A stretch of DNA of 61,812 nt, from NCBI GenBank assembly GCA_937870635.1, contig CALMZP010000099.1, positions 1 to 61,812 of the forward strand, read 5' to 3'. Source of the stretch: an uncultured Acidobacteriota bacterium. GTDB taxonomy: Bacteria > Acidobacteriota > Thermoanaerobaculia > Gp7-AA8. The position numbers were made by a program, and so were the translations under genes. Within the stretch, counting starts at the first letter, position 1; every line of letters starts with the position of its first letter. Below, in pieces: positions 1-61,812 of the stretch. The notes beneath the pieces were generated by a model. The model did not search any database. It saw only the letters and a program-made list of their open reading frames with translations, and was not told where the DNA came from.

Positions 1-203
1 GCATATTGCACAGGCCACGGGTCATTGAGGCCAAAGGAGGCGCGCAATGCTTCCTTGGCTTCGTCAGTTACAGTCGAGTCCATCCCCACCATCGCATCGA
101 CAATGTCACCGGGCAAGAGGCGCATCATCACAAAGATGAGCAGGGACATGCCGATCAAGGTCGGGATCAGGATCAGAATACGCCGTAGGAGATATTTGAA
201 CAT
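1..203 (-). CDS. ABC transporter permease, DppB/OppB type (N-terminal fragment, runs off the left edge)
   Basis: The minus strand from the ATG at 203 reads MFKYLLRRILILIPTLIGMS, then a hydrophobic stretch, the family-typical RLLPGD segment and later FGLNDPWPVQY. This is the standard N-terminus of inner-membrane permeases of peptide/nickel importers (BPD transporter family): first transmembrane helix, then periplasmic loop. Only about 67 codons are present. It lies downstream of the solute-binding protein gene on the same strand, the usual order of such operons. Codon use is less GC-biased than in the rest of the window, and the segment lies left of a likely assembly joint, so it may not belong to the main genome. 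Confidence 0.85.
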   Translation of the reverse strand, partial: MFKYLLRRILILIPTLIGMSLLIFVMMRLLPGDIVDAMVGMDSTVTDEAKEALRASFGLNDPWPVQY

Positions 204-259
204 AGCAATCCAGGGTCGTTTGGGTTAGATGCTATTGGAGATCGCTGGTGTCGAAGCCC

Positions 260-320
260 TGTCATGCCGTAGGAATCTCTCGCCCGCAATCACTGGGAGA
301 GAGACCCCTACGGGGTGACA
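260..320. repeat. Imperfect inverted repeat between the two transporter genes
   Basis: Arms 260-281 and 299-320 pair over 22 bases with four mismatches, around a 17-base loop; both outer ends read TGTCA. It sits in the spacer between the binding-protein stop and the permease start. It could be a stabilising or attenuating mRNA hairpin or a dispersed palindrome. Its sequence differs from the palindrome families elsewhere in the window. Confidence 0.6.
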
Positions 321-352
321 AAGGAGCTTAGCGGACTCCTGCCGGATGCGCC

Positions 353-967
353 TTACGCGCTCAACCAGGTGGTGCGTAGACCGGTATGGAAGTCGTTAAA
401 GGCCACATACATATCCTTCACCTCGTTACGGACGGCATGGAATTTATAGGGCTGGCAGATGTAGATATGCGGGGCCTCTTCCAAGACGATCTCCTGGATG
501 CGGCGGATTTGCTCGTGGCGGGTGGCGCTGTCGAGGTTGACGAGCGCTTCTTGATAGAGGCCAACCAACTCCTCATTGCTCCAACCATCACCGTTGTTAA
601 ACCACTTCGCCGCTACGCCCTGGTCGGGTGCGCCAAAGTCGTTGACAAAACGGGTGGGGTCGGGGCGCATCCCGCGGCCCGTGGAACACCAGTCGAAAGT
701 GCCTTCGCCGACGCGTTGGGCAAAAGTGCCGATCTCTTCAGAGATGATCTCGACTTCGATGTTGATGGCGCGCAATTGCTCTTGGACAACCTCGGCGGTT
801 TGGGTGGCGTCGTGGTTGGCAATGGCATAGAGGGTGATGGCAAAACCGTCGGCAAAACCGGCATCCGCCATGAGTTGCTTGGCCCCTTTCAGGTCAAAAG
901 CAAACCAGTTGGCAGCCAATTCGTCGGCAGGAATAAACCAATCGCCAGAGCCGGGCGGGATGGGGCC
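353..967 (-). CDS. Solute-binding protein family 5 (peptide/nickel ABC importer), 5' end missing
   Basis: The minus-strand reading contains [24 protein letters not shown] and a C-terminal lobe with [16 protein letters not shown], the conserved end of extracellular solute-binding family 5 proteins (DppA/OppA/NikA). These bind peptides or similar ligands outside the membrane and hand them to the permease. About 200 of roughly 500-600 expected residues are present. The open frame continues upstream to 1069, but residues before GPIPPG match nothing of the family and are antisense to the next gene, so homology ends near 967. The stop at 353-355 looks genuine, and the permease follows 149 bases downstream. 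Confidence 0.85.
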
Positions 968-985
968 GCTCGACTCGGTGTTCGC
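965..985. other. Abrupt joint between unrelated sequences (probable assembly chimera)
   Basis: Two genes on opposite strands both lose their 5' ends here: the solute-binding protein (minus) ends its homology at about 967, and the plus-strand gene to 1868 is already in mid-protein by about 975. Base composition and codon use change from moderate to high GC at the same point. No transposase, repeat, integrase or att-like site is visible. A chimeric contig end is the simplest reading; a genuine rearrangement breaking two genes at once is the alternative. Confidence 0.6.
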
Positions 986-1868
986 GCGCTTTCCGCCGCG
1001 CCCGGGCAACGAAGCATTCGCGAAGTTCAAAGCCCTCGGCAGCGCTGTGCCGGCGAACGAGGCCATCACAGGGTACGTGGCGCGCGAGGTCGCGAAGGGC
1101 GAGATGACGATCGGTCAGCCACCGGCGCTCTCAGATGTCTCCGCGATCCGCGATCTGCTTCTGCGCGAGCAGATCGTGTGGGAGCGGCGGGACGAGGAGG
1201 TCGGCGACGCTCAGACTTCCGAGATGCGAGGAGTCGTGATGACGGTCGCCCGGCAGCTCGTCGCGCACGGTCTGTCGAAGGCTCGCGCGAACGACCCCGC
1301 GGCGTGGGACGACCTGCACGCGGTGTGGAAGCTCGCGCGGGCGCTGGGTGGGCAGCCTCAGGTGATGACGCAGACCGCGGCCATGTCGATGGCGCGGATG
1401 ATCAACGCTGTCGCGTGGAAAATGCCGCTTCCCCCGCCGGCGTGGTTCGCCGAGGTCCAGGGGAGGGACGTCGTGCGGCCGCTGCTGGAGGCGTTTCAGC
1501 ATCAGTCGGCCTCTTACTGGGCGGACGGCGCGCAAATCTTTCCTACGAAGTCGCTCGCATCGTCCGTGGAGCACGATCGCCTCATCGCCGCGGAGTTGTT
1601 CGCTCTCACCCGGTGCGATGTGACGCCCCGTCCGAACGAACTGGGGGTGGACCTGACCTCGGTGTGGCGCCGAGCCTTCCGCTATCGCGCCGAGCGCGAG
1701 GCCACCGCGAACGCGCTGCGCGTGAGGGAAGGGAAGCCTATCGAAGAAAAATCGGCGTGCAGCGACGGCGGCTGGAGCTTCGACGGGACGACGCTCCGCT
1801 TCAGCCGGGACATTCCGTCGACGACGAGCGAAAGCCCGATGCCGCTCGTGCTGAAGTTGAAAGACTGA
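972..1868 (+). CDS. Hypothetical protein, 5'-truncated at the joint
   Basis: A GC-rich coding frame of about 298 codons ends at a TGA at 1866-1868. The visible part is a soluble, mostly helical protein with segments such as [18 protein letters not shown] and [19 protein letters not shown] and a beta-rich end. No membrane segment is seen. I do not recognise a family. The frame stays open upstream through the antisense of the binding-protein gene, which is probably spurious, so the true N-terminus is not in this window. The next plus-strand gene starts 226 bases later, behind a repeat block. Confidence 0.6.
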
Positions 1869-1870
1869 CT

Positions 1871-2050
1871 GTGCTTGGTGCTTGGTGCTGAGACCGCGGT
1901 CACTCCGCCACGTCATCCTGAGGCGCGAAGACGCCGAAGGATCTCAAGTTACGTAACCTGAGATGCAACGCCCGCGCTTCGCCGGCTCTCAGGATGACGT
2001 GAACACCGACCAACGGCACCAAGCACCAGGCACCAGGCACCAGGCACCGA
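1871..2050. repeat. Composite intergenic repeat: 7-base arrays enclosing a CACGTCATCCTGAG palindrome
   Basis: Left array 1871-1890 repeats a TTGGTGC-type word with period 7. Right array 2015-2050 repeats GCACCAG/GCACCAA with the same period and is its reverse complement. Between them, 1909-2001 is a palindrome starting CACGTCATCCTGAG and ending CTCAGGATGACGTG. The whole spacer can fold as one hairpin. The same nested design recurs at 6542-6765 and 28023-28220. Confidence 0.85.
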
Positions 2051-2094
2051 GACGATGGGTAGGACAATTCTCCTCTCCGTCACTCCTTTGTTGA

Positions 2095-2925
2095 GTGGCC
2101 TTCGTCCGGGCATCGATCGTCCTGCTCCTGCTGGCGCCTGTCATCGCGTGCCGCACGACCACGCGCGCGGATGTGGGTGCGCTCGCCACCCGCGGTGCGG
2201 CAACCGGTGAGCGGCTCGCACTTTTCTACGAATCACTCGCGCGCGACACCGTCGACACGTGGGAACTGACCGCGTTCCGGCGCGGCTTCGTCAAATTGCC
2301 GGCGAGCGAGGTCGATACCAGGAAAGAGTTCGAGCAGCAGCACGCCGCTCTCCGGTCCCGTGCCCGCCTGGCTCGCCGCCTCGGCAACGTCTACGAAGCG
2401 CTCGGACGCTCCGCCGGATATGACGCCGGCAGCGCGATCGCGAGGGAAGTCCACGCTCTCGACGACGAGCTTCGGGCGATCGCCGACACACCCCTCGACG
2501 AGCCTCTCACGAAAAACATCGTCGACCGGCTCATCGCAATCGTGGCGGACTGGCGACAGAACCGCGACCTGAAGCGGGGCGCAGCGCTGCTCGCACCGAT
2601 CGCTACGGGCATGCAGGAGTTGTTCAAGACGGAGCGCGAGCTCTACCGCGATATCGCACGCGATCGCGCGGACAAGTATCGGCAGGTTGCCACCGAGCTC
2701 GTCGACGCGAAGGCGGTGGTGAGCACCGCGCTGGTCGACCGCGTGCTCGCGTCGTACGAGCTGTCGTGGCCCGAGGGGAGGGTGCCGTTCGAGGACGAGC
2801 GGACGATCGCAGGAGTCATAGAGCTCATCGAGGCACGATCGCGGACGTTCGCCGCGGGACAGGAGGATGAGCTGGAGGCGGTAGCGAGAGCGCTCACAGC
2901 GCTGGTGGAGGCTCACGAGAGATGA
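2095..2925 (+). CDS. Predicted lipoprotein, alpha-helical, unknown function
   Basis: Translation from the GTG at 2095 gives 276 residues with a type II signal peptide: a hydrophobic run (SIVLLLLAPVIAC) and a lipobox Cys at about position 19. The mature part is charged and helical, with possible coiled-coil character. I recognise no family. It is the first gene of a tightly coupled plus-strand cassette: its TGA overlaps the next ATG by 4 bases (ATGA), and that gene in turn overlaps a metalloprotease gene. It may be the membrane-anchored part of a small protease module (inference). The GTG directly follows a repeat block and no strong Shine-Dalgarno site is visible. Confidence 0.7.
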   Translation: MAFVRASIVLLLLAPVIACRTTTRADVGALATRGAATGERLALFYESLARDTVDTWELTAFRRGFVKLPASEVDTRKEFEQQHAALRSRARLARRLGNVYEALGRSAGYDAGSAIAREVHALDDELRAIADTPLDEPLTKNIVDRLIAIVADWRQNRDLKRGAALLAPIATGMQELFKTERELYRDIARDRADKYRQVATELVDAKAVVSTALVDRVLASYELSWPEGRVPFEDERTIAGVIELIEARSRTFAAGQEDELEAVARALTALVEAHER

Positions 2926-3254
2926 CTGACCTTCAAATCTACAGGGCTCTCCGGAACCAGTTCCGTTCGATCGACGAGAACGTGGACGCGCTCGCCAAGC
3001 GATGTGAGACGTTCGCGCAGTCGAAGCAGCTCGTCGATGAGTGGCTCCAGGCGCAACGGAACTATGTCGAGGGGCGCAACCGGATGTTCGACAAGAACTC
3101 GAAGAAGGTGAAGGAGCTGTACGAGCAGCTGGGCGAGGCGCAGAAAGACATCGATGCCGCTCTGAAGAGCCTCAAGCGCATCGCGGCGGTTCTCGACAAG
3201 ATCGGTGACGCGGTGCGCATCGGTACGTCGCTCGTGAGCCTGGGGCACGTCTGA
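2922..3254 (+). CDS. Small coiled-coil protein, unknown function
   Basis: This 110-residue hydrophilic protein is rich in Lys, Glu, Gln and Leu with heptad-like spacing (LYEQLGEAQKDIDAALKSL at about 65-83) and has no signal peptide or membrane segment. It starts at an ATG overlapping the preceding stop (ATGA) and its TGA overlaps the ATG of the metalloprotease gene (TGATG), so three products are probably made together. No family is recognised. A cytoplasmic adaptor or chaperone for the protease is one possibility, which is inference from position only. Confidence 0.65.
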   Translation: MTDLQIYRALRNQFRSIDENVDALAKRCETFAQSKQLVDEWLQAQRNYVEGRNRMFDKNSKKVKELYEQLGEAQKDIDAALKSLKRIAAVLDKIGDAVRIGTSLVSLGHV

Positions 3255-4543
3255 TGGCGGTGAAAAAGACGACGATCCTCGCCTGGGATGATGACCCCGC
3301 TTCGGTGGCCAGGGTAAAGCCGGCACGCCGTCCACCGGCGACGCTGTCGAGGCTCAAGCTGCCGGTGGTGATCAGCGGGAAGGCGCCGAAAGCGGGCGTC
3401 TATGCCGTCGGATCGGACGAGTTCCGCCATTGGACCGCCGCTGATGCGCTCGCGCGGGCCGTTCGGTTCTGGGCGCCGCTCGCCCCGAAGCGGACGAAAT
3501 GGCAGACCGGCGCGAAGCTTCCTGTCCAGCTCAATGCCGGCAGCGATCTGAACGCCTACTACGCGCGGGGCGGGTTCGATTACGACCCCGGGCTGTCGTT
3601 CTTTCACTACGTCGTCGCAGGCCAGGATGTCTATTCGGGCGAGAGTCCAGACATCGCCACGCACGAGCTCGGGCACGCCATGCTCGACGCCATCAAGCCC
3701 GACCTGTGGGATGCAGCCTCCGTGGAGGCGGCGTCGTTCCATGAATCGTTCGGTGACATTTCCGCCGTGCTGTCCGGCCTGCAGATTCCGGCACTGCGCG
3801 AGGCCGTTCTTCGCGACACCGACAGCCGGATCCACCGGTCGTCACGCGTATCCCGGCTGGCCGAGCAGATGGGATGGGCCGTGCGCCAGCTCGACCCGGG
3901 TGCGGCCGAGGCGGATTGCCTGCGCAACGCGGTCAACAACTTTTTCTATCGCGATCCCGATCGGCTGCCCCCGACGTCTCCCGCGGCACAATTGTCGTCG
4001 GAGCCGCATTCCTTCTCGCGCGTGTTCACCGGGGCATTCGTCGAGATGCTCGCCGGGATGTTCATCGTGCGCGGTGATCTGAAAGCGGCGGCGCGCGACG
4101 CCGGGCAGATTCTCGTTGACGCGATCGTCGCCGCCCCGATCGTACCGAACTATTTTCGCCAGATCGCCACCTACTGCATCCGCGCCGACGAGAAGCGGTT
4201 TGCCAGAAAGTATCGGAGTGTCATCCAGGGCGGTTTCGTGCGCCGGGGGATCCTGCCGCTGGGGTTTCCTAAGAGGGTCATCGGAGGAGGCGTGCGCCTT
4301 CGGGTCATTCGCGGCCGCAGCTATGGGCTGACGGAGCCGCTCATGGTGCTGGCCCCGGAGCAGCACGCCGCTGAATCGTTTCTCGACGATCTCATTCAGC
4401 GGGGGCGGGTCGATATGCGCGCAGCGCGCGGGAACGAGAACGCGATGGTCGTGCAGCCATTCATCCGCAAGACTCACATCATGGTGCGGGAGGGAGGCAA
4501 GCTCGTGCTGCGGCGCAGGATGTTCGACTGCGGGTTCGAATGA
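3254..4543 (+). CDS. Zinc metalloprotease-like protein with HELGH motif (gluzincin, M4/M36-like)
   Basis: The 429-residue product carries HELGH at 137-141 and a downstream HESFGD with Glu at 164, matching the HExxH plus distal Glu zinc site of thermolysin/fungalysin-type gluzincins. No signal peptide or propeptide is evident, so it may act in the cytoplasm or leave the cell by an unusual route. The C-terminal ~130 residues (from about 300) are basic, beta-rich and not recognised. It is translationally coupled to the coiled-coil gene upstream, downstream of the lipoprotein. Fold and metal site are well supported; substrate is unknown. Confidence 0.75.
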   Translation: MAVKKTTILAWDDDPASVARVKPARRPPATLSRLKLPVVISGKAPKAGVYAVGSDEFRHWTAADALARAVRFWAPLAPKRTKWQTGAKLPVQLNAGSDLNAYYARGGFDYDPGLSFFHYVVAGQDVYSGESPDIATHELGHAMLDAIKPDLWDAASVEAASFHESFGDISAVLSGLQIPALREAVLRDTDSRIHRSSRVSRLAEQMGWAVRQLDPGAAEADCLRNAVNNFFYRDPDRLPPTSPAAQLSSEPHSFSRVFTGAFVEMLAGMFIVRGDLKAAARDAGQILVDAIVAAPIVPNYFRQIATYCIRADEKRFARKYRSVIQGGFVRRGILPLGFPKRVIGGGVRLRVIRGRSYGLTEPLMVLAPEQHAAESFLDDLIQRGRVDMRAARGNENAMVVQPFIRKTHIMVREGGKLVLRRRMFDCGFE

Positions 4544-4596
4544 ATTGAGTATTGAGAACGAGAATGGACTTCTCAGTTCTCAATTCTCAATTCAGA
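4541..4596. repeat. 7-base-period inverted repeat between convergent genes
   Basis: The spacer reads as ATTGAG/ATTGAGA words on the left and TTCTCAG, TTCTCAA, TTCTCAA on the right, with period 7 and mutual reverse complementarity. It begins at the metalloprotease stop and reaches into the stop codon of the helicase gene, so it fills the whole convergent spacer and could act as a bidirectional terminator hairpin. Confidence 0.75.
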
Positions 4597-6496
4597 ACCT
4601 CTTCTTACCTGGCTTCTTGAACTTGTCGAAGGCGCCGCCCTTGCGCGGCGGTTTGTCGTCGCGCGAATAGGGCTTCGCGCCGCGCGATGGCCGATCGTCG
4701 CGCGCGTACGGTTTCGCAGCGCGGGGCGGGCGATCGTCGCGCGCGTACGGTTTGGCGAAGGGTCGGGTGGCGCGAACGCCGCTTTCGCTCTCATCGCGTC
4801 GTACCGGCGGCCTCGGTCTCGGCCTCTCATCCCGCGCATAGCCTGGCCGCGCCGGGGATCGGTCGCGCCGCGCCGGCATCGCGTCATCGCCGGGCCCGGC
4901 TTTTCGAAGGTTCACCGAGCGGCCGCGGAAGCGAGCCCTCGACACTTTCTCGATCACCAGATCTGCGGACTCGGATGGGACGGTGACGAAGGTGACGTCG
5001 TCGCGGATGTCGATCGGCCCGATGTCGCGCCCCGCGATTCCGGCCTCGTTCGCGATCGATCCGACGACATCCGCCGGACGCACGCCGTCGCGCTTGCCGA
5101 CGTCCATCCGCAGGCGCGTGCCGCCTTCGATCGATTCCTGCCGCGACACGGGAGGCCTGAAGGGCGCAGCCGCAACTTCGGGTTCCTTCGCGACGGCGAG
5201 GGGACGCGTGGAGCTGGCCATCCGGGCCAGCGCCGCCGCGATCTCGGCCATGTCGTGCGGCCCTTCCTCCGCCAGCTGTTCCACTAGCTGCAGATGGAGG
5301 TCGAGATCGCCCTCGCCGATCGCCTTCCGGATCGTCTCCTTGAGCTGCGTGACGCGGCGTGCGGCAACGTCGGCCTGCGTCGGCATCTTCATCGGCTTGA
5401 TCGAGGTCTTCGTGTATTTCTCGATCTCGCGCATCATCCGCCGCTCGCGCGGGGTGATGAAGAGGGTCGCCAGTCCCGTGCGCCCGGCACGCCCCGTCCG
5501 CCCGATGCGGTGCACGTACGCTTCGACGTCGTACGGGATGTCGTAGTTGATGACGTGGGAGATCTGTTCGACGTCGAGCCCGCGCGCGGCGACATCCGTG
5601 GCCACGACGATCTCGACCTGCCCGGCGCGAAGACGGCGGATGACCGCCTCGCGCTCGTTCTGCTTCATGTCGCCGTGCATCGCCTCGGCCGCGAACCCGC
5701 GGCCTTCCAGGCGCTCGGCGAGCTCCGCGGCGCCATTCTTCGTCCGCCGGAAGATGAGGACCGCGTCGTACTCCTCGAGCTCCAGGATCTGCGTCAGCGC
5801 CTCGAGCTTCTGCGCCTCGGACACATTGAGGAACCGCTGCTCGATCATCGGCGCGGTCATCGTCTTGTGCTCGATCTCGATCCGCTCGGCGTCCGGCATG
5901 TGCTTCTTCGCGATGCGCAGCACTTCGGGCGGCATCGTCGCCGAGAAGAGCGCGATCTGCCGCGTGGATGGCATCGAGCTGAGAATCTTCTCCACGTCGT
6001 CGATGAAGCCCATCTTCAGCATCTCGTCTGCTTCGTCGAGGACAACCATCTGGATCGCGTCGAGCCGGAGGCTCTTGCGATCGAGCACGTCGATGAGCCG
6101 TCCGGGCGTGCCGACGACGATCTGCACGCCGCGCTCGAGGCGTTTGAGCTGATGGACGATCGGCGCTCCGCCGTAGACGGGGAGGACCGCCAGCCCCTTC
6201 ATCCCGGCCGCATACGTATGAAACGCCTCGGCGACCTGCATCGCGAGCTCGCGCGTGGGGGTGAGAACGAGAGCCTGCGTATTACGGCTCTCGGGGTCGA
6301 TCTTCTGAAGGATCGGCAGGGCGAAGGCGGCCGTCTTGCCGGTGCCGGTCTGGGCCTGACCGATGACGTCACGCCCGGCGAGGAGGGACGGGATCGTCCG
6401 GCCCTGGACGGGCGTCGGCGCCTCGTATCCGAGGGCGGTGAGGGTCTGCAGGAGTGAGTCGCGCAGGCCGAGAGAGGCGAAAGTCGTTTCTGCCAT
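4592..6496 (-). CDS. deaD: DEAD-box ATP-dependent RNA helicase, DeaD/CsdA type
   Basis: The 634-residue protein has the full DEAD-box core: Walker A AQTGTGKT at 48-55, DEAD at 154-157, SAT at 185-187 and HRIGRTGR at 329-336. From about 465 to 540 lies a DbpA-type RNA-binding domain (GTRLRMDVGKRDGVRPADVV), and the tail is a basic, Arg/Asp-rich low-complexity repeat (YARDDRPPR, YARDDRPSR, YSRDDKPPR). This layout matches CsdA/DeaD helicases, which unwind structured RNA in ribosome assembly, mRNA decay and cold adaptation. The start is the ATG at 6496, followed by a normal Q-motif region. It is transcribed alone and converges with the metalloprotease cassette. Confidence 0.95.
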   Translation of the reverse strand: MAETTFASLGLRDSLLQTLTALGYEAPTPVQGRTIPSLLAGRDVIGQAQTGTGKTAAFALPILQKIDPESRNTQALVLTPTRELAMQVAEAFHTYAAGMKGLAVLPVYGGAPIVHQLKRLERGVQIVVGTPGRLIDVLDRKSLRLDAIQMVVLDEADEMLKMGFIDDVEKILSSMPSTRQIALFSATMPPEVLRIAKKHMPDAERIEIEHKTMTAPMIEQRFLNVSEAQKLEALTQILELEEYDAVLIFRRTKNGAAELAERLEGRGFAAEAMHGDMKQNEREAVIRRLRAGQVEIVVATDVAARGLDVEQISHVINYDIPYDVEAYVHRIGRTGRAGRTGLATLFITPRERRMMREIEKYTKTSIKPMKMPTQADVAARRVTQLKETIRKAIGEGDLDLHLQLVEQLAEEGPHDMAEIAAALARMASSTRPLAVAKEPEVAAAPFRPPVSRQESIEGGTRLRMDVGKRDGVRPADVVGSIANEAGIAGRDIGPIDIRDDVTFVTVPSESADLVIEKVSRARFRGRSVNLRKAGPGDDAMPARRDRSPARPGYARDERPRPRPPVRRDESESGVRATRPFAKPYARDDRPPRAAKPYARDDRPSRGAKPYSRDDKPPRKGGAFDKFKKPGKKRF

Positions 6497-6541
6497 GCAA
6501 AAGGGGCGTCCAGCGACGCGCCGCGCATTATGGCCCTTTTC

Positions 6542-6765
6542 CGTTAACCGTTAACCGTTAACCGTTAACCGTGGACCGGCGACCAGTAATAACGTCACCC
6601 CTGAGCCGCGAAGACGGCGAAGGGCCTCGAGATGCGCAGCTTGAAATCCTTCGCCGTCTTCTCAGGATGACGTGGGGCTGGTTACGCTCTCAGCGGTTAA
6701 CGGTTAACGGTTAACGGTTAACGGTTAACGGTTAACGGTTAACGGTTAACGGTTAACGGTTAACG
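6542..6765. repeat. Composite intergenic repeat: CGTTAAC arrays enclosing an ACGTCACCCCTGAG palindrome
   Basis: The left array 6542-6569 has four CGTTAAC units; the right array 6694-6765 has about ten GTTAACG units, its reverse complement. The palindrome 6592-6673 between them begins ACGTCACCCCTGAG and ends CTCAGGATGACGT. The unit counts differ strongly between arms, as expected of slippage. This explains the 306-base gap between the helicase and glycine-zipper genes; no gene is seen there. Confidence 0.9.
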
Positions 6766-6802
6766 GGACAGGACCGCATCTAGCGGTCCTGTCCTGAAGA
6801 AG

Positions 6803-7555
6803 CTAGCGTCCGTCGCGGTCGGCATCGCCGGGGATCTTGCGCTCGGCTGCATGCCATGCATCTTTGGCGGCGAGCTTGGCGCGGTCCCACGTCAGGCGGG
6901 AGTCGCCTTTGATGCGGTCCCATCCGCTCGCGAATTCGTTCTCGGCGCTGGCGTCCCAGGTCCGTTTTGGATTCTGGTGGCGCAGGTACGTGCCGTAGCG
7001 ATACGCGGAGCGGTAGTCGCGGTCGTAGTCGAAGTTCTTGTCGACGTAATCGCGCGTCTTGTACTGATCGCGCCAGCTGCGGTCCGTGTTCTCGTAGGTG
7101 CGGAACGTGTTGTCGGTGCGCTCCCAGGCGTTGCGAGTTGCGGTGCGCGCCTTGTCCCAGGCAAGGGAGGAGGAACCTTTGACCTTGTCCCAGCCCTCTT
7201 TCAGCTCGTTCTCGAGGCGGTCGTCCCAGCGGCGGTCGCGAATCCGGGAGCGGCTTTCCCAACCATATTTATAGGCCGGGCCGTAATCGTTCCATTCGTC
7301 GGGGTTGTGGCGGCCGCGCCAGTAGGTTTCTTCACCGGTCGGATCGACCATTTCTCCGGCAGCGTGTCCTGCCGCACCCCCGGCGATCGCGCCAATGGCG
7401 CCACCGACGAGCATTCCGATCGGTCCTCCGATCGCGCCGATCGCGGCGCCTGCGGCGGCGCCGCCGGCCGATCCCACTCCCGTTCCTACCGGGTGTGAGC
7501 CGGGTTCTTTGGTAATCGGATCTCGATTCATGTCTCGGTCTCTTGTGTCCGCCAT
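6803..7555 (-). CDS. Glycine-zipper protein with duplicated aromatic/charged repeat
   Basis: The start is the ATG at 7555, behind a good AGGAGG at 7-bp spacing; the frame is open 14 codons further upstream. The 250-residue product has a Gly/Ala-rich zipper at about 28-66 (GAIGGPIGMLVGGAIGAIAG), typical of membrane-inserting glycine-zipper proteins. It then has two imperfect repeats of about 55 residues: YKYGWES...WDKVKGSSSLAWDKART and YRYGTYL...WDRIKGDSRLTWDRAKL. There is no classical signal peptide. Such proteins are often stress- or envelope-associated, but no precise role can be given. Confidence 0.75.
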   Translation of the reverse strand: MADTRDRDMNRDPITKEPGSHPVGTGVGSAGGAAAGAAIGAIGGPIGMLVGGAIGAIAGGAAGHAAGEMVDPTGEETYWRGRHNPDEWNDYGPAYKYGWESRSRIRDRRWDDRLENELKEGWDKVKGSSSLAWDKARTATRNAWERTDNTFRTYENTDRSWRDQYKTRDYVDKNFDYDRDYRSAYRYGTYLRHQNPKRTWDASAENEFASGWDRIKGDSRLTWDRAKLAAKDAWHAAERKIPGDADRDGR

Positions 7556-7689
7556 GTGAATCCTCCTTGCGCAGATGCGCAGGAGGGGAGAGTGCAATGT
7601 AGTGACCAGTTATTAGTAGTGTTGAGCGCGCCAGGTTTGCACGGTTCGTGCAGTTATTTGACGCACTAGCAGTCGTCCGGAGGATTCCC

Positions 7690-8121
7690 TTGTTGAAGAA
7701 CGGTGTCGTGGTGGTTGTGTTCGTGGTCGCGCTCGCAGGTTGCGGGGGCGAGGAAGATCGTCGAAACGTCAGTACGCACGCGGTGTTCAGCGAGCCTGCA
7801 CGCGATCTTTACGCACTGGGAACGACGGTGACCCGTGAAGGCGCTGTGCCGGCGGACTCGACCGGCGAAACCTTCCCGCGCGGTGGCGAGGTCTATCTGT
7901 CGGTCAATGTTCAGGGTGCGAGCGTCGAGCAGGAAATCGAAGTGGAATGGGTCGCAGCCAGTGGCCGCGTCATGCGGCGCGATCAGGTGGAAGTCCCGCA
8001 AGGCTCGCGATGGGCAGCGTTCTCATCAGGAAAAACCCACGCCTGGCCACCCGGCGAGCACCGAGCGGTGGTGACGATCAATGGCCGGCGCGTCAGCGAA
8101 CGGCAGTTTTCGCTGCTCTGA
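7690..8121 (+). CDS. Predicted lipoprotein, small beta-rich exported protein
   Basis: I prefer the TTG at 7690 because a GGAGG at 7678-7682 lies at good spacing and the product then starts MLKNG followed by a clean hydrophobic segment and lipobox LAGC. A GTG at 7648 in frame would add 14 residues. The mature domain is about 120 residues, beta-rich (EVYLSVNVQG, VEVPQGSRWAAFSSG), and ends in GEHRAVVTINGRRVSERQF, reminiscent of immunoglobulin-like modules. No family is assigned. It is divergent from the glycine-zipper gene, with 134 bases between starts. Confidence 0.65.
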   Translation: MLKNGVVVVVFVVALAGCGGEEDRRNVSTHAVFSEPARDLYALGTTVTREGAVPADSTGETFPRGGEVYLSVNVQGASVEQEIEVEWVAASGRVMRRDQVEVPQGSRWAAFSSGKTHAWPPGEHRAVVTINGRRVSERQFSLL

Positions 8122-8151
8122 GCTGACCGAGAAGACGGAACGACCCTCACC

Positions 8152-8270
8152 GCCGCAGAGAAAGTTGAAGGCCCTCCGCGTCCCCTCCGCGTTCTCTGCG
8201 TCTCTGCGGTTGCTTTTCGATCTTCAGGGCGCGAGGGATCACATCGTGTTCATCGTTCATCGTTCAGCGA
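8152..8270. repeat. Degenerate hairpin and single 7-base array
   Basis: 8152-8215 holds a weak inverted repeat (CCGCAGAGA against TCTCTGCGG). 8246-8269 holds three tandem GTTCATC/GTTCAGC units, period 7, which also encode the last residues of the small minus-strand gene ending at 8250. It looks like a worn, one-armed relative of the 7-base hairpins found in other spacers. Confidence 0.5.
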
Positions 8271-8540
8271 TTCGCCTGTCACTCCGATCGGAACAACCCC
8301 CTCTTTTGGCGTCGATCCCCGTTTCCGGCTCGCCTCGATCTTGGCTTCCCCGGCGTCGCCGGCATTGATGACCTGCGTCGTCATCTGTGCGCGCGCGCTT
8401 GCCAGGTAAACCTTGACCCCTTTTTCCGCGTAGATCTGCGCGATCTGCAGCTCGTCGGCATCGATGACGATGTAATCGTCGATCCGATTGGAGTGGATGG
8501 CGAACCTGCCGTTCGCCTGCCGGTGAATGCGCCAGGCCAT
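8250..8540 (-). CDS. Small hypothetical protein (96 aa), last gene of the LemA/M48 operon
   Basis: The ATG at 8540 lies 6 bases after the stop of the M48 protease gene, so the two are probably co-transcribed. The product is hydrophilic with a short beta-rich start (FAIHSNRIDDYIVIDADELQ) that resembles a small sensory or scaffold domain, and a Lys/Gly-rich end. The final residues are encoded by a 7-base tandem repeat, so the natural C-terminus may have been altered by repeat expansion. No family recognised. Confidence 0.55.
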   Translation of the reverse strand: MAWRIHRQANGRFAIHSNRIDDYIVIDADELQIAQIYAEKGVKVYLASARAQMTTQVINAGDAGEAKIEASRKRGSTPKEGVVPIGVTGESLNDER

Positions 8541-8546
8541 GCGTGA

Positions 8547-9713
8547 TTATTGCGCCGTATGCACGCGATTGCAGTGCGGGCACTCGATCTTCTTTCCTCG
8601 GTACGCCGGCGGAATCTTGAGCCGGGTCTCGCACGGACACTCGATCGAGATGTAGTCGTTGAGCATCCAGAGGAGGTCGGTCGTCTCCCGAACCCGTTCG
8701 GCATGCGTGAACGGCGCGGCGATGTCGATCGGCGGAGCCTTCACGGCGACGTCGGGCGTCTCGCGAAGCGCCGAGAAGGGGACCACGCCCACAGGCCGCC
8801 CGGTCACCTTGCGGAACGCCTCGTTGTAACTCTGCACGCCTGCGCGGCCGCCCATGGAGCGGAGGATGCCGACGCGCTCCTGGATGGGAGGATGCGTCGA
8901 GTCGAGATTGACGATGTACATCGGTGCGACAGCGGCGCTCGTCCTGCGCAGCTTCGTCGGCGATCCGCCGAGCTTTTCGAGGGCGCGGGCCAGACCTTCC
9001 GGATATCGCGTGTACAGCGCGCCCGATGCATCCGCGAGGTATTCGCGGCGGCGCGAGACGGCGAGATAGAGGAGGCGGGCGATGATCGGCGCGAGGATCA
9101 TCAGCAGCAGGGCGATGATCAGCAGGACGGCCCCGCCGCCGCCGTCGCGGGAACGGCTCGTTCTCGTGCGCGTTCCCCCGCGCACGCGGATGCCGATCTC
9201 AGACAGGAGGACGATCGTCCCCATCATCACGCCGAGCATCGTCATGTAGAGGACGTCGCGATTCGTGACGTGGGAGATCTCGTGAGCGATGACGCCCTGC
9301 AGTTCGTCGCGGTCGAGGGCCTTGAGCAGTCCCGCGGTGACGGCGACGGCGGAGTGCTCCGGATCGCGTCCCGTGGCGAACGCATTCAGGGCATCGTCAT
9401 CGATGACGTAGATGTCCGGCACCTTCGGGTTGCCGGAGGCGACGCACATCTCTTCGACGACGTTGAAGAGGACCGGGTGGTCCTTCTTCTCGATCTTGCG
9501 CGCGCCGCTCATCGACAGGATGATCTTGCCACCGGCGAAATAGCTGACGAGTGCCTGCACGCCCCAAACGACCAGGGCAAGGAAGATCCCGTAGATCCCG
9601 GCCCCGGGCGCGGCGTACTCGGCGAGCGCATAGCCGACGGCGACGAGCAGCAGCGCCATCGCCGCGATCAGCATCGTGGTGCGCCTCCGGTTGGCGCGGA
9701 TGAGCTCGTGCAT
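8547..9713 (-). CDS. M48-family membrane zinc metalloprotease (HtpX-like) with C-terminal zinc ribbon
   Basis: The 388-residue protein has two N-terminal transmembrane helices (about 13-32 and 38-60), HEISH at 144-148 as the zinc/catalytic site, further hydrophobic helices around 175-220, and a C-terminal four-Cys ribbon (CPCETRLKIPP...CPHC). HtpX-type proteases degrade misfolded membrane proteins. The ribbon tail is an uncommon addition and may recruit substrates or regulators. The gene overlaps lemA by one base (TGATG), following the well-known LemA-protease pairing; the upstream zinc-ribbon gene completes the operon. Confidence 0.9.
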   Translation of the reverse strand: MHELIRANRRRTTMLIAAMALLLVAVGYALAEYAAPGAGIYGIFLALVVWGVQALVSYFAGGKIILSMSGARKIEKKDHPVLFNVVEEMCVASGNPKVPDIYVIDDDALNAFATGRDPEHSAVAVTAGLLKALDRDELQGVIAHEISHVTNRDVLYMTMLGVMMGTIVLLSEIGIRVRGGTRTRTSRSRDGGGGAVLLIIALLLMILAPIIARLLYLAVSRRREYLADASGALYTRYPEGLARALEKLGGSPTKLRRTSAAVAPMYIVNLDSTHPPIQERVGILRSMGGRAGVQSYNEAFRKVTGRPVGVVPFSALRETPDVAVKAPPIDIAAPFTHAERVRETTDLLWMLNDYISIECPCETRLKIPPAYRGKKIECPHCNRVHTAQ

Positions 9714-10273
9714 CAGAACTTGACGGCCACCGGCTTGCGGATGTCCGCCGATTCGACCTCGAAGAACTGAGCTTTCCGGAAGTTGAACATGCCGGCAAAG
9801 ATGTTCGTGGGGAACATCTCGACCTTGTTGTTCAGGTTGAGCGCCGAGTCGTTGTAGAACTGGCGCGCGAAGCTGATCTTGTTCTCGGTCGACGCAAGCT
9901 CTTCCTGCAGCGCCAGGAAGTTCTCGTTCGCCTTCAGCTGCGGATAGTTCTCCGAGACCGCGAAGAGGGACTTCAGAGTCTGCGAAAGCTGATTCTCGAC
10001 ACGAGCCTTGTCCTCGATCGATCCGCCGGTGATCTGCACGGCCTGCTGCCGCGCCTTCACGACGGCTTCGAGCGTCTCCCGCTCATGCGTCATGTACCCC
10101 TTCACCGTCTCGACGAGATTCGGGATGAGGTCGTGCCGGCGGTTGAGCTGCACGTCAATCTGGCTCCAGGCGTTGCCGACTTCGTTGCGGGCACGAACGA
10201 GTCCGTTGTACATGCCCACGACCATGATCGCGAGCACCGCGAGAACCACCAGGACAATGATCAGAGCCATCAT
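9713..10273 (-). CDS. lemA: LemA family membrane protein
   Basis: The 186-residue product starts at the ATG at 10273 behind an AAGGAG-like site; the open frame upstream is the zinc-ribbon gene read out of frame. It has one N-terminal transmembrane helix (about 3-22), then the LemA signature: NGLVRARNEVGNAWSQIDVQ, RRHDLIPNLVETVKGY and a helical bundle ending in FYNDSALNLNN. LemA proteins are anchored in the membrane and are commonly encoded with HtpX-like proteases or TPM proteins in envelope stress functions. It overlaps its neighbours on both sides (ATGA upstream, TGATG downstream). Confidence 0.95.
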   Translation of the reverse strand: MMALIIVLVVLAVLAIMVVGMYNGLVRARNEVGNAWSQIDVQLNRRHDLIPNLVETVKGYMTHERETLEAVVKARQQAVQITGGSIEDKARVENQLSQTLKSLFAVSENYPQLKANENFLALQEELASTENKISFARQFYNDSALNLNNKVEMFPTNIFAGMFNFRKAQFFEVESADIRKPVAVKF

Positions 10274-10677
10274 GTCGAATCTCCTTGAGTTTCCTTGCCG
10301 AAGACTTCGCCCAGAAAGCGGACGAGCGGGGGAGAGGTGCCATGCGACTGTGCGGCCTGGTCGAACACCGCGCCGAGCTCGCGCGCATCGAACCAGATGC
10401 CGTGCTCGTCGGGACAGTGATCGGTGATCAGCCGCGGGTTTGCGGCGAGAGCGACCTTCGCCATCGATTTCCTGCAGCGCGGGCATTGACGCGCACGTTC
10501 GCTCGTGGCGGCCGCGGTGAATAGCTTCGGAAAGTCCGCCGGCACGGAGGACCGTTCGCACAGGAGCTCGAGCTCCCCTCGGTCGAACCACAACCCTCGA
10601 CAGGAGAGGCACCAGTCGACCTCGATCCTGTCGCGCTCGACCGCGATCAGGGGCACGCTGCAGACAGGACAGTTCAT
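10270..10677 (-). CDS. Double zinc-ribbon protein (TFIIB-type zinc finger)
   Basis: The 135-residue protein has two related modules: CPVC...CLSCRGLWFDRGELE near the start and CPRC...CPDEHGIWFDARELG in the second half. The CxxC pairs plus the G-[LI]-W-F-D-x-[GR]-E-L signature define bacterial zf-TFIIB family proteins, small cytosolic metal-binding proteins of unknown role. In the second module one expected Cys is replaced (HCPDEHG). It is the first gene of the operon with lemA, the M48 protease and a small ORF, joined to lemA by an ATGA overlap. Confidence 0.85.
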   Translation of the reverse strand: MNCPVCSVPLIAVERDRIEVDWCLSCRGLWFDRGELELLCERSSVPADFPKLFTAAATSERARQCPRCRKSMAKVALAANPRLITDHCPDEHGIWFDARELGAVFDQAAQSHGTSPPLVRFLGEVFGKETQGDST

Positions 10678-10712
10678 CGGGAGACCGGGGAGAATTATGC
10701 GCTATTGAAACC

Positions 10713-10943
10713 TTCTCCCCCACCAAAGAGTGGGGGAAAAGGTGGCCAAAGGCCGGATACGGGGGTCGGGTAGAAGACGGAATGTTCAATGTTCAATCTT
10801 CAATGTTGAATGTTGAAGGCGGTTGCCATTGAACATTCAACATTGAACATTCAACAATCAACATTCTCGTCTCTTTCCCCCTCATCCGTCGCTCCGCGAC
10901 CCCATCTCCCCCAGTCTGCGCCGGGGGAGATGGGGCAGGTGGT
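10713..10943. repeat. Repeat-filled spacer: two CTCCCCC/GGGGGA hairpins around a 7-base inverted array
   Basis: 10713-10745 and 10868-10943 each contain a CTCCCCC...GGGGGA hairpin with adjoining CCCCCTCATCCG/CGGATACGGGGG text in opposite orientation. Between them, 10781-10866 carries AATGTTC/AATGTTG words on the left and ATTGAAC/ATTCAAC on the right, period 7. The spacer from 10678 to 10961 holds no gene; it is repeat throughout. A related truncated element lies at 31390-31440. Confidence 0.8.
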
Positions 10944-10961
10944 TGAGCGGGTGAAGCGGTT

Positions 10962-11930
10962 CTACCGCCGGTTCACGTCGCGGACGACCGTGATGCGGTT
11001 GGCCAGGAACATCGAGCTTCCGGCGTTCCGCACTTCGATGTCGATGATGTCGCCGCGCTCGAGATTCGTGGGGGAATAGAGCTGGCCGTTGTACTCGACA
11101 TTGGTATTCGAGTCGTAGCGCACGACGTTCAGCGATCCGGTGTTCGAGCCCGTGTTGAAACGCGTGATCCAGCTCGTCTGCTCGAGACCGATTTCCTGCC
11201 TCGATGCGTCGACGTAGCGGACCGTCCCGCGAATCGTCGCCGAGGCTGTGCCGTAGCCTCCGCTGCCCGATCCGCTGACGCTGCGCAGAACGGTGATGTT
11301 GTTCGCCAGGAAGCGGCCGCCGCCGATGTCGCGGAGGAAGATCTCCACTTCGTCGCCACGCTCGAGGTCCTGCGGGTAGTAGTTGCGGCCGCTGAACGTC
11401 ACGTAAGTGTTCGTGTCGTAGTCGAAGGTCTGGATGCCGTAGCCGCTGCGATCGATCTCGATCGTGCGCCGGCTGGCGTCGACGTTGCGCACCGTCCCAC
11501 GAATGGATGTGCTCGATCCGCTGTTGGGGTACGTCGTTCCCGTGCCGCTGGTCACGTCGCGCAGGACGCTGACCGAGCGCGCCGTGAGCGTGTTCCCGGA
11601 CTGGTCGACGCGGACCGCGACTTCGTCGCCCCGCTCGAGATCGGCAACCTGATAGGTCTGTCCCTGGAACTCGACGGACGTCTGGTTGTCGTAATACACG
11701 CGGACCGAGTCACCTCCGCCCGTGTTCGAAAGCATGTTGCCGTAACCCGTCACGTTGCGCAGGACCACGAACCGGTTGTTCACGTCGACATAGTCGACGG
11801 TTCCACGCAACTCGTTGGTTGCGCTCTGTCCGCCGCCGCCGAGGATGTCGCCAAGGTCGCCGGTGGAACCGCATGCGCCAAGCATGAGCAGCGCGAGTGC
11901 ACTGAATGCCATCAATCTGGTAGTTCTCAT
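10962..11930 (-). CDS. Lipoprotein with three tandem DUF5666-like beta domains
   Basis: Start chosen at the ATG at 11930 (MRTTRLMAFSALALLMLGAC), which gives a type II signal peptide with lipobox LGAC; the frame is open 14 codons further upstream. The 322-residue product has three repeats of about 85 residues, each with RGTV..VD, a tyrosine-rich strand, LERGDEV/LERGDII, and a final V.VLRDV or V.VVRDV. The pattern resembles DUF5666-type OB-like modules. Probably surface-attached; ligand unknown. The minus-strand creatininase gene ends 82 bases upstream of this start. Confidence 0.75.
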   Translation of the reverse strand: MRTTRLMAFSALALLMLGACGSTGDLGDILGGGGQSATNELRGTVDYVDVNNRFVVLRNVTGYGNMLSNTGGGDSVRVYYDNQTSVEFQGQTYQVADLERGDEVAVRVDQSGNTLTARSVSVLRDVTSGTGTTYPNSGSSTSIRGTVRNVDASRRTIEIDRSGYGIQTFDYDTNTYVTFSGRNYYPQDLERGDEVEIFLRDIGGGRFLANNITVLRSVSGSGSGGYGTASATIRGTVRYVDASRQEIGLEQTSWITRFNTGSNTGSLNVVRYDSNTNVEYNGQLYSPTNLERGDIIDIEVRNAGSSMFLANRITVVRDVNRR

Positions 11931-12012
11931 ATTCAAGTCTCCCGCAGGGGAGTTGAGCAGAATCCGAACCAATTCCGGAGAGCCTCGAAATAGACCATCC
12001 GCAGCGAACTCT

Positions 12013-12807
12013 TCAGTCGAGCGCCGCGTTCCATTTTGCGACCGTCTCCGAGATGAGCGCCGCGACCTTGTCGTTTACTTTTCGAAAGTACTCCTCGGCC
12101 TTCGTCTGGTCGAACCTCGGATGACCCTGGCCCGGCTTGTACAGGCCGATCGAGGAGGGGAACGGTACCGCGCTCCAGGTTCCCGGTGCGGGATATGCGG
12201 TCGCCAGTTTGTCGCTGTATCGCTCTGGGTGAACGAGAGTGCGGTCGATCGCCTGAATCATGGCGGTCTCGTTCCAGCCGGCGTGACCGCCGTCTTCGCC
12301 GAAGACCTGCAACGTTACGTCGGATGCGAAGGACCACCAGTTGATGACCAGCGTCCGCACCTGCTTTTCCGCGGAGACGTCCGCCGCGACCGATTGCAGC
12401 ACGGCGGTCTGCGGACCGCCATGTCCGTTGAGGATGATGATGTTGCGGAAGCCGTTCTTCGCCAGGCCGGCGAGGACGTCCCGCATGTAAGGCCGGTAGG
12501 CCGCTTCGCTGATCTGGAAGGCCCCCGGGTAAGCCTCCATCGAGCCGGTGATTCCGTACGGCACGGCCGGCGCGATCATCGCGTTCACACGCGCCGCGAT
12601 GGCGCGCGCCATCGCCAGAGGAGCGGTGATGTCGGCCCCGTTGTTGGCAACGCCGTGCGGCTCGAGCGTGCCGGTGGGAAGGATCACCGTGTCGATCTTC
12701 GTCGGCACGAGTTCCTTGAACTCCATCCAGTTGATGCGCTCCATCTCGCGCTCCTGCGCGGCGAGGGGGCTGGTGAGAAGCAGTGCTGCGATCAGAAGAT
12801 TGCGCAT
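12013..12807 (-). CDS. Creatininase-family amidohydrolase, exported
   Basis: The 264-residue product has a cleavable signal peptide (MRNLLIAALLLTSPLAAQ) and the creatininase metal site: Glu49 and His51 in LEPHG, Asp59, His129 in NGHGG, and His175/Glu180 in GGHAGWNE. Family members hydrolyse cyclic or linear amides (creatinine, formamidopyrimidine, mycofactocin precursor peptide) using two metal ions. Most are cytoplasmic, so the signal peptide is notable. Substrate cannot be inferred. The ATG at 12807 fits the signal peptide. Confidence 0.9.
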   Translation of the reverse strand: MRNLLIAALLLTSPLAAQEREMERINWMEFKELVPTKIDTVILPTGTLEPHGVANNGADITAPLAMARAIAARVNAMIAPAVPYGITGSMEAYPGAFQISEAAYRPYMRDVLAGLAKNGFRNIIILNGHGGPQTAVLQSVAADVSAEKQVRTLVINWWSFASDVTLQVFGEDGGHAGWNETAMIQAIDRTLVHPERYSDKLATAYPAPGTWSAVPFPSSIGLYKPGQGHPRFDQTKAEEYFRKVNDKVAALISETVAKWNAALD

Positions 12808-12929
12808 GTGCCTATTGTGGCAGGGCTGGCGCCGTCATCCGAGCGACATGTACGTCGTGGGCGACGTGCCTTGAGAGCGAGAAGTGACGTGAACACAGAA
12901 CCCGGCGAGCGTTCATGTTTCTTGGAAGC

Positions 12930-13016
12930 GCAGCGAGGGATCTGGGGCCGGGTGGCGCGAAGATCATGCCTCGTGCCGCCCATCCCCCAGGTCCCTCGCT
13001 CACGCTCGGGATGACA
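12930..13016. repeat. Palindromic element, AGCGAGGGA...TCCCTCGCT family
   Basis: The left part AGCGAGGGATCTGGGG (from 12930) pairs with CCCCAGGTCCCTCGCT followed by CACGCTCGGGATGAC on the right. The centre is GC-rich with GCGCGAAGATCATGCC. A second copy, better preserved on its left arm, lies at 44814-44914. It sits in the spacer between two minus-strand genes. Confidence 0.8.
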
Positions 13017-13035
13017 CGCTTTTTGAGACGCACTC

Positions 13036-13695
13036 CTAACCGAGAATGTAGCTCTGTCCCTCGAACCCGGTCACGCGGTACCCCCGCGCGAATGCGCTCT
13101 CGAACTCGGTGCGCGTCCTGCTCCTCCACCGCACGGCCTCGTCGATGGGGAGAGCGCCGATGTCGCGCGGGATCTCGATGCGGAGATCTCCGGACGGCGG
13201 CCGCCGCGACTCCTGCAGATGCCACGTCACCCACAGACGGTCGGTGCCGATGCCTCGATGGAGGGGACTCGTGGTCTCGCCATAGAAATCGCGCAGGTAA
13301 CGATCGGCGGTGGCGCCGAGGCGGGTGAAGTTGAGGTGGGCGTTGCGAGCCTGAAGGGGATCGAACGTCCACGTGATCCGGTCGATGCCCTTCGCCAGCG
13401 CCGCGTCGCGCTGGGCCAGCTTCAGGGCGATTCCGAGCCCTCGCCCCCTTGCCTGCGGCAGAACGGCGAGCATGTCCGAATGAATGAGGCGATGCCCGCC
13501 TTCGAATCCGGGAAAGCCATAGACAAAACCGATCATGCGGTCGGCGTCGAATGCACCGAGAAGGATCGCGCCGACGGCGACCGCCGGGATGAAATGGAGC
13601 GCCGGTACCACCTCGCGATCGACGACGTTCCATACCTTCTGCTGAAGATCCTCGACGGCGCGGAATTCGTCGATCGTCGTGAGCGGGCGAATCAT
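13036..13695 (-). CDS. GNAT acyltransferase, likely N-succinyl/acetyl transfer to amino acids
   Basis: The ATG at 13695 overlaps the menC-family stop by ATGA; the open frame further upstream is shadow. The 219-residue protein carries a GNAT core: conserved start (EDLQQKVWN), GFVYGFPG, and the acyl-CoA-binding segment LPQARGRGLGIALKLAQRD at about 79-97, then TWTFDPLQARNAHLNF. This matches the COG3375-type GNAT family. In Geobacillus a GNAT enzyme encoded next to the OSBS/NSAR enzyme N-succinylates D-amino acids before racemisation (known); the same pairing here suggests the same role (inference). Confidence 0.85.
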   Translation of the reverse strand: MIRPLTTIDEFRAVEDLQQKVWNVVDREVVPALHFIPAVAVGAILLGAFDADRMIGFVYGFPGFEGGHRLIHSDMLAVLPQARGRGLGIALKLAQRDAALAKGIDRITWTFDPLQARNAHLNFTRLGATADRYLRDFYGETTSPLHRGIGTDRLWVTWHLQESRRPPSGDLRIEIPRDIGALPIDEAVRWRSRTRTEFESAFARGYRVTGFEGQSYILG

Positions 13696-14801
13696 TGGAT
13701 GGCGACAGTGCGGACGGCCAGCTTCGCGATGCGCTCTCGTTTGACATCGAACCCGATGCCGGGGCCTGACGGGGGAACGATCGTTCCGGTCGCACTCACG
13801 GTGACCGCGGGCTCGATGATGTCCTCGTCCCAGTAACGCGCGCTCGCCGACACGTCGCCGGGCAGCGTGAATCCCGGCAGGGTGGAGAGAGCGATGTTGT
13901 GTGCGCGGCCGATTCCGGCCTCGAGCATCCCACCGCACCACACCTGCACGCCGCGGGTGCGGGCGAGCGTCTCGATCGAGCGCGCTTCGGCGTGTCCGCC
14001 GACGCGCCCCATCTTGATATTGATGATGCGGCACGCGCCAAGCTCGATGGCGTGGCGCGCATCGGCTGCGCTCCGGATCGACTCGTCGAGGCAGATGGGC
14101 GTGCCGATCTCCTCCTGCAGCCGCGCATGATCGGCGATGTCATCGTGCGCGAGCGGCTGCTCGATCATCATCAGATCGTAATCATCCAGCTGCTTGAGCA
14201 GCGGGAGATCGTTGAGGGTATAGGCGGAGTTGGCGTCGGCCATCAACGGAAGGTTGGGATACCGGCTGCGCACCGCTTCGATGAGATCGACATCGCGTCC
14301 CGGTTTGATCTTGATCTTGATCCGCTGGTAGCCGGCGGTCACCTCGCGCTCGATGACCCGCAGGAGCTCCTCGTTCGATCCCTTGAGGCCGATGGACACC
14401 CCGCACGGAATCTCGCGGTGCGTACCTCCGAGGAGCCTCCAGAGGGGAAGAGACTGGCGACGGGCGGCGAGGTCCCACACCGCCGACTCGATGGCCGCTT
14501 TGGCCATGCGATTGCCACGGATCGGAGCAAAGAGAGAGCGCACGGACTCCGGCGCATCGACGTCAGCCCGCACGATCATCGGCGCGAGAATCTGTTCGAG
14601 AGCCGGCCACGCCGTCTCCGTCCACTCCTCGCTGTACAGCGGGCGCTCCTCGGCCACACACTCACCCCATCCTTCGCCTCCCTCGCCGTCCTCGAGACGG
14701 ACGAGAATGATCTCGCGCTCGGTGGTGCGGACGAGAGAGGTTTCGAAGGGGATGAGGAGCGGGAGGCGGATGTGCGTCAGCTCGACGCGCGTGATACGCA
14801 C
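13692..14801 (-). CDS. menC: o-Succinylbenzoate synthase / N-succinylamino acid racemase (enolase superfamily)
   Basis: The 369-residue protein has the muconate-lactonising subgroup layout: capping domain with the 20s loop at about 15-25, then a barrel with KxK at Lys162/Lys164 in the IKIKIKP segment, metal ligands Asp189 (MADANSAYT), Glu214 (IEQPL) and Asp239 (CLDES), and Lys263 (NIKMGRVGG). These residues support OSBS activity in menaquinone synthesis and NSAR activity in amino-acid racemisation. No other men genes are nearby, and the neighbour is a GNAT transferase, which favours an NSAR or dual role. The gene starts 4 bases after the helicase stop. Confidence 0.9.
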   Translation of the reverse strand: MRITRVELTHIRLPLLIPFETSLVRTTEREIILVRLEDGEGGEGWGECVAEERPLYSEEWTETAWPALEQILAPMIVRADVDAPESVRSLFAPIRGNRMAKAAIESAVWDLAARRQSLPLWRLLGGTHREIPCGVSIGLKGSNEELLRVIEREVTAGYQRIKIKIKPGRDVDLIEAVRSRYPNLPLMADANSAYTLNDLPLLKQLDDYDLMMIEQPLAHDDIADHARLQEEIGTPICLDESIRSAADARHAIELGACRIINIKMGRVGGHAEARSIETLARTRGVQVWCGGMLEAGIGRAHNIALSTLPGFTLPGDVSASARYWDEDIIEPAVTVSATGTIVPPSGPGIGFDVKRERIAKLAVRTVAIQ

Positions 14802-14805
14802 CGCG

Positions 14806-16008
14806 CTACAACCGCCGCCGGACTTTGGCGGCCTCGCGTTTGCCCTCGACCCACGGCTCGACGCCGGGCACGGTGCAGCGCGGAAGTTCCTGACCGATGC
14901 TCTTCTCGATCTCGCGGACCATCATCAGGTTCTCCCATGTTGCGATCGTCGAGACGATCCCTTCGCGGTCCGCGCGCGCGGTGCGGCCCGCGCGGTGCAC
15001 GTAATCGTCGACGCTTTCCGGAATATCGAAATTGATGACGTGCTCGATGCCGGGAACGTCGATGCCGCGCCCGGCGATGTCCGTGGCGACGAGAATGCGA
15101 TGCGATCCGGCGCGGAAGTCGTCGAGCGCTTCCACGCGGCGCCCCTGCGAACGGTCCGAGTGGATGCGCGTCACGGGGTGACCCTGGCGCTCGAGGATGT
15201 GGTACAGCCACTCCGCGTCGACCTTCCGCCGCGCGAACACGAGCGTCGTGCCGAGCTCCTGGTGCAGCAGCGCAATCAGCGCGGGGCGCTTGTTCTCCGG
15301 CGAGACGATGTAGAGGCGATGCTGGATGCCCACCGCGGTACGTCCCTTCGGTGTGATGTCGATGCGGATCGGATCGCGGACGAGTGTGCGCGCCAGATCT
15401 TCGATCGCGCCGCCCATCGTCGCGGAGAACATCATGGTGCGGCGATCGCGCGGGAGACGGGCCACGATCTTGCGCACCTGGGGGAGAAATCCAAGGTCGA
15501 GCATGTGGTCGGCTTCGTCGAGGACGAGCTCCTCGACGGCGTCGACTTTCACGGTCTTGCGCTCGATGTGGTCGAGCAGGCGTCCCGGCGTGGCGACGAT
15601 GATGTCCGGCTTCGCGCGGAGCGCATCGAGCTGCGGCTTCATCTTCACGCCGCCGATCAGGCACGCCGCGGTCAGATCGTGGTTCTTTCCGAAAAGCTCG
15701 ATGAAGGCCTGAGTCTGAAGAGCGATCTCTCGCGTCGGCGAGACGATGAGCGCCCGGACTCCGCCGCCGTGCCGGAGCTTCTCCACGAGCGGAATGACGA
15801 AGGCAGCGGTCTTCCCTGATCCGGTCTGGGCGAGAGCGATCAGATCGCGCTTCTCGAGCGCGGCCGGGATGACGGCGGCCTGGATCGGCGTCGGATGTTC
15901 GAAGCCGACCGCCTTGATCGATTCCAGAATGTCGGGGGAAAGCCCCAGGTCCGCGAAGGACTGCTGGGTGGTGGAGACGGGGTGATGAGGCAGACGGTCA
16001 TCAAGCAT
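14806..16008 (-). CDS. DEAD-box RNA helicase, short RhlE-like form
   Basis: The 400-residue protein has AQTGSGKT at about 60-67, SPTREIALQ, a DEAD box in VLDEADHML, SAT, and the C-terminal helicase lobe with ATDIAGRGIDVP. The usual HRIGRTGR is HRAGRTAR here, a variation of motif VI that keeps both Arg residues. It lacks the DbpA-like domain and long tail of the larger helicase at 4592-6496. Likely role: RNA remodelling in ribosome assembly or mRNA turnover. It heads an apparent operon with menC and the GNAT gene, an unusual mix that may reflect shared transcription only. Confidence 0.92.
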   Translation of the reverse strand: MLDDRLPHHPVSTTQQSFADLGLSPDILESIKAVGFEHPTPIQAAVIPAALEKRDLIALAQTGSGKTAAFVIPLVEKLRHGGGVRALIVSPTREIALQTQAFIELFGKNHDLTAACLIGGVKMKPQLDALRAKPDIIVATPGRLLDHIERKTVKVDAVEELVLDEADHMLDLGFLPQVRKIVARLPRDRRTMMFSATMGGAIEDLARTLVRDPIRIDITPKGRTAVGIQHRLYIVSPENKRPALIALLHQELGTTLVFARRKVDAEWLYHILERQGHPVTRIHSDRSQGRRVEALDDFRAGSHRILVATDIAGRGIDVPGIEHVINFDIPESVDDYVHRAGRTARADREGIVSTIATWENLMMVREIEKSIGQELPRCTVPGVEPWVEGKREAAKVRRRL

Positions 16009-16040
16009 TCGGCGCTACTTTACCGCTAGAGGCGCGTGAT

Positions 16041-16137
16041 TGGACCCTGGACCCTGGACCTTGGGGGACGATCGCGGCTGCCAAGGTCCAGGGTCCAGCG
16101 TCCAGCGTCCAAGTCCAAGGTCCAAGGTCCAAGGTCC
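16041..16137. repeat. 7-base-period inverted arrays, GGACCCT / CCAAGGT words
   Basis: Left 16041-16062 repeats GGACCCT, GGACCCT, GGACCTT; right 16080-16137 repeats CCAAGGT, CCAGGGT, CCAGCGT twice and again CCAAGGT, with period 7 and one 6-base slip. The arms are reverse complements. The array fills the spacer between the PEP carboxylase stop and the helicase start, and its right end touches the carboxylase stop codon. Confidence 0.85.
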
Positions 16138-18764
16138 TACCCAGTATTTCTCATCCCCGCCGCAATCCCGTTCACGGTGATCACGAATGCGTCGCGGAGC
16201 GTCGGGTCGGGGTTCGAGCGATAGCGACGCAGGATCTCGGCCTGGACGAGGTTGATCGGGTCGACGTAGGGATTGCGCACGTCGATCGAACGGCGGAGGA
16301 CGCGATTCGTTTCCAGCAGCCGTTCGTGCCCGGTCACCCGGCGGATCAGTTCACTCGTCCGTTCCAGGCGCGCGCGAAGGTCCTCGCCCACTTTCCGAAG
16401 GGACTCCGGAACGAGCACGCGGTCGTAATACGCAGCGATCCGCGGTTCTGCTTTGGCGAGCACCATCTCGGTGAGCTCGATCGTCGACCGGAAGAACTTC
16501 CAGTCCGCGAGCATCTCCTGCAGCATGGCCTCATCTGCGGCGGCGAGTGCGTCGCTCGTTCCGAGCCACGATGGGAGAAGAAGCCGGTTCTGCGTCCACG
16601 CGAACTGCCACGGAATCGCTCGGAGCGATCCGACCCCTTTCTTCGCGGCGCGCCTCGCCGGCCTGCTCCCGATGTTCACTTCACCCAGCTCCACCTCGGG
16701 CGTCGCCGCGCGGAAGTAGTCGAGAAACTCGGGAGTCTCGTAGACGACTGACCGATACGACCGCGCGGCTGCATCGGCCATGGCCTGGATCGCCGCGCGC
16801 CACGCACTCTTCGGTGGTTCGGGCGGCGCGAGTGTCGCGTCGACGGTCGCGGTCGTGTAGACCTCGAGGGTCCGCAGCGCGATTCCGATCATTCCGAATT
16901 CTGCCTGGATCATCTCGCCCTGCACGGTCACGCGCAGGCGTCCATCAACGGTTCCGGGGGGCTGGGAGCTGATGGCGACATAGGTGGGCCCGCCGCCGCG
17001 TCCGACGCTTCCGCCGCGACCGTGAAAAAGAGTCAGCTCCACGCCGGCCGCGCGAACCGCGTCCACGATGCGCTCCTGCGCCTGGAAGAGCTCCCACGCG
17101 GCGGCGAAACGCCCCGCATCCTTCGAAGAGTCGGAGTAGCCGACCATCACTTCCTGGCGTCCGGCGATGGCCTGGCGATACCAGTCGATGGCGAGCAGGT
17201 CGCGCATCGTGTTGCCGGCACCACGGAGATCGGCGATCGTTTCGAACAGCGGCACGATTCGGAGCGGCCGCGCCACCGCCGCTTCCTTCTGGAGGAGAGC
17301 GACGGCGAGGATGTCCGACGGTTGCGACGCCATCGTGATGACGTAGGCCCCGAGGGAGGAGGGGGCGATGGCGGCGATGGCGCGGAAGGTATCGAAGACG
17401 TCCTGCTCTTCATCCGTCAGCGCGATTCCCTGAGGCATGAGCGGACGGCGCGATGCCAGCTCGCGCAGGAGAAACTCCTGGCGGCGTTTTTCGTCCCACT
17501 CGCCATAATCGCCTTCGCCGAGCGCGCGCGTGATCGCGGCGAGCAGCGCCTTGTGGCGTGCCGCATCCTGACGGACGTCGAGTCGGACGAGCGATGAGCC
17601 GAATGTGTGGGCGCGCCGGATGAGGTCGAGGAGCCGTCCCTCAGCGATGATCCCGTTGCCGGTCTCATGGAGCGAGCGATAGCAGACCATGAGAGGCTCG
17701 AGAATCTCGGGGCTCGGAACGTGTCTCCAGCCACCTTCGACGCGGAGCGCTTCTTCGATGCGGAACCGCGCCTGCGCGATGCGGTCGCGGAGCCCTTTCA
17801 GCACGACGCGGTACGGTTCGCGTTCCTCGCCGGCGAGCTTCATCAGTTCCGGCGAGCCGCTGGTCATCGACAGCTCGGAACGGAGAGCGTCGATCTCGAT
17901 GACATATAGGTCCGCGGCGACCCATCGCGACAGCAGAGTCGCGTTGCCGGTCACGTCGGGCGTCACGTTGGGATTCCCATCGCGATCGCCGCCGATCCAC
18001 GATCCGAAGCGCACGGGAGTGGCGTCGATCGGGAGCGCGCGGCCGCTGTGTTTCTGGAGAGCCTCGTCGACGGCACGGAGATATTTCGGCAGCGCTTCCC
18101 ACAGCGACTGTTCGAAGATGAAGAGGCCGCCCTTCACTTCGTCCAGGGGAGTCGGCTTTTCATGGCGGACCTCGTCGGTTTCCCACGCGGCCGTGATCTC
18201 GCGGCGAAGGTCGTCGATGATGTCCTGCTCCTCGTCCGCCGTCAGATCGGAATGATCGCGTTGCGCGAGCAGGTCCGCGATTCTCTTGTACTTCTGCAAC
18301 AGCGTCCTCCGCACCACCTCGGTCGGATGCGCTGTGATGACGAGCTCGATGCGGAGCCGCGCGACGGCGTCGTACAGACGCTCCGAGGTGACGCCGGCGG
18401 CGATGAGACGCCCGAAGGTCTCGTCACAGGAACCAGGCTGCGGCGATGCGTGCGGGTCGCGCTGGTAGTCGCGGCGGCGCCGGACGCGGTGATGCTGCTC
18501 GGCGATGTTCGCGAGATTCAGGAAATGCGCGAAGGCCCGCGCGATGGGAAGCGACTCGGACGTCGGCCGCGGCTGGAGGATCTCGCCGAGCCGGTCGAAG
18601 TCGCCGCTGTTGCCCGCGCGCCCGCTCTTAGCGAGGGCGCGCACTTCTTCGACCATGCGGAAAAGCTCGGGACCTTCCTGCCGTTTGAGCGTCTCGCCAA
18701 GGAGGTCGCCGAGGAGGCGGACATCGTCGCGAAGACGTTTGTCGGAGGGAGGGGAGGCGGGCAT
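16137..18764 (-). CDS. ppc: Phosphoenolpyruvate carboxylase
   Basis: Start chosen at the ATG at 18764; the open frame continues 69 codons upstream through GC-rich repeat sequence without family similarity. The 875-residue product has the catalytic His146 in ELVITAHPTEVVRR, the GSWIGGDRDGNP loop, the Gly-rich FHGRGGSVGRGGGP, QGEMIQAEFG, and the diagnostic C-terminus GMRNTG. It converts PEP and bicarbonate to oxaloacetate, refilling the TCA cycle; aconitase (41948-44797) acts in the same cycle. It is a single-gene unit with repeat blocks on both sides. Confidence 0.97.
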   Translation of the reverse strand: MPASPPSDKRLRDDVRLLGDLLGETLKRQEGPELFRMVEEVRALAKSGRAGNSGDFDRLGEILQPRPTSESLPIARAFAHFLNLANIAEQHHRVRRRRDYQRDPHASPQPGSCDETFGRLIAAGVTSERLYDAVARLRIELVITAHPTEVVRRTLLQKYKRIADLLAQRDHSDLTADEEQDIIDDLRREITAAWETDEVRHEKPTPLDEVKGGLFIFEQSLWEALPKYLRAVDEALQKHSGRALPIDATPVRFGSWIGGDRDGNPNVTPDVTGNATLLSRWVAADLYVIEIDALRSELSMTSGSPELMKLAGEEREPYRVVLKGLRDRIAQARFRIEEALRVEGGWRHVPSPEILEPLMVCYRSLHETGNGIIAEGRLLDLIRRAHTFGSSLVRLDVRQDAARHKALLAAITRALGEGDYGEWDEKRRQEFLLRELASRRPLMPQGIALTDEEQDVFDTFRAIAAIAPSSLGAYVITMASQPSDILAVALLQKEAAVARPLRIVPLFETIADLRGAGNTMRDLLAIDWYRQAIAGRQEVMVGYSDSSKDAGRFAAAWELFQAQERIVDAVRAAGVELTLFHGRGGSVGRGGGPTYVAISSQPPGTVDGRLRVTVQGEMIQAEFGMIGIALRTLEVYTTATVDATLAPPEPPKSAWRAAIQAMADAAARSYRSVVYETPEFLDYFRAATPEVELGEVNIGSRPARRAAKKGVGSLRAIPWQFAWTQNRLLLPSWLGTSDALAAADEAMLQEMLADWKFFRSTIELTEMVLAKAEPRIAAYYDRVLVPESLRKVGEDLRARLERTSELIRRVTGHERLLETNRVLRRSIDVRNPYVDPINLVQAEILRRYRSNPDPTLRDAFVITVNGIAAGMRNTG

Positions 18765-18778
18765 GGAGCGAATTCTAT

Positions 18779-19022
18779 CCACCCGCCCCTGCCACCGTGA
18801 CGCCACCCACCCGTTCCTCCGTGACGCCCCCCGCCCTTCCCCCGTGACGCCACCGCCCGCCCGACCGTCGAGAGACGAATCGCGATTCGTGAAAAGATGT
18901 ACGCACTCTACGCGCACGCAACACGGGCGGTGGGGTGGCGGCGTCACGGGTGGGCGGATGGCGGGCGTCACGGCGGAGGGGTGGGTGGCATCACGGCGGC
19001 AGGGGTGGGCGGCGTCACGGCT
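18779..19022. repeat. GC-rich 23-24 base tandem repeats in inverted orientation
   Basis: 18779-18868 contains three repeats of 23-24 bases, each starting GTGACGCC followed by C-rich text. 18926-19020 contains three or four repeats with GTCACGG/ATCACGG followed by G-rich text, the reverse complement of the left array. They flank a unique core (about 18869-18925) and fill the divergent spacer between ppc and the zinc-ribbon gene, so the ppc promoter must lie in or next to them. Confidence 0.8.
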
Positions 19023-19036
19023 GGTAGGCTGGGGTC

Positions 19037-19522
19037 GTGGAACGCTACTGCTCGAACTGTCGCGCTGAGATCCCGCGGCGCGAAGAGGTTTGTCCCGCTT
19101 GCGGAACGTTTGCAGGCGAGGTGTTCGACGGGAAACTTCCCGGGCGCCGGCGACGCTTCCGATGGATCTTCGGGTTCCTGGCGATAGCCGGCATCACTGG
19201 GGCAGCGGGGATGATGCTGCTCCAGCGCCGGGCGCAACCGACCGAACTGACGACACCGCGGCCGGTCGCGGTCGTGACGGACCGCCCTGGCGGCTCGCGT
19301 CGCGCCGCCGGCGCCGTGGTGAACGAGGCGGAGGCAATTCGTCTTGTGCGCCGGCATCTCGTGGCGAAAGGGATCCGCAACGAGTGCATCGCAATCTCGA
19401 GCCAGGGCGTACGGGGCAAGGAGTACCGGCTGACAGCTGTCGACAGCTGCGAGCAAACGCGCCTCGGGCGATTCGTCGTGGACGGCCGGACTCAGGGCGT
19501 TCGTTCGGCGGGCGCGCGCTAG
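19037..19522 (+). CDS. Zinc-ribbon membrane protein, unknown function
   Basis: Translation from the GTG at 19037 gives 161 residues: an N-terminal zinc ribbon (CSNC at about 5-8 and CPAC at 19-22), a basic linker, one transmembrane helix (about 42-60), and an extracytoplasmic domain with EAIRLVRRHLVAKG and two Cys residues that could form a disulphide. The layout suggests a membrane sensor with a cytoplasmic metal site. It ends head-to-head with the Ser/Thr kinase gene, overlapping its stop by 4 bases. Confidence 0.7.
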   Translation: MERYCSNCRAEIPRREEVCPACGTFAGEVFDGKLPGRRRRFRWIFGFLAIAGITGAAGMMLLQRRAQPTELTTPRPVAVVTDRPGGSRRAAGAVVNEAEAIRLVRRHLVAKGIRNECIAISSQGVRGKEYRLTAVDSCEQTRLGRFVVDGRTQGVRSAGAR

Positions 19523-20775
19523 CGGTTGATGGCCCTGCGAATGCGGCGCAGGAGCTCGCGTGGTGTGATGTCTTTTTCTGCAGGGCTGCGCCGGCGGCGC
19601 GACCGCTCTGCGATTTCCTGCGCGGCGCGGTCGCGGCCCTCCTGTGCGGCGACACTGTGAGGATAGCGATCGAGGTAAGCGCCGTAGCCGCGGAGACTCT
19701 CCTCGTACCTGCCCTCATTGAAGAGCGCATCGGCCGCGTCGAGCGCGCGGCGCTTTTCTTCGAATTCCGCGAGCTGTGCGGAAGGGATCGTCACGGTCGG
19801 GCTCGGATCGATTCGGGAGGCGATGATGACGATCGGAATCGTACTCGCCGCAATCGCTGTCGCAATCACGAGCGCTGCCGTACGCGGAGCGAGACGTGGC
19901 GCCGGCTTCAGCCGGCGATTCTTCGCGGGCGAGGTGGCCGGCGCTCCACTTTCGCGGATCAGGCCCTCGACTCGTGCGAGCGCCTCGTCGGTGGACGGAC
20001 GGGCCGCGAGGTCCTTTTGAAGGAGCTGTGCGACGAGATCGCCCAGCGGTCCCTCTGCGCGCGGCGGTTCGGCGCGGAGGATGTTGTGGAGGATGACCGG
20101 GATTTCATTCGCGGCGAACGGCTTCGCTCCGATGAGCATCTCGTGCAGCACGACGCCGAGCGAGAAGAGATCGGAACGGGGCGAGATGGGTGCGCCGGTC
20201 ACCTGTTCGGGCGACATGTAGTTCGGTGTTCCGACGAGCGATCCGGCGACGGTCAGCGATGACTGCTCGGGACGGGCAATGCCGAAGTCGGCAATCTTCG
20301 CGCTGCCGTCGTCCGCGATGAGGATGTTCGCAGGCTTGATGTCCCGATGGACGATGCCGTTCGCGTGAGCGTAAGAGAGACCGCGAAGGATGTCGCGAGC
20401 GATGCGCAGTGTCGCATCGAGGGGGACTCCCCGCGGCTTGTGGCGATTCATGAGATCGAAGAGCGTTTCGCCGTCGACGAGCTCCATCGCCAGGAAGGAG
20501 ATGCGCTCGTCCTGGTAGCCCGCTTCGTACAGCGTGACGATATTCGGATGATGAAGCAGGCCGCCGACCTCGGCCTCGCGCTGGAGCCGGACGAAGAACT
20601 CGTGAGCCGACGTGCTGTCCTCGAAGTTCCGTTCGGTGAGGTGGATCACTTTCAGCGCGACGCGGCGGCCGATGCGGGTGTCACGCGCCAGATAGACGGT
20701 GCCGATCGCACCGCGCCCCAGGGGCCGCTCGATCTCGTAGTGTCCGATCGTTCGCGGTATTTCCGCAACACTCAT
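19519..20775 (-). CDS. Membrane Ser/Thr protein kinase (Hanks type) with C-terminal TPR-like tail
   Basis: The 418-residue protein has a complete kinase domain at about 12-270: Gly loop GRGAIGTV at 20-27, Lys42, HRDIKPAN with Asp145, DFG at 163-165 and the GTPNYMSPEQ activation segment. One transmembrane helix follows (about 299-320), then an extracytoplasmic helical tail resembling a TPR (ADALFNEGRYEESLRGYGAY) and a basic end. Its ATG overlaps the stop of the upstream MshEN-like gene (ATGA), so the two are likely produced together and may work in one signalling route. Confidence 0.93.
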   Translation of the reverse strand: MSVAEIPRTIGHYEIERPLGRGAIGTVYLARDTRIGRRVALKVIHLTERNFEDSTSAHEFFVRLQREAEVGGLLHHPNIVTLYEAGYQDERISFLAMELVDGETLFDLMNRHKPRGVPLDATLRIARDILRGLSYAHANGIVHRDIKPANILIADDGSAKIADFGIARPEQSSLTVAGSLVGTPNYMSPEQVTGAPISPRSDLFSLGVVLHEMLIGAKPFAANEIPVILHNILRAEPPRAEGPLGDLVAQLLQKDLAARPSTDEALARVEGLIRESGAPATSPAKNRRLKPAPRLAPRTAALVIATAIAASTIPIVIIASRIDPSPTVTIPSAQLAEFEEKRRALDAADALFNEGRYEESLRGYGAYLDRYPHSVAAQEGRDRAAQEIAERSRRRRSPAEKDITPRELLRRIRRAINR

Positions 20776-21461
20776 TCGCGATGTAGAACCCGCGAGAGCA
20801 CGGCATCAATTGCGTCGAGTTTGCGCTCGAGTTTGTCGATTGCCTTCGCAAGTGAGGCCACCTGATGCTCGATACGGTCCAGTTGCGACGGCTCTGCCGG
20901 AACATCGGGGCGTGGCGTGAAGATCTGAGTGCGCGATCCGGGACTCTCGTCGCCGACGGCGAAGGGCTGACGATGCGAGAAGAGCAGCGTCTCGGATCCG
21001 AACTCGAAGGGGGCCGGTTCCGCGGAGATCCGGTCCTTTGGATAGACGGCGTCGAGCACCTGAACCAGGTCGCTGTACCGCGCGATGACCGGCCGGATTT
21101 TCATGCCGGTGGCGATGTGCAGCGCGTCGAGAGCGCGCCGATCGAGCGGGTCGATCGTCGCCACGATGAGCTCATCGCCGTCCATGGCGATCGGCACCAC
21201 TTCGTATTCGCGCGCGAGCGCCGCGGGAACGCGTGAGGCCAGGGCTCCGGCTTCTTCCGCGGGAAGCGGATCGACGAGGGGGAAGCCAGTCGTCTTCGCC
21301 ATCCACTCCGCGAGACGCGCTTCGTTCAGGAGGCCCAGGTCGATCAGCGTCGGCGCCAGGCGCTTCTTGCGCACCTCTGCATCCCGCTGCGCAACAGCGA
21401 GCTGCATCGGCGATAGTGTTCGGGTCTCGACGAGGAGGTGTTCGAGGGATTCAGAGTTCAT
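20772..21461 (-). CDS. MshEN / GspE-N-like domain protein coupled to the Ser/Thr kinase
   Basis: From the ATG at 21461 (a TTG at 21473 is also in frame) the product is 229 residues. Residues about 15-130 form an MshEN-type domain as found at the start of PilB/GspE ATPases: KKRLAPTLIDLGLLNEARL, then FPLVDPLP, and ARYSDLVQVLDAVY at its end. MshEN domains of type IV pilus and type II secretion ATPases bind c-di-GMP through an RLGxxL...Q motif; here the Gly is Ala and the Gln is not conserved, so binding is uncertain. The C-terminus is a coiled coil. The ATPase domain is absent. Confidence 0.75.
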   Translation of the reverse strand: MNSESLEHLLVETRTLSPMQLAVAQRDAEVRKKRLAPTLIDLGLLNEARLAEWMAKTTGFPLVDPLPAEEAGALASRVPAALAREYEVVPIAMDGDELIVATIDPLDRRALDALHIATGMKIRPVIARYSDLVQVLDAVYPKDRISAEPAPFEFGSETLLFSHRQPFAVGDESPGSRTQIFTPRPDVPAEPSQLDRIEHQVASLAKAIDKLERKLDAIDAVLSRVLHRE

Positions 21462-21502
21462 TGCGTCAGACAATCGCGATCATACGGGAAAAGAGTGGTG
21501 CC

Positions 21503-21607
21503 GTTTTCACCACGGCGCATACAAAGAGCATAGAGAGGCACAGAGACCATTCCCCCCGGGCTTTCTCCGGGTGTCTCTATGCTCTCTGTGTCCTCGGTGG
21601 TGAAACG
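21503..21607. repeat. Long imperfect inverted repeat (TTTTCACCAC ... GTGGTGAAAC)
   Basis: Left arm 21503-21546 contains TTTTCACCAC and AGAGCATAGAGAGGCACAGAGA; right arm 21573-21607 contains TCTCTATGCTCTCTGTG and GGTGGTGAAAC. The arms pair with several mismatches around a C/G-rich loop. It fills the spacer between two divergent genes, where a promoter for each would be expected. Period-7 structure is not present. Confidence 0.8.
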
Positions 21608-21636
21608 ACCTCGACCATCCCTGTCACAATGGTCTC

Positions 21637-22665
21637 ATGCGAAGATTCCTCCCTGCCGCTGCCATGATCCTGGCGGGCTGTGCCACCGTGAACGAACACG
21701 CCATCGACTCGATCATGGGCGATTACGCCGGGCGGGACCGCCCCGGCGCGAGCGTTCTCATCTTTCGCGACGGCCGGAGCACGTTCCGTAAGGCGTATGG
21801 CATGGCGGATCTCGAAGAATCGAAGGCGGCCGCTCCAGACACGAATTACCGACTCGCCTCGATCACCAAACAGTTCACGGCCGCCGCGATTCTGCGGCTC
21901 GTCGAGTCGGGACGTTTGTCGCTCGACGACCGCGTGCGCTCACACTTTCCCTCGTTGCCCGTGGAAGCCAGCGAGGTCACCATCCGGCATCTCCTCACGC
22001 ACTCCTCCGGGCTCATCGATTACGAGGATGTGATGGCGGAAGACAGCGACCAGATTCACGATCGCGATGTGCTCCGTCTCCTCGATCACCAGCGGTCGAC
22101 GTATTTCGCCGCGGGCACCGGATATCGCTACAGCAACACCGGCTACGCGCTGCTCGCGCTCCTCGTCGAGCAGATCTCCGGGATGACCTTTGCCGGGTTT
22201 CTCGACCGCGAGATCTTCGAACGTCTGGCGATGTCCGACACCGTCGCGCATCAGGAAGGCGTGAGCGTCGTCGAGCGGCGCGCGTACGGATACAGCCGGG
22301 ACGGTTCGGGGTGGCGTCGCACGGACCAGAGCAGTACCAGCGCAGTCCTCGGCGATGGGGGAGTGTATTCATCGGTCGCGGATCTGGAGCGCTGGCTGGC
22401 TGCCCTCGATCGTGGCTCGTTTTCCGAGGCGGCCGTCCCGAGAGTGGCGACGGACGACCCGAAGATTCGGTATGGATATGGATGGCGGATCAGCGAGCAT
22501 CGGGGGAGGCGGACCGTCATGCATACCGGGGAAACCATCGGTTTCCGAAACGCCCTCGTGCGCTTTCCCGATCAGCGGCTTTCGATCGTGATTCTGACGA
22601 ACCGCAACGAGGGGAGGCCACTCGATCTGGTGTTCCGCATCGCCGACGTTCTGATGCCCGAGTGA
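21637..22665 (+). CDS. Serine hydrolase of the beta-lactamase / class C penicillin-binding family, lipoprotein
   Basis: The 342-residue product has a type II signal peptide with lipobox LAGC (Cys15) and the three motifs of the family: SxxK at Ser75-Lys78 (SITK), YSN at 165-167, and an HTG box (MHTGETIGFRN) near 285-296. Class C-like relatives include esterases, D-aminopeptidases and peptidoglycan hydrolases; true beta-lactamase activity is not implied. It is probably anchored in the periplasm or outer membrane. ATG start at 21637; no operon partner is evident except the small gene 81 bases downstream. Confidence 0.9.
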   Translation: MRRFLPAAAMILAGCATVNEHAIDSIMGDYAGRDRPGASVLIFRDGRSTFRKAYGMADLEESKAAAPDTNYRLASITKQFTAAAILRLVESGRLSLDDRVRSHFPSLPVEASEVTIRHLLTHSSGLIDYEDVMAEDSDQIHDRDVLRLLDHQRSTYFAAGTGYRYSNTGYALLALLVEQISGMTFAGFLDREIFERLAMSDTVAHQEGVSVVERRAYGYSRDGSGWRRTDQSSTSAVLGDGGVYSSVADLERWLAALDRGSFSEAAVPRVATDDPKIRYGYGWRISEHRGRRTVMHTGETIGFRNALVRFPDQRLSIVILTNRNEGRPLDLVFRIADVLMPE

Positions 22666-22746
22666 TACCATCGCAGCTGAGACCCGAACTCTCGATCTCG
22701 CACACACTCCGTGCGCCTCGAAGAAATCCCCGGGCAGGAGAAACCC

Positions 22747-22911
22747 ATGGCAACTCCACGACCATCCGTGACCAAGCGGCAGCGTGAGCAGGTGAAGCGG
22801 GAAAAGCAGCGGATCAAGGCCGAAAAGCGCGCCCAGCGGAAGCAGGGCACGGGAGAACCGGAAGAGTCCGAATTCGAGTACCAGAACCACGACGAAATGG
22901 TGAACCGCTGA
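22747..22911 (+). CDS. Small basic/acidic helical protein (54 aa)
   Basis: The ATG at 22747 follows a good GCAGGAG site at 7-base spacing, which decides this start over an upstream in-frame ATG at 22711. The product is highly charged: a Lys/Arg/Gln-rich helix (TKRQREQVKREKQRIKAEKR) and an acidic tail ending in NHDEMVNR. It has no membrane segment. Its composition suggests a nucleic-acid- or ribosome-associated small protein, but no family or function is assigned. Confidence 0.65.
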   Translation: MATPRPSVTKRQREQVKREKQRIKAEKRAQRKQGTGEPEESEFEYQNHDEMVNR

Positions 22912-22914
22912 TCC

Positions 22915-23658
22915 TCACGCCTCCCATCTCGGTTCAGGAGTCTCCTCGGCCCGCTCGACGCTGACCTCGGCGAATCGCCGGATGAGCCGGCGCTCCTCGG
23001 TGGTCCCTTTCAGGTAGGTCTCACATAATTGCTCGACGTGGTCGGGGGGCTCCGTCGCCAGGACCGTAAACCCATCCTCAGGTTGTTCCGGCGATCGGCT
23101 CCACTTCTTTTCCCACCGGCGGTTGGCGATCAGGGTGCAGCGGGTGTATCCGCGATCGACCGCCACTTCCGCGGCGGGGATGTATCGCTGCGATTTCCTC
23201 TGCGACGGATCGATCCCCGCCGAGGCAACGACGCCGGACCGGAACACGGGCATGTTCTTTTCCGTGACCGGCCCGATGCCGCGCGCGTTCGCGACCTGTT
23301 CGGCAAGCGACCGCGAGACGATCGTCGCGACCATCTCGCGAAGGACGACGGCTGCGTCGCCCGCGTACTCGACGAACGAAAGGCCCGATTGGTAGACAGT
23401 CGTTCCTTCGTCACCATGTGCGAAGCGATGAACCCGGCACGACATGACCATCGCTTCGACCGCCACCTCGTTACCGAGCCACTCGAAGCGGAACCGCGCC
23501 TTTCGCCCGAGCTCGAGGCGCACGAAATGCTCGATGCGCGCGCCGGCATCGGTGATGTCGAGGATCACCGCGCCGGTCGTCCCGAACCGGGCGATCAGAC
23601 CGCGGCTGAGGAGGATGCGTTGTTTCTTACGTCGTTCCGGACCATTTTTGCGGGACAT
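22915..23658 (-). CDS. PilZ domain protein
   Basis: The 247-residue protein begins with an RRKKQR motif, the arginine cluster that binds c-di-GMP in PilZ domains, followed by a PilZ-like barrel (ITDAGARIEHFVRLELG, then a KARFRFEWLG strand). The usual D/NxSxxG is changed to DITDAGARIE. The second half (about 120-247) is not recognised and contains basic and acidic helical segments. Likely a cytoplasmic c-di-GMP receptor of unknown output. It converges closely with the small gene ending at 22911. Confidence 0.75.
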   Translation of the reverse strand: MSRKNGPERRKKQRILLSRGLIARFGTTGAVILDITDAGARIEHFVRLELGRKARFRFEWLGNEVAVEAMVMSCRVHRFAHGDEGTTVYQSGLSFVEYAGDAAVVLREMVATIVSRSLAEQVANARGIGPVTEKNMPVFRSGVVASAGIDPSQRKSQRYIPAAEVAVDRGYTRCTLIANRRWEKKWSRSPEQPEDGFTVLATEPPDHVEQLCETYLKGTTEERRLIRRFAEVSVERAEETPEPRWEA

Positions 23659-23687
23659 GGGGGCGCGGAGATTTTACTCCGCGGCCG

Positions 23688-24755
23688 TCAACGGACGAGG
23701 CCGATGAGCTTGCGGCCGAGGTCTTCCCCGTTCATGAATCCGACGAACTGCTCGGCGCCGGGGCCGTAAGCAAAGACAGGAACGGCCTCGCCGGTATGAG
23801 CCTTGGTCGCCCACACGAGCTCCATCTCGGAACCTTTCTCACGATGAATCTGTAGCCCACCGCACTCATGATCGGCTGCGACGATGAGCAGCACATCGTT
23901 GCGGGCGGCGGCGAAATCGAGCGCGATCCCGACGGCCTCGTCGAACGAGATCATGCTGTCGATGAACTTTTGCGTGTGATTGGCGTGCGAGGCGCCGTCC
24001 GTTCCTTCCTGCTCGACCACGAGGAAGAATCCTTCCGGATCTGGTGAGAGGCGATCGAGCGCCCATCGCGTCAGAACCGGAAGGCGGACCTCGGGAAAAT
24101 CGATTTCCTGCGGCTGAGTGTCGAAGACTGCAAGTACGCGGTCGCCCTTCACTGCTGCGAGCTCGGCAGCGGTCCTGGCGAGTGCGTAGCCCGCTGCGCC
24201 CGCCACTTGATCAATTGTGGGGCGTCCCTCGCTGCCGAAACGCGCGAGGCCGCCACCGGCGATGATCTCGGTGCCGCTCTCGAGCATCTGATCGACGATC
24301 AGGTCCGTTTCATATCGCGTCGGTGCGTGCGCCGCGAATGCCGCGGGGGTCGCGTCCCAGAAATTTGCCGTGGTGATGAGTCCCGTCGACTTCGAGAGTT
24401 GTTCGGCAGCCTGAAGTGCGGTGGGAAGGCGGTTGCCCGCGGCGTCCATGCTCAATGCGGTGTAGCGAACGCGAACGCCGGTAGCGAAGGCGGTCGCCGC
24501 CGACGCGGAGTCGGTGACGATCGAGTCGTCGAGCGGGCTGGTTGCGACGAGACCGGTGTAGGGAAGGCGTCCCGTCTGGAAATCGGCACCGCGAAGCATT
24601 CTGGCGACCGTGAAGTGAGCGGTGCCGGCGCCGTCAGCGATGAGGAAAATGATGCTGCGAGGAGTCGATGGAGAGATGGAAGTGTCTGGGGACGTAGCAG
24701 ATGCGCACGAAAGAGATACCAGGCAGACAATGGAAAGGACCGGTCGGGTCAACAT
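23688..24755 (-). CDS. Alkaline phosphatase family protein (PhoA-like), lipoprotein
   Basis: The 355-residue product has a short lipoprotein signal (lipobox VSLSC, Cys17) and the alkaline phosphatase core: metal ligand Asp41 (LIADGAG), nucleophile Ser83 in VTDSASAATAF, then EQEGTDGASHANH and AADHECGG with further metal ligands, and a late His in KAHTGEAVPVFAYG. The order and spacing match the PhoA superfamily. It releases inorganic phosphate from organic esters in the periplasm. The ATG at 24755 gives the signal peptide directly. It lies divergent from a PilZ gene 51 bases away. Confidence 0.92.
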   Translation of the reverse strand: MLTRPVLSIVCLVSLSCASATSPDTSISPSTPRSIIFLIADGAGTAHFTVARMLRGADFQTGRLPYTGLVATSPLDDSIVTDSASAATAFATGVRVRYTALSMDAAGNRLPTALQAAEQLSKSTGLITTANFWDATPAAFAAHAPTRYETDLIVDQMLESGTEIIAGGGLARFGSEGRPTIDQVAGAAGYALARTAAELAAVKGDRVLAVFDTQPQEIDFPEVRLPVLTRWALDRLSPDPEGFFLVVEQEGTDGASHANHTQKFIDSMISFDEAVGIALDFAAARNDVLLIVAADHECGGLQIHREKGSEMELVWATKAHTGEAVPVFAYGPGAEQFVGFMNGEDLGRKLIGLVR

Positions 24756-24806
24756 TGCGCGCGCGACGATATACCGTTTTTGGTAGACTGTGACATCCCT
24801 TCCGCG

Positions 24807-25145
24807 ATGAACAGCGCAGACCGCCGCCGATATCCCCGCATCAACCTCTCCCAGCCGATTCGCGGCTCCGTGGGCGCGGCGCGCGTATACGTACTCGATG
24901 CGTCAGTTGGAGGGATTCGTATTGCGCATCAGGTGAACCTTCCCGAGCCCGGCGAATTCTGCCGCGTCGAGGTTCCGACCGACCTCGGTCCGATCAAGCT
25001 CGATTGTGAAGTCGTTCGCACCGTGCCCGAACGCGCCGTCTATCACACCGGCCTGCAGATTCTCGCCGCCGATCACCAGTCGGCCGAGCGGTTGCGGAGC
25101 ATGTGCGGCGCCGCCGCTGCGCCGAGGAAAGAGCACGACAACTGA
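24807..25145 (+). CDS. Single-domain PilZ protein
   Basis: Starting at the ATG at 24807, the 112-residue product is essentially one PilZ domain: DRRRYPRI (arginine cluster) at 5-12, VLDASVGGIRIAH (the D/NxSxxG loop) at about 29-41, and a terminal strand-helix region (YHTGLQILAADHQSAERLRS). This is a classical c-di-GMP binding set. The open frame upstream to 24207 is antisense shadow of the phosphatase gene. The 3' end runs directly into a 7-base repeat hairpin. Confidence 0.85.
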   Translation: MNSADRRRYPRINLSQPIRGSVGAARVYVLDASVGGIRIAHQVNLPEPGEFCRVEVPTDLGPIKLDCEVVRTVPERAVYHTGLQILAADHQSAERLRSMCGAAAAPRKEHDN

Positions 25146-25200
25146 TTTTGGATTTTGGATTTTGGATTGGTCCAAAATCCAAAATCCAAAATCCAAAATC
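25144..25200. repeat. ATTTTGG / CCAAAAT 7-base inverted arrays
   Basis: Three ATTTTGG units on the left face four CCAAAAT units on the right around the short centre ATTGGTCC. The array starts at the PilZ stop codon and ends inside the stop codon of the convergent small gene, filling the spacer exactly. Similar ATTTTGG hairpins lie at 47598-47667, 54385-54455 and 57135-57187. Confidence 0.9.
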
Positions 25201-25453
25201 ACTCTCCTCCCACCAGCTTCAGTCCCGGAGCCTCATCGAGCGGGGTCCTGTTGCGATCGAGGCGCGTTACGACCCAGTCTGCGCCGCGGCGTTCGATCTC
25301 GATGATGACCGACTCCCACATCGTTCCGGGCGTGTTCTCGGCGTGGCGCACCTTGAGTCCTGCCCATCGATCGGGGGTGATGCCCTGATCGTGCAGCCAC
25401 TGCTCGGCTTCGGTGATGATCTCGGGCGGATTCTTGTGAGCGCAGGAAGACAA
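25199..25453 (-). CDS. Small hypothetical protein (84 aa)
   Basis: Reading from the TTG at 25453 gives a soluble protein with EIITEAEQWLHDQGITPD, a central beta region (MWESVIIEIERRGADWVVTRLDR) and a short tail. It shows no motif of a known family. It lies 12 bases downstream of the response-regulator stop on the same strand, so it could be co-transcribed. The start is uncertain because no ribosome-binding site is clear. Confidence 0.5.
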   Translation of the reverse strand: MSSCAHKNPPEIITEAEQWLHDQGITPDRWAGLKVRHAENTPGTMWESVIIEIERRGADWVVTRLDRNRTPLDEAPGLKLVGGE

Positions 25454-25465
25454 TCGCAGGTAACC

Positions 25466-25828
25466 TCAGTTGGAAACGGTCTGCAGCACGCCCGTGAGGA
25501 CGTCGATCGTGAACGGCTTCGAGACGACGGCGCCGACGCCGAGATCCGTCTTCGAGAGCTGGCGCGGATAGGCAGTCACGATGATGACCCGGCCCATCTG
25601 TAGCGGACGATTCTGACGGAGGTAGTCGAGGACTCCGTGGCCGTCGAGGACGGGCATCATGAGATCGAGCATCACGACGCCGTAATCACTTCGTTCGAGC
25701 ATGATGACCGCTTCGCCGCCGTGGTTGGCGGTATCGACGGTATACCCGCTGCGCGCGAGGAATTTCTGCAGCAGGAGGCGGGTGCTGGGGTCGTCATCGA
25801 CGACCAGTGCAGTTTTTCCGGAGTTCAT
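25466..25828 (-). CDS. Single-domain response regulator (CheY-like receiver)
   Basis: The 120-residue product is a lone receiver domain: acidic pocket DDD at 11-13, phosphoacceptor Asp55 in VMLDLMMPVLDG, Thr/Ala switch region (IVTAYP), and Lys104 in SKPF. It has no output domain. Start ATG at 25828 (MNSGKTALVVDDD); the open frame upstream is antisense to the histidine kinase. The adjacent divergent gene encodes a hybrid histidine kinase, and the two start codons can share a single CATG, so they probably form one phosphorelay. Confidence 0.92.
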   Translation of the reverse strand: MNSGKTALVVDDDPSTRLLLQKFLARSGYTVDTANHGGEAVIMLERSDYGVVMLDLMMPVLDGHGVLDYLRQNRPLQMGRVIIVTAYPRQLSKTDLGVGAVVSKPFTIDVLTGVLQTVSN

Positions 25829-28025
25829 GACGCGACGGCAGTTAGAATCAGAAGCGGTGAGCCGAGCGCCTAGTGTAACCCGATTTGCGAGACGTTTCCG
25901 TCCTTCCACCCCGGAACAGATTGCGGTCGCGTACGCCATCGCGGGTTTTCTCTGGATCTTTTTCTCCGATTTCCTGGCGGCGCAGCTGCCGCCGGCGATG
26001 GCGGCGGCGACCCAGACCGTCAAGGGCTTCGTGTTCATCGGAGTCACGTCGCTCATCATCTATCTGCTGTTGCTGCGCCGGCGGCTCGTCCGCGCTGATG
26101 ATCTCGACTCGCTGGCGCGCCAGGCCGCGCAGACCGACGTGCTGACTCACTCGCTCGAGGAAGTGAAGGCGGCGCAGACGGCGCTCGCCCAATCCGAAGC
26201 GCGTCTGCGACAGGTGTTCAACGCATCGCTCGATGTGATCATCACCGTCGCGATAGACGATCTGATCCTGGAGTGGAACGAAGCGGCCGAGCGCCAGTTT
26301 GGATGGACCGCAGCCGAAGCGATCGGCGAGAAAGCTGCCGACCTCATCGTGCCGCCCGCGCGAATCGAGGAGTATCGGACGGCCCTGAAACGCGTGGCGA
26401 AGTCGGGCGGGGCCAGGCGGTTCGAGACGTTTGCGCTCAAGCGGTCCGGAGACGAATTTCCGGTTGAAGCGACCGTGGCCGCGGTCGAGTGGGGAGAGAC
26501 CGTGGTCGTCACGATGTTCCTTCGCGACATTTCCGAGCGCATGCGCTCCGCCCAGGAGGCGCAGCTCATTCAGGCCGTCGTCAACGCGGCGCCATTCGCA
26601 ATCATCGGCCTCGACGACGCCGGGCGGATCCTCTCGTGGAACCCCGCCGCGGAGGAGATGTACGGGTGGCACGGCGAGGATGTCCGTTCGACCACGGTTT
26701 CGATCCTTTTCCCGGCCGAGTCCGACGGATTCGTGCCGCTCCTCGACCGCATCCGTCTCGGCGCGGAAGTCCACTCGCACCAGGGCCTCCATCAGCGAGC
26801 GGACGGAACGGCGATCACCGTGGTCTGGAGCCTCGCTCCGCTGCCGGCGGTCGGAGCTTCGCGCCGCGCGGCCCTCATTGCCGTGGACTTATCGGAGCAG
26901 CAGCACCTGAAAAGGCGTCTCTCCGATGCCGAATACCTCGCCAGTCTGGGGCGTCTCGCCGGAACGGTTGCGCACGAGTTCAACAATGTGCTGATGGGGA
27001 TTCAGTCGTTCGCCGAAGTGATCGACCGAAGGATGCAGGCCGACGAGGCGATCACCCGAGCGGCGGGGCAGATCCGCCTCAGCGTCCAGCGCGGCCGGCG
27101 CATCACCGAGGACGTTCTACGCTTCACGCGGGCCGCCGCAGCGCCGGCGCTCATCTCCATCAACGTCGACGAATGGCTTGCCGGAATTGCGTCGGAACTT
27201 CAGGAGCTCGCCACTCCTCATGTATCGGTGCGCATCGAGTGCACCGCGCCGGGTCTGCACGTGATCGGCGACCCTGGGCAGCTTCATCAGGTGATCACCA
27301 ACCTCGCCATCAACGCCAACGACGCGATGCCGAGGGGTGGAGAGATCCGGATCGCCGCCGGGAGTTGTCCCGTGCCGGCAGGATGGCCTTCGCGGGAGGC
27401 CTGCGCCGAGATTACAGTCAGCGATACGGGATCAGGCATGTCGGCCGAGACCGCGGCACATGCATTCGAACCGCTCTTCACGACCAAGAAACGTGGCGGC
27501 ACGGGACTCGGTCTCTCCGTCGTCCAGAAAATCGTCAGAGCGCACGGCGGTGAGATTTCGTTCGAGACGAACGAGGGCAAGGGAACGACCTTTCGTATCC
27601 GGCTCCCGGCGCGCTATGAAACCATCCGCCCCAGCGATACGGTAACCGAGAGCCGTTCCTTCGCGCCCCGCCGCATTCTCCTCGTCGAAGACGACGTTGC
27701 CGTGGCTGCTGGACTGGCAGACCTGCTTCGGTCCTACGACATGACCGTCGACGTCGTTCACAGTGGAAGCGCTGTGGTCGAAGCCGTCGGCAGGTTTCAT
27801 CCGGACATCATCGTCCTCGATGTGGGCCTTCCGGATCGCGACGGAGTGGCCGTGTTCGGCGACGTCGCAACTTCGTATCCGCGACTGCCGGTGCTCTTCT
27901 CCACCGGCCACGCCGACGAGGCGCGCCTGGAAGGCCCCCTCTCGCGCAGTAACGTGGGATTCCTCAGAAAGCCGTACCCGGTGGAAACACTACTCGATCA
28001 GATCGAGCATCTGATGGAAGGGTGA
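25827..28025 (+). CDS. Membrane hybrid sensor histidine kinase with two PAS domains and a receiver
   Basis: The 732-residue product (ATG 25827; GTG 25857 possible) has two transmembrane helices (about 30-75), two PAS domains (starting near FNASLDVIIT and VVNAAPFAII), a HisKA region with His383 in TVAHEFNNVLMG, an ATPase domain (NLAINANDAMP, DTGSGMS, GGTGLGLSVV), and a C-terminal receiver with Asp665 in VLDVGLPDRDG. It can autophosphorylate and pass phosphate to its own receiver or to the lone receiver encoded divergently at 25466-25828. The signal is unknown. Confidence 0.93.
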   Translation: MTRRQLESEAVSRAPSVTRFARRFRPSTPEQIAVAYAIAGFLWIFFSDFLAAQLPPAMAAATQTVKGFVFIGVTSLIIYLLLLRRRLVRADDLDSLARQAAQTDVLTHSLEEVKAAQTALAQSEARLRQVFNASLDVIITVAIDDLILEWNEAAERQFGWTAAEAIGEKAADLIVPPARIEEYRTALKRVAKSGGARRFETFALKRSGDEFPVEATVAAVEWGETVVVTMFLRDISERMRSAQEAQLIQAVVNAAPFAIIGLDDAGRILSWNPAAEEMYGWHGEDVRSTTVSILFPAESDGFVPLLDRIRLGAEVHSHQGLHQRADGTAITVVWSLAPLPAVGASRRAALIAVDLSEQQHLKRRLSDAEYLASLGRLAGTVAHEFNNVLMGIQSFAEVIDRRMQADEAITRAAGQIRLSVQRGRRITEDVLRFTRAAAAPALISINVDEWLAGIASELQELATPHVSVRIECTAPGLHVIGDPGQLHQVITNLAINANDAMPRGGEIRIAAGSCPVPAGWPSREACAEITVSDTGSGMSAETAAHAFEPLFTTKKRGGTGLGLSVVQKIVRAHGGEISFETNEGKGTTFRIRLPARYETIRPSDTVTESRSFAPRRILLVEDDVAVAAGLADLLRSYDMTVDVVHSGSAVVEAVGRFHPDIIVLDVGLPDRDGVAVFGDVATSYPRLPVLFSTGHADEARLEGPLSRSNVGFLRKPYPVETLLDQIEHLMEG

Positions 28026-28220
28026 GTGACGGGGAGTGACGCGTGACGAGTGTTGTGACGAGTGACGAGTGACGGGTGTCGCACGTCATCCTGAGGCGCG
28101 GAGACGCCGAAGGACCTCAAAATACGATTCACGTCGTCTGAGGCCCTTCGCCGTCTTCGCGGCTCAGGGTGACGTGGAGGCGGACATGTCACTCGTAACC
28201 CGTCACTCGCCACCGTCACG
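28023..28220. repeat. Composite repeat: GAGTGAC arrays enclosing a CACGTCATCCTGAG palindrome
   Basis: The left array 28023-28078 repeats GAGTGAC-type words with some degenerate units; the right array 28186-28220 repeats GTCACTC/GTCACGT words. The palindrome 28082-28176 starts CACGTCATCCTGAGGCGCGG and ends GGCTCAGGGTGACGTG. It fills the convergent spacer between the histidine kinase and the ABC-F gene. Confidence 0.85.
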
Positions 28221-28222
28221 TT

Positions 28223-29851
28223 CTACGCATGCACGCCGGGGGCTTCGCGGCCGGTGCGTTCTACGTACTCGGTGTACGAGCCGCCGTAGGTGAGGGGGCC
28301 GTCGTGTTCGTCGCCGGCCAGCTCGAGCACGCGGTTCGCAAGGCCGCGCAGGAACGTGCGGTCGTGGGAGACGAAGAGCATCGTCCCTTCGAACTTCGTC
28401 AGCGCTTCGACCAGCATCTCCTTGGTGGCGAGATCGAGATGGTTCGTCGGCTCGTCGAGGATCAGGAAGTTCGGCGGGTCAAGCAGCATCCTGGCCATGA
28501 CCAGCCGTGACTTCTCGCCGCCCGAAAGCGAGCGGATCTTCTTGTCGACGTCGTCGCCGGAGAACTGGAAGGCCCCCAGGAGGCTGCGCAGCACCCCGAT
28601 GCTCTCGAGCGGGTAATCCTTCTGGATCTGCTCCCATACCGTCAGGTCCGCATCGAGAAGATCGAGAGACTGCTGCGCGAAGTACCCGACCTTCAGGCTC
28701 GCTCCCAGGCGCACGGTTCCGTCATCCGGCGCGACGGTGCCGGCGACGAGTTTCAGCAGCGTCGACTTCCCGGCGCCGTTCTTTCCCATGACCGCCCAGC
28801 GCTCGCCGCGGCGGACATGAAAGTCGAAGTCGTCGTAGATCGTTTTGCGCCCATAGGCCTTCGACACTCCATCGAGCATCACCACGTCGTCGCCGGATCG
28901 GCTGGGGGAGCGGAAGTCGAACTTCACCACCTTCCGTTTCTTCGGCGGCTCGACCCGCTCGATCTTGTCGAGGGCTTTGATGCGGCTCTGAACCTGGGCA
29001 GCCTTCGCCGCGTGGGCGGTGAATCGCTCGATGAAGCGCTGTTCCTTTGCGAGCTTCGCCTGCTGCCGCGCGTACTGCGCTTCCTGATTCGCTTCGCGCA
29101 GCTCGCGCTCACGCACGTAGAAGTCGTAGTCGCCCGAATAGGTGACGATGTCTCCCTCGTCGATCTCGATGATCTTGGTGACGATGCGGTTCATGAAGTC
29201 GCGGTCGTGGGAGGTCATGAGGATCGTCGCCGTGCTGTCGTGCAGGAATCGCTCGAGCCACACGATCGACTCGATGTCGAGGTGGTTCGTCGGTTCGTCG
29301 AGCAGCAGCACGTCGAACCGTCCCAGAAGGATCTTCGCCATCGAGACGCGCATCTTCCAACCGCCGGAGAGAGCGCCGACGTCCCCGTCGATCTGGCTGT
29401 CTTCGAATCCGAGGCCGCCCAGCACTTCGCGGGCGCGCGCTTCGAGCTCGTAGCCGCCGTGATCCTGGTACTCCTCCTGGACGTGGCCGAAACGGTCCAG
29501 GACCTTGTCGTAGTCGGGGCGGGACGGGTCTCCCATCGCATGCTCGAGCTCCATGAGCTCGTGATGCAGATCGCCGAGCCGTCCGCTGCCCGCGATCGCT
29601 TCCTCGAGAACGCTGCGGCCGCTCATCTCGTCCACTTCCTGGCGGAAGTGCCCGATGGTCATCTTCTTCGGCACGGCCACCACGCCGTCATCGGCGGTCT
29701 CTTCACCCGTGATCATCCGGAAAAGCGTCGACTTGCCGGAGCCGTTGGGACCGACGAGCCCCGCCTTTTCGCCCGGGTTGAGCTGGAAGGACGCCTCCAC
29801 GAGGAGCACCTGCCTGCCGTATTGCTTGCTGACGTTGGAAAACGAGATCAT
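28223..29851 (-). CDS. ABC-F family ATPase (ribosome-associated, EttA/Uup-like)
   Basis: Start at the ATG at 29851 (MISFSNVSKQYGRQVLL); the longer open frame adds 70 codons without similarity. The 542-residue protein has two ABC cassettes without membrane domains: Walker A GPNGSGKST at about 34-42 and GKNGAGKST in the second, signatures LSGGW and LSGGEKSRL, and LLDEPTNHLD/ILDEPTNHLD. The charged helical linker (REANQEAQYARQQAKLAKEQ) is the P-site tRNA interaction region. ABC-F proteins bind the ribosome and regulate translation or resist antibiotics; the subtype is not decided. Confidence 0.93.
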   Translation of the reverse strand: MISFSNVSKQYGRQVLLVEASFQLNPGEKAGLVGPNGSGKSTLFRMITGEETADDGVVAVPKKMTIGHFRQEVDEMSGRSVLEEAIAGSGRLGDLHHELMELEHAMGDPSRPDYDKVLDRFGHVQEEYQDHGGYELEARAREVLGGLGFEDSQIDGDVGALSGGWKMRVSMAKILLGRFDVLLLDEPTNHLDIESIVWLERFLHDSTATILMTSHDRDFMNRIVTKIIEIDEGDIVTYSGDYDFYVRERELREANQEAQYARQQAKLAKEQRFIERFTAHAAKAAQVQSRIKALDKIERVEPPKKRKVVKFDFRSPSRSGDDVVMLDGVSKAYGRKTIYDDFDFHVRRGERWAVMGKNGAGKSTLLKLVAGTVAPDDGTVRLGASLKVGYFAQQSLDLLDADLTVWEQIQKDYPLESIGVLRSLLGAFQFSGDDVDKKIRSLSGGEKSRLVMARMLLDPPNFLILDEPTNHLDLATKEMLVEALTKFEGTMLFVSHDRTFLRGLANRVLELAGDEHDGPLTYGGSYTEYVERTGREAPGVHA

Positions 29852-29918
29852 GCGGGGCCTCTGAACGCCCGCCGCCTTCAATCTGTTCCGGCGTGCGCTA
29901 CCATTCGGGATACTCAAA

Positions 29919-31043
29919 GTGAACATCGAACGGTTCTCCGGCCTGGTCGGGGAGATCCATCGCGCCGCCCTCGAGCCCGAGCGATGGCCGGATGTCATGC
30001 GGTCGATCTCCGACGCCCTCGGCGCCACGATCTCCGGCCTCGTCCTCCGCGATCTCGCCACCGGGACGTTTCCCTTCGGCGCGCTCGATCCCCGCTCACC
30101 CGCGGCCGCGCTCGACGCCTACCGCGATTACTACGGCGCGATCGATCTGCTCGCCGCGGAAGCAGCGCGGAGGCCGGAGGGTGACGTCATCACGCATCGG
30201 GAACTGCTGGTCCGGCCCGATGTCCGCCGCAGCGAAGTCTGGAACGATTTTTACCTTCGGTGGCAGTTCGAACACCTGATCGGCGCTTATGCGCTCAACG
30301 ACGATCGATATACCGCCTCGCTTGTCGTGTACCGCGATGGGGGCCCCGACGAGTTCAGCGCGGATGACTACCGAACGATGGCGCTGATCGTCCCCCACGT
30401 GACCACCGCTCTTCGCACGTGGCTGCGGCTTCGGGAGGCGGAGGGCCGCGTGGCGGGCCTTGCCGCCGCGCTGGACTCGCTCCTCACAGGGATCATCCTT
30501 CTCGACCGCGCCCGCCGAGTGGTCTGGATGAACCTGCATGCCCACGCCATCGTTGCGCGGCGCGACGGGCTCGCCGTTCACGATGGCCACCTGGTCGGGG
30601 CGAACCAGGCGCAAACGAACGCGTTACGGTCGATCCTCTGCAGCATGGACACGCCCAATCGTCATGCCACTCTGGCCCGCCCCTCGGGGTCGGCGCCGCT
30701 CCTCGTCACGGCACTCCGTGCGTCCGCCGATGCGTTTCCCGGTTCGGCAGCGGAATCGATGGTTCTCATCTCGGATGGATCGCATGCCGGTAGCGGGCTG
30801 GACAATTATCTGCGGCACGTCTGGAAACTGACGAAAGCCGAGGCCGCCCTGGCGTGTGCGATTGCCGACGGAAAGTCGCTTCAGGAAGTTTCGGACGCGA
30901 CGTCGGTGAGCATCGAGACTCTTCGCAGCCATCTGAAAAGAATCTTTCACAAGGTGGGTGCGCACAGTCAGTCGGATCTCGTCCGGCTCATCCTCAGCAC
31001 GCCCGTGGCCAGGCTTCACCGCGTGTCGATGGAGAAGATGTAG
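29919..31043 (+). CDS. LuxR-type HTH transcriptional regulator
   Basis: The 374-residue protein carries an N-terminal GAF/PAS-like sensory region (residues about 5-170), a middle domain, and a C-terminal LuxR-type helix-turn-helix (LTKAEAALACAIADGKSLQEVSDATSVSIETLRSHLKRIF at about 308-347, split here by motif). This places it with LuxR family regulators with a PAS-like sensor. The ligand is not evident. Its last 28 bases overlap the end of the convergent methyltransferase remnant. It is divergent from the ABC-F gene, start-to-start distance 67 bases. Confidence 0.88.
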   Translation: MNIERFSGLVGEIHRAALEPERWPDVMRSISDALGATISGLVLRDLATGTFPFGALDPRSPAAALDAYRDYYGAIDLLAAEAARRPEGDVITHRELLVRPDVRRSEVWNDFYLRWQFEHLIGAYALNDDRYTASLVVYRDGGPDEFSADDYRTMALIVPHVTTALRTWLRLREAEGRVAGLAAALDSLLTGIILLDRARRVVWMNLHAHAIVARRDGLAVHDGHLVGANQAQTNALRSILCSMDTPNRHATLARPSGSAPLLVTALRASADAFPGSAAESMVLISDGSHAGSGLDNYLRHVWKLTKAEAALACAIADGKSLQEVSDATSVSIETLRSHLKRIFHKVGAHSQSDLVRLILSTPVARLHRVSMEKM

Positions 31044-31375
31044 AGCCGCTGCATCGGCATCGACTCGACGATCTCCACGAGTCGAAACCCACCGGGCACC
31101 CATTCGCGCAACACCTGCTCCTTCGTCATGCGATGCGCGGGGCTGATGTGGGAGGTGGTCTCGCGGTATTCGACCAGCGCGACGCGCCCCGATGGTTTGA
31201 GAGCTTTGCGAAAGGCGGCGAGCATCGGGTCGGGCTTCTGGAGCTCGTGATACACGTCGACCAGGAGGATCCAGTCGAACGTCGCGTCAGGCAGCTTCGG
31301 ATCCGATTCCTCGCCGAGAACGGGAATGACGTTCGTCAGCCCTTCAGCCGCGGCTTTCTCTTTGATACCGCATTT
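31016..31375 (-). pseudogene. Class I methyltransferase remnant (N-terminal half missing)
   Basis: The minus-strand frame ending at 31016 reads IKEKAAAEGLTNVIPVLGEE, then ILLVDVYHELQKPDPMLAAF, KPSGRVALVEYRE and a long C-terminal tail. That is the second half of a SAM-dependent methyltransferase Rossmann fold: strand 4 with VDVYHE, strand 5 with GGR-like turn. The SAM-binding Gly motif I and preceding ~90-100 residues are absent. Homology stops at about 31375, next to a repeat fragment (31390-31440). The remaining open frame upstream to 31444 is unlike the family. Probably a decayed gene. Confidence 0.75.
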
Positions 31376-31389
31376 CGATCTTCCTCCTC

Positions 31390-31440
31390 TCAACGCCCCC
31401 TCATCCGGCCTTCGGGGCGCAATCCCGTTTCTCCCCTCAG
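31390..31440. repeat. Truncated copy of the CCCCCTCATCCG / TCTCCCC element
   Basis: The sequence CCCCCTCATCCGGCCTTCGG followed by a TTTCTCCCCTC segment resembles the halves of the hairpin element in the spacer at 10713-10943. Only one arm is left, abutting the missing 5' end of the methyltransferase gene. Confidence 0.55.
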
Positions 31441-31454
31441 GCACGTCGCCCGGC

Positions 31455-34076
31455 TCACTTCAAGCGCGCGGTCCAGTTCGAAACGACGACCGCGTTCGGC
31501 GATTGCAGTTCCGTCATCGTGTTCACCAGAAACCGCTGGCCGTCTGGTGAGACGTCGAAAGCTCTCGCCTGGAGACGTGGGGTGATCGCGAAGAGTGCTT
31601 TTGTCTGGCCGATGGTCACGTCTTCTCCGGTGTGCTCGATGGCGACGGACGTGATCCGGTTGAGCAGGTCGAGATACAGGATCTCGCGGCCATCGTGATT
31701 CCAGCGCGGCAGCATTCCGCCCGTCGCGGAGATCTGCCATCTCTGAGTTGGATCGGAAGACGACATCACAAAGATCTGGAACTGCCCGTTCTGGCTCGAC
31801 TGGAACGCAATGAGCTTCCCGTCAGGCGAATACTCGGGGGCAGCTTCAACGCCGGCTTCCTGCGTGAGCACCTCCGGTGTGCTCTTCGGCTGGATCGGGT
31901 AGCGGAGGATCTTTGCCTGACGGTTCTCGGCGAGAAGGTATTTCCCATCCGGCGAAACGCTTCGCACCAGAGGGTACTGCACCGTCTCGGCGAGCTCCGT
32001 ATCGCCTCCGCCCGACACACGACGGGCCCTGATGGTTCCTTTGGCGTTGCTTGCTACGTCGAAGTAGATCGTCGATCCGTCAGGTGAGAAGGCGGCCGTG
32101 CCCGCCCACGCCTGGTTGAGAGGAAATCGCGTGCGCGTTCCCCGCGCGTGATCGAGAACCCAGATCTCGCGCTGCGGGTCGCCGAGGGAAACTGCGATCT
32201 TGTCGCCCTTCGGCGAAAGCTCGATATCCCAGTACGACGCCGGCTCGGCAACGACGCCGAGATCCTTTCCGCTGCGATCGATCCAGCGCAGTGTCGAAAG
32301 GGCTGCCACGCGGCCGGTGTGGTAGACGAGCAGCCCGGTCTCACTCGCGGAGACGGCACCGCGCCAGATGCCTCCATCGTTGAGCGCATTGTTGGCGATC
32401 ACCGCGGGCTCTCCCTCGAACACTCCCGTCTCCGACATGCGCTGCGCCATGAGGGTCTGATCGCGCGCGAAAAGCAGATACCCGGACGCGTAGATGGCGT
32501 TCGAAGTCGCTTTCAGCAGGAGGCGGGGCTTCCCGCCTTCGGTCGATGCGACATAGATCCCGTTCTCTCCACCGGTGGGAGCCTGATGGTTCGCCGCAAG
32601 ATAGAGGAAGTGTTTCCCGTCCGGCAGAAACCACGGCCAGCGGTGGGTCGAATGCGTGGACGGCTCGAGCACAGTTACCGGAACGGGCTCACCACCGGTC
32701 GAGCGTACGCGGAAGATCGCATTCTGGGTGTCCGCCGTGAAGATGATCGTTCCGTCCCTGCTCCACGAGCCTCCCCGCGCCGCGGGAGCCTGAACGATGG
32801 TGACCGGCGCTCCACCCGACACATCGACGCGCTTCATCGATCCCAGCGCGAAGAACCCGATGTGCCGGCTGTCAGGTGACCAGAAGGGGAACGACCCCCC
32901 TTCGGTGCCACTGACCGGTTTCGCCTCGCCCGTGGCGATCGTCCGGAGCCAGAGCTGCGTCGTCGCCGCGGCGGCCACGGAGTAAACCACCATCGTTCCA
33001 TCCGGAGAGACCACGGCCGCACCCGACTCGTCGCCGACCGCGTTGAACCGGGTTCCTTCGGGTTCGGAGATGTCGAAAACAGCAGTCTGTTCTGCTTTGC
33101 GCCAGGCTTTGGAGTAGAGCCATCCGGTGGCGAGAAGTCCGATCGCGAGCGTGGCAGCCAGCGACCACGCCAGCCGTTCGCGCGATCGCTGCCGCGCGAC
33201 CGTCGGTGCCGCCACTCCGGCCTGCGACCCGACCTCGGAAATCCAGCGCAACTGCTCTGCGACGTCGTGCGCGCTCTGCCAGCGATCGTCGGCCCGTTTG
33301 GCCAGGCACCGGGCGACGACATGTTCGAAGGCGGGCGGCGTGAGCGGCTGGATCGATGCGAGCGGTTTCGGATCCTGCGAGACGATCGCCGCGATCAGCG
33401 ATGTCTTCGTCGTGCCGTCGAATGCGCGCCGGCCGGTGGCCATCTCATACAGGAGCGCGCCGAGGGCGAAGATGTCGGTGCGAGGGTCGGCCTCGAGCCC
33501 TTCGAGCTGTTCCGGAGCCATGTACTGGAACGTCCCCAGGATCATTCCTTCTTTTGTCAGAGGCTTGTGTTGCGTTGCGCCATCGGCGCCGACGTCGATC
33601 GCCGAGTGTTTGGCGAGCCCGAAATCCAGCAGCTTCGCACCCGAGTGGGTCAGCATGATGTTCGCCGGCTTCAGGTCGCGATGCAGAATTCCTGAGCGAT
33701 GCGCGCGGTCGAGCGCCTCGGCGATCTGCGATCCGAAGCGGAACACCTCGCTGAGAGGAAGCGGCCCGCGTGCGATGCGGTCGGCGAGGGTCTCACCCTC
33801 CAGCAGCTCCATCACGAGATAGCTCGTGCCCGAGTCCTCGCCGATGTCGTGCAGCCTGCAGATGTTCGGATGGTCGAGCTGCGAGATCGTCTTCGCCTCG
33901 CGCTCGAACCGGATTCGAAACTGCGCGTTGTCCGCGAACTCGGCCGGGAGCACCTTGATGGCGACGGTGCGATCGAGCCGCGTGTCACGAGCCCGAAAGA
34001 CTTCGCCCATGCCTCCGGCGCCTATGCGCGCAAGGATTTCGTACGGGCCAAGCCTGCTGCCTGTGGAGACGTCCAT
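31455..34076 (-). CDS. Ser/Thr protein kinase with C-terminal TolB/PD40-type beta propeller
   Basis: The 873-residue protein starts at ATG 34076. Kinase domain about 8-275: Gly loop GAGGMGEV at 19-26, Lys41, HRDLKPANI with Asp134, DFG at 151-153. A transmembrane helix (about 308-328) follows, then a propeller of repeated SPDG/WSPDS/SRDG blades (for example VVSPDGTMVVY, FWSPDSRHIGFF, WNHDGREILYLD). Kinases with such PD40/TolB-like extracytoplasmic propellers are a hallmark expansion in Acidobacteria (family knowledge). The propeller probably senses an extracellular ligand or partner. Confidence 0.95.
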   Translation of the reverse strand: MDVSTGSRLGPYEILARIGAGGMGEVFRARDTRLDRTVAIKVLPAEFADNAQFRIRFEREAKTISQLDHPNICRLHDIGEDSGTSYLVMELLEGETLADRIARGPLPLSEVFRFGSQIAEALDRAHRSGILHRDLKPANIMLTHSGAKLLDFGLAKHSAIDVGADGATQHKPLTKEGMILGTFQYMAPEQLEGLEADPRTDIFALGALLYEMATGRRAFDGTTKTSLIAAIVSQDPKPLASIQPLTPPAFEHVVARCLAKRADDRWQSAHDVAEQLRWISEVGSQAGVAAPTVARQRSRERLAWSLAATLAIGLLATGWLYSKAWRKAEQTAVFDISEPEGTRFNAVGDESGAAVVSPDGTMVVYSVAAAATTQLWLRTIATGEAKPVSGTEGGSFPFWSPDSRHIGFFALGSMKRVDVSGGAPVTIVQAPAARGGSWSRDGTIIFTADTQNAIFRVRSTGGEPVPVTVLEPSTHSTHRWPWFLPDGKHFLYLAANHQAPTGGENGIYVASTEGGKPRLLLKATSNAIYASGYLLFARDQTLMAQRMSETGVFEGEPAVIANNALNDGGIWRGAVSASETGLLVYHTGRVAALSTLRWIDRSGKDLGVVAEPASYWDIELSPKGDKIAVSLGDPQREIWVLDHARGTRTRFPLNQAWAGTAAFSPDGSTIYFDVASNAKGTIRARRVSGGGDTELAETVQYPLVRSVSPDGKYLLAENRQAKILRYPIQPKSTPEVLTQEAGVEAAPEYSPDGKLIAFQSSQNGQFQIFVMSSSDPTQRWQISATGGMLPRWNHDGREILYLDLLNRITSVAIEHTGEDVTIGQTKALFAITPRLQARAFDVSPDGQRFLVNTMTELQSPNAVVVSNWTARLK

Positions 34077-34121
34077 CAAATGGTGTGCGCGCGGATTATC
34101 TCATTTACCATGCGCGGGACC

Positions 34122-35318
34122 ATGACAGAACGTGTCGCGCGCATACGCGCCCTGACTTTGCTCGCCGCCGTCGAGCTTCTGGCCATGGGGCTCTGGTTCG
34201 GCGTTTCTGCCGTTGCGCCGCAGATCGTCGCGGAGTGGAGGCTCGACAATCGCGCTGCCTCGTGGCTCACCCTCGCCGTGCAGCTCGGCTTCGTCGCCGG
34301 AACGCTGGTGAGCGCGACGCTCAATCTTCCCGACATCATCCGCCCCCGCCACCTCGTCGCACTCTGCGCCATCCTCGGGGCAGGGGCGAACGCGCTGCTC
34401 GCGTGGGGCGTGTCGTCGCTCGCGCCTGCGCTCATCCTCAGGTTTCTGACCGGTCTGTTCCTCGCGGGCGTTTATCCGCCGGGGATGAAGCTCATCGCGA
34501 CCTGGTACAAGTCGGGACGCGGGTTCGCGCTGGGCGTGCTCGTCGGCGCGCTCACGCTGGGCAAGGCATCTCCCTACCTGGTCAACGCGTTCGGATCGGC
34601 GAACTGGCGCGTCAACGTCGCGATCGCCTCGGTTCTGGCCACGGTCGCGGCCATTCTCGTCGAGCGGTTCGTGCGGGAGGGACCGCACGCGCTCCCGAAT
34701 CAGCCGTTCGACATCACGCAGGTGACGAAAGTCTTTTCGAATCGCGGCGTGCGGCTCGCAAACTACGGTTACTTCGGTCATATGTGGGAGCTCTATGCCA
34801 TGTGGGCGTGGGCGCCGGTGATGATTCGCGCCAGCCTCGTTGCCAGCGGCGATTCGCCGGTGCTGGCCGAAGTAGCATCGTTCGTCGTGATCGGAAGCGG
34901 CGCGATCGGGTGCGTGGCCGCGGGCCTGCTCGCCGACCGCATCGGCCGCGCGGAGATCGCATCCGCGGCGATGGCCATCAGCGGCGCATGCTGCGTCGTG
35001 ACCGGCTTCTTCTTCGGCGGCAGCGCCTGGGCTCTGCTCCTGATCGCCGCGATCTGGGGTGCCTCGGTCGTCGCCGATTCGGCGCAGTTCTCCGCGTGTG
35101 TGACGGAGCTCGGCGATCCGCGCTACATGGGAACCGCGCTGACGCTCCAGACGTGCATCGGTTTCCTGATCACCACCGTCTCAATCGGCATCATGCCCCG
35201 CGCCGTCGAGCTCCTCGGCTGGCGCTTCGCATTCTCGATCCTCGCTGCCGGACCGATCCTCGGCATCATCGCGATGCTGAGATTGCGGGCGACGACAGCG
35301 AAACAGACGATCCGCTGA
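34122..35318 (+). CDS. MFS transporter
   Basis: Starting at the ATG at 34122 (another in frame at 34110), the 398-residue product has about 12 hydrophobic segments with the MFS loop elements between TM2 and TM3 and between TM8 and TM9 (GLLADRIGRAEIAS). It begins with TLLAAVELLAMGLWFGVSAV and contains LTGLFLAGVYPPGMKLI. MFS carriers use the proton or other gradients to move small molecules; substrate unknown. It is divergent from the kinase-propeller gene with 45 bases between starts, and its end overlaps the next minus-strand gene by 53 bases. Confidence 0.88.
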   Translation: MTERVARIRALTLLAAVELLAMGLWFGVSAVAPQIVAEWRLDNRAASWLTLAVQLGFVAGTLVSATLNLPDIIRPRHLVALCAILGAGANALLAWGVSSLAPALILRFLTGLFLAGVYPPGMKLIATWYKSGRGFALGVLVGALTLGKASPYLVNAFGSANWRVNVAIASVLATVAAILVERFVREGPHALPNQPFDITQVTKVFSNRGVRLANYGYFGHMWELYAMWAWAPVMIRASLVASGDSPVLAEVASFVVIGSGAIGCVAAGLLADRIGRAEIASAAMAISGACCVVTGFFFGGSAWALLLIAAIWGASVVADSAQFSACVTELGDPRYMGTALTLQTCIGFLITTVSIGIMPRAVELLGWRFAFSILAAGPILGIIAMLRLRATTAKQTIR

Positions 35319-35793
35319 AGACCAGTTCCGTCCCGGGATGGTCGAGAAACTCGACCGTATCGAGCGCGACGAAGCGCCGCCCGCCGAACCGTTCCTGCAG
35401 GGGAGCGGACAGAGAAGCCGGCACCGTGCCGTGGACCTCATCCTTTTCGAACAGATCCTCCTGCAGCGGCGGCATCTCGTCGAGTCCCCATGCGCCGGGA
35501 TCGGGATTCGCGACGATGACCGTGTATTCGGCGCTCTCGCCATCCACGCTGTAGCGAAGGCGCGCCAGGCCATCGCGCCAGGCGAGCTCGTACGATCCAT
35601 GGCCGGCGTGTGGCTCATCGACCACCTCGTCGACGAATCCCCAGAACCGATCGGCCCGCCTGCGGGCAACGACGATCGTCCGATGCCTCGACTGTCCCTC
35701 GGGCGCGAGCACCAGCACGAGCCGTTCGACGCCGTCCTCCCCGCGAGGAAGAATCGTCAGTGAGATCTCGCCGCGCTCCAGCCCCCTGATCAT
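35266..35793 (-). CDS. Hypothetical protein, beta-rich (175 aa)
   Basis: I take the ATG at 35793 (MIRGLERGEISLTILPRGED) because the codons upstream of it include a 7-base repeat array. The protein is predicted soluble and beta-rich, with VERLVLVLAPEG, a YELAWRDGLARLRYSVDGE segment and a C-terminal RRFVALDTVEFLDHPGTEL. No signal peptide and no family recognised. Its last 53 bases overlap the 3' end of the MFS gene on the opposite strand, which is unusual for this genome. Confidence 0.6.
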   Translation of the reverse strand: MIRGLERGEISLTILPRGEDGVERLVLVLAPEGQSRHRTIVVARRRADRFWGFVDEVVDEPHAGHGSYELAWRDGLARLRYSVDGESAEYTVIVANPDPGAWGLDEMPPLQEDLFEKDEVHGTVPASLSAPLQERFGGRRFVALDTVEFLDHPGTELVFSGSSVSLSSPAISASR

Positions 35794-35831
35794 GAATCGG
35801 GTTGTTGCATGTACCGCGCCGCCGCTGAAGA

Positions 35832-35911
35832 TCGAATGAAGAATTTCGAGGGAAGAATGAAAAATGAAGAATTTCAAACTTCTTCATTCGAAATTCGAAC
35901 TTCTTCATTCA
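35832..35911. repeat. 7-base-period array of GAAGAAT/AATGAAG words, inverted
   Basis: The left half repeats AATGAAG, AATTTCG, GGGAAG, AATGAAA words with period 7; the right half repeats CTTCTTCATTC-type words, its reverse complement. It fills the spacer between two minus-strand genes and is AT-rich against a GC-rich background. Confidence 0.8.
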
Positions 35912-35950
35912 ACCCCGGCGCGGGCAGGATGGCGTTACGCGACGGTATGA

Positions 35951-36499
35951 CTACATGAACGTCAACACGTAAATCTCCACCACCGTCGCCAGGATGAATC
36001 CTGTCAGCAGGGCCACGTACGCGTAACGCAGGAAGCGGTACTTCTTGCGGTGGAGGTAGACGCCGAGGGAGTAGAGGTCGCGGACGGCGGCCTCGTAGAC
36101 GGATTGGTCGCTCGTGATGATCTGCTCGACCGCGTGCATGAACTCGTCCTCGGTCATGTCGGCGAAGTGGCCGAAGAAGAGAAGATTGCGGCGGCCCTTG
36201 CGCTTTGCGAAGGACGGCAGCACGGCGACGACGGCCAGCACGAGTGAGACGAGACAGGAGAAGGCGAGGGTCAGCAGCGCCGAGCGAAGTTGCGGATCCC
36301 CCGAACGGCTGAGCGCGATGGTGAGGACGATCGAAGAGACGGTGATGAGGATGCTGGCCTTCGTGTCGGCCATGGTGCTGAGCTGGACGTGGTGCTGCTG
36401 GGCGGTGCGCAGGAGCGTATCGACCGTTTGGCGACCACGGACGTCCTTGAAATGGCGCGGTTTGGCTTCCACGTGAAGAAGGGTCTCTTCGCCGATCAC
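35951..36499 (-). CDS. PycTM / DUF5706 membrane protein (Pycsar-effector-like)
   Basis: The 182-residue protein has the DUF5706 pattern: a helical start, then MADTKASILITVSSIVLTIA (Asp45, Lys47 leading into TM1), TM2 (about 72-95), a loop with NLLFFGHFADMTEDEF, RDLYSLGVYLHRKKYRFLRY, and a final TM. In Pycsar anti-phage systems such effectors disrupt the membrane when a pyrimidine cyclase makes cCMP or cUMP (known). No cyclase is encoded nearby, so this may be an orphan effector or a relative with another role. Confidence 0.8.
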   Translation of the reverse strand: MIGEETLLHVEAKPRHFKDVRGRQTVDTLLRTAQQHHVQLSTMADTKASILITVSSIVLTIALSRSGDPQLRSALLTLAFSCLVSLVLAVVAVLPSFAKRKGRRNLLFFGHFADMTEDEFMHAVEQIITSDQSVYEAAVRDLYSLGVYLHRKKYRFLRYAYVALLTGFILATVVEIYVLTFM

Positions 36500-36532
36500 C
36501 TTTTGATTTTACGTCGAATTAACATAGCGGCC

Positions 36533-38764
36533 ATGAGACTGCTGATGGCCACCTTGCTTCTGCTGGTCACACTTCCGGTAGCCGCTGCGGAGAATTTCGT
36601 TCCCATCTCGGTCTGGTACGGCGGAGGGAAGGCGCGGGCGCCGATGCTCGAGCGCGATCCACGCGCGAAACAGGAGCGGTGGCGCTCTGACCTCAAGCAG
36701 ATCAAGTCCCTCGGATTCAACACGATCCGGGCCTGGATCGACTGGGCCAGTGCCGAGCCGAAGGAAGGGGAGTTCAACTTCGACACACTCGACGTCCTGG
36801 CGGATCTGGCGCGGGAAGAGGGACTGCGCATGATGGTGCAGGTCTACTCCGAGACCGCGCCGGACTGGGTGGGGGAGAAGTTTCCCGACTCGCACTTCGT
36901 GTCGATCAGCGGCGACGTGATGCCGAACGAAGCATCGCCCGGCTACTGCATCGATCACGGCGGCGTGCGCGGGAACATCCTCGGTTTCTACGACGCCCTG
37001 GCGAAGAAGATGAAGACCAAGCCGGCGTTCTTCGGCTGGGATCTGTGGAGCGAGCCGCTGATCATCAGCTGGGGCTACGCGTATTACCTCTCGTCGCCGG
37101 AGTTCTGCTTCTGCCCGTATACACAGGCGCGCTTCCGCGACTGGCTGAAGAAGAAGTACGTGACGCTCGATGCGTTGAACGTGGCGTGGTACCGCCGCTT
37201 CGAATCGTGGGAACAGGTCAGGCCGAACCGTCTCAGCACGATCCTGTCGTATACGGACTTCATCGACTGGCGCATGTTCATCCTCGACAAGCTGCAGGAG
37301 GATCTCGCGGCGCGCTACCGGACGGTGAAGGCGGTACTGCCGGATCATGTGGCCACGAGTCACGCCGGCGCGCCGTCGCTCTTCACGTCGCCCCTCAACC
37401 CTTACGGATCGCCCGATGACTGGATGATGGCCGACGTCGTCGACTACTACGGCACGTCGTTCTATCCGAAGCATTCGTTCCCCGTTGGACGGGATTCCGC
37501 GTGGCGAGGTGCCCTCCTCGATTTCGCGCGTTCATCGCACGGGGACCGCGGCTTCTACATCGGTGAGCTGCAGTCCGGCTTCGGGACGATCGCACTGCGC
37601 ATCAGCTCCACCGTGACGCCGGCGGACGTGCGCATGTGGATGTGGAGCTCTCTCGCGCGCGGCGCGAAAGGGGTCAACGTATATGCGTGGTACCCGATGA
37701 GCTCCGGATACGAATCCGGGGGCTACGGTCTGATCAATCTCGACGGCACGATTACCGAACGTGCGCGGTGGGCGGGCAATGTGGGGAAAGTCGTCGACGC
37801 GAACCAGCAGCTCTTCCTGAACGCGAAACCGGTGAAGGCGGAGGTGGCGATCGTCTACAACCCGCTGTCGTACATGGTCGGCGGGCGGCGTCCGCCGTAC
37901 TCGATGGGCGCGCAGGGGGAGTCGGCAGTCATCGAGCGCAACTCGATGCTCGGCACCTACCGGGCGCTTTTTCCCTCGTCGGTGCCGGTCGACTTCCTCC
38001 ACATCAATGATCTCGCCGCTGGAAAGGCCAATCACTACAAGCTGATCTACGTGCCCTATCCATTGATGATCGACGCGCCTGCGGGACGCGCGATGCGCGA
38101 GTACGTTCGTCAGGGCGGATCGCTTGTGAGCGAGGCACGGCTGGCCTGGAACGACGATCGAGGCCGAGCCACCGAGGTCATTCCCGGCTTCGGACTCCAC
38201 GAGGTCTGCAACTGCCGCGAGACGGCGATCCAGCAGTCGCCGACCGGGAAGACGGAGATGAGCATGGCCGCCGACTTCGCGGGGCTGAAGCGAGGGGAAA
38301 CGCTGCGCGGCTCGCTGTACCTGGAGACCCTCGAACCTCTCTCGCCGGCAGCAACGGTGGTCGCGCGTTTTGGCGATGGATCGCCGGCGATCGTCAGCTC
38401 GACCTTCGGGAAAGGCAAGATGCTCACGATCGGCACCTTCCTCGGCACCGCCTTCGAAGCCGACCGCGACGAGATTCTCGGGCGCTTTCTCCGGGGACTG
38501 GTGGACTGGGCAGGCGTGAAGAACCCGGTCGAGGCGGGCGACCCCGATATCGAGATCCGGATGCTGCAGAGCGGCAACGAGCGGCTGGTGTTCGTCTTCA
38601 ATCACGCGGAGGCGCCAAAGACGGCAAAGTTCGCGCTGGCACTTACCGGTCGCGTGCGCGATGTGGAGACGGGGGCCGCCGTGGACGCGATTTCTGAAGG
38701 GGGGCGACTGCGGATTTCGCGGGAGATGCCGGGCAATGGGGTGGCCGTGTTCGCGGTGAAGTAG
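36533..38764 (+). CDS. Secreted glycoside hydrolase, GH42-like beta-galactosidase
   Basis: Start at the ATG at 36533, giving a signal peptide (MRLLMATLLLLVTLPVAAA) and a 743-residue protein. The barrel contains FNTIRAWIDWASAEP (start of the catalytic domain), acid/base Glu174 in DLWSEP and probable nucleophile Glu345 in YIGELQSG, consistent with clan GH-A and with GH42. It is followed by a trimerisation-like flavodoxin-type domain (KLIYVPYPLMID...YVRQGGSLVSEARLAW) and a small C-terminal beta domain. It likely cleaves galactose- or arabinose-containing oligosaccharides outside the cytoplasm. Confidence 0.85.
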   Translation: MRLLMATLLLLVTLPVAAAENFVPISVWYGGGKARAPMLERDPRAKQERWRSDLKQIKSLGFNTIRAWIDWASAEPKEGEFNFDTLDVLADLAREEGLRMMVQVYSETAPDWVGEKFPDSHFVSISGDVMPNEASPGYCIDHGGVRGNILGFYDALAKKMKTKPAFFGWDLWSEPLIISWGYAYYLSSPEFCFCPYTQARFRDWLKKKYVTLDALNVAWYRRFESWEQVRPNRLSTILSYTDFIDWRMFILDKLQEDLAARYRTVKAVLPDHVATSHAGAPSLFTSPLNPYGSPDDWMMADVVDYYGTSFYPKHSFPVGRDSAWRGALLDFARSSHGDRGFYIGELQSGFGTIALRISSTVTPADVRMWMWSSLARGAKGVNVYAWYPMSSGYESGGYGLINLDGTITERARWAGNVGKVVDANQQLFLNAKPVKAEVAIVYNPLSYMVGGRRPPYSMGAQGESAVIERNSMLGTYRALFPSSVPVDFLHINDLAAGKANHYKLIYVPYPLMIDAPAGRAMREYVRQGGSLVSEARLAWNDDRGRATEVIPGFGLHEVCNCRETAIQQSPTGKTEMSMAADFAGLKRGETLRGSLYLETLEPLSPAATVVARFGDGSPAIVSSTFGKGKMLTIGTFLGTAFEADRDEILGRFLRGLVDWAGVKNPVEAGDPDIEIRMLQSGNERLVFVFNHAEAPKTAKFALALTGRVRDVETGAAVDAISEGGRLRISREMPGNGVAVFAVK

Positions 38765-38930
38765 TGGAGCGCGGGCGACCTCGCCCGCGGCGTGTGGGGG
38801 GGGGGCGGGCGCGGGTGACGGAAATGTTGAATGTTGAGTGTTGAATGTTAAAAGGCTTTCAACATTGAACATTGAACATTGAACATTGAACATTCAACAT
38901 TGAACATTCAACATTGAACATTCAACATGC
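38763..38930. repeat. GGGCGACCTCGCCCGC hairpin plus 7-base AATGTTG/AACATTS inverted arrays
   Basis: At 38763-38795 lies a short hairpin from the GTGGAGCGCGGGCGACCTCG family. 38822-38929 carries four AATGTTG-like units left and about ten AACATTG/AACATTC units right, period 7, reverse complements. The spacer to 38990 holds no gene. Confidence 0.85.
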
Positions 38931-38990
38931 CGGTTCGTCCCTCGAGGCTCACGCGTCTGTACCAATCGGTAGAGGCGTAAACTCTTCCCC

Positions 38991-40445
38991 ATGCTCCCCA
39001 TCCTGGCCGGGCTGGCCGCCATCCTGACGGCGGCGCTCGCGTTCGCCGTTGCCAAACGGCATGCGCGGAAGCTGCACCATTCACGGCGGATCCGCATCGA
39101 CCGGTTCAAGCTGAAGCGGCGGCACGCGGACATCGAGCTGGAGGTATTTGGTTCGCGCGAGGTCGTGCACGCCGTGCAGGCTTACGCGAAGGAGCATCAC
39201 GTCTCCACGGAAGAAGCGACGCGCCAGGCGAAGACTTACCTGCGCGAGATCGTCCCGAAGTTCAACCTGCTCGCGTACTACCGGATCGGCGCGCCGGCGG
39301 CACGGGCGATCATGAACTTCTTCTACCGGGTCGTGGTGGAGCGCAAGCCGATCCGCGACTTCAATGCGCGCGCATCGAAGGGGACCGCGGTGGTGTATGT
39401 GATCAACCACCGATCGAATGCCGACTACGTTCTCGTCGCGCACATGCTGTTCAAATTCATCTCGCTGTCGTACGCGGTCGGGGAGTGGGCGAGGGTGTGG
39501 CCGCTGAACCATCTCTTCAAATGGTTCGGCGCCTACTTCATCAGGCGCCGCTATCGGGAGCCGCTGTACCACGCCATCCTGTCGAAGTTCGTGCAGACGA
39601 TCACCAGCCACGGCGTGACGCAGGGAATCTTCATCGAAGGAGGGCTTACGCGGGACGGTGCGTTCCAGAAACCGAAGCTGGGAATGCTCGACTACATCGT
39701 CAGCGCGAAGCAGAACCCCGACTTCACGGCGCCGCTTTACATCATTCCGACGGCGATCAACTTCGATCGGGTCCTCGAGGATCGCCACCTCAGCGAAGAG
39801 CTGGTGGGGAAGGAGGAGCGGTCGACGCGGATGGAGAAGCTGCGCACCACATCCGGTTACCTGTTCAAGAATTTCTTCCGGAGCGTCTTCCGCCGCTTCA
39901 AGAGGTACGGATACGCGATCGTGACGTTCGGCACGCCGGTGTCGGTGGACGATTTCGCCCGCGGGCACCCGGCGCTCCTCGCAGAGACGTTCGAGGAGCG
40001 GAAGCCGGAAATGCAGCGCCTGGCCGAGACAGTCATGGACGAGATCTCCGCCGCGCTCCCGATCACGCCGGTGACGCTCGTGGCGCGCATCTTTGCCGAC
40101 CATGCCGGTCGTACCGAGATCTCGGAGCAGGAAATCGTTGCGGCGATCGATGCTTACCGGTCGAAATGGGCGCACCGCGTCTGGCTCATGCGCGAGCGCA
40201 GCGCCTCGGACATCTGGCGCGCGGCCCGAGACATCCTCGTCCTCCGCCATCACATCGAGGTGGTCGTCGGCGGATGGCGATGGAGCCCCGGCGAGATACC
40301 GCTCCGCAGTTACTATGCGAACTCACTACTGACCTTCGAAGAGGTCAAATCGCGGGGATGGCCCGAACGAAAGCGTGAATCGCATCTGATTGACAGTTCT
40401 CATCACGCTCCTTTGACGCCGGGACGGGTACAACCGGAGGCGTGA
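38991..40445 (+). CDS. Glycerol-3-phosphate acyltransferase-like protein (PlsB/GPAT family)
   Basis: The 484-residue product begins with one hydrophobic segment (about 3-20) and has the acyltransferase block NHRSNADY with His140 and Asp145, a second block (GAYFIRRRY), and the IFIEGGLTRDG block, the order known in PlsB/GPAT enzymes that put the first acyl chain on glycerol-3-phosphate. It is shorter than E. coli PlsB (~800 residues). Its GTGA overlap with a double PilZ gene suggests c-di-GMP input into lipid synthesis or simply joint expression (inference). Confidence 0.88.
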   Translation: MLPILAGLAAILTAALAFAVAKRHARKLHHSRRIRIDRFKLKRRHADIELEVFGSREVVHAVQAYAKEHHVSTEEATRQAKTYLREIVPKFNLLAYYRIGAPAARAIMNFFYRVVVERKPIRDFNARASKGTAVVYVINHRSNADYVLVAHMLFKFISLSYAVGEWARVWPLNHLFKWFGAYFIRRRYREPLYHAILSKFVQTITSHGVTQGIFIEGGLTRDGAFQKPKLGMLDYIVSAKQNPDFTAPLYIIPTAINFDRVLEDRHLSEELVGKEERSTRMEKLRTTSGYLFKNFFRSVFRRFKRYGYAIVTFGTPVSVDDFARGHPALLAETFEERKPEMQRLAETVMDEISAALPITPVTLVARIFADHAGRTEISEQEIVAAIDAYRSKWAHRVWLMRERSASDIWRAARDILVLRHHIEVVVGGWRWSPGEIPLRSYYANSLLTFEEVKSRGWPERKRESHLIDSSHHAPLTPGRVQPEA

Positions 40446-41176
40446 AACGACCCGACCTCCGCACCGTTGCCCGCTATTTCCTCTCTCCTCCTCTTGCCGG
40501 CTTCGCCAACGGCCGTGCCGTGCGCATCGTCGACCTCTCCATCAAGGGCGCGCGCATCGAGCTCGTGGAGCAGTTCACGCCCGGCGAATCGGTCTTCCTC
40601 GTGATCGTCTCGAATCGCGGGGAGATCACCGTCCCCGGTACCATTCTCTGGTGTGAGATCGATACCCTGCTGATGGAGAACATTCACGATCGCTATCTGG
40701 CAGGCGTCGCCTTTGCGCATGCCAGCACGACGGTCGATGCACTTCTCGATGAGCTCTGCGGACACGATTGTGCCTATCGCATCGAAGACTTCCGCGATCA
40801 CGATCGCTATCGCGTGACCGCGCCGCTCACCGGAAGCCTCGGTGAGATCGCTCCCGTATCCATCCTCGATATCTCCATTCGTGGGGCGCGGATCGCCAGC
40901 GAAGGGAAGATCCCGACCGGCGCAGGAGGTCAGCTCCGGTTCCAGGTCGACGACGAGAGCGGTCCGACCGATGTCTACGCGAAGGTCATGTGGAGCACAC
41001 CCTCGATCTCCGGCGGCGAACAGGCCGGCCTGCTGGTCAGCGGCGAGGACGAGGCCATGCGCCGCGCCATCCATCGCCTCTGCGTTCGAGGAGAGGCAAG
41101 GATCGACCTCGACTCGCTGCGCCGAAAATTCGATTCGATGCGCACGCACTCCGAGCGGCAGCACGTCGCCGGCTGA
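40442..41176 (+). CDS. Tandem PilZ-domain protein
   Basis: The 244-residue protein starts at a GTG overlapping the acyltransferase stop (GTGA). It holds two PilZ-like modules: residues about 5-110 with VRIVDLSIKGARIELVE, and about 115-220 with HDRYRVTAPLT and ILDISIRGARIASEG. Each has the D/NxSxxG-like loop (DLSIKG, DISIRG); the arginine cluster of the first is weaker (KRPDLRTVARYF). It is probably a c-di-GMP receptor tied to the upstream enzyme. Confidence 0.8.
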   Translation: MKRPDLRTVARYFLSPPLAGFANGRAVRIVDLSIKGARIELVEQFTPGESVFLVIVSNRGEITVPGTILWCEIDTLLMENIHDRYLAGVAFAHASTTVDALLDELCGHDCAYRIEDFRDHDRYRVTAPLTGSLGEIAPVSILDISIRGARIASEGKIPTGAGGQLRFQVDDESGPTDVYAKVMWSTPSISGGEQAGLLVSGEDEAMRRAIHRLCVRGEARIDLDSLRRKFDSMRTHSERQHVAG

Positions 41177-41233
41177 CGGCCTCCCCCATTTGGGTGACGC
41201 CAAGTTCCTCAGGGCCGCGTAAAAAAGTGGCTT

Positions 41234-41809
41234 ATGAATACCGACTACCCGTATCACCTCGTTCTGGAGTGCCTTGCCGTGGGCGCGATCATCGCCGACC
41301 ATCAGGGTCATCTCCTGTACGCGAACGCCTCGGCGAGGAATCTCCTTGAAAAAGGAGTTTTCACGAAGGATGCAGCGCGCCTGACGGACCACCTTCGCTA
41401 CCGCGCGCGGCGCGATGGTGTCGAGCGACTGACGTGCGGGGACGGGCTGGTGCACGCGGCCTTCACGACGACGGGGTCGCTGACGATCGTCCTCATTTAC
41501 TCGCCTCCGCGCGATCCGGAGCGTCTCGGCGCTGCGCTGGCCGAGGTGTATGGACTGACACCGCAGGAGCGGAGGCTCGCGATCGCGATCTATGACGGGC
41601 TGTCGCTGACCGAAGCGGCGAAACTGATCGATATCGAGGTCTCCACGGCGCGCACGCATCTCAAGAACATCTTCACCAAGACGCGCACCCGCCGGCAGGC
41701 CAGCCTGGCGCTGCTCATCGCTTCGTGTGCGGCCGCGTCGTCCACGCTTCCGCTGCGCGCGATGCCCGAGCGCGAACTCGACACTTCACCCTTCAGCCTT
41801 TCGGCGTAG
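41234..41809 (+). CDS. LuxR-family HTH regulator with short sensory domain
   Basis: The 191-residue protein has a PAS-like start (LVLECLAVGAIIADHQGHLLYANASARNLLE at 9-39) and a LuxR-type HTH (LTPQERRLAIAIYDGLSLTE, then STARTHLKNIFTKTRTRRQA at about 108-160). The combination resembles the larger regulator at 29919-31043, whose middle and last domains align with it. No ligand or partner is evident. It precedes a GC-rich hairpin and aconitase on the same strand. Confidence 0.82.
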   Translation: MNTDYPYHLVLECLAVGAIIADHQGHLLYANASARNLLEKGVFTKDAARLTDHLRYRARRDGVERLTCGDGLVHAAFTTTGSLTIVLIYSPPRDPERLGAALAEVYGLTPQERRLAIAIYDGLSLTEAAKLIDIEVSTARTHLKNIFTKTRTRRQASLALLIASCAAASSTLPLRAMPERELDTSPFSLSA

Positions 41810-41888
41810 GTGGAGCGCGGGCGACCTCGCCCGCGCCTTCCACTATGGTGCGACGACTGCGCGGGCGAGGCGCCGCTCCGCTTTTTGA
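41810..41888 (+). terminator. GC-rich inverted repeat followed by T-run, downstream of the LuxR-family gene
   Basis: GTGGAGCGCGGGCGACCTCG begins at the stop codon of the LuxR gene; the inverse GCGCGGGCGAGGCGCCGCTCC ends at 41880, and CTTTTTG follows at 41881-41887. The long GC stem and T-run fit an intrinsic terminator. It is built from the same hairpin family as the repeats at 38763-38795 and 58495-58590. Confidence 0.6.
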
Positions 41889-41947
41889 TACACTCCGCGC
41901 CGTCGCGCGCCGCGCGTTTTTCCTACCTTGCGGCGGCGGGGAAGATC

Positions 41948-44797
41948 ATGCCGCACAATACTTTCGATACGCTCGACACCTTCGACCTAGGCAACGGCCG
42001 CAAAGGCCAGTTCTACTCGCTTCCCAGACTCGAGAAGGGGGGTGTCGGCCCGATCTCGAAGCTGCCCGTGAGCATCCGCATCGTCCTCGAATCCGTCCTG
42101 CGCAACGCGGATGGCAGAAAGATCACCGAGAACGACGTGAAGTCGCTCGCGAACTGGGGCGCCACCGCTGAACGGACCGAGGAGATCCCGTTCATGGTCG
42201 CGCGGGTGCTGCTGCAGGATTTCACGGGAGTGCCCCTCCTCGTCGATCTCGCGGCGATGCGCTCCGCCGCGGCGCGCCTCGGCCGCGACCCGAAGATCAT
42301 CGAGCCCCTCGTTCCCGTGGACCTCGTCATCGACCATTCGGTGCAAGTCGATTACTTTGCCCGTCCCGACGCTCTCGACCTCAACATGGAGATCGAGTTC
42401 AAGCGCAATCAGCAGCGCTACCAGTTCCTCAAGTGGGGGATGCAGGCGTTCAACGGATTCAAGGTCGTTCCTCCGGGCATCGGCATCGTCCACCAGGTCA
42501 ACCTCGAATACCTCGCACGCGGCGTGATGGAGAAAGACGGCGTGTGGTATCCCGACACGCTCGTCGGCACCGACTCGCACACGACGATGATCAACGGCCT
42601 GGGCATCGTGGCGTGGGGCGTCGGCGGCATCGAGGCCGAAGCGGGCATGCTCGGCCAGCCCGTGTACTTCCTCACGCCGGATGTCATCGGCGTCCACCTG
42701 AGCGGCGAGTTGCGTGAAGGCGTGACCGCCACGGACCTCGTTCTGACGATCACCGAGATGCTGCGCAAAGCGAAAGTGGTCGGCAAGTTCGTCGAGTACT
42801 TCGGCGAAGGTGCCGCGTCGCTCTCGCTCGCGGACCGCGCCACGATCGCGAACATGGCCCCGGAGTACGGCGCCACGATGGGCTTCTTCCCGATCGACGA
42901 GGAATCGCTGCGTTACCTGAAGCTCACCGGCCGTTCGGAAGAACAGATCAACGCGATCCGCAACTATTACAAGGCCCAGGGACTGTTCGGCATCCCGCTC
43001 AAGGGACAGATCGCATACACGAAGGAGCTCGAGCTCGACCTGGCCACGGTGAAATCGAGCGTGGCCGGACCCAAGCGTCCGCAGGACCGCATCAAGCTCA
43101 CGGAGCTCAAGCAGAAGTTCATCAATGAGCTCCAGGCCGATGCGCCGCTCGGCTACGGCAAGAAGGCTTCGGAGATGGATCGCGCGGCGAAGATCGCGAA
43201 GCGCAGCCACGGCCGCGTCACTGCCGGCGGCGGCGAGCAGGACTCTGCGACCATGCCCGGCCAGTCCAGGGCCATGAACACCAGCGAAGTGACCGAGACG
43301 GAAATGGTCAACAACCGTCCGACGCCGGACCGTCTGTCCGCGAAGGTCGCGGAGCAGGATCTTTCGGCCGCGGCGGCCGAGCTCCACCACGGCGACGTGC
43401 TGATCGCGGCGATCACGTCGTGCACGAACACGTCGAACCCCAGCGTCATGCTCGCGGCAGGAATCCTCGCGAAGAAGGCCGTGGAGAAGGGGCTGAGCGT
43501 CTCTCCCGTCGTCAAGACTTCGCTCGCTCCGGGATCGCGGGTCGTGACCGAGTACTACAGGAAGAGCGGTCTCGACCGGTACCTCAACCAGCTCGGCTTC
43601 CACACCGTCGGTTACGGCTGCACCACGTGCATCGGAAACTCCGGTCCACTCGATCCCCGCATCGAGGACGCGCTGGTCAAGAACGACATCATCGCGGCGT
43701 CGGTCCTCTCCGGCAACCGCAACTTCGAAGCGCGCGTCCATCAGTCGATCAAGGCGAACTTCCTCATGTCGCCGCCGCTCGTCGTGGCATTCGCGCTCGC
43801 GGGCCGCGTGGACATCGACATGATGCACGACGCGATCGGCGCGGGCCCGGACGGCGAAGGTGTGTTCCTCAGGGACATCTGGCCGACGATGGCCGAGATC
43901 CGGAGCGCCATGGAGTCGGCGCTCGATCCTGCCGACTTCCGCCGTCTTTACGCGAGCTTCGCCGAGGAGAATCCGCTCTGGAACGAGATTCCGACGACCC
44001 CCGGTCTTCTCTATCAGTGGGATGCCGAGTCGACGTACATCCAGGAGCCGCCGTTCTTCCTCGACGGTTTCAAAGCGCGGCCCGAGAAGCAGAAGGCCAT
44101 CACCGCCGCGCGCGCCCTGGCGATCTTCGGTGACTCCGTGACCACCGATCACATCAGCCCGGCCGGCTCCATCAAGCCGAAATCGCCCGCCGGCCGCTAT
44201 CTCGTCGAGAACAAGGTCAAAGTCGAGGACTTCAACAGCTACGGATCACGGCGCGGGAACGATCGCGTCATGACCCGCGGCACGTTCGCAAACGTGCGCA
44301 TCAAGAACCTCATGGCGCCCGGAACCGAGGGTGGTGTGACACTGCACCAGCCGAGCGGGGAGAAGATGGATATCTACGACGCCGCCGTCCGTTATCAGAA
44401 GGAAGGCGCCGCCCTCGTCGTTTTCGCCGGCCATGAATACGGAACCGGCAGCTCCCGCGACTGGGCCGCGAAAGGGACGAAGCTTCTGGGCGTCCGCGCC
44501 GTCGTCGCGCAGAGCTTCGAGCGGATCCATCGCTCGAACCTCGTTGGCATGGGCGTGCTGCCTTTGCAGTTCGAAGATGGGACGAATGCTTCAACGATCG
44601 GACTTGACGGCACCGAGACCTTCGACATCGAAGGTGATGTGTCGAAACCGCGCGGCCGCGCGAAACTCGTCATTCACCGCAGGAACGGTGTGACGGATCG
44701 AGTGCCGGTGATCGTCCGGATCGACACGCCGATCGAGGTCGACTACTACGAGCACGGTGGCATTCTGCCGTTCGTGCTGAGACAGTTGACGGCGTAG
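41948..44797 (+). CDS. acnA: Aconitate hydratase, AcnA type, with an insertion
   Basis: From the ATG at 41948 the protein is 949 residues (E. coli AcnA about 890). It has the [4Fe-4S] ligands Cys492 in TSCTNTSNP, Cys558 and Cys561 in [13 protein letters not shown], the [14 protein letters not shown] block, and the swivel domain near the end ([16 protein letters not shown]). It isomerises citrate and isocitrate in the TCA cycle. A segment of about 60 residues (roughly 408-475, around [20 protein letters not shown] and [12 protein letters not shown]) is longer than in typical AcnA. The upstream open frame to 41810 is shadow. Antisense frames of up to 721 codons are also shadow. Confidence 0.97.
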
Positions 44798-44813
44798 GAA
44801 GCTCTTGCCGGTG

Positions 44814-44914
44814 GCATCCCGAGCGTAGCGAGGGACCTGGGTGTGCAAGGGGGCGCGAAGATCGATCTTTGTGCCGCCCGCCCCCCAGGTCCCTCGCTCA
44901 CGCTCGGGATGACA
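44814..44914. repeat. Palindrome CATCCCGAGCGTAGCGAGGG ... CCCTCGCTCACGCTCGGGATGAC
   Basis: Both arms are well preserved around a variable centre with GGCGCGAAGATCGATC. Its right arm matches that of the element at 12930-13016. It begins 17 bases after the aconitase stop and ends just inside the spacer before the convergent lipoprotein stop, so it could also act as a terminator for both. Confidence 0.85.
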
Positions 44915-44917
44915 GCG

Positions 44918-46126
44918 TTATCGCCCCATCATCCACGGGCTCGCCGGCACGGGCACCGGCTTCGGATTGATCTCCGCGAGCCGGTCCGCCAGGCCGTCGC
45001 GATTCTGCATCAGCACCTTCGCGTTGAAGAGGATGTAGCCGGTCGCGCCGCGCCGGGCGCGAATCTCGTGGATCTGCGCGATGATCTCGTCCGCACGCCA
45101 CGCGTTTCCACGGCCGCTTCCCACCCGGTGGGCGCCGAGGCCGGGCCAGAGATGGCGGTTGTGGACGTTCTGTTGTTTCCACCAGCTGAGCAGGTCGGTG
45201 AAGCGCTGTTGTGGAGCATTGCGCGCCCAGTAGAGCTGCGGAGTGAAGTAGTCGACCCATCCCTCGCGCAGCCATTTCCGCCCGTCGGCGTAGATCTGTT
45301 CGTATGCGTCGAGCCCGCGCACGCTGCGCGGATGCCCGGGCCGCCAGATTCCGAAGGGCGAGATGCCGAACATCACGCGAGGCTTCTCTTCCTTGATGGC
45401 GCGGGCCACGTCCTGGATCAGGTTGTCGACGTTCTGGCGGCGCCAGTCCGCACGTGACAGGCCGCCCCCGTGGCGCATCCACGTCTCTTCATCGGGGAAG
45501 TCGGCGTTGTTCTCCGGATATGGATAGAAATAGTCGTCGAAGTGGATTCCGTCGACGTCGTAACGCCGGACGATGTCGCGCACCACATCGACGGCGCGCT
45601 GACGGACCTGCGGCTCACCGGGATCCATCCACAGGAAAGAGCCGTACGTGCGGACGAGCTCCGGATTGGCGACCGTCACGTGGGTCGAGGCTGCCGGCGT
45701 CGTCTCGGAGAGGCGCCGCGCGCGATAGGGATTGAGCCACGCGTGGAGCTCGAGCCCTCGGCGATGCGCCTCTTCCACCGCGAAGGCCAGAGGATCGTAA
45801 AACGGCTCGGGCGCTTTTCCCATCTCGCCGGTGAGGTACTCCGACCACGGCTCGATCGGAGACTCGTACAGCGCGTCCCCGCTCGGGCGGACGTGGAGGA
45901 GCGCCGCGTTGAGGTTGCTCGCCACCATCCGGTCGAAGATCGCGATCAGCTCGCGCTTCTGTTCGTCAGTGGACAGGCCCGGCCGGGAGGGCCAGTCGAT
46001 GTTCCGGACCGATGCGATCCAGAGGCCTCGGAACTCGCGGGCGGGGGGAGGAGGGGTGCCGATATAGGCGCAGCTGCCGATCCATACTGCTAAGCCCGCC
46101 GCTAACGCCCGTGCTCTGAACGACAT
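44918..46126 (-). CDS. GHL10-family lipoprotein (DUF187 glycosyl hydrolase-like)
   Basis: The start chosen is the ATG at 46126 (TTG 46132 is also in frame). The 402-residue product has a lipobox near residue 19 (VWIGSC) and the GHL10 pattern: EFRGLWIASVRNIDWPSRPG, AALLHVRPSGDALY, LELHAWLNPYRA, a possible catalytic DGIHFDDYFYPYP, and VMFGISPFGIWRPG. This family of barrel hydrolases is found in many envelope lipoproteins and may act on glycans. The small plus-strand gene starting at 46180 is divergent. Confidence 0.88.
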   Translation of the reverse strand: MSFRARALAAGLAVWIGSCAYIGTPPPPAREFRGLWIASVRNIDWPSRPGLSTDEQKRELIAIFDRMVASNLNAALLHVRPSGDALYESPIEPWSEYLTGEMGKAPEPFYDPLAFAVEEAHRRGLELHAWLNPYRARRLSETTPAASTHVTVANPELVRTYGSFLWMDPGEPQVRQRAVDVVRDIVRRYDVDGIHFDDYFYPYPENNADFPDEETWMRHGGGLSRADWRRQNVDNLIQDVARAIKEEKPRVMFGISPFGIWRPGHPRSVRGLDAYEQIYADGRKWLREGWVDYFTPQLYWARNAPQQRFTDLLSWWKQQNVHNRHLWPGLGAHRVGSGRGNAWRADEIIAQIHEIRARRGATGYILFNAKVLMQNRDGLADRLAEINPKPVPVPASPWMMGR

Positions 46127-46179
46127 CTGCAATGAATTGTAACCTCTTCCTCGGCACGGCGTTCGCAGCAGGGACTGGC

Positions 46180-46374
46180 ATGAGCAAACAAAACAACGCC
46201 AACCCCAACTTTTACAAGGATGGTGACCGCAACCATCAGGGCGAAGGCATCGTCCACGAGGAGCACAAAGAGCGGATGGCCGAGGACCGGAAGCACAAGT
46301 CAGAGGGGCGGGAAGGACAGCCGAACTTCATCCCCGGCGAAGCTCCCGTTGGTCAGAAGAAAACCGAAGAATGA
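46180..46374 (+). CDS. Small hydrophilic protein (64 aa)
   Basis: From the ATG at 46180 (after an AGGGA site) the product is entirely polar: MSKQNNANPNFYKDGDRNHQ, then EHKERMAEDRKHKSEGREGQ and PVGQKKTEE. Its stop overlaps the next ATG (ATGA) of the aminotransferase gene, so expression is coupled. No family is recognised; low-complexity composition resembles desiccation- or stress-associated proteins, which is only a guess. Confidence 0.6.
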   Translation: MSKQNNANPNFYKDGDRNHQGEGIVHEEHKERMAEDRKHKSEGREGQPNFIPGEAPVGQKKTEE

Positions 46375-47600
46375 CGTCGCTTCACGAGCTCGAAGCGTCG
46401 GCGGGTGCCTTCTCCGTTTCGCGGCGGGGCACCCGCATGCCTTCGTCCCCGATCCGCAAGCTCGCGCCGCTCGCCGATGCGGCGAAGGCGCGTGGGACGA
46501 AGGTCTACCACCTGAACATCGGCCAGCCCGACATCGAAACGCCGGCCTGCATGCTCGACCGCCTCGGCCAGATGGTGTCGAAGGTGATCGAGTATTCGCC
46601 ATCGACGGGCACACCTGAGTTCCTGCGCTCGATGCAGCGCTACTACGAACGCCGCCTGGGGCTGACGATCCCGCAGAACCAGATCCTGGCGACGACCGGG
46701 GGCAGCGAGGCGATCCTGTTCGCTTTCATGGCCTGCGCCGACGAAGGCGACGAGGTGATCGTCGTCGAGCCGTTCTACGCAAACTACGAAGCGTTCGCCA
46801 CGATGGCGGGATTGAAAGTGGTTCCGGTGACCAGCCGCGGCCGCGACGGCTTTCACATGCCGCCGAGGCATGTGTGGGAACAGAAGCTGACGTCGAAGAC
46901 GCGGTGCGTGATCATCTGCAATCCCGGCAATCCGACCGGAACGGTCTTCAGGCGGGAAGAGCTCCAGATGGTGGCCGGCTTCTGCCGCGACCACAACCTC
47001 TTTCTCATCTCTGACGAGGTCTATCGCGAATTCGTTTACGACGGGCAGAAGGCCACGAGCGTGCTGGAGCTCGATGACGTCGATCAGTTCGCGATCATGG
47101 TCGATAGCCTTTCCAAGCGCTACAGCGCCTGCGGCATTCGCCTCGGCGCGTTCGTGACGCGCAACTCGGAGATTTACAACGTCGCTCTGCGGATGGCGCA
47201 GGGGCGGCTGTCGCCGCCGGGCATCGCACAGTTCATGGCCGTCGGCGCGGAATCTCTCGGCGACGAGTACACGCGCGGAGTGGTGGAGGAGTATCAGAGG
47301 CGCCGCGATGTGATGTACGAAGGATTGACCTCCATTCCGGGCGTGTTCCTGCGCAAGCCGGAGGGCGCGTTCTACTGTATGGCCAAGCTGCCGGTGGAGA
47401 GCGCTGAGGATTTTGCGATCTATCTGTTGAGCGAATTCGAAGACCGAGGTGAGACCGTCATGGTCGCCCCCGGCGAAGGTTTCTATTCGTCGCCGCTCGG
47501 ACGTGACGAGATCCGCATCGCCTACGTGCTCAAGGAGCCTGACCTGCGCAGGAGTGTGGAGCTGTTGCGGCTGGCGCTGGAGAGATACAGGAGCCGTTAG
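46371..47600 (+). CDS. PLP-dependent aminotransferase, class I/II
   Basis: The 409-residue protein starts at an ATG overlapping the small upstream gene. It shows the aspartate-aminotransferase fold I set: YHLNIGQPDIETP at 46-58, GGSEAILFAF, NPGNPTG at 184-190, SDEVYREFVYDG and Lys249 in DSLSKRYSACGIRLG, which binds PLP. It is close to AspC-like aminotransferases acting on aspartate or aromatic amino acids; exact substrate is uncertain. It is followed by a 7-base hairpin and then the EVE gene. Confidence 0.93.
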   Translation: MTSLHELEASAGAFSVSRRGTRMPSSPIRKLAPLADAAKARGTKVYHLNIGQPDIETPACMLDRLGQMVSKVIEYSPSTGTPEFLRSMQRYYERRLGLTIPQNQILATTGGSEAILFAFMACADEGDEVIVVEPFYANYEAFATMAGLKVVPVTSRGRDGFHMPPRHVWEQKLTSKTRCVIICNPGNPTGTVFRREELQMVAGFCRDHNLFLISDEVYREFVYDGQKATSVLELDDVDQFAIMVDSLSKRYSACGIRLGAFVTRNSEIYNVALRMAQGRLSPPGIAQFMAVGAESLGDEYTRGVVEEYQRRRDVMYEGLTSIPGVFLRKPEGAFYCMAKLPVESAEDFAIYLLSEFEDRGETVMVAPGEGFYSSPLGRDEIRIAYVLKEPDLRRSVELLRLALERYRSR

Positions 47601-47667
47601 ATTTTGGATTTTAGATTTTGGATTTTGGATTCGTTCGAGCCAAAATTGAATCCAAAATCCAAAATCT
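47598..47667. repeat. ATTTTGG / CCAAAAT 7-base inverted arrays
   Basis: The left array 47598-47630 has about four ATTTTGG/ATTTTAG units; the right array 47640-47666 has CCAAAAT/TCCAAAA units with the same period. It begins at the aminotransferase stop and ends one base before the EVE gene ATG, so the 5' untranslated region of that gene consists of repeat and shows no Shine-Dalgarno site. Confidence 0.9.
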
Positions 47668-47668
47668 C

Positions 47669-48142
47669 ATGAACTTCTGGCTGATGAAATGCGAGCCCGC
47701 CGCGTACACGATCGAGAATCTCGAGCGCGACGGAAAGACCAGCTGGGAAGGTGTCCGTAATTTCCAGGCTCGGAACTTCATCCGCGACGAGATGAAGGAA
47801 GGGGACAAGGTTCTCTTCTATGCGTCCAACGCCGATCCGTCCGGGGTGACCGGCGTCGCGAAGATCGTTCGCGCTGCGTATCCCGACAAGTTCGCGACGA
47901 AGAAGGGCCACAAGTATTTCGATCCCAGGGCCACGCCCGACGATCCGATCTGGTACATGGTCGACATCGCCTTCGTGGAGAAGTTCCCGGCGATCGTTTC
48001 ACTCGACACCCTCAAAGCGACGAGAGGGCTGGAGGAGATGGGCGTCATCCGGAAGGGGAATCGACTGTCGATCCAGCCTGTGACCGCGCGCGAATTCGAC
48101 ATCGTGGTGAAACTTGGCCGTTCTGGAAGCCGTCAAGGCTGA
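47669..48142 (+). CDS. EVE-domain protein
   Basis: The 157-residue product is essentially one EVE domain: [20 protein letters not shown] at the start, [40 protein letters not shown] and a [20 protein letters not shown] core. EVE domains resemble PUA-like readers of modified bases or nucleotides. The first gene of a four-gene run, it overlaps the macro-domain gene by 29 bases. The ATG directly follows a repeat hairpin. Its ligand could be modified DNA, RNA or a nucleotide product, but the sequence does not decide. Confidence 0.9.
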
Positions 48143-48602
48143 CATCACGCGCCTCGCTGTTGACGCCATCGTCAACGCCGCGAACGAATCCCTCCTCGGC
48201 GGCGGGGGAGTGGACGGTGCCATTCATCGTGCCGCCGGCCCCGAGCTCCTCGAAGAGTGCCGGCGCATCGGCGGCTGTCCGACCGGACAGGCGCGGATCA
48301 CGCGCGGTTACCGGCTTCCCGCGAAGTTCGTCATTCATACCGTCGGACCGATCTGGCTCGGCGGAGACCGTGGAGAGCCAGAGCTCCTGGCGTCGTGCTA
48401 TCGCGACAGCCTGCGTCTTGCAGAGGAGCACGGAGTGAAGACGATGGCCTTTCCGGCGATCAGCTGCGGGGTGTACGGGTATCCGGTCGCAGAGGCGACG
48501 GAGATCGCCGTGCGCGAGACCAGGAACGCGCCGGTCGAGCGGATCGTGTTCGCATGTTTCGGTGACGAAGTCTGGAACGCATATCGGAAGGCGCTCGCTT
48601 GA
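48114..48602 (+). CDS. Macro domain protein (YmdB-like, ADP-ribose binding)
   Basis: The 162-residue protein begins at a TTG (48114), overlapping the EVE gene by 29 bases. It has a macro domain with the adenosine-contacting Asp in [39 protein letters not shown], and the ADP-ribose loop [12 protein letters not shown]. Members remove ADP-ribose or acetyl-ADP-ribose from nucleic acids, proteins or small molecules. Its pairing with an EVE gene may point to a modified-nucleotide pathway (inference). It ends in a TTGA overlap with the phosphatidyltransferase gene. Confidence 0.92.
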
Positions 48603-49297
48603 GCGCGCGCGCGGCCGCGTGGGCCGTTCATCTCTATACGGCGTCGGGACTGATCTTCGCGCTGCTCGCCGCGATCGAGATGTGTGTGCCTGAGCCGGAC
48701 GCTAGGCGGGTGTTTCTCTGGCTGTTCATCGCGGTGATCGTCGACGCCACCGATGGCCCGCTCGCGCGGAAAGTCGGCGTGAAGAAGGTGCTGCCGCGGA
48801 TCGACGGCCGGAAGATCGACGACATCGTCGATTACCTGACGTTCACGTTTCTTCCGCTGCTGCTGATCGCCCGGATGGGATGGGTTCCGCAGCCGGTTCT
48901 CCTCTTCGTCGTCCCGGCCATGATCGCGAGCGTCCTGGGATTTGCCAACACAGGAGCGAAGGATGAGGAGGGCGGATTCTTCCTCGGATTTCCGTCGTAC
49001 TGGAACATCGCCGCGGTGTACGCGGGAATCGTGGCGCACCACGTCGGGACGTGGCCGAACGCGATCATGCTGCTGATGCTGGCCGTGCTCACGGTTGCGC
49101 CCGTCGGCTTCATCTATCCGAATCTGGCGCCGAAGCGCTGGAAGGCCCCGATCATGATTGGCGCACTGATCTGGGGATTGATGATCGCGGCGATGCTGCC
49201 GCGATATCCGGCCGCGCCGCTCTGGCTGGTGTGGCTGTCGCTGATCTATCCCATCTTCTACACGGCGGTGTCGGCGCGCCTCTACGCGAAGCGATAG
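48599..49297 (+). CDS. CDP-alcohol phosphatidyltransferase, Pcs-like (phosphatidylcholine synthase type)
   Basis: The 232-residue membrane protein starts at a TTG overlapping the macro gene stop. It has eight hydrophobic segments and the CDP-alcohol motif: two Asp plus Gly in DATDGPLAR, then Gly and two Asp in [10 protein letters not shown]. The surrounding text ([55 protein letters not shown]) follows the Pcs subgroup, which condenses CDP-diacylglycerol with choline; another alcohol is possible. Its presence behind EVE and macro genes has no obvious logic beyond shared transcription. Confidence 0.85.
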
Positions 49298-49298
49298 A

Positions 49299-49401
49299 GT
49301 CATGGTGTCAGGTCTGGAAAAACAACTTTTCTTCCATTCGTGCCGTGGCAAGCCACGCACGAATGGAAGAAAAGTTGTTTTTCCAGACCTGACACCATGA
49401 C
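49299..49401. repeat. Perfect hairpin with 45-base arms (MITE- or RAYT-type element?)
   Basis: Arms 49299-49343 and 49357-49401 are exact reverse complements; the centre continues with GTGGC AA GCCAC and a single bulged C. The outer end reads GTCATGGTGTCAGGTCTGGA. Perfect arms imply recent origin or strong selection. It lies between the Pcs-like gene and the cold-shock gene. No transposase gene is in the window; ends of this kind may belong to a REP-like element mobilised by a Y1 (RAYT) transposase elsewhere. Confidence 0.9.
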
Positions 49402-49431
49402 AAACAAAAAGGACGGCCGCGATGGCCGTCC
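49402..49431 (-). terminator. Intrinsic terminator of the cold-shock gene
   Basis: On the minus strand GGACGGCC (49431-49424), loop ATCGC, GGCCGTCC (49418-49411) and TTTTTG-rich text follow each other, 27 bases after the cold-shock gene stop. Stem of 8 G-C-rich pairs plus T-run is a classical rho-independent terminator. Confidence 0.85.
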
Positions 49432-49457
49432 TCCCATAGTGGTGCGATGAGCTGGTC

Positions 49458-49664
49458 TCAGCCGACCGGCGTCACGTTCGCGGCCTGAAGGCCCTTGGGG
49501 CCCTGCACGACATCGAACTCAACGGCCGATCCTTCGGCGAGGCTGCGGAAACCCTGCGCCTGGATCGCTGAAAAGTGCACGAAAACGTCCTCGCCACCTT
49601 CCATGGTGATAAAGCCAAACCCCTTCGCGTCATTGAACCATTTCACAGTACCGGTGCTGCGCAT
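49458..49664 (-). CDS. Cold-shock protein, CspA family
   Basis: The 68-residue product is a single OB-fold cold-shock domain with RNP1 (KGFGFITM at 14-21) and RNP2 (VFVHFSAI at 27-34). It starts at the ATG at 49664 with AAGGAG upstream. Such proteins bind single-stranded RNA/DNA and act as RNA chaperones or transcription antiterminators. It is a monocistronic gene with its own terminator. The 106-base leader up to the nth stop probably holds its promoter and regulated 5' region, but no element could be called with certainty. Confidence 0.95.
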
Positions 49665-49770
49665 TCCTGAGTTTCTCCTTCTTGGTGTTTCCTGCTGCTC
49701 TCTCTGTGAACTGAATTGTTGCGGTAAGAGCAACCAACGTGTTCACCCGGGAGAGAATTTCCAAAATAGA

Positions 49771-50409
49771 TCACAGTCCGCTGTGATTCTTCGCGGCCGC
49801 CCAGGAGCAGATTGGACAGGCCTTCGTATCATGCAACCGAGCGGGACAGTATTCACGTCCAAAGTAAATCATTTGCAGGTGGCGCTTCCCCCAATCGGAG
49901 GAGGGAAACAGTTTCTTGAGGTCGCGCTCGGTCTGCTCGACATTCTTCGCCCTCGATAGTTGCCAGCGCCGCGCCAGTCTGTGGATGTGTGTGTCGACGG
50001 GAAAAGCCGGAACTCCGAATGCCTGGACCATGACCACGCTGGCGGTCTTGTGGCCAACGCCGGGTAGCGCTTCGAGAGCCGCCATGTCCTGCGGCACTTT
50101 GCCCCCATGCTCGACCAGCAACAGCTGGGAGAGGCGCTTGATGTTCCGCGCCTTACCGGGAGCGAGGCCGCATGTGCGGATCAGTGCATGAATCTCATGT
50201 TCGGGTAGCGCAGCCATCGTGGCCGGGCCCGACGCTTTTGCGAAGAGGGGCGGCGTCACTCTGTTGACCTGCGCGTCGGTCGTCTGCGCGGAGAGCAGCA
50301 CGGCGATGAGGAGGGTGAAGGGATCGTCGTGCTCCAGAGGAATGGGCGGGCGGGGGTAGATGCGGTCGAGAATGTCGCCGATCCGATCGGCGCGCTCCTG
50401 TCGTTTCAA
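49771..50409 (-). CDS. nth: Endonuclease III (HhH-GPD DNA glycosylase) with atypical cysteine pattern
   Basis: The 212-residue protein has the helix-hairpin-helix LPGVGHKTA with catalytic Lys121 and Asp139 in FPVDTHIHR, defining Nth. It removes oxidised pyrimidines and nicks the strand in base excision repair. Canonical Nth binds [4Fe-4S] by Cys-x6-Cys-x2-Cys-x5-Cys; here Cys188, Cys198 and Cys201 are present (Cys-x9-Cys-x2-Cys) and the last Cys is missing, so the cluster may be altered or absent. Start is a TTG at 50409 overlapping the thioesterase stop. Confidence 0.92.
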   Translation of the reverse strand: MKRQERADRIGDILDRIYPRPPIPLEHDDPFTLLIAVLLSAQTTDAQVNRVTPPLFAKASGPATMAALPEHEIHALIRTCGLAPGKARNIKRLSQLLLVEHGGKVPQDMAALEALPGVGHKTASVVMVQAFGVPAFPVDTHIHRLARRWQLSRAKNVEQTERDLKKLFPSSDWGKRHLQMIYFGREYCPARLHDTKACPICSWAAAKNHSGL

Positions 50410-50924
50410 CGCGCGCTCTCCGCTTCATGCCAGCGGGCGATGTGTGCCGGCATCGGGGGCGACGCAACCACTCCGCTGCCGGCCAGCTCGATGAGCGATG
50501 CCGGAGGCACGTTGCCCTCGGACCCCCGAAGCAGAGCACGCGCGCTGGCGATTGCGGCGAGATCGCCGTTGCCCCTCTCGATGATGTGCTCGAAGTAGAA
50601 CCACTTTTCGTCCCAACAGAGAATCCGCGTGCGGACGGTGAACCGCTCCCACAGCAGGAGCGAGCGGCGAAAGGTGATCATCGTGCCGCCGTTGATCGGC
50701 CGCCATCCCTTTCCGAGCGCGATCCGGAGGAGCCGCATCCGCGCGATGAGCTCGACGCGGCCGATATCCATGAAGCTCAGATAGCGCCCGCTGTTCACGT
50801 GCATGTTCAGGTCGAGATCGTTGGGCCACACCCGCATCCGTACCACGGCCTCGCCGAACGGGTCGAGCTTCGGCCGGAAACGCGAGACGGCCAGCGACTT
50901 GAGGAAACGGAGCAGAACGACCAT
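50406..50924 (-). CDS. Acyl-CoA thioesterase-like hot-dog protein
   Basis: The 172-residue protein reads VWPNDLDLNMHVNSGRYLSF at about 33-52, the signature of the 4HBT_2 / thioesterase hot-dog family, followed by INGGTMITFRRSLLLWERF and WFYFEHIIERG. Members hydrolyse acyl-CoA or acyl-ACP thioesters. The catalytic Asp in the N-D-x-D/N-x-H segment is present. It is coupled to nth by TTGA. It may belong to lipid metabolism, with nth as an accidental neighbour. Confidence 0.85.
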   Translation of the reverse strand: MVVLLRFLKSLAVSRFRPKLDPFGEAVVRMRVWPNDLDLNMHVNSGRYLSFMDIGRVELIARMRLLRIALGKGWRPINGGTMITFRRSLLLWERFTVRTRILCWDEKWFYFEHIIERGNGDLAAIASARALLRGSEGNVPPASLIELAGSGVVASPPMPAHIARWHEAESAR

Positions 50925-50949
50925 CGCCGGGGGAGACTAAACCAAAACC

Positions 50950-51029
50950 GAAATGTTCAATGTTGAATGTTCAATGTTGCATGTTGAACGTGCCAGTTTC
51001 AACATTGAACATTCAACATTCAACATTTC
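50950..51029. repeat. 7-base AATGTTC/AATGTTG and AACATTG/AACATTC inverted arrays, divergent spacer
   Basis: The left half has AATGTTC/AATGTTG units and the right half CAACATTGAACATTCAAC-type units with period 7. The words match 10781-10866 and 38822-38929. This copy is the only clear 7-base hairpin between divergent genes, so it must share the spacer (50925-51111) with two promoters. Confidence 0.85.
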
Positions 51030-51111
51030 GCCTTTCCCCCCCTGTAAACGCTGACCGCCCCTCCCGCGTCCGATGAGGCATAACATAGTGGCTCCCGGAC
51101 GGAGGGTGCGC

Positions 51112-52971
51112 ATGCCCCAGCGACTCGCCCTGTTGTGTATCGTTCTTCTGCCCTTTGCCGGCGCGACGGCGCAGGAGAGTGCTCCCGTCTCCCGCGCCGA
51201 GTGCTCGTTCAATCCCGACGCCTTCGCGCCACCGGAGAGGGTGTGGCGGCGGCTCTCGCGTCAGGCCGAGCTCGTTGCGCCGGCCGGCCGGCGGCGCGCG
51301 GTGGTCCAGCCTCCCGAGGTCATCGTCCCGAAGAACTTCATCGACGAAGAAGTCTTCGGGAAGATGCAGGCCGACGGGATCCGCTGGACCGTTCCTGCCT
51401 CGGACGAGGAGTTTCTGCGCCGCGTCCATCTCGACCTCACCGGCCAGATCCCGTCGGCGGCGAAGACTAAGGAGTTCCTCGCCGACACGCGAAGCGACAA
51501 GCGTGATCGGCTCGTCGACGAATTGATGGGATCCGAGGAGTTCGTGGATCGGTGGACGGTGTGGTTCGGGGATCTGGTGCAGAACGTCCAGATCTCCTCG
51601 AACATCAACATGGGAGGAGCGGGGCGCAACGCCTACTACGCGTTCATCCGCGAGTCGCTGCGGACCCGCAAGCCGTACGATCAGATGGTGCGCGAACTGA
51701 TCGCCGGCAGCGGCGGTCAGAACACAGCCGGACCGGCGAACTACTGGGTGCGTCAGATCCAGACGAACGGCCCGATTCACGACACCTGGGACAACCTGTC
51801 GGCACATACCGGCGAGAAGTTCCTCGGCCTTCCCTTGAACTGCCTCTCCTGCCACAACGGGGTCGGCCATCTCGAGCAGGTCAACACCGGACTCGTTCGC
51901 CGAACCCGCGAAGACTTCTGGAAGAACGCGGCGTTTTTCGCGCAGGACTACCATCGCCCGCAGCGGGACCCGGCGACGAATCGCGTGGAGTGGTTCGTGG
52001 AGCCTGTCGTCGCCAACACGCCGCGCGTTCCCCGCGGCTACGTCCTCAACACCACTCAAGGGAACAAGACGCCGCGGCAAGCCGTGGCGGGGCAGTCGAG
52101 CACCGTGGAGCCGGCATTCTTCCTGTCTGGTGCGGTGCCCGGCGAGGGGGAAACCCGGCGCCAGGCATTCGCGCGAATCCTCACCGCGCATCCGCAGTTC
52201 GCCCGCGCCACGGCGAACTACATCTGGAAAGAGATCTTCGGGCTCGGCATTGTCGAGCCGGCAGATTCGTTCGACCTGCTTCGGCAGGATCCGGCGACGC
52301 TCGCGCCCGGCGCAACGCTGCAGCCGACGCATCCGAAACTCATCACGCGGCTCGCCGAGTCGTTCAGCGGCAGCGGCTTCGATCTTCGCGCGCTGCTGAA
52401 GACGATCGTCGTCTCGAACACTTACCAGCTCTCATCGATTTACACGCCGGGCGAGTGGAACGAGACCTGGACTCCTTACTATGCGCGGCGTTATCCCCGG
52501 CGGATGCTGGCCGAGTCCGTTCTCGACTCCATCGTGCGTGCGACGGGCGTCGCCTTGCCGCGCATGACGCTGCAAGGGAACCTCACGGTGCAACGGGCGA
52601 TGGAGCTGCCTGACCCCACCGAACCGCGTGGAGCGCTCGGGCAGACGCTCAACGCGTTCGGCCGTGGTGACCGCGACGGCACCGAGCGTTCGCGCGAAGG
52701 ATCGATCGTCCAGGCGCTGACGATGCTGAACGACTCGTTCGTGACGACCCGCGTACGCAACTCCGGAAACTCCACGGTGCAGCGCACGCTCACGGCCACT
52801 CGCGATCCGGGGACGATCGCCGACGAGTTGTATCTCGCGACACTCTCTCGCTGGCCGACCGCCGAAGAGCGAGCGATGGCAATCGCTCAATTGAGCAGTG
52901 GCGACATCGTCCGCAAAACGGAAGACCTGCAGTACGCGCTGCTCAACCGCCTCGAGTTTCTCTACTATTGA
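51112..52971 (+). CDS. DUF1549/DUF1553 exported protein with CxxCH motif
   Basis: Start at the ATG at 51112, behind GGAGGG at 6-base spacing. The 619-residue protein has a signal peptide (about 1-20), a DUF1549 region (FLRRVHLDLTGQIPSAAKTK at 101-120, KRDRLVDELMGSEEFVDRW), CLSCHNG with Cys244/Cys247/His248, and a DUF1553 part (FARATANYIWKEIFGLGIVEP and LKTIVVSNTYQLS). Such proteins are abundant in Planctomycetes and some Acidobacteria, encoded before a DUF1501 protein; they are linked to complex polysaccharide use (family context). CxxCH suggests a c-type haem site, to be confirmed. Confidence 0.88.
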   Translation: MPQRLALLCIVLLPFAGATAQESAPVSRAECSFNPDAFAPPERVWRRLSRQAELVAPAGRRRAVVQPPEVIVPKNFIDEEVFGKMQADGIRWTVPASDEEFLRRVHLDLTGQIPSAAKTKEFLADTRSDKRDRLVDELMGSEEFVDRWTVWFGDLVQNVQISSNINMGGAGRNAYYAFIRESLRTRKPYDQMVRELIAGSGGQNTAGPANYWVRQIQTNGPIHDTWDNLSAHTGEKFLGLPLNCLSCHNGVGHLEQVNTGLVRRTREDFWKNAAFFAQDYHRPQRDPATNRVEWFVEPVVANTPRVPRGYVLNTTQGNKTPRQAVAGQSSTVEPAFFLSGAVPGEGETRRQAFARILTAHPQFARATANYIWKEIFGLGIVEPADSFDLLRQDPATLAPGATLQPTHPKLITRLAESFSGSGFDLRALLKTIVVSNTYQLSSIYTPGEWNETWTPYYARRYPRRMLAESVLDSIVRATGVALPRMTLQGNLTVQRAMELPDPTEPRGALGQTLNAFGRGDRDGTERSREGSIVQALTMLNDSFVTTRVRNSGNSTVQRTLTATRDPGTIADELYLATLSRWPTAEERAMAIAQLSSGDIVRKTEDLQYALLNRLEFLYY

Positions 52972-52979
52972 GGTGCCCT

Positions 52980-54383
52980 GTGAAAACGAAACCATGCACA
53001 TGCCCGGCGGACGGATCGACGCTCTTTTCCGGCGAGGGCTTTTCGCGGCGGAACTTCCTTCGAATCGGTGGTACGGCACTCGTCGCGTCGTGGTTCGCTG
53101 ACGTCATCGCGCCGCCGCTTCTTCACGGCGCGACTTCGGTGAGCCCGACGCTCAAGAACACGGCGCGCAACTGCATCTTCATTTTCCTGTCAGGTGGACC
53201 GAGCCAGGTCGATCTGTGGGACTTCAAGGAAGGCGCGTGGACGCCCTCCGATTTCGCACCGACGAGCTACGGCGACATTCGCTGGCCGCAGGGACTTCTG
53301 CCGAAGACATCGGCACATCTGAGCAGGCTCGCGCTGATCCGCACGGGTTTGGCCTGGGCCGCCGTGCATCCGCTCGCCGAAAAGTGGGCGCAGATCTCCC
53401 GCAATCCCAGCGGAGCGACCGGCGGCATCGCGCCGCACATCGGCGCGGTCGTTTCGCTCGAAACGCAGCTCCGCCGCGCGCCCACGGATGTCCTCCCCGG
53501 ATTCGTTTCACTCGGACGCACGATGGCCGGCGCCGGCTACTTCTCCGCGAAGTACGCGCCGTTTGCCATCACCGCGAATCAGAACGGCCTGACTTCGCTG
53601 AGCCATCCGGACGGTGCGCCTCGGCTCGAGGAGCGCTGGAATCTCCTCCATGCGATGGACCGCCCCCGTACCGACGGAACCCTCGGCCGCGACGCGACCG
53701 ACATGGCCAGCTTCTACAACCAGGCCAAAGTGCTCGTCGACACGCCCGGCGTCAACCAGATCTTCAGCTTCACGGCCGACGAGCGGGCGCGCTACGGCTC
53801 GACGACATTCGGTGATTCGCTCGTCGTGGCGCGCAACATCGTCGCCTCGAACCGTGGCGCGCGCTTCGTCCACGTGGCGCACGGCGGATGGGATCACCAC
53901 GACAACATCTACAACAAGGCCGCGAACAACTCGCTGTATACCCAGAGTAAGACTCTCGATGATGGCCTCGGGCCCCTCTTGTCAGACCTTGCTTCGATGC
54001 CGGGATCGGCCGCCGGCAAGACGCTTCTCGACGAAACTCTCGTCGTCATCCTCGGCGAATTCGGACGCACGGTCGGCGCGCTCAAGGGGACGGGTGAGGA
54101 CGGCGGCCGCGACCACTATCTGCGCATGTCGGTCGTGATGGCCGGTGGCGGCGTGAGGGGAGGGCGCGCGATCGGCGTCACCGACTCCCTCGGCGACCGC
54201 GCTGTCGATTACGGGTGGAGCGAGAAGCGCGACATTCGTCCCGAGGATGTGACCGCGACGATCTATTCGGCGATGGGGATCGATTACACGATCATGCGTC
54301 CCGACGATCCTCTGGGCCGCGGATTCGAGTACGTGCCGTCGGCGAAGGACGGAGCGTATCGGCCGGTCGAAGAGCTGTTTTGA
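52980..54383 (+). CDS. DUF1501 protein with Tat signal
   Basis: Start at the GTG at 52980 with GAGGTG upstream; a TTG at 52968 would add four residues. The 467-residue product has a twin-arginine signal (SRRNFLRIGG at about 22-31) and a DUF1501 core of the alkaline-phosphatase/sulfatase superfamily: FIFLSGGPSQVDLWDFK, GGWDHHDNIYNKAANNS, VVILGEFGRTVGALKGTGED. It follows the DUF1549 gene by 8 bases and is its usual partner. Both proteins likely act outside the cytoplasm; substrates are not known. Confidence 0.9.
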   Translation: MKTKPCTCPADGSTLFSGEGFSRRNFLRIGGTALVASWFADVIAPPLLHGATSVSPTLKNTARNCIFIFLSGGPSQVDLWDFKEGAWTPSDFAPTSYGDIRWPQGLLPKTSAHLSRLALIRTGLAWAAVHPLAEKWAQISRNPSGATGGIAPHIGAVVSLETQLRRAPTDVLPGFVSLGRTMAGAGYFSAKYAPFAITANQNGLTSLSHPDGAPRLEERWNLLHAMDRPRTDGTLGRDATDMASFYNQAKVLVDTPGVNQIFSFTADERARYGSTTFGDSLVVARNIVASNRGARFVHVAHGGWDHHDNIYNKAANNSLYTQSKTLDDGLGPLLSDLASMPGSAAGKTLLDETLVVILGEFGRTVGALKGTGEDGGRDHYLRMSVVMAGGGVRGGRAIGVTDSLGDRAVDYGWSEKRDIRPEDVTATIYSAMGIDYTIMRPDDPLGRGFEYVPSAKDGAYRPVEELF

Positions 54384-54384
54384 C

Positions 54385-54455
54385 GATTTTGGATTTTGGA
54401 TTTTGGATTTTGGATTGGGATGACTCAAATCCAAAATCCAAAATCCAAAATCCAG
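54385..54455. repeat. ATTTTGG / CCAAAAT 7-base inverted arrays
   Basis: Four ATTTTGG units after the DUF1501 stop, then the centre ATTGGGATGACTCAA, then four CCAAAAT units. The array is followed 17 bases later by the small zinc-ribbon gene. Same word as at 25144, 47598 and 57135. Confidence 0.9.
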
Positions 54456-54472
54456 CTAACATCCTCCCCTCG

Positions 54473-54637
54473 ATGCTCGACGAAGAGACCCCTCGCGACC
54501 TTTCCGAGCGGACAGGGAGACACCGATGCATCCGCTGCCTTGCGGATGTTCCGAGGGACGTGTACTTCGCGAACGACCACCTCTGTGAGGTTTGTGCACG
54601 CGAGGAGGACTCCGAGCAGGAACGTAATGAGCCATGA
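54473..54637 (+). CDS. Small zinc-ribbon protein (54 aa)
   Basis: From the ATG at 54473 the product contains CIRC at about 19-22 and CEVC at about 38-41 with a DVYFANDHL core between, a minimal four-Cys zinc ribbon. It ends 11 bases inside the glycosyltransferase gene, so the two overlap. It may be a regulator or partner of the following polysaccharide genes; no family assigned. No convincing ribosome-binding site is seen upstream. Confidence 0.6.
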   Translation: MLDEETPRDLSERTGRHRCIRCLADVPRDVYFANDHLCEVCAREEDSEQERNEP

Positions 54638-55724
54638 TTTCCGGCGGGTCGCCGTCGTTCATGACTGGCTGACCGGGATGCGCGGGGGAGAGTTGGTACT
54701 CGAGGCAATTCTCGAGACCCTTCCCGGCGCGGACCTCTTCACGCTCTTTCACTTCAAAGGCTCGGTCTCGCCGGCGATCGAGTCGCGGACCATTCACACC
54801 TCCTGGCTGCAGTCGATCGCTCCGCGCATTCGCGACTATCGAAAGCTTCTTCCGCTTTTTCCCAGCGCGGTACGACATTGGGAGCTGAGCGGATACGACC
54901 TCATCGTGTCCTCGAGTCACTGCGTCGTGAAGGGTGTGCGCGCGCAGGGGAGGCCGCATCTCTGCTACTGCCACACGCCGATGCGTTACATCTGGGACCG
55001 GTTCGACGATTACTTTCCGCCGTCGAAGCCCGTGATACGAATGGCGGCGGGCATCCTGGCGAAGCGGCTCCGCCGATGGGATGTGTCGACGGCAGATGAG
55101 GTCACGCGCTACGTCGCGAACTCCGCGTTCGTCCAGGACCGCATTCAGCGTTACTACGGCCGGGAATCGGATGTCGTGCACCCCTTCGTCGACGAGACCT
55201 TCCTCGGTGCGCCATTCGAGAACGAGCGCGGCGATTTTCACGTCATCGTTTCCGCCCTCGTTCCCTACAAGCAGGTGGACCTCGGTATCCGTACGGCCGC
55301 AGCCGCTGCGAAAAATCTGGTCGTCATCGGCGGCGGACCGCTCCTGGAGAGCTTCCGCGCGCAAGCTCCTCCCAACGTTCAGCTTCTGGGCTCCGTAGAG
55401 AGATCTAGAATCGTGTCGGTCGTGGGACGCGCGCGCAGCCTCATCCTTCCGGGGATCGAAGATTTCGGTATCACGCCACTCGAGGCGATGGCCCTCGGCA
55501 CGCCCGTCGTGGCGCTCGGCGCCGGCGGCGTGCTCGACTCCGTCGTGCCGGGCCAGACCGGAATTTTCTTCAACGATCCGACGGTAGAGTCGCTTCGCCG
55601 GGCGATCGACGAAGTCGAATCGCGCCAGTGGGAACGGGAGGCTCTGCGGCGTCACGCGGCGCGTTTCTCGAAACAGCGTTTCATCGAGGGCTTTCGAAGC
55701 GCCCTCGCCCGGCTGACAGCATGA
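54627..55724 (+). CDS. Glycosyltransferase family 4
   Basis: The 365-residue protein (ATG 54627) has an N-terminal donor/acceptor fold (VAVVHDWLTGMRGGELVLEA), a Cys-His segment (HLCYCHTPMRYIWDRFDDYF) known in GT4 transferases of this group, and the C-terminal GT4 box PGIEDFGITPLEAMALGTPVVA with the paired Glu residues. It transfers a sugar from a nucleotide sugar in polysaccharide or glycolipid synthesis. It overlaps the following polyprenyl-phosphate sugar transferase gene by ATGA, so both belong to one export-polysaccharide unit. Confidence 0.93.
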   Translation: MSHDFRRVAVVHDWLTGMRGGELVLEAILETLPGADLFTLFHFKGSVSPAIESRTIHTSWLQSIAPRIRDYRKLLPLFPSAVRHWELSGYDLIVSSSHCVVKGVRAQGRPHLCYCHTPMRYIWDRFDDYFPPSKPVIRMAAGILAKRLRRWDVSTADEVTRYVANSAFVQDRIQRYYGRESDVVHPFVDETFLGAPFENERGDFHVIVSALVPYKQVDLGIRTAAAAAKNLVVIGGGPLLESFRAQAPPNVQLLGSVERSRIVSVVGRARSLILPGIEDFGITPLEAMALGTPVVALGAGGVLDSVVPGQTGIFFNDPTVESLRRAIDEVESRQWEREALRRHAARFSKQRFIEGFRSALARLTA

Positions 55725-57133
55725 TCGAGAAAAAACATCGGGCGCTGACGTCCATCTACTTCGTCAACGACGCGGTCGCGTCGAACCTGGCGATGCTCTG
55801 CGCCTGGGCTCTCCGCTTCCAGTACGAGGTCATCCCCGTCACCAAGGGCCAACAGGACATCTGGACCTACATCAAGATCCTGCCGATCGTGACCATCGTC
55901 TTTCCGCTCGCCTTCGCCGTGCAGGGGCTTTACGCGATCCGCCCCACGCGCGGCAAAGCGGAGGAGTGGCTGCAGGTGGCCATCGGATCCGTCGTCGCGA
56001 CCGTGGTTCTATCTGGCGTCCTGTTGTGGATCCGTCCCGGCGATCCCGAGGCGGCGCTCTACTCGCGGGCCACGCTGGCGATCTTCATGGTCTGCGCGAT
56101 GCTCTTCGCGATCGTCGGCCGCATCCTCGTCCGCGCGGCCGTGGAGAGGCGCCATCGCGCCGGCAAGGACCTCGATCGCGTGCTCATCGCCGGAAACGGC
56201 GAGCTCGCACGCGCGGTCTTCGAGCGGATGAACGCGCATCGCGAACAGCTCGGATTCCGGATCGTCGGGTACCTGCGCAACGGCGAGGAGGGTCACCTGG
56301 CCCAGCTCCCATGCCTTGGAACGATCGAAGAGGCGGAGCAGGTCGTACGATCGGAGGCCATCGACCATGTCTTCGTCGCCCTTCCTCACGCGTCGTCCGA
56401 GGCGATGATGAAGCTGCTGGACAGGCTGGTGAGGAATTCGGTGTCGATCCACGTCGTCCCTGATCTTCTGCAGTTCATGGTCCTGCGGTCGCGCGTGGAA
56501 GACCTCGATGGCCTGCCGACCATCAATCTTTCCGAAACGCCACTGGAGGGCTGGAGCCGCTTCGTCAAGCGCGGTTTCGACCTCGGCGTCGCCGCCTTTG
56601 CCCTGCTCATCGGTTCGCCGCTCATGCTTCTGGTGTCCCTGGCCATCTGGCTCGAGGATCGGGGGCCGGTGTTCTATCGCCAGATCCGGATGGGCCTCGA
56701 TGGAAAACCGTTCGAGATTCTCAAGTTCCGATCGATGCGCGTCGGCGCGGAGACGGAGACGGGGGCGGTGTGGGCCGATCGCGACGATCCGCGGCGCACG
56801 AAGGTCGGCAGGATCATTCGAGCCTGGTCGATCGACGAGCTCCCGCAGCTCTGGAACGTTCTCATCGGCGACATGAGCCTCGTCGGCCCGCGCCCCGAGC
56901 GCCCGCAGTTCGTCGAGCAGTTCCGCTCCGAATATCCGCACTACATGCTGCGCCACAAGGTGCGAGCGGGCATGACCGGCTGGGCCCAGGTCCACGGATG
57001 GCGCGGCAACACCTCGATCCGCATCCGCATCGAGCACGACCTCTACTACATCGAGAACTGGTCGCTGATGCTCGACCTCAAGATCCTCTTCATGACCGTG
57101 ATCCACGGGCTGAAGCACGAAAACGCGTATTGA
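55721..57133 (+). CDS. Polyprenyl-phosphate sugar-1-phosphate transferase (WcaJ/undecaprenyl-phosphate type)
   Basis: The 470-residue membrane protein has four N-terminal hydrophobic helices (about 10-125), a nucleotide-binding CoA_binding_3-like domain (DRVLIAGNGELARAVFERM), one more helix, and a bacterial sugar transferase domain: KRGFDLGVAAFALLIGSPLM, DRGPVFYRQIRMGLDGKPFE, LKFRSMRVGAE, RIIRAWSIDELPQLWNVLIG and VRAGMTGWAQVHGWRGNT. It attaches the first sugar-phosphate to the lipid carrier, starting exopolysaccharide or O-antigen synthesis. Confidence 0.95.
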   Translation: MIEKKHRALTSIYFVNDAVASNLAMLCAWALRFQYEVIPVTKGQQDIWTYIKILPIVTIVFPLAFAVQGLYAIRPTRGKAEEWLQVAIGSVVATVVLSGVLLWIRPGDPEAALYSRATLAIFMVCAMLFAIVGRILVRAAVERRHRAGKDLDRVLIAGNGELARAVFERMNAHREQLGFRIVGYLRNGEEGHLAQLPCLGTIEEAEQVVRSEAIDHVFVALPHASSEAMMKLLDRLVRNSVSIHVVPDLLQFMVLRSRVEDLDGLPTINLSETPLEGWSRFVKRGFDLGVAAFALLIGSPLMLLVSLAIWLEDRGPVFYRQIRMGLDGKPFEILKFRSMRVGAETETGAVWADRDDPRRTKVGRIIRAWSIDELPQLWNVLIGDMSLVGPRPERPQFVEQFRSEYPHYMLRHKVRAGMTGWAQVHGWRGNTSIRIRIEHDLYYIENWSLMLDLKILFMTVIHGLKHENAY

Positions 57134-57134
57134 A

Positions 57135-57187
57135 CGATTTTGGATTTGGTTTTCAATCCAAAATCCAAAATCGAAAATCCAAAATCC
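57135..57187. repeat. ATTTTGG / CCAAAAT 7-base inverted arrays (short copy)
   Basis: Two to three ATTTTGG-like units, then TTTTC, then four CCAAAAT/GAAAATC units with one substitution. It spans from the sugar transferase stop to 17 bases before the hemL ATG. Confidence 0.85.
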
Positions 57188-57204
57188 CTATAATCCGCAC
57201 CCTT

Positions 57205-58494
57205 ATGGGTAAACAGTCCGAATCATTCTTCGAACGGGCGAAGGAGGTCATGCCGGGAGGGGTGAACTCTCCGGTTCGCGCATTTCGCGGTGTGGGCGGC
57301 ACGCCGCGGTTCATCGAGCAGGCGCAGGGTTCGCGCCTCTTCGACGCGGACAACCTTCAGTACATCGATTGCGTCGGCTCGTGGGGGCCGATGATTCTCG
57401 GCCATGGACATCGTTATGTCGTCGAAGCGGTGAAGAAGGCGGCCACGAAGGGCTTCTCCTTCGGCGCGCCGACCATCGGCGAGGTGGAGCTGGCGGAGAT
57501 GATCATCGCCGCGGTGCCGAGCATCGAGATGGTGCGCCTCGTCACTTCCGGTACCGAAGCGACGATGAGCGCGCTGCGTCTGGCGCGCGCGGCGACGGGA
57601 CGCAAGAAGATCATGAAGTTCGACGGCGGCTATCACGGTCACGTCGATTCGCTTCTCGTAAAGGCCGGTTCCGGTGGGGCGACGTTCAACGTTCCCGACT
57701 CGGCCGGCGTCCCGGAAGAAGTGACGAAGCTGACGATCAGCGTTCCCTACAACGATCTCGACGCGGTCCGCGCGGCGATCGACGGCGAGGTCGCGGCGAT
57801 CATCGTCGAGCCGGTGGCCGGCAACATGGGCTGCGTTCCCCCGGCCGAAGGATTCCTGCAGGGTCTCCGCAAAATCTGCGACGACAACGGCGCGCTGTTG
57901 ATCCTCGACGAAGTCATGACCGGATTCCGCGTGTCGTATGGCGGCGCGCAGGCGTTGTACGGAGTGAGGCCGGATATCACCACGCTCGGCAAGATCATCG
58001 GCGGCGGGATGCCGATCGGCGCCTACGGCGGCTCACGCAAGCTGATGGAGCTCGTCTCGCCGCTGGGACCGATGTACCAGGCCGGCACGCTCGCCGGAAA
58101 TCCCGTTGCCGTGGCCGCCGGGAAAGCAACGCTCGGTGTCCTCAAGAACTCGTCGATCTACCAGGATCTCGAAGAGCGCAGCGCGGAGTTCGAGGCGGGT
58201 GTGAAGGCCGCCGCCGAAAAGCACGGCGTCCCGATGACGCTCAACCGTGTCGGCTCGATGTGGACGATGTTCTTCACCGAAGGCCCGGTCACCGACTGGC
58301 TCTCCGCCGACCAATCGAATCGCCAAGCATTCGGAAAGTTCTTTCACTTCATGCTCGCCGAAGGCGTGTACCTGCCGCCGTCGCAGCTGGAGGCGGCGTT
58401 CTTCTCCGCCGCGCACGCGAAGAAGGACATCCTGCAGCTGATCGAGCGCGCAGATCGCGCGCTGAAGAAGGTGGCGTGGGAGTTTTATAGCTAG
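57205..58494 (+). CDS. hemL: Glutamate-1-semialdehyde 2,1-aminomutase
   Basis: The 429-residue enzyme has MPGGVNSPVRAFRGVGGTP at 16-34, MILGHGHRYVVEAVKKAATK, LVTSGTEATMSALRLARAAT at 112-131, KFDGGYHGHVDSLLVKAGSG, ILDEVMTGFRV and the PLP lysine Lys263 in LGKIIGGGMPIGAYGG. It makes 5-aminolevulinate from glutamate-1-semialdehyde in the C5 pathway of tetrapyrrole synthesis. The start is the ATG at 57205; the large open frame upstream (to 56770) is antisense-shadow and repeat. No other hem gene is nearby. Confidence 0.97.
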   Translation: MGKQSESFFERAKEVMPGGVNSPVRAFRGVGGTPRFIEQAQGSRLFDADNLQYIDCVGSWGPMILGHGHRYVVEAVKKAATKGFSFGAPTIGEVELAEMIIAAVPSIEMVRLVTSGTEATMSALRLARAATGRKKIMKFDGGYHGHVDSLLVKAGSGGATFNVPDSAGVPEEVTKLTISVPYNDLDAVRAAIDGEVAAIIVEPVAGNMGCVPPAEGFLQGLRKICDDNGALLILDEVMTGFRVSYGGAQALYGVRPDITTLGKIIGGGMPIGAYGGSRKLMELVSPLGPMYQAGTLAGNPVAVAAGKATLGVLKNSSIYQDLEERSAEFEAGVKAAAEKHGVPMTLNRVGSMWTMFFTEGPVTDWLSADQSNRQAFGKFFHFMLAEGVYLPPSQLEAAFFSAAHAKKDILQLIERADRALKKVAWEFYS

Positions 58495-58590
58495 TGGAAA
58501 TGGAGCCGCGGGCGATCCCGCCCGCCGCTCCACCAGGCCGGCGTTCTTACGTGACTCAGTGGAGCGCGGGCGACCTCGCCCGCGTCTCTC
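58495..58590. repeat. Two tandem hairpins of the GGAGCGCGGGCGACCTCGCC family
   Basis: The unit GTGGAGCGCGGGCGACCTCG occurs with variation at 58501-58530 (GGAGCCGCGGGCGATCCCGC) and 58558-58584, separated by CCACCAGGCCGG-type text. Relatives are at 38763-38795 and 41810-41880. It follows the hemL stop and precedes the large secreted-protein gene. Confidence 0.75.
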
Positions 58591-58621
58591 AAGCAACGCA
58601 ATATCTAAGTAAAATACCGGC

Positions 58622-60904
58622 ATGCGCCCACTCCTTGCCGCAGTGGTTTTCGCATTCTCAGCCGCGTCTCTGCTTGCCGCCCGGTTCGACGTCATGGCTG
58701 CGGGTGAGCCCGTCCCCGATGCGGAGATCTGCATCGCGTCGATCCCTGCGGACGGCACATTCGTTCAGAAGCTCTTCGCGACGTCCGATCTGCGCTGCAG
58801 TTCCGCCTCGGGGGAAATCGATCTCGGAGCGGGGAAGTGGCAGGTCATCGCTCGGAAAGGCAACGATCTCGTCAGCGCCTCGGCCCTCGTGATGACGGCC
58901 GAAGATGCGAAGCGCGGTTCGCGTCACAAAATCGACGTCGTTGCCGCGGGCACGCTCGATCTCAGCAGATGGGATGTGTTCGATGGTGAGCGACGGTTTA
59001 TCTACGTCACGAGCACGGCCGCCGCAATCCCGCTGGACCGCGAAGCGGTGGTTCCCGCGGGTGTAACGCTCGTGCCTCTGGCGGTCAAGACGGGGGAAAT
59101 CACGTTTGTCGGCGGACCACTCACGATTTCGGCGGGAAGCCGGGAAGGTGTAGAGCGCAAACCACGCGGAGAAGACCGCACGGATCTTGTCGTTCCAGTG
59201 ACGTTCCAGTCACTCCCGGACGGGAAAGCGGAGCCGCCGGCATTCATCGCGATCGACGCAAAAGGAAGGGAGCACCGGCCCGCCATCGCTCCGGGCATTC
59301 CCGGCGCACCAGGCACCTCTCTGCTGTTTTTTCGCCATCTCTCAATCGGTTCAGGGAAAGTTCAACTATCGGGCCGGCGCTGGAAGGCGGCGACGGCCGA
59401 CGTCGCCGCACTCGATCGGCCGGTGACGACTCTGCATTCCGGCCTCGATGCGCAAACGACGACGAAACTCATCGTCCACTGGTGGACGCCTGTCGATCTG
59501 GCCACTTTTCGCCCACCGATCACCCCCGACGAATGTAAAGCGGTTGCCGATCCATTTCAGCGCCCTCCATCGGAGCGGCTCGACGGATTTCTGGCGGTGC
59601 TCTCGCGGTGCCGCGACCCGCGAAAACCGGCGGATCCAGGCACACCCCGCTGCGTGGAGATCGGGAGGCGCAACCTGCCGGAGAACGAGCTGCGCGGAAC
59701 GATCGAGTTCGAGGACGTCGCCGCGGGCGATTACTCACTCAGCTTTTCCTATCGCGATCTGCCGCCAGTGTCGATGAAAGCGACAGCCCGTCCGCTGGAG
59801 ATCAGCGAGATGGATGCAGAGATCCGCTACGTGACGTTCTTCGGAACGGTGACGAGGGGAGGCGACCCGCTGCACGCCACGGTCTTCGGAGCGACCTCCG
59901 ATCCTGACACGGGCCGATACGTCGCGGTCATGACACGGCTTCCGGGGCCGTATCCACAAGCGGTCTCTCCGTGCGATGGATCTTCGCCTTATCGATTCGT
60001 GCCGCTCGATCCGCCGAGAGAGAACGTGGCGTTCGACATCGACGTCCCTATGAACAAGATCGACGTCGACGTGACGGACGCGAAGACCGGACTGCCCGTC
60101 AAGGAGGCAGTCATCACACTCGCAGCCATCAAGGATGAGAAGGAGCGGTCCGCGCACTTCGCGGGGCCATTCGGCAAAGCCGACGAAAAGGGCCACCTCA
60201 CCGTGGGTCCGGTTCTGACGAACCAGAAACTTCTGATTTGCGCGCGTCACGACGATTACGCGGCGAAATGCGCAGAATCGTTCGAGATGGGCGAGACGCG
60301 TGAGAAGACCTTGCACTTCGCCCTCGATCGGATCACAAAGCGGTACGGTCAGGTTCAGGCTTCCGGACCGTTTACCAACGGTGAGGTGATCTGGTTCGAT
60401 CTCACCGGTAAAGTCACTGAGCTGATCCGGAAGTTCGAGCCGGACGGACGGTTCGCTTATACGCGTACCCACGGACCTGACGAGATCGTCGTCGTCTCTT
60501 CCAGTACGACGCCGCTTTTCATCTTCCGGCACCCGCAGCTTCGCGACGATCAAGTGTTCGACATCAGCATTCCGGCCGGCCGAGTGAGATCGTTGACCAT
60601 ACGACTTTCGGATCGCTGGCCGGGCAAGTTCGCGTGGGGGACGGTTCAGATCGGCGATCTCGTCGTGCCCATCAACGCACTGGCGTGGCATCTCCGCAAG
60701 CGGCAGAGCGTGATCTCGACAACCGTCACACCCGGGGGCTCGCTGCTTCTGAGCGATTTGCTCGAAACTGGTCCGATCACAGCGATTCTCGTGATCCCTC
60801 CCGGTGCCTCCATCGGCGACGGCGACTACGCGTACGCGCCGGAGCGCGCGGCCTTTCCGCGGCAGCTCGTGGGAGATCGAACCGAGGTTGTGTTCGAACC
60901 GTAA
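58622..60904 (+). CDS. Large secreted beta-rich protein, unknown function
   Basis: The 760-residue product has a signal peptide (MRPLLAAVVFAFSAASLLA) and no further membrane segment. It is built of beta-sandwich-like modules: an N-terminal part with AEICIASIPADG, a middle with carboxypeptidase-regulatory-like segments (FFGTVTRGGDPLHATVFGA at about 400-420 and DVDVTDAKTGLPVKEAVITL at about 478-498), and a final part with SLTIRLSDRWPGKFAWG. CarboxypepD_reg-like modules are common in surface proteins. No enzyme motif is seen. It is a single gene between repeat elements. Confidence 0.75.
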   Translation: MRPLLAAVVFAFSAASLLAARFDVMAAGEPVPDAEICIASIPADGTFVQKLFATSDLRCSSASGEIDLGAGKWQVIARKGNDLVSASALVMTAEDAKRGSRHKIDVVAAGTLDLSRWDVFDGERRFIYVTSTAAAIPLDREAVVPAGVTLVPLAVKTGEITFVGGPLTISAGSREGVERKPRGEDRTDLVVPVTFQSLPDGKAEPPAFIAIDAKGREHRPAIAPGIPGAPGTSLLFFRHLSIGSGKVQLSGRRWKAATADVAALDRPVTTLHSGLDAQTTTKLIVHWWTPVDLATFRPPITPDECKAVADPFQRPPSERLDGFLAVLSRCRDPRKPADPGTPRCVEIGRRNLPENELRGTIEFEDVAAGDYSLSFSYRDLPPVSMKATARPLEISEMDAEIRYVTFFGTVTRGGDPLHATVFGATSDPDTGRYVAVMTRLPGPYPQAVSPCDGSSPYRFVPLDPPRENVAFDIDVPMNKIDVDVTDAKTGLPVKEAVITLAAIKDEKERSAHFAGPFGKADEKGHLTVGPVLTNQKLLICARHDDYAAKCAESFEMGETREKTLHFALDRITKRYGQVQASGPFTNGEVIWFDLTGKVTELIRKFEPDGRFAYTRTHGPDEIVVVSSSTTPLFIFRHPQLRDDQVFDISIPAGRVRSLTIRLSDRWPGKFAWGTVQIGDLVVPINALAWHLRKRQSVISTTVTPGGSLLLSDLLETGPITAILVIPPGASIGDGDYAYAPERAAFPRQLVGDRTEVVFEP

Positions 60905-60938
60905 GAACCGCTGTCATCCCGACGGCGCGGTCTTTGTT

Positions 60939-61034
60939 CACGTCACCCTGAGCCGCGGAGACGGCGAAGGGCCTCAAAATGCGCAGCTTTCGCATCTTGA
61001 GGCCCTTCGGCGTCTCCGCGCCTCAGGGTGACGT
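60939..61034. repeat. CACGTCACCCTGAG palindrome, near-perfect, not flanked by 7-base arrays
   Basis: The left arm starts CACGTCACCCTGAGCCGCGG and the right arm ends GCCTCAGGGTGACGTG; the two arms of about 43 bases pair with few mismatches around a short AGCTTT-type centre. It is the fourth copy of the family at 1909-2001, 6592-6673 and 28082-28176, and lies in the convergent spacer between the secreted protein and the cyclodeaminase gene. Confidence 0.9.
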
Positions 61035-61048
61035 GGGCTCGTTTCTCC

Positions 61049-61812
61049 TTACAACCCTGAGCGGAGCTGTTCCAGAATCTCTTTCTCGGCCTCGGTGTGC
61101 AGGCGCTGCGCGCGCAGCCACGCTTTGTCGGCGCGCTTGAGCAGCTCTTCCTTGCGCGGATCGGAGAGCCCCGCCAGGTTGATGCACACGTTCTGATACG
61201 CACCCGCCGCCGCGGCGCGCGCCACCTGCGCCCCGACGCCGGCGTCGGAGAGCGACGCCTGCAATCCGATTCGTCCGACTTCCTTGCAGAGCTCGATCAC
61301 TTCGGGGCATTTCTCGAGGACGCCGAGGGGCACTTCTGAGGCGCCGACCGTCGCATCCGCGAGCGCCACGTCGCGCACCTTCTGCTCCTCGGGCGTTCCC
61401 TTCGGCAGGCGCATCGCGTCGAGGAGGCGGTCGAAAGCAGCCGTGTCGGCGTCGACCGCCGCGAGAAGCTGGTCCTTGAGCTGCTGGGAACGCGTGGCGA
61501 TGCGATCGAGATCCTGCTGTCGGTCCTCGAAGCCCTTCTTCTCGTGAGAGAGGACGGCGACCATCGCCGCCAGCCCGGCGCCGAGTGCGCCGGCGAGCGC
61601 GGAGACGGAGCCGCCGCCGGGAGCGGGGGAGTTGCTCGACAGCTCGTCGGCGAATTCGCGCAGCGACAGGGAGACGAGGCGCGCGTTGTCATGCGCAAGC
61701 CGGTATTCGATCACCCGCTCCTTCGGATCGAACTCCTTGACCTCCGAAAGTCCGAGCGTGCGGATCGCCGTATGCACGAGCGCCGACTCGGAAACCCCCG
61801 TGGGCCGTCCCA
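61049..61812 (-). CDS. Formiminotransferase-cyclodeaminase, C-terminal (cyclodeaminase) part
   Basis: The minus-strand frame runs off the right edge: codons upstream of the apparent start at 61777 continue as GRPTGVSESALVHTAIRTLG, so the gene extends beyond the window. The part seen (about 254 residues) is the cyclodeaminase domain: REFADELSSNSPAPGGGSVS, ALAGALGAGLAAMVAVLSHE and GAYQNVCINLAGL. FTCD enzymes take formimino groups from formiminoglutamate to tetrahydrofolate and release ammonia in histidine degradation. The upstream linker suggests fusion to a formiminotransferase domain outside the window. Confidence 0.92.
   Translation of the reverse strand, partial: GRPTGVSESALVHTAIRTLGLSEVKEFDPKERVIEYRLAHDNARLVSLSLREFADELSSNSPAPGGGSVSALAGALGAGLAAMVAVLSHEKKGFEDRQQDLDRIATRSQQLKDQLLAAVDADTAAFDRLLDAMRLPKGTPEEQKVRDVALADATVGASEVPLGVLEKCPEVIELCKEVGRIGLQASLSDAGVGAQVARAAAAGAYQNVCINLAGLSDPRKEELLKRADKAWLRAQRLHTEAEKEILEQLRSGL

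Follow-up and report, generated by a model that had tools for sequence, protein, structure and literature searches.

Our study identified, in an uncultured member of the Acidobacteriota, two overlapping genes that encode a stand-alone MshEN-domain protein (P0001) and a membrane Ser/Thr kinase (P0002). The chances appear about even that P0001 has diverged into an MshEN docking protein that no longer binds its ligand, and that it is co-produced with P0002, a likewise diverged kinase that it recruits or regulates. Both genes lie within the window, that is, the whole stretch of 61 812 nucleotides that was analysed (Table 1). P0001 has an MshEN fold in which the residues of the c-di-GMP-binding motif are largely replaced, and the protein probably does not bind this second messenger, as judged from its sequence.

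The gene pair

The junction and coordinates given in a first-pass annotation, in which a kinase gene was joined to an MshEN-like gene by ATGA, proved exact. Its description of the kinase as a membrane protein was borne out by one hydrophobic segment, and its MshEN-like domain call by a PF05157 match well over the cut-off. The two domains do not form one polypeptide but are encoded by two ORFs in an operon-like arrangement with a 4 bp overlap, and the GC content by codon position in both ORFs is as in real genes. A 42 nt imperfect inverted repeat (window 21505–21605, 79 % complementary, 17 nt loop) is positioned between the P0001 gene and a divergent beta-lactamase-like gene, and resembles a terminator or some other intergenic repeat.

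Table 1. Features of the P0001/P0002 gene pair in window coordinates
Feature	Position	Strand	Basis
P0001 (229 aa), first of the two genes; stand-alone MshEN-domain protein	20772..21461	-	ORF, Pfam
P0002 (418 aa), second of the two genes; membrane Hanks-type Ser/Thr kinase	19519..20775	-	ORF, Pfam, tree
ATGA overlap, P0001 stop/P0002 start	20772..20775	-	Sequence
Pfam MshEN (PF05157) match in P0001, MshEN_C-like alpha/beta subdomain	21033..21287	-	Pfam, structure model
MshEN motif stretch of P0001	21291..21449	-	Motif model, alignments
Long C-terminal helix of P0001, possibly coiled coil, residues 193–226	20784..20885	-	Structure model
P0002 kinase domain; G-loop GRGAIG, VALK, HRDIKPAN, DFG and GTPNYMSPEQ all intact	19975..20739	-	Pfam, motifs
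Lone hydrophobic (transmembrane) segment of P0002, residues 300–319	19819..19878	-	Hydropathy
C-terminal helical hairpin domain of P0002, TPR-like, common to the family's other kinases	19591..19782	-	TPR-like with weak E-values

P0001 matched PF05157 over residues 58–142 with 73.4 bits (cut-off 23.1, E 1.5e-20). It had no match to the T2SSE ATPase domain (PF00437), and the protein ends after its helix. In a single-sequence AlphaFold2 model the MshEN_C subdomain was of high confidence (pLDDT about 90), the N-terminal helical part was of low confidence, the linker was disordered and the C-terminal helix was long. The top matches in structure searches with this model were exclusively MshEN, GSPII, XpsE, PilB and GspE N-domains; the model aligned best with those of XpsE, PilF GSPII, PilB and MshE, and the top Foldseek match was Thermus PilF GSPII-A (9g1w). 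A tree built from 75 MshEN domains grouped P0001 with stand-alone MshEN proteins (support 97/86), although this placing is unsure because its branch is very long (2.49, compared to a tree median of 0.06). No close homologue of P0001 was found among relatives, class and phylum genomes or GTDB r220, the best matches being about 30–33 % identical.

P0002 matched the Pkinase family (PF00069) with 186.9 bits (cut-off 31.7, E 6e-55), and its G-loop, VALK lysine, HRD and DFG place it among Hanks-type kinases. Against the model for PknB/Stk1 PASTA kinases (NF033483) it scored 243.4 bits, below the equivalog cut-off of 450, and Pfam matched no PASTA repeats in it. For its C-terminal domain, structure prediction gave a helical hairpin (pLDDT 84.5); GTDB r220 yielded one 37 % match to this C-terminus, at a locus that has neither a kinase nor an MshEN gene. 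Phylogenetic inference placed P0002 in one clade (support 99/95) with membrane kinases from eight other genomes of the family and a second copy from its own genome (C97). These kinases (466–503 aa) share its layout of kinase domain, one membrane segment, TPR-like hairpin and basic tail. P0002 is nevertheless the outlier of the clade, evolving faster (branch 0.72, compared to a tree median of 0.1), and is its sole copy adjoining an MshEN gene. The branch lengths agree with P0001 and P0002 each being a diverged paralogue. P0002 was also considered as a PD-T4-6 phage-defence kinase, but the PADLOC matches were confined to the kinase domain, as would be expected of any Hanks kinase, and no defence genes were recognized among the neighbours examined. 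A second, larger Ser/Thr kinase of 874 aa (window 31455–34079, minus strand) has no MshEN neighbour.

Loss of the c-di-GMP motif

The c-di-GMP motif of MshEN domains is RLGxx(L/V/I)(L/V/I)xxG(L/V/I)(L/V/I)xxxxLxxxLxxQ, occurring twice with a 5-residue linker (PMC5013675). Over this two-motif stretch P0001 aligned without gaps to the N-domain of Vibrio cholerae MshE (5HTL), residue n of P0001 corresponding to n+4 of MshE. This fixes the register of the motifs, with which the multiple alignment agrees. The two proteins share domain order and fold; unlike MshE, P0001 lacks an ATPase domain and has lost ligand-contacting residues in both motifs. The changes relative to MshE are R9>S5, G11>E7, G18>R14, L29>Q25, Q32>A28, G40>A36, L58>M54 and Q61>T57. 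Thus S-L-E replaces RLG in motif I, RLA replaces it in motif II (residues 34–36), both ligand-contacting glutamines are lost (A28 and T57) and one core leucine has become glutamine (Q25). Arg9 of MshE, which is needed for c-di-GMP binding (PMC4624772), corresponds to the serine in P0001. Across a set of 76 MshEN sequences, one row of which is a second copy of P0001, P0001 kept 9 of 16 key motif positions and every other sequence at least 12. The NCBIfam model of the c-di-GMP motif (NF053729, 53 residues, curated cut-off 38 bits) gave P0001 23.6 bits, whereas another stand-alone MshEN protein of the same genome passed with 63.2. P0001 was rejected as a c-di-GMP receptor on this failure and on the motif losses.

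The RLA noted by the first-pass annotation is therefore real, but it understates the loss, since alignment with biochemically tested MshEN domains showed both repeats to be degraded well beyond it. The annotation's suggestion of c-di-GMP sensing is contradicted by this motif evidence and by a tested non-binder, Thermus PilF GSPII-A. This domain, with Q>H, Q>R, R>S (the motif II arginine) and G>A (giving RLA), does not bind c-di-GMP; measurable binding by its truncated subdomain needed both glutamines and the arginine restored, and the alanine in RLA costs it about tenfold in affinity (PMC12002112). P0001 and PilF GSPII-A both carry RLA in motif II and have both lost the terminal glutamines, with more motif I losses in P0001. 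GSPII-A belongs to a traffic ATPase whose two other GSPII domains do bind, whereas P0001 is a separate protein.

It is consequently considered quite unlikely that a modified pocket of P0001 still senses c-di-GMP, or some other nucleotide, and so switches the kinase as a split form of an MshEN/Ser-Thr kinase association. In its favour, c-di-GMP signalling is abundant in the genome (28 GGDEF and 9 PilZ matches), a PilZ gene lies 3.4 kb from the pair and motif II retains R34, L35, L50 and G43; an association of the two domains is also on record (PMC5013675). However, P0001 is changed at both glutamines, the motif I arginine, both RLG glycines and one core leucine, it falls under the NF053729 cut-off, and PilF GSPII-A fails to bind with comparable or fewer losses.

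Conservation of the pair

The MshEN side was surveyed in 60 relatives, 149 class genomes and 396 phylum genomes, all outside the pair's own genus. The 80 MshEN loci fetched (401 kb) include many assembly ATPases and about 25 stand-alone MshEN genes, some of the latter flanked by only 1.5 kb of sequence; there is overlap between a few of the loci. When checked by phmmer and profile searches, none of the 80 had an intact kinase gene nearby. Conversely, no MshEN gene was found, even by profile search, near any of nine P0002-related kinases (one from the same genome), some of whose loci end at contig ends. This was the neighbourhood survey that the first-pass annotation had called for. The annotation had staked its idea on the pair being conserved in other genomes, and the pair was indeed absent from all the others sampled; because these include none of the same genus, the idea is not cleanly overturned. 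Furthermore, as P0001 has no close homologue in our search, the absence of the pair reflects an absent P0001 orthologue rather than a lost linkage.

In the nearest case, from another family of the same class (L077:2996-6732), a 280 aa MshEN gene is followed on the same strand by a dehydrogenase-like gene and then by a degenerate membrane kinase. With 26.8 bits this kinase stays below the Pkinase cut-off (31.7), and its HRD could not be recognized by eye; the gene order also differs, and the arrangement is not orthologous to P0001/P0002. MshEN proteins of 730–1130 aa were considered as possible kinase fusions, but no kinase was present in them and one that was checked is a traffic ATPase. A 1127 aa protein (L071:1721-5104) has an internal MshEN domain and no further Pfam match.

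With the pair unconserved in the genomes examined, evolutionary support for a partnership is nil. This counts in favour of the two genes being chance neighbours, two diverging paralogues (one a stand-alone MshEN gene, the other a kinase gene) that share a transcript but no functional link, to which we assign a real but minority probability. The genome has 43 kinase matches and 6 MshEN matches and, on assumed gene number and strand and overlap frequencies, some MshEN gene would lie beside some kinase gene by chance in about 12 % of cases (one in eight), whereas the same strand, a kinase directly downstream and a 4 bp overlap together would arise in about 0.6 %. Overlaps of 4 bp are frequent in compact operons, which favours coincidence; two signalling-type proteins in one operon are usually linked, which argues against it.

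The fast divergence of the pair also fits relaxed selection or decay. The very long branch of P0001 and the wholesale loss of its motif residues would suit a gene in decay, functionless and with only a remnant of the fold. We nevertheless consider this very unlikely, as the 229 aa frame is uninterrupted by any stop or frameshift and has normal codon-position GC. The MshEN_C part also remains recognizable, and its 73 bits and pLDDT of about 90 suggest that the fold has been kept under selection.

Other stand-alone MshEN and PilZ proteins

Like P0001, the stand-alone MshEN proteins L037–L046 and L136–L152 are separate proteins of about 200–310 aa with an N-terminal MshEN domain. Unlike P0001, they keep the motif glutamine and glycine almost throughout and have no intact kinase neighbour. 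The C-terminal helix of P0001 is collinear with that of other stand-alone MshEN proteins, but the match is no better than background.

Within the class there is a conserved stand-alone MshEN family (209–268 aa by longest frame), whose gene in five genera directly follows gpsA and is accompanied by cysK and a cystathionine-lyase-type gene. Its gpsA-linked members, which have a C-terminal helix, include L040:4808-5518 on contig C19 of the same genome as the pair, which is the protein that passed NF053729, together with L037, L038, L039, L041, L042 and L044–L046. Nearly all have asparagine for the motif I arginine and asparagine or lysine for the turn glycine. On motif grounds, this family is a good candidate for a c-di-GMP receptor. 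The MshEN proteins L136–L152, mostly from one family of the phylum (f39), are likewise stand-alone; they measure about 300 aa, their RLG...Q motifs are near-perfect and their linker is rich in proline. Proteins of this type occur in many species of one genus.

Three further observations concern PilZ. The PilZ gene near the pair (window 24819–25106, plus strand) encodes a domain whose RRYPR and DASVGG make up a motif of the c-di-GMP type. At 40517–41083 (plus strand) lies the gene for a tandem PilZ protein. A 247 aa protein at 22915–23658 (minus strand) has an N-terminus (RKKQR...DITDAGARIEH) that appears PilZ-like by eye, with no Pfam match.

A proposed docking protein for a membrane kinase

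A docking role for P0001 is the most economical reading, by analogy with motif-less MshEN-like docking surfaces. In Xanthomonas, the PilB N-domain is devoid of the motif but still binds PilZ, and probably PilM as well (PMC8389850). EpsE/GspE N-domains, which were among the fold matches, have been solved with EpsL/GspL (2BH1, 4PHT). The PilB ND0-ND1/PilZ structures (7LKM/7LKO) and EpsE/GspE thus resemble P0001 in having an MshEN-like fold without the motif. These N-domains, however, are fused to secretion or pilus ATPases and their partners are PilZ, PilM or GspL and no kinase, whereas P0001 is separate.

We infer a physical partnership between P0001 and P0002, along with the docking role, oligomerization, topology and target set out here. 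The two genes would form one small operon, supplying their products in a fixed ratio. P0001 would have kept the MshEN fold and lost c-di-GMP binding, and may act as a protein–protein docking adaptor in the manner of the ligand-free MshEN-like domains of Xanthomonas PilB and GspE/EpsE, with its C-terminal helix probably making it oligomeric. It would bind the cytoplasmic part of P0002 or bring a target to it, and P0002 would phosphorylate a specific partner upon engagement of its TPR-like C-terminal domain on the other side of the membrane. The first-pass annotation had suggested a secretion-derived sensor as one option, and a docking module of such origin may indeed be tied to the kinase.

A bolder version, in which the ligand-free MshEN protein is a dedicated adaptor of a membrane Ser/Thr kinase, tying secretion- or pilus-type docking to phosphorylation without c-di-GMP and perhaps with PilZ or a pilus machine as partner, seems doubtful. 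The nearby PilZ gene is only a lead to the machine that P0001 may serve.

The annotation also knew of no standard pathway with an MshEN–kinase pair. Ser/Thr protein kinase is in fact listed among MshEN-associated domains by Wang et al. 2016 (PMC5013675). What they describe are domain associations; the arrangement reported here is distinct in its split, overlapping genes and degraded motif.

In summary, the P0001/P0002 pair is a lineage-specific curiosity, found in one genome only among those sampled, and is of modest interest for that reason. Pfam MshEN matches should not be taken as c-di-GMP receptors, and the stand-alone MshEN protein downstream of gpsA in the same lineage is pointed to as a better-supported candidate for such a receptor. 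If the partnership is true, MshEN, a domain known as a c-di-GMP receptor and for the docking of ATPases, would have been reused as a separate adaptor of a Hanks-type kinase.
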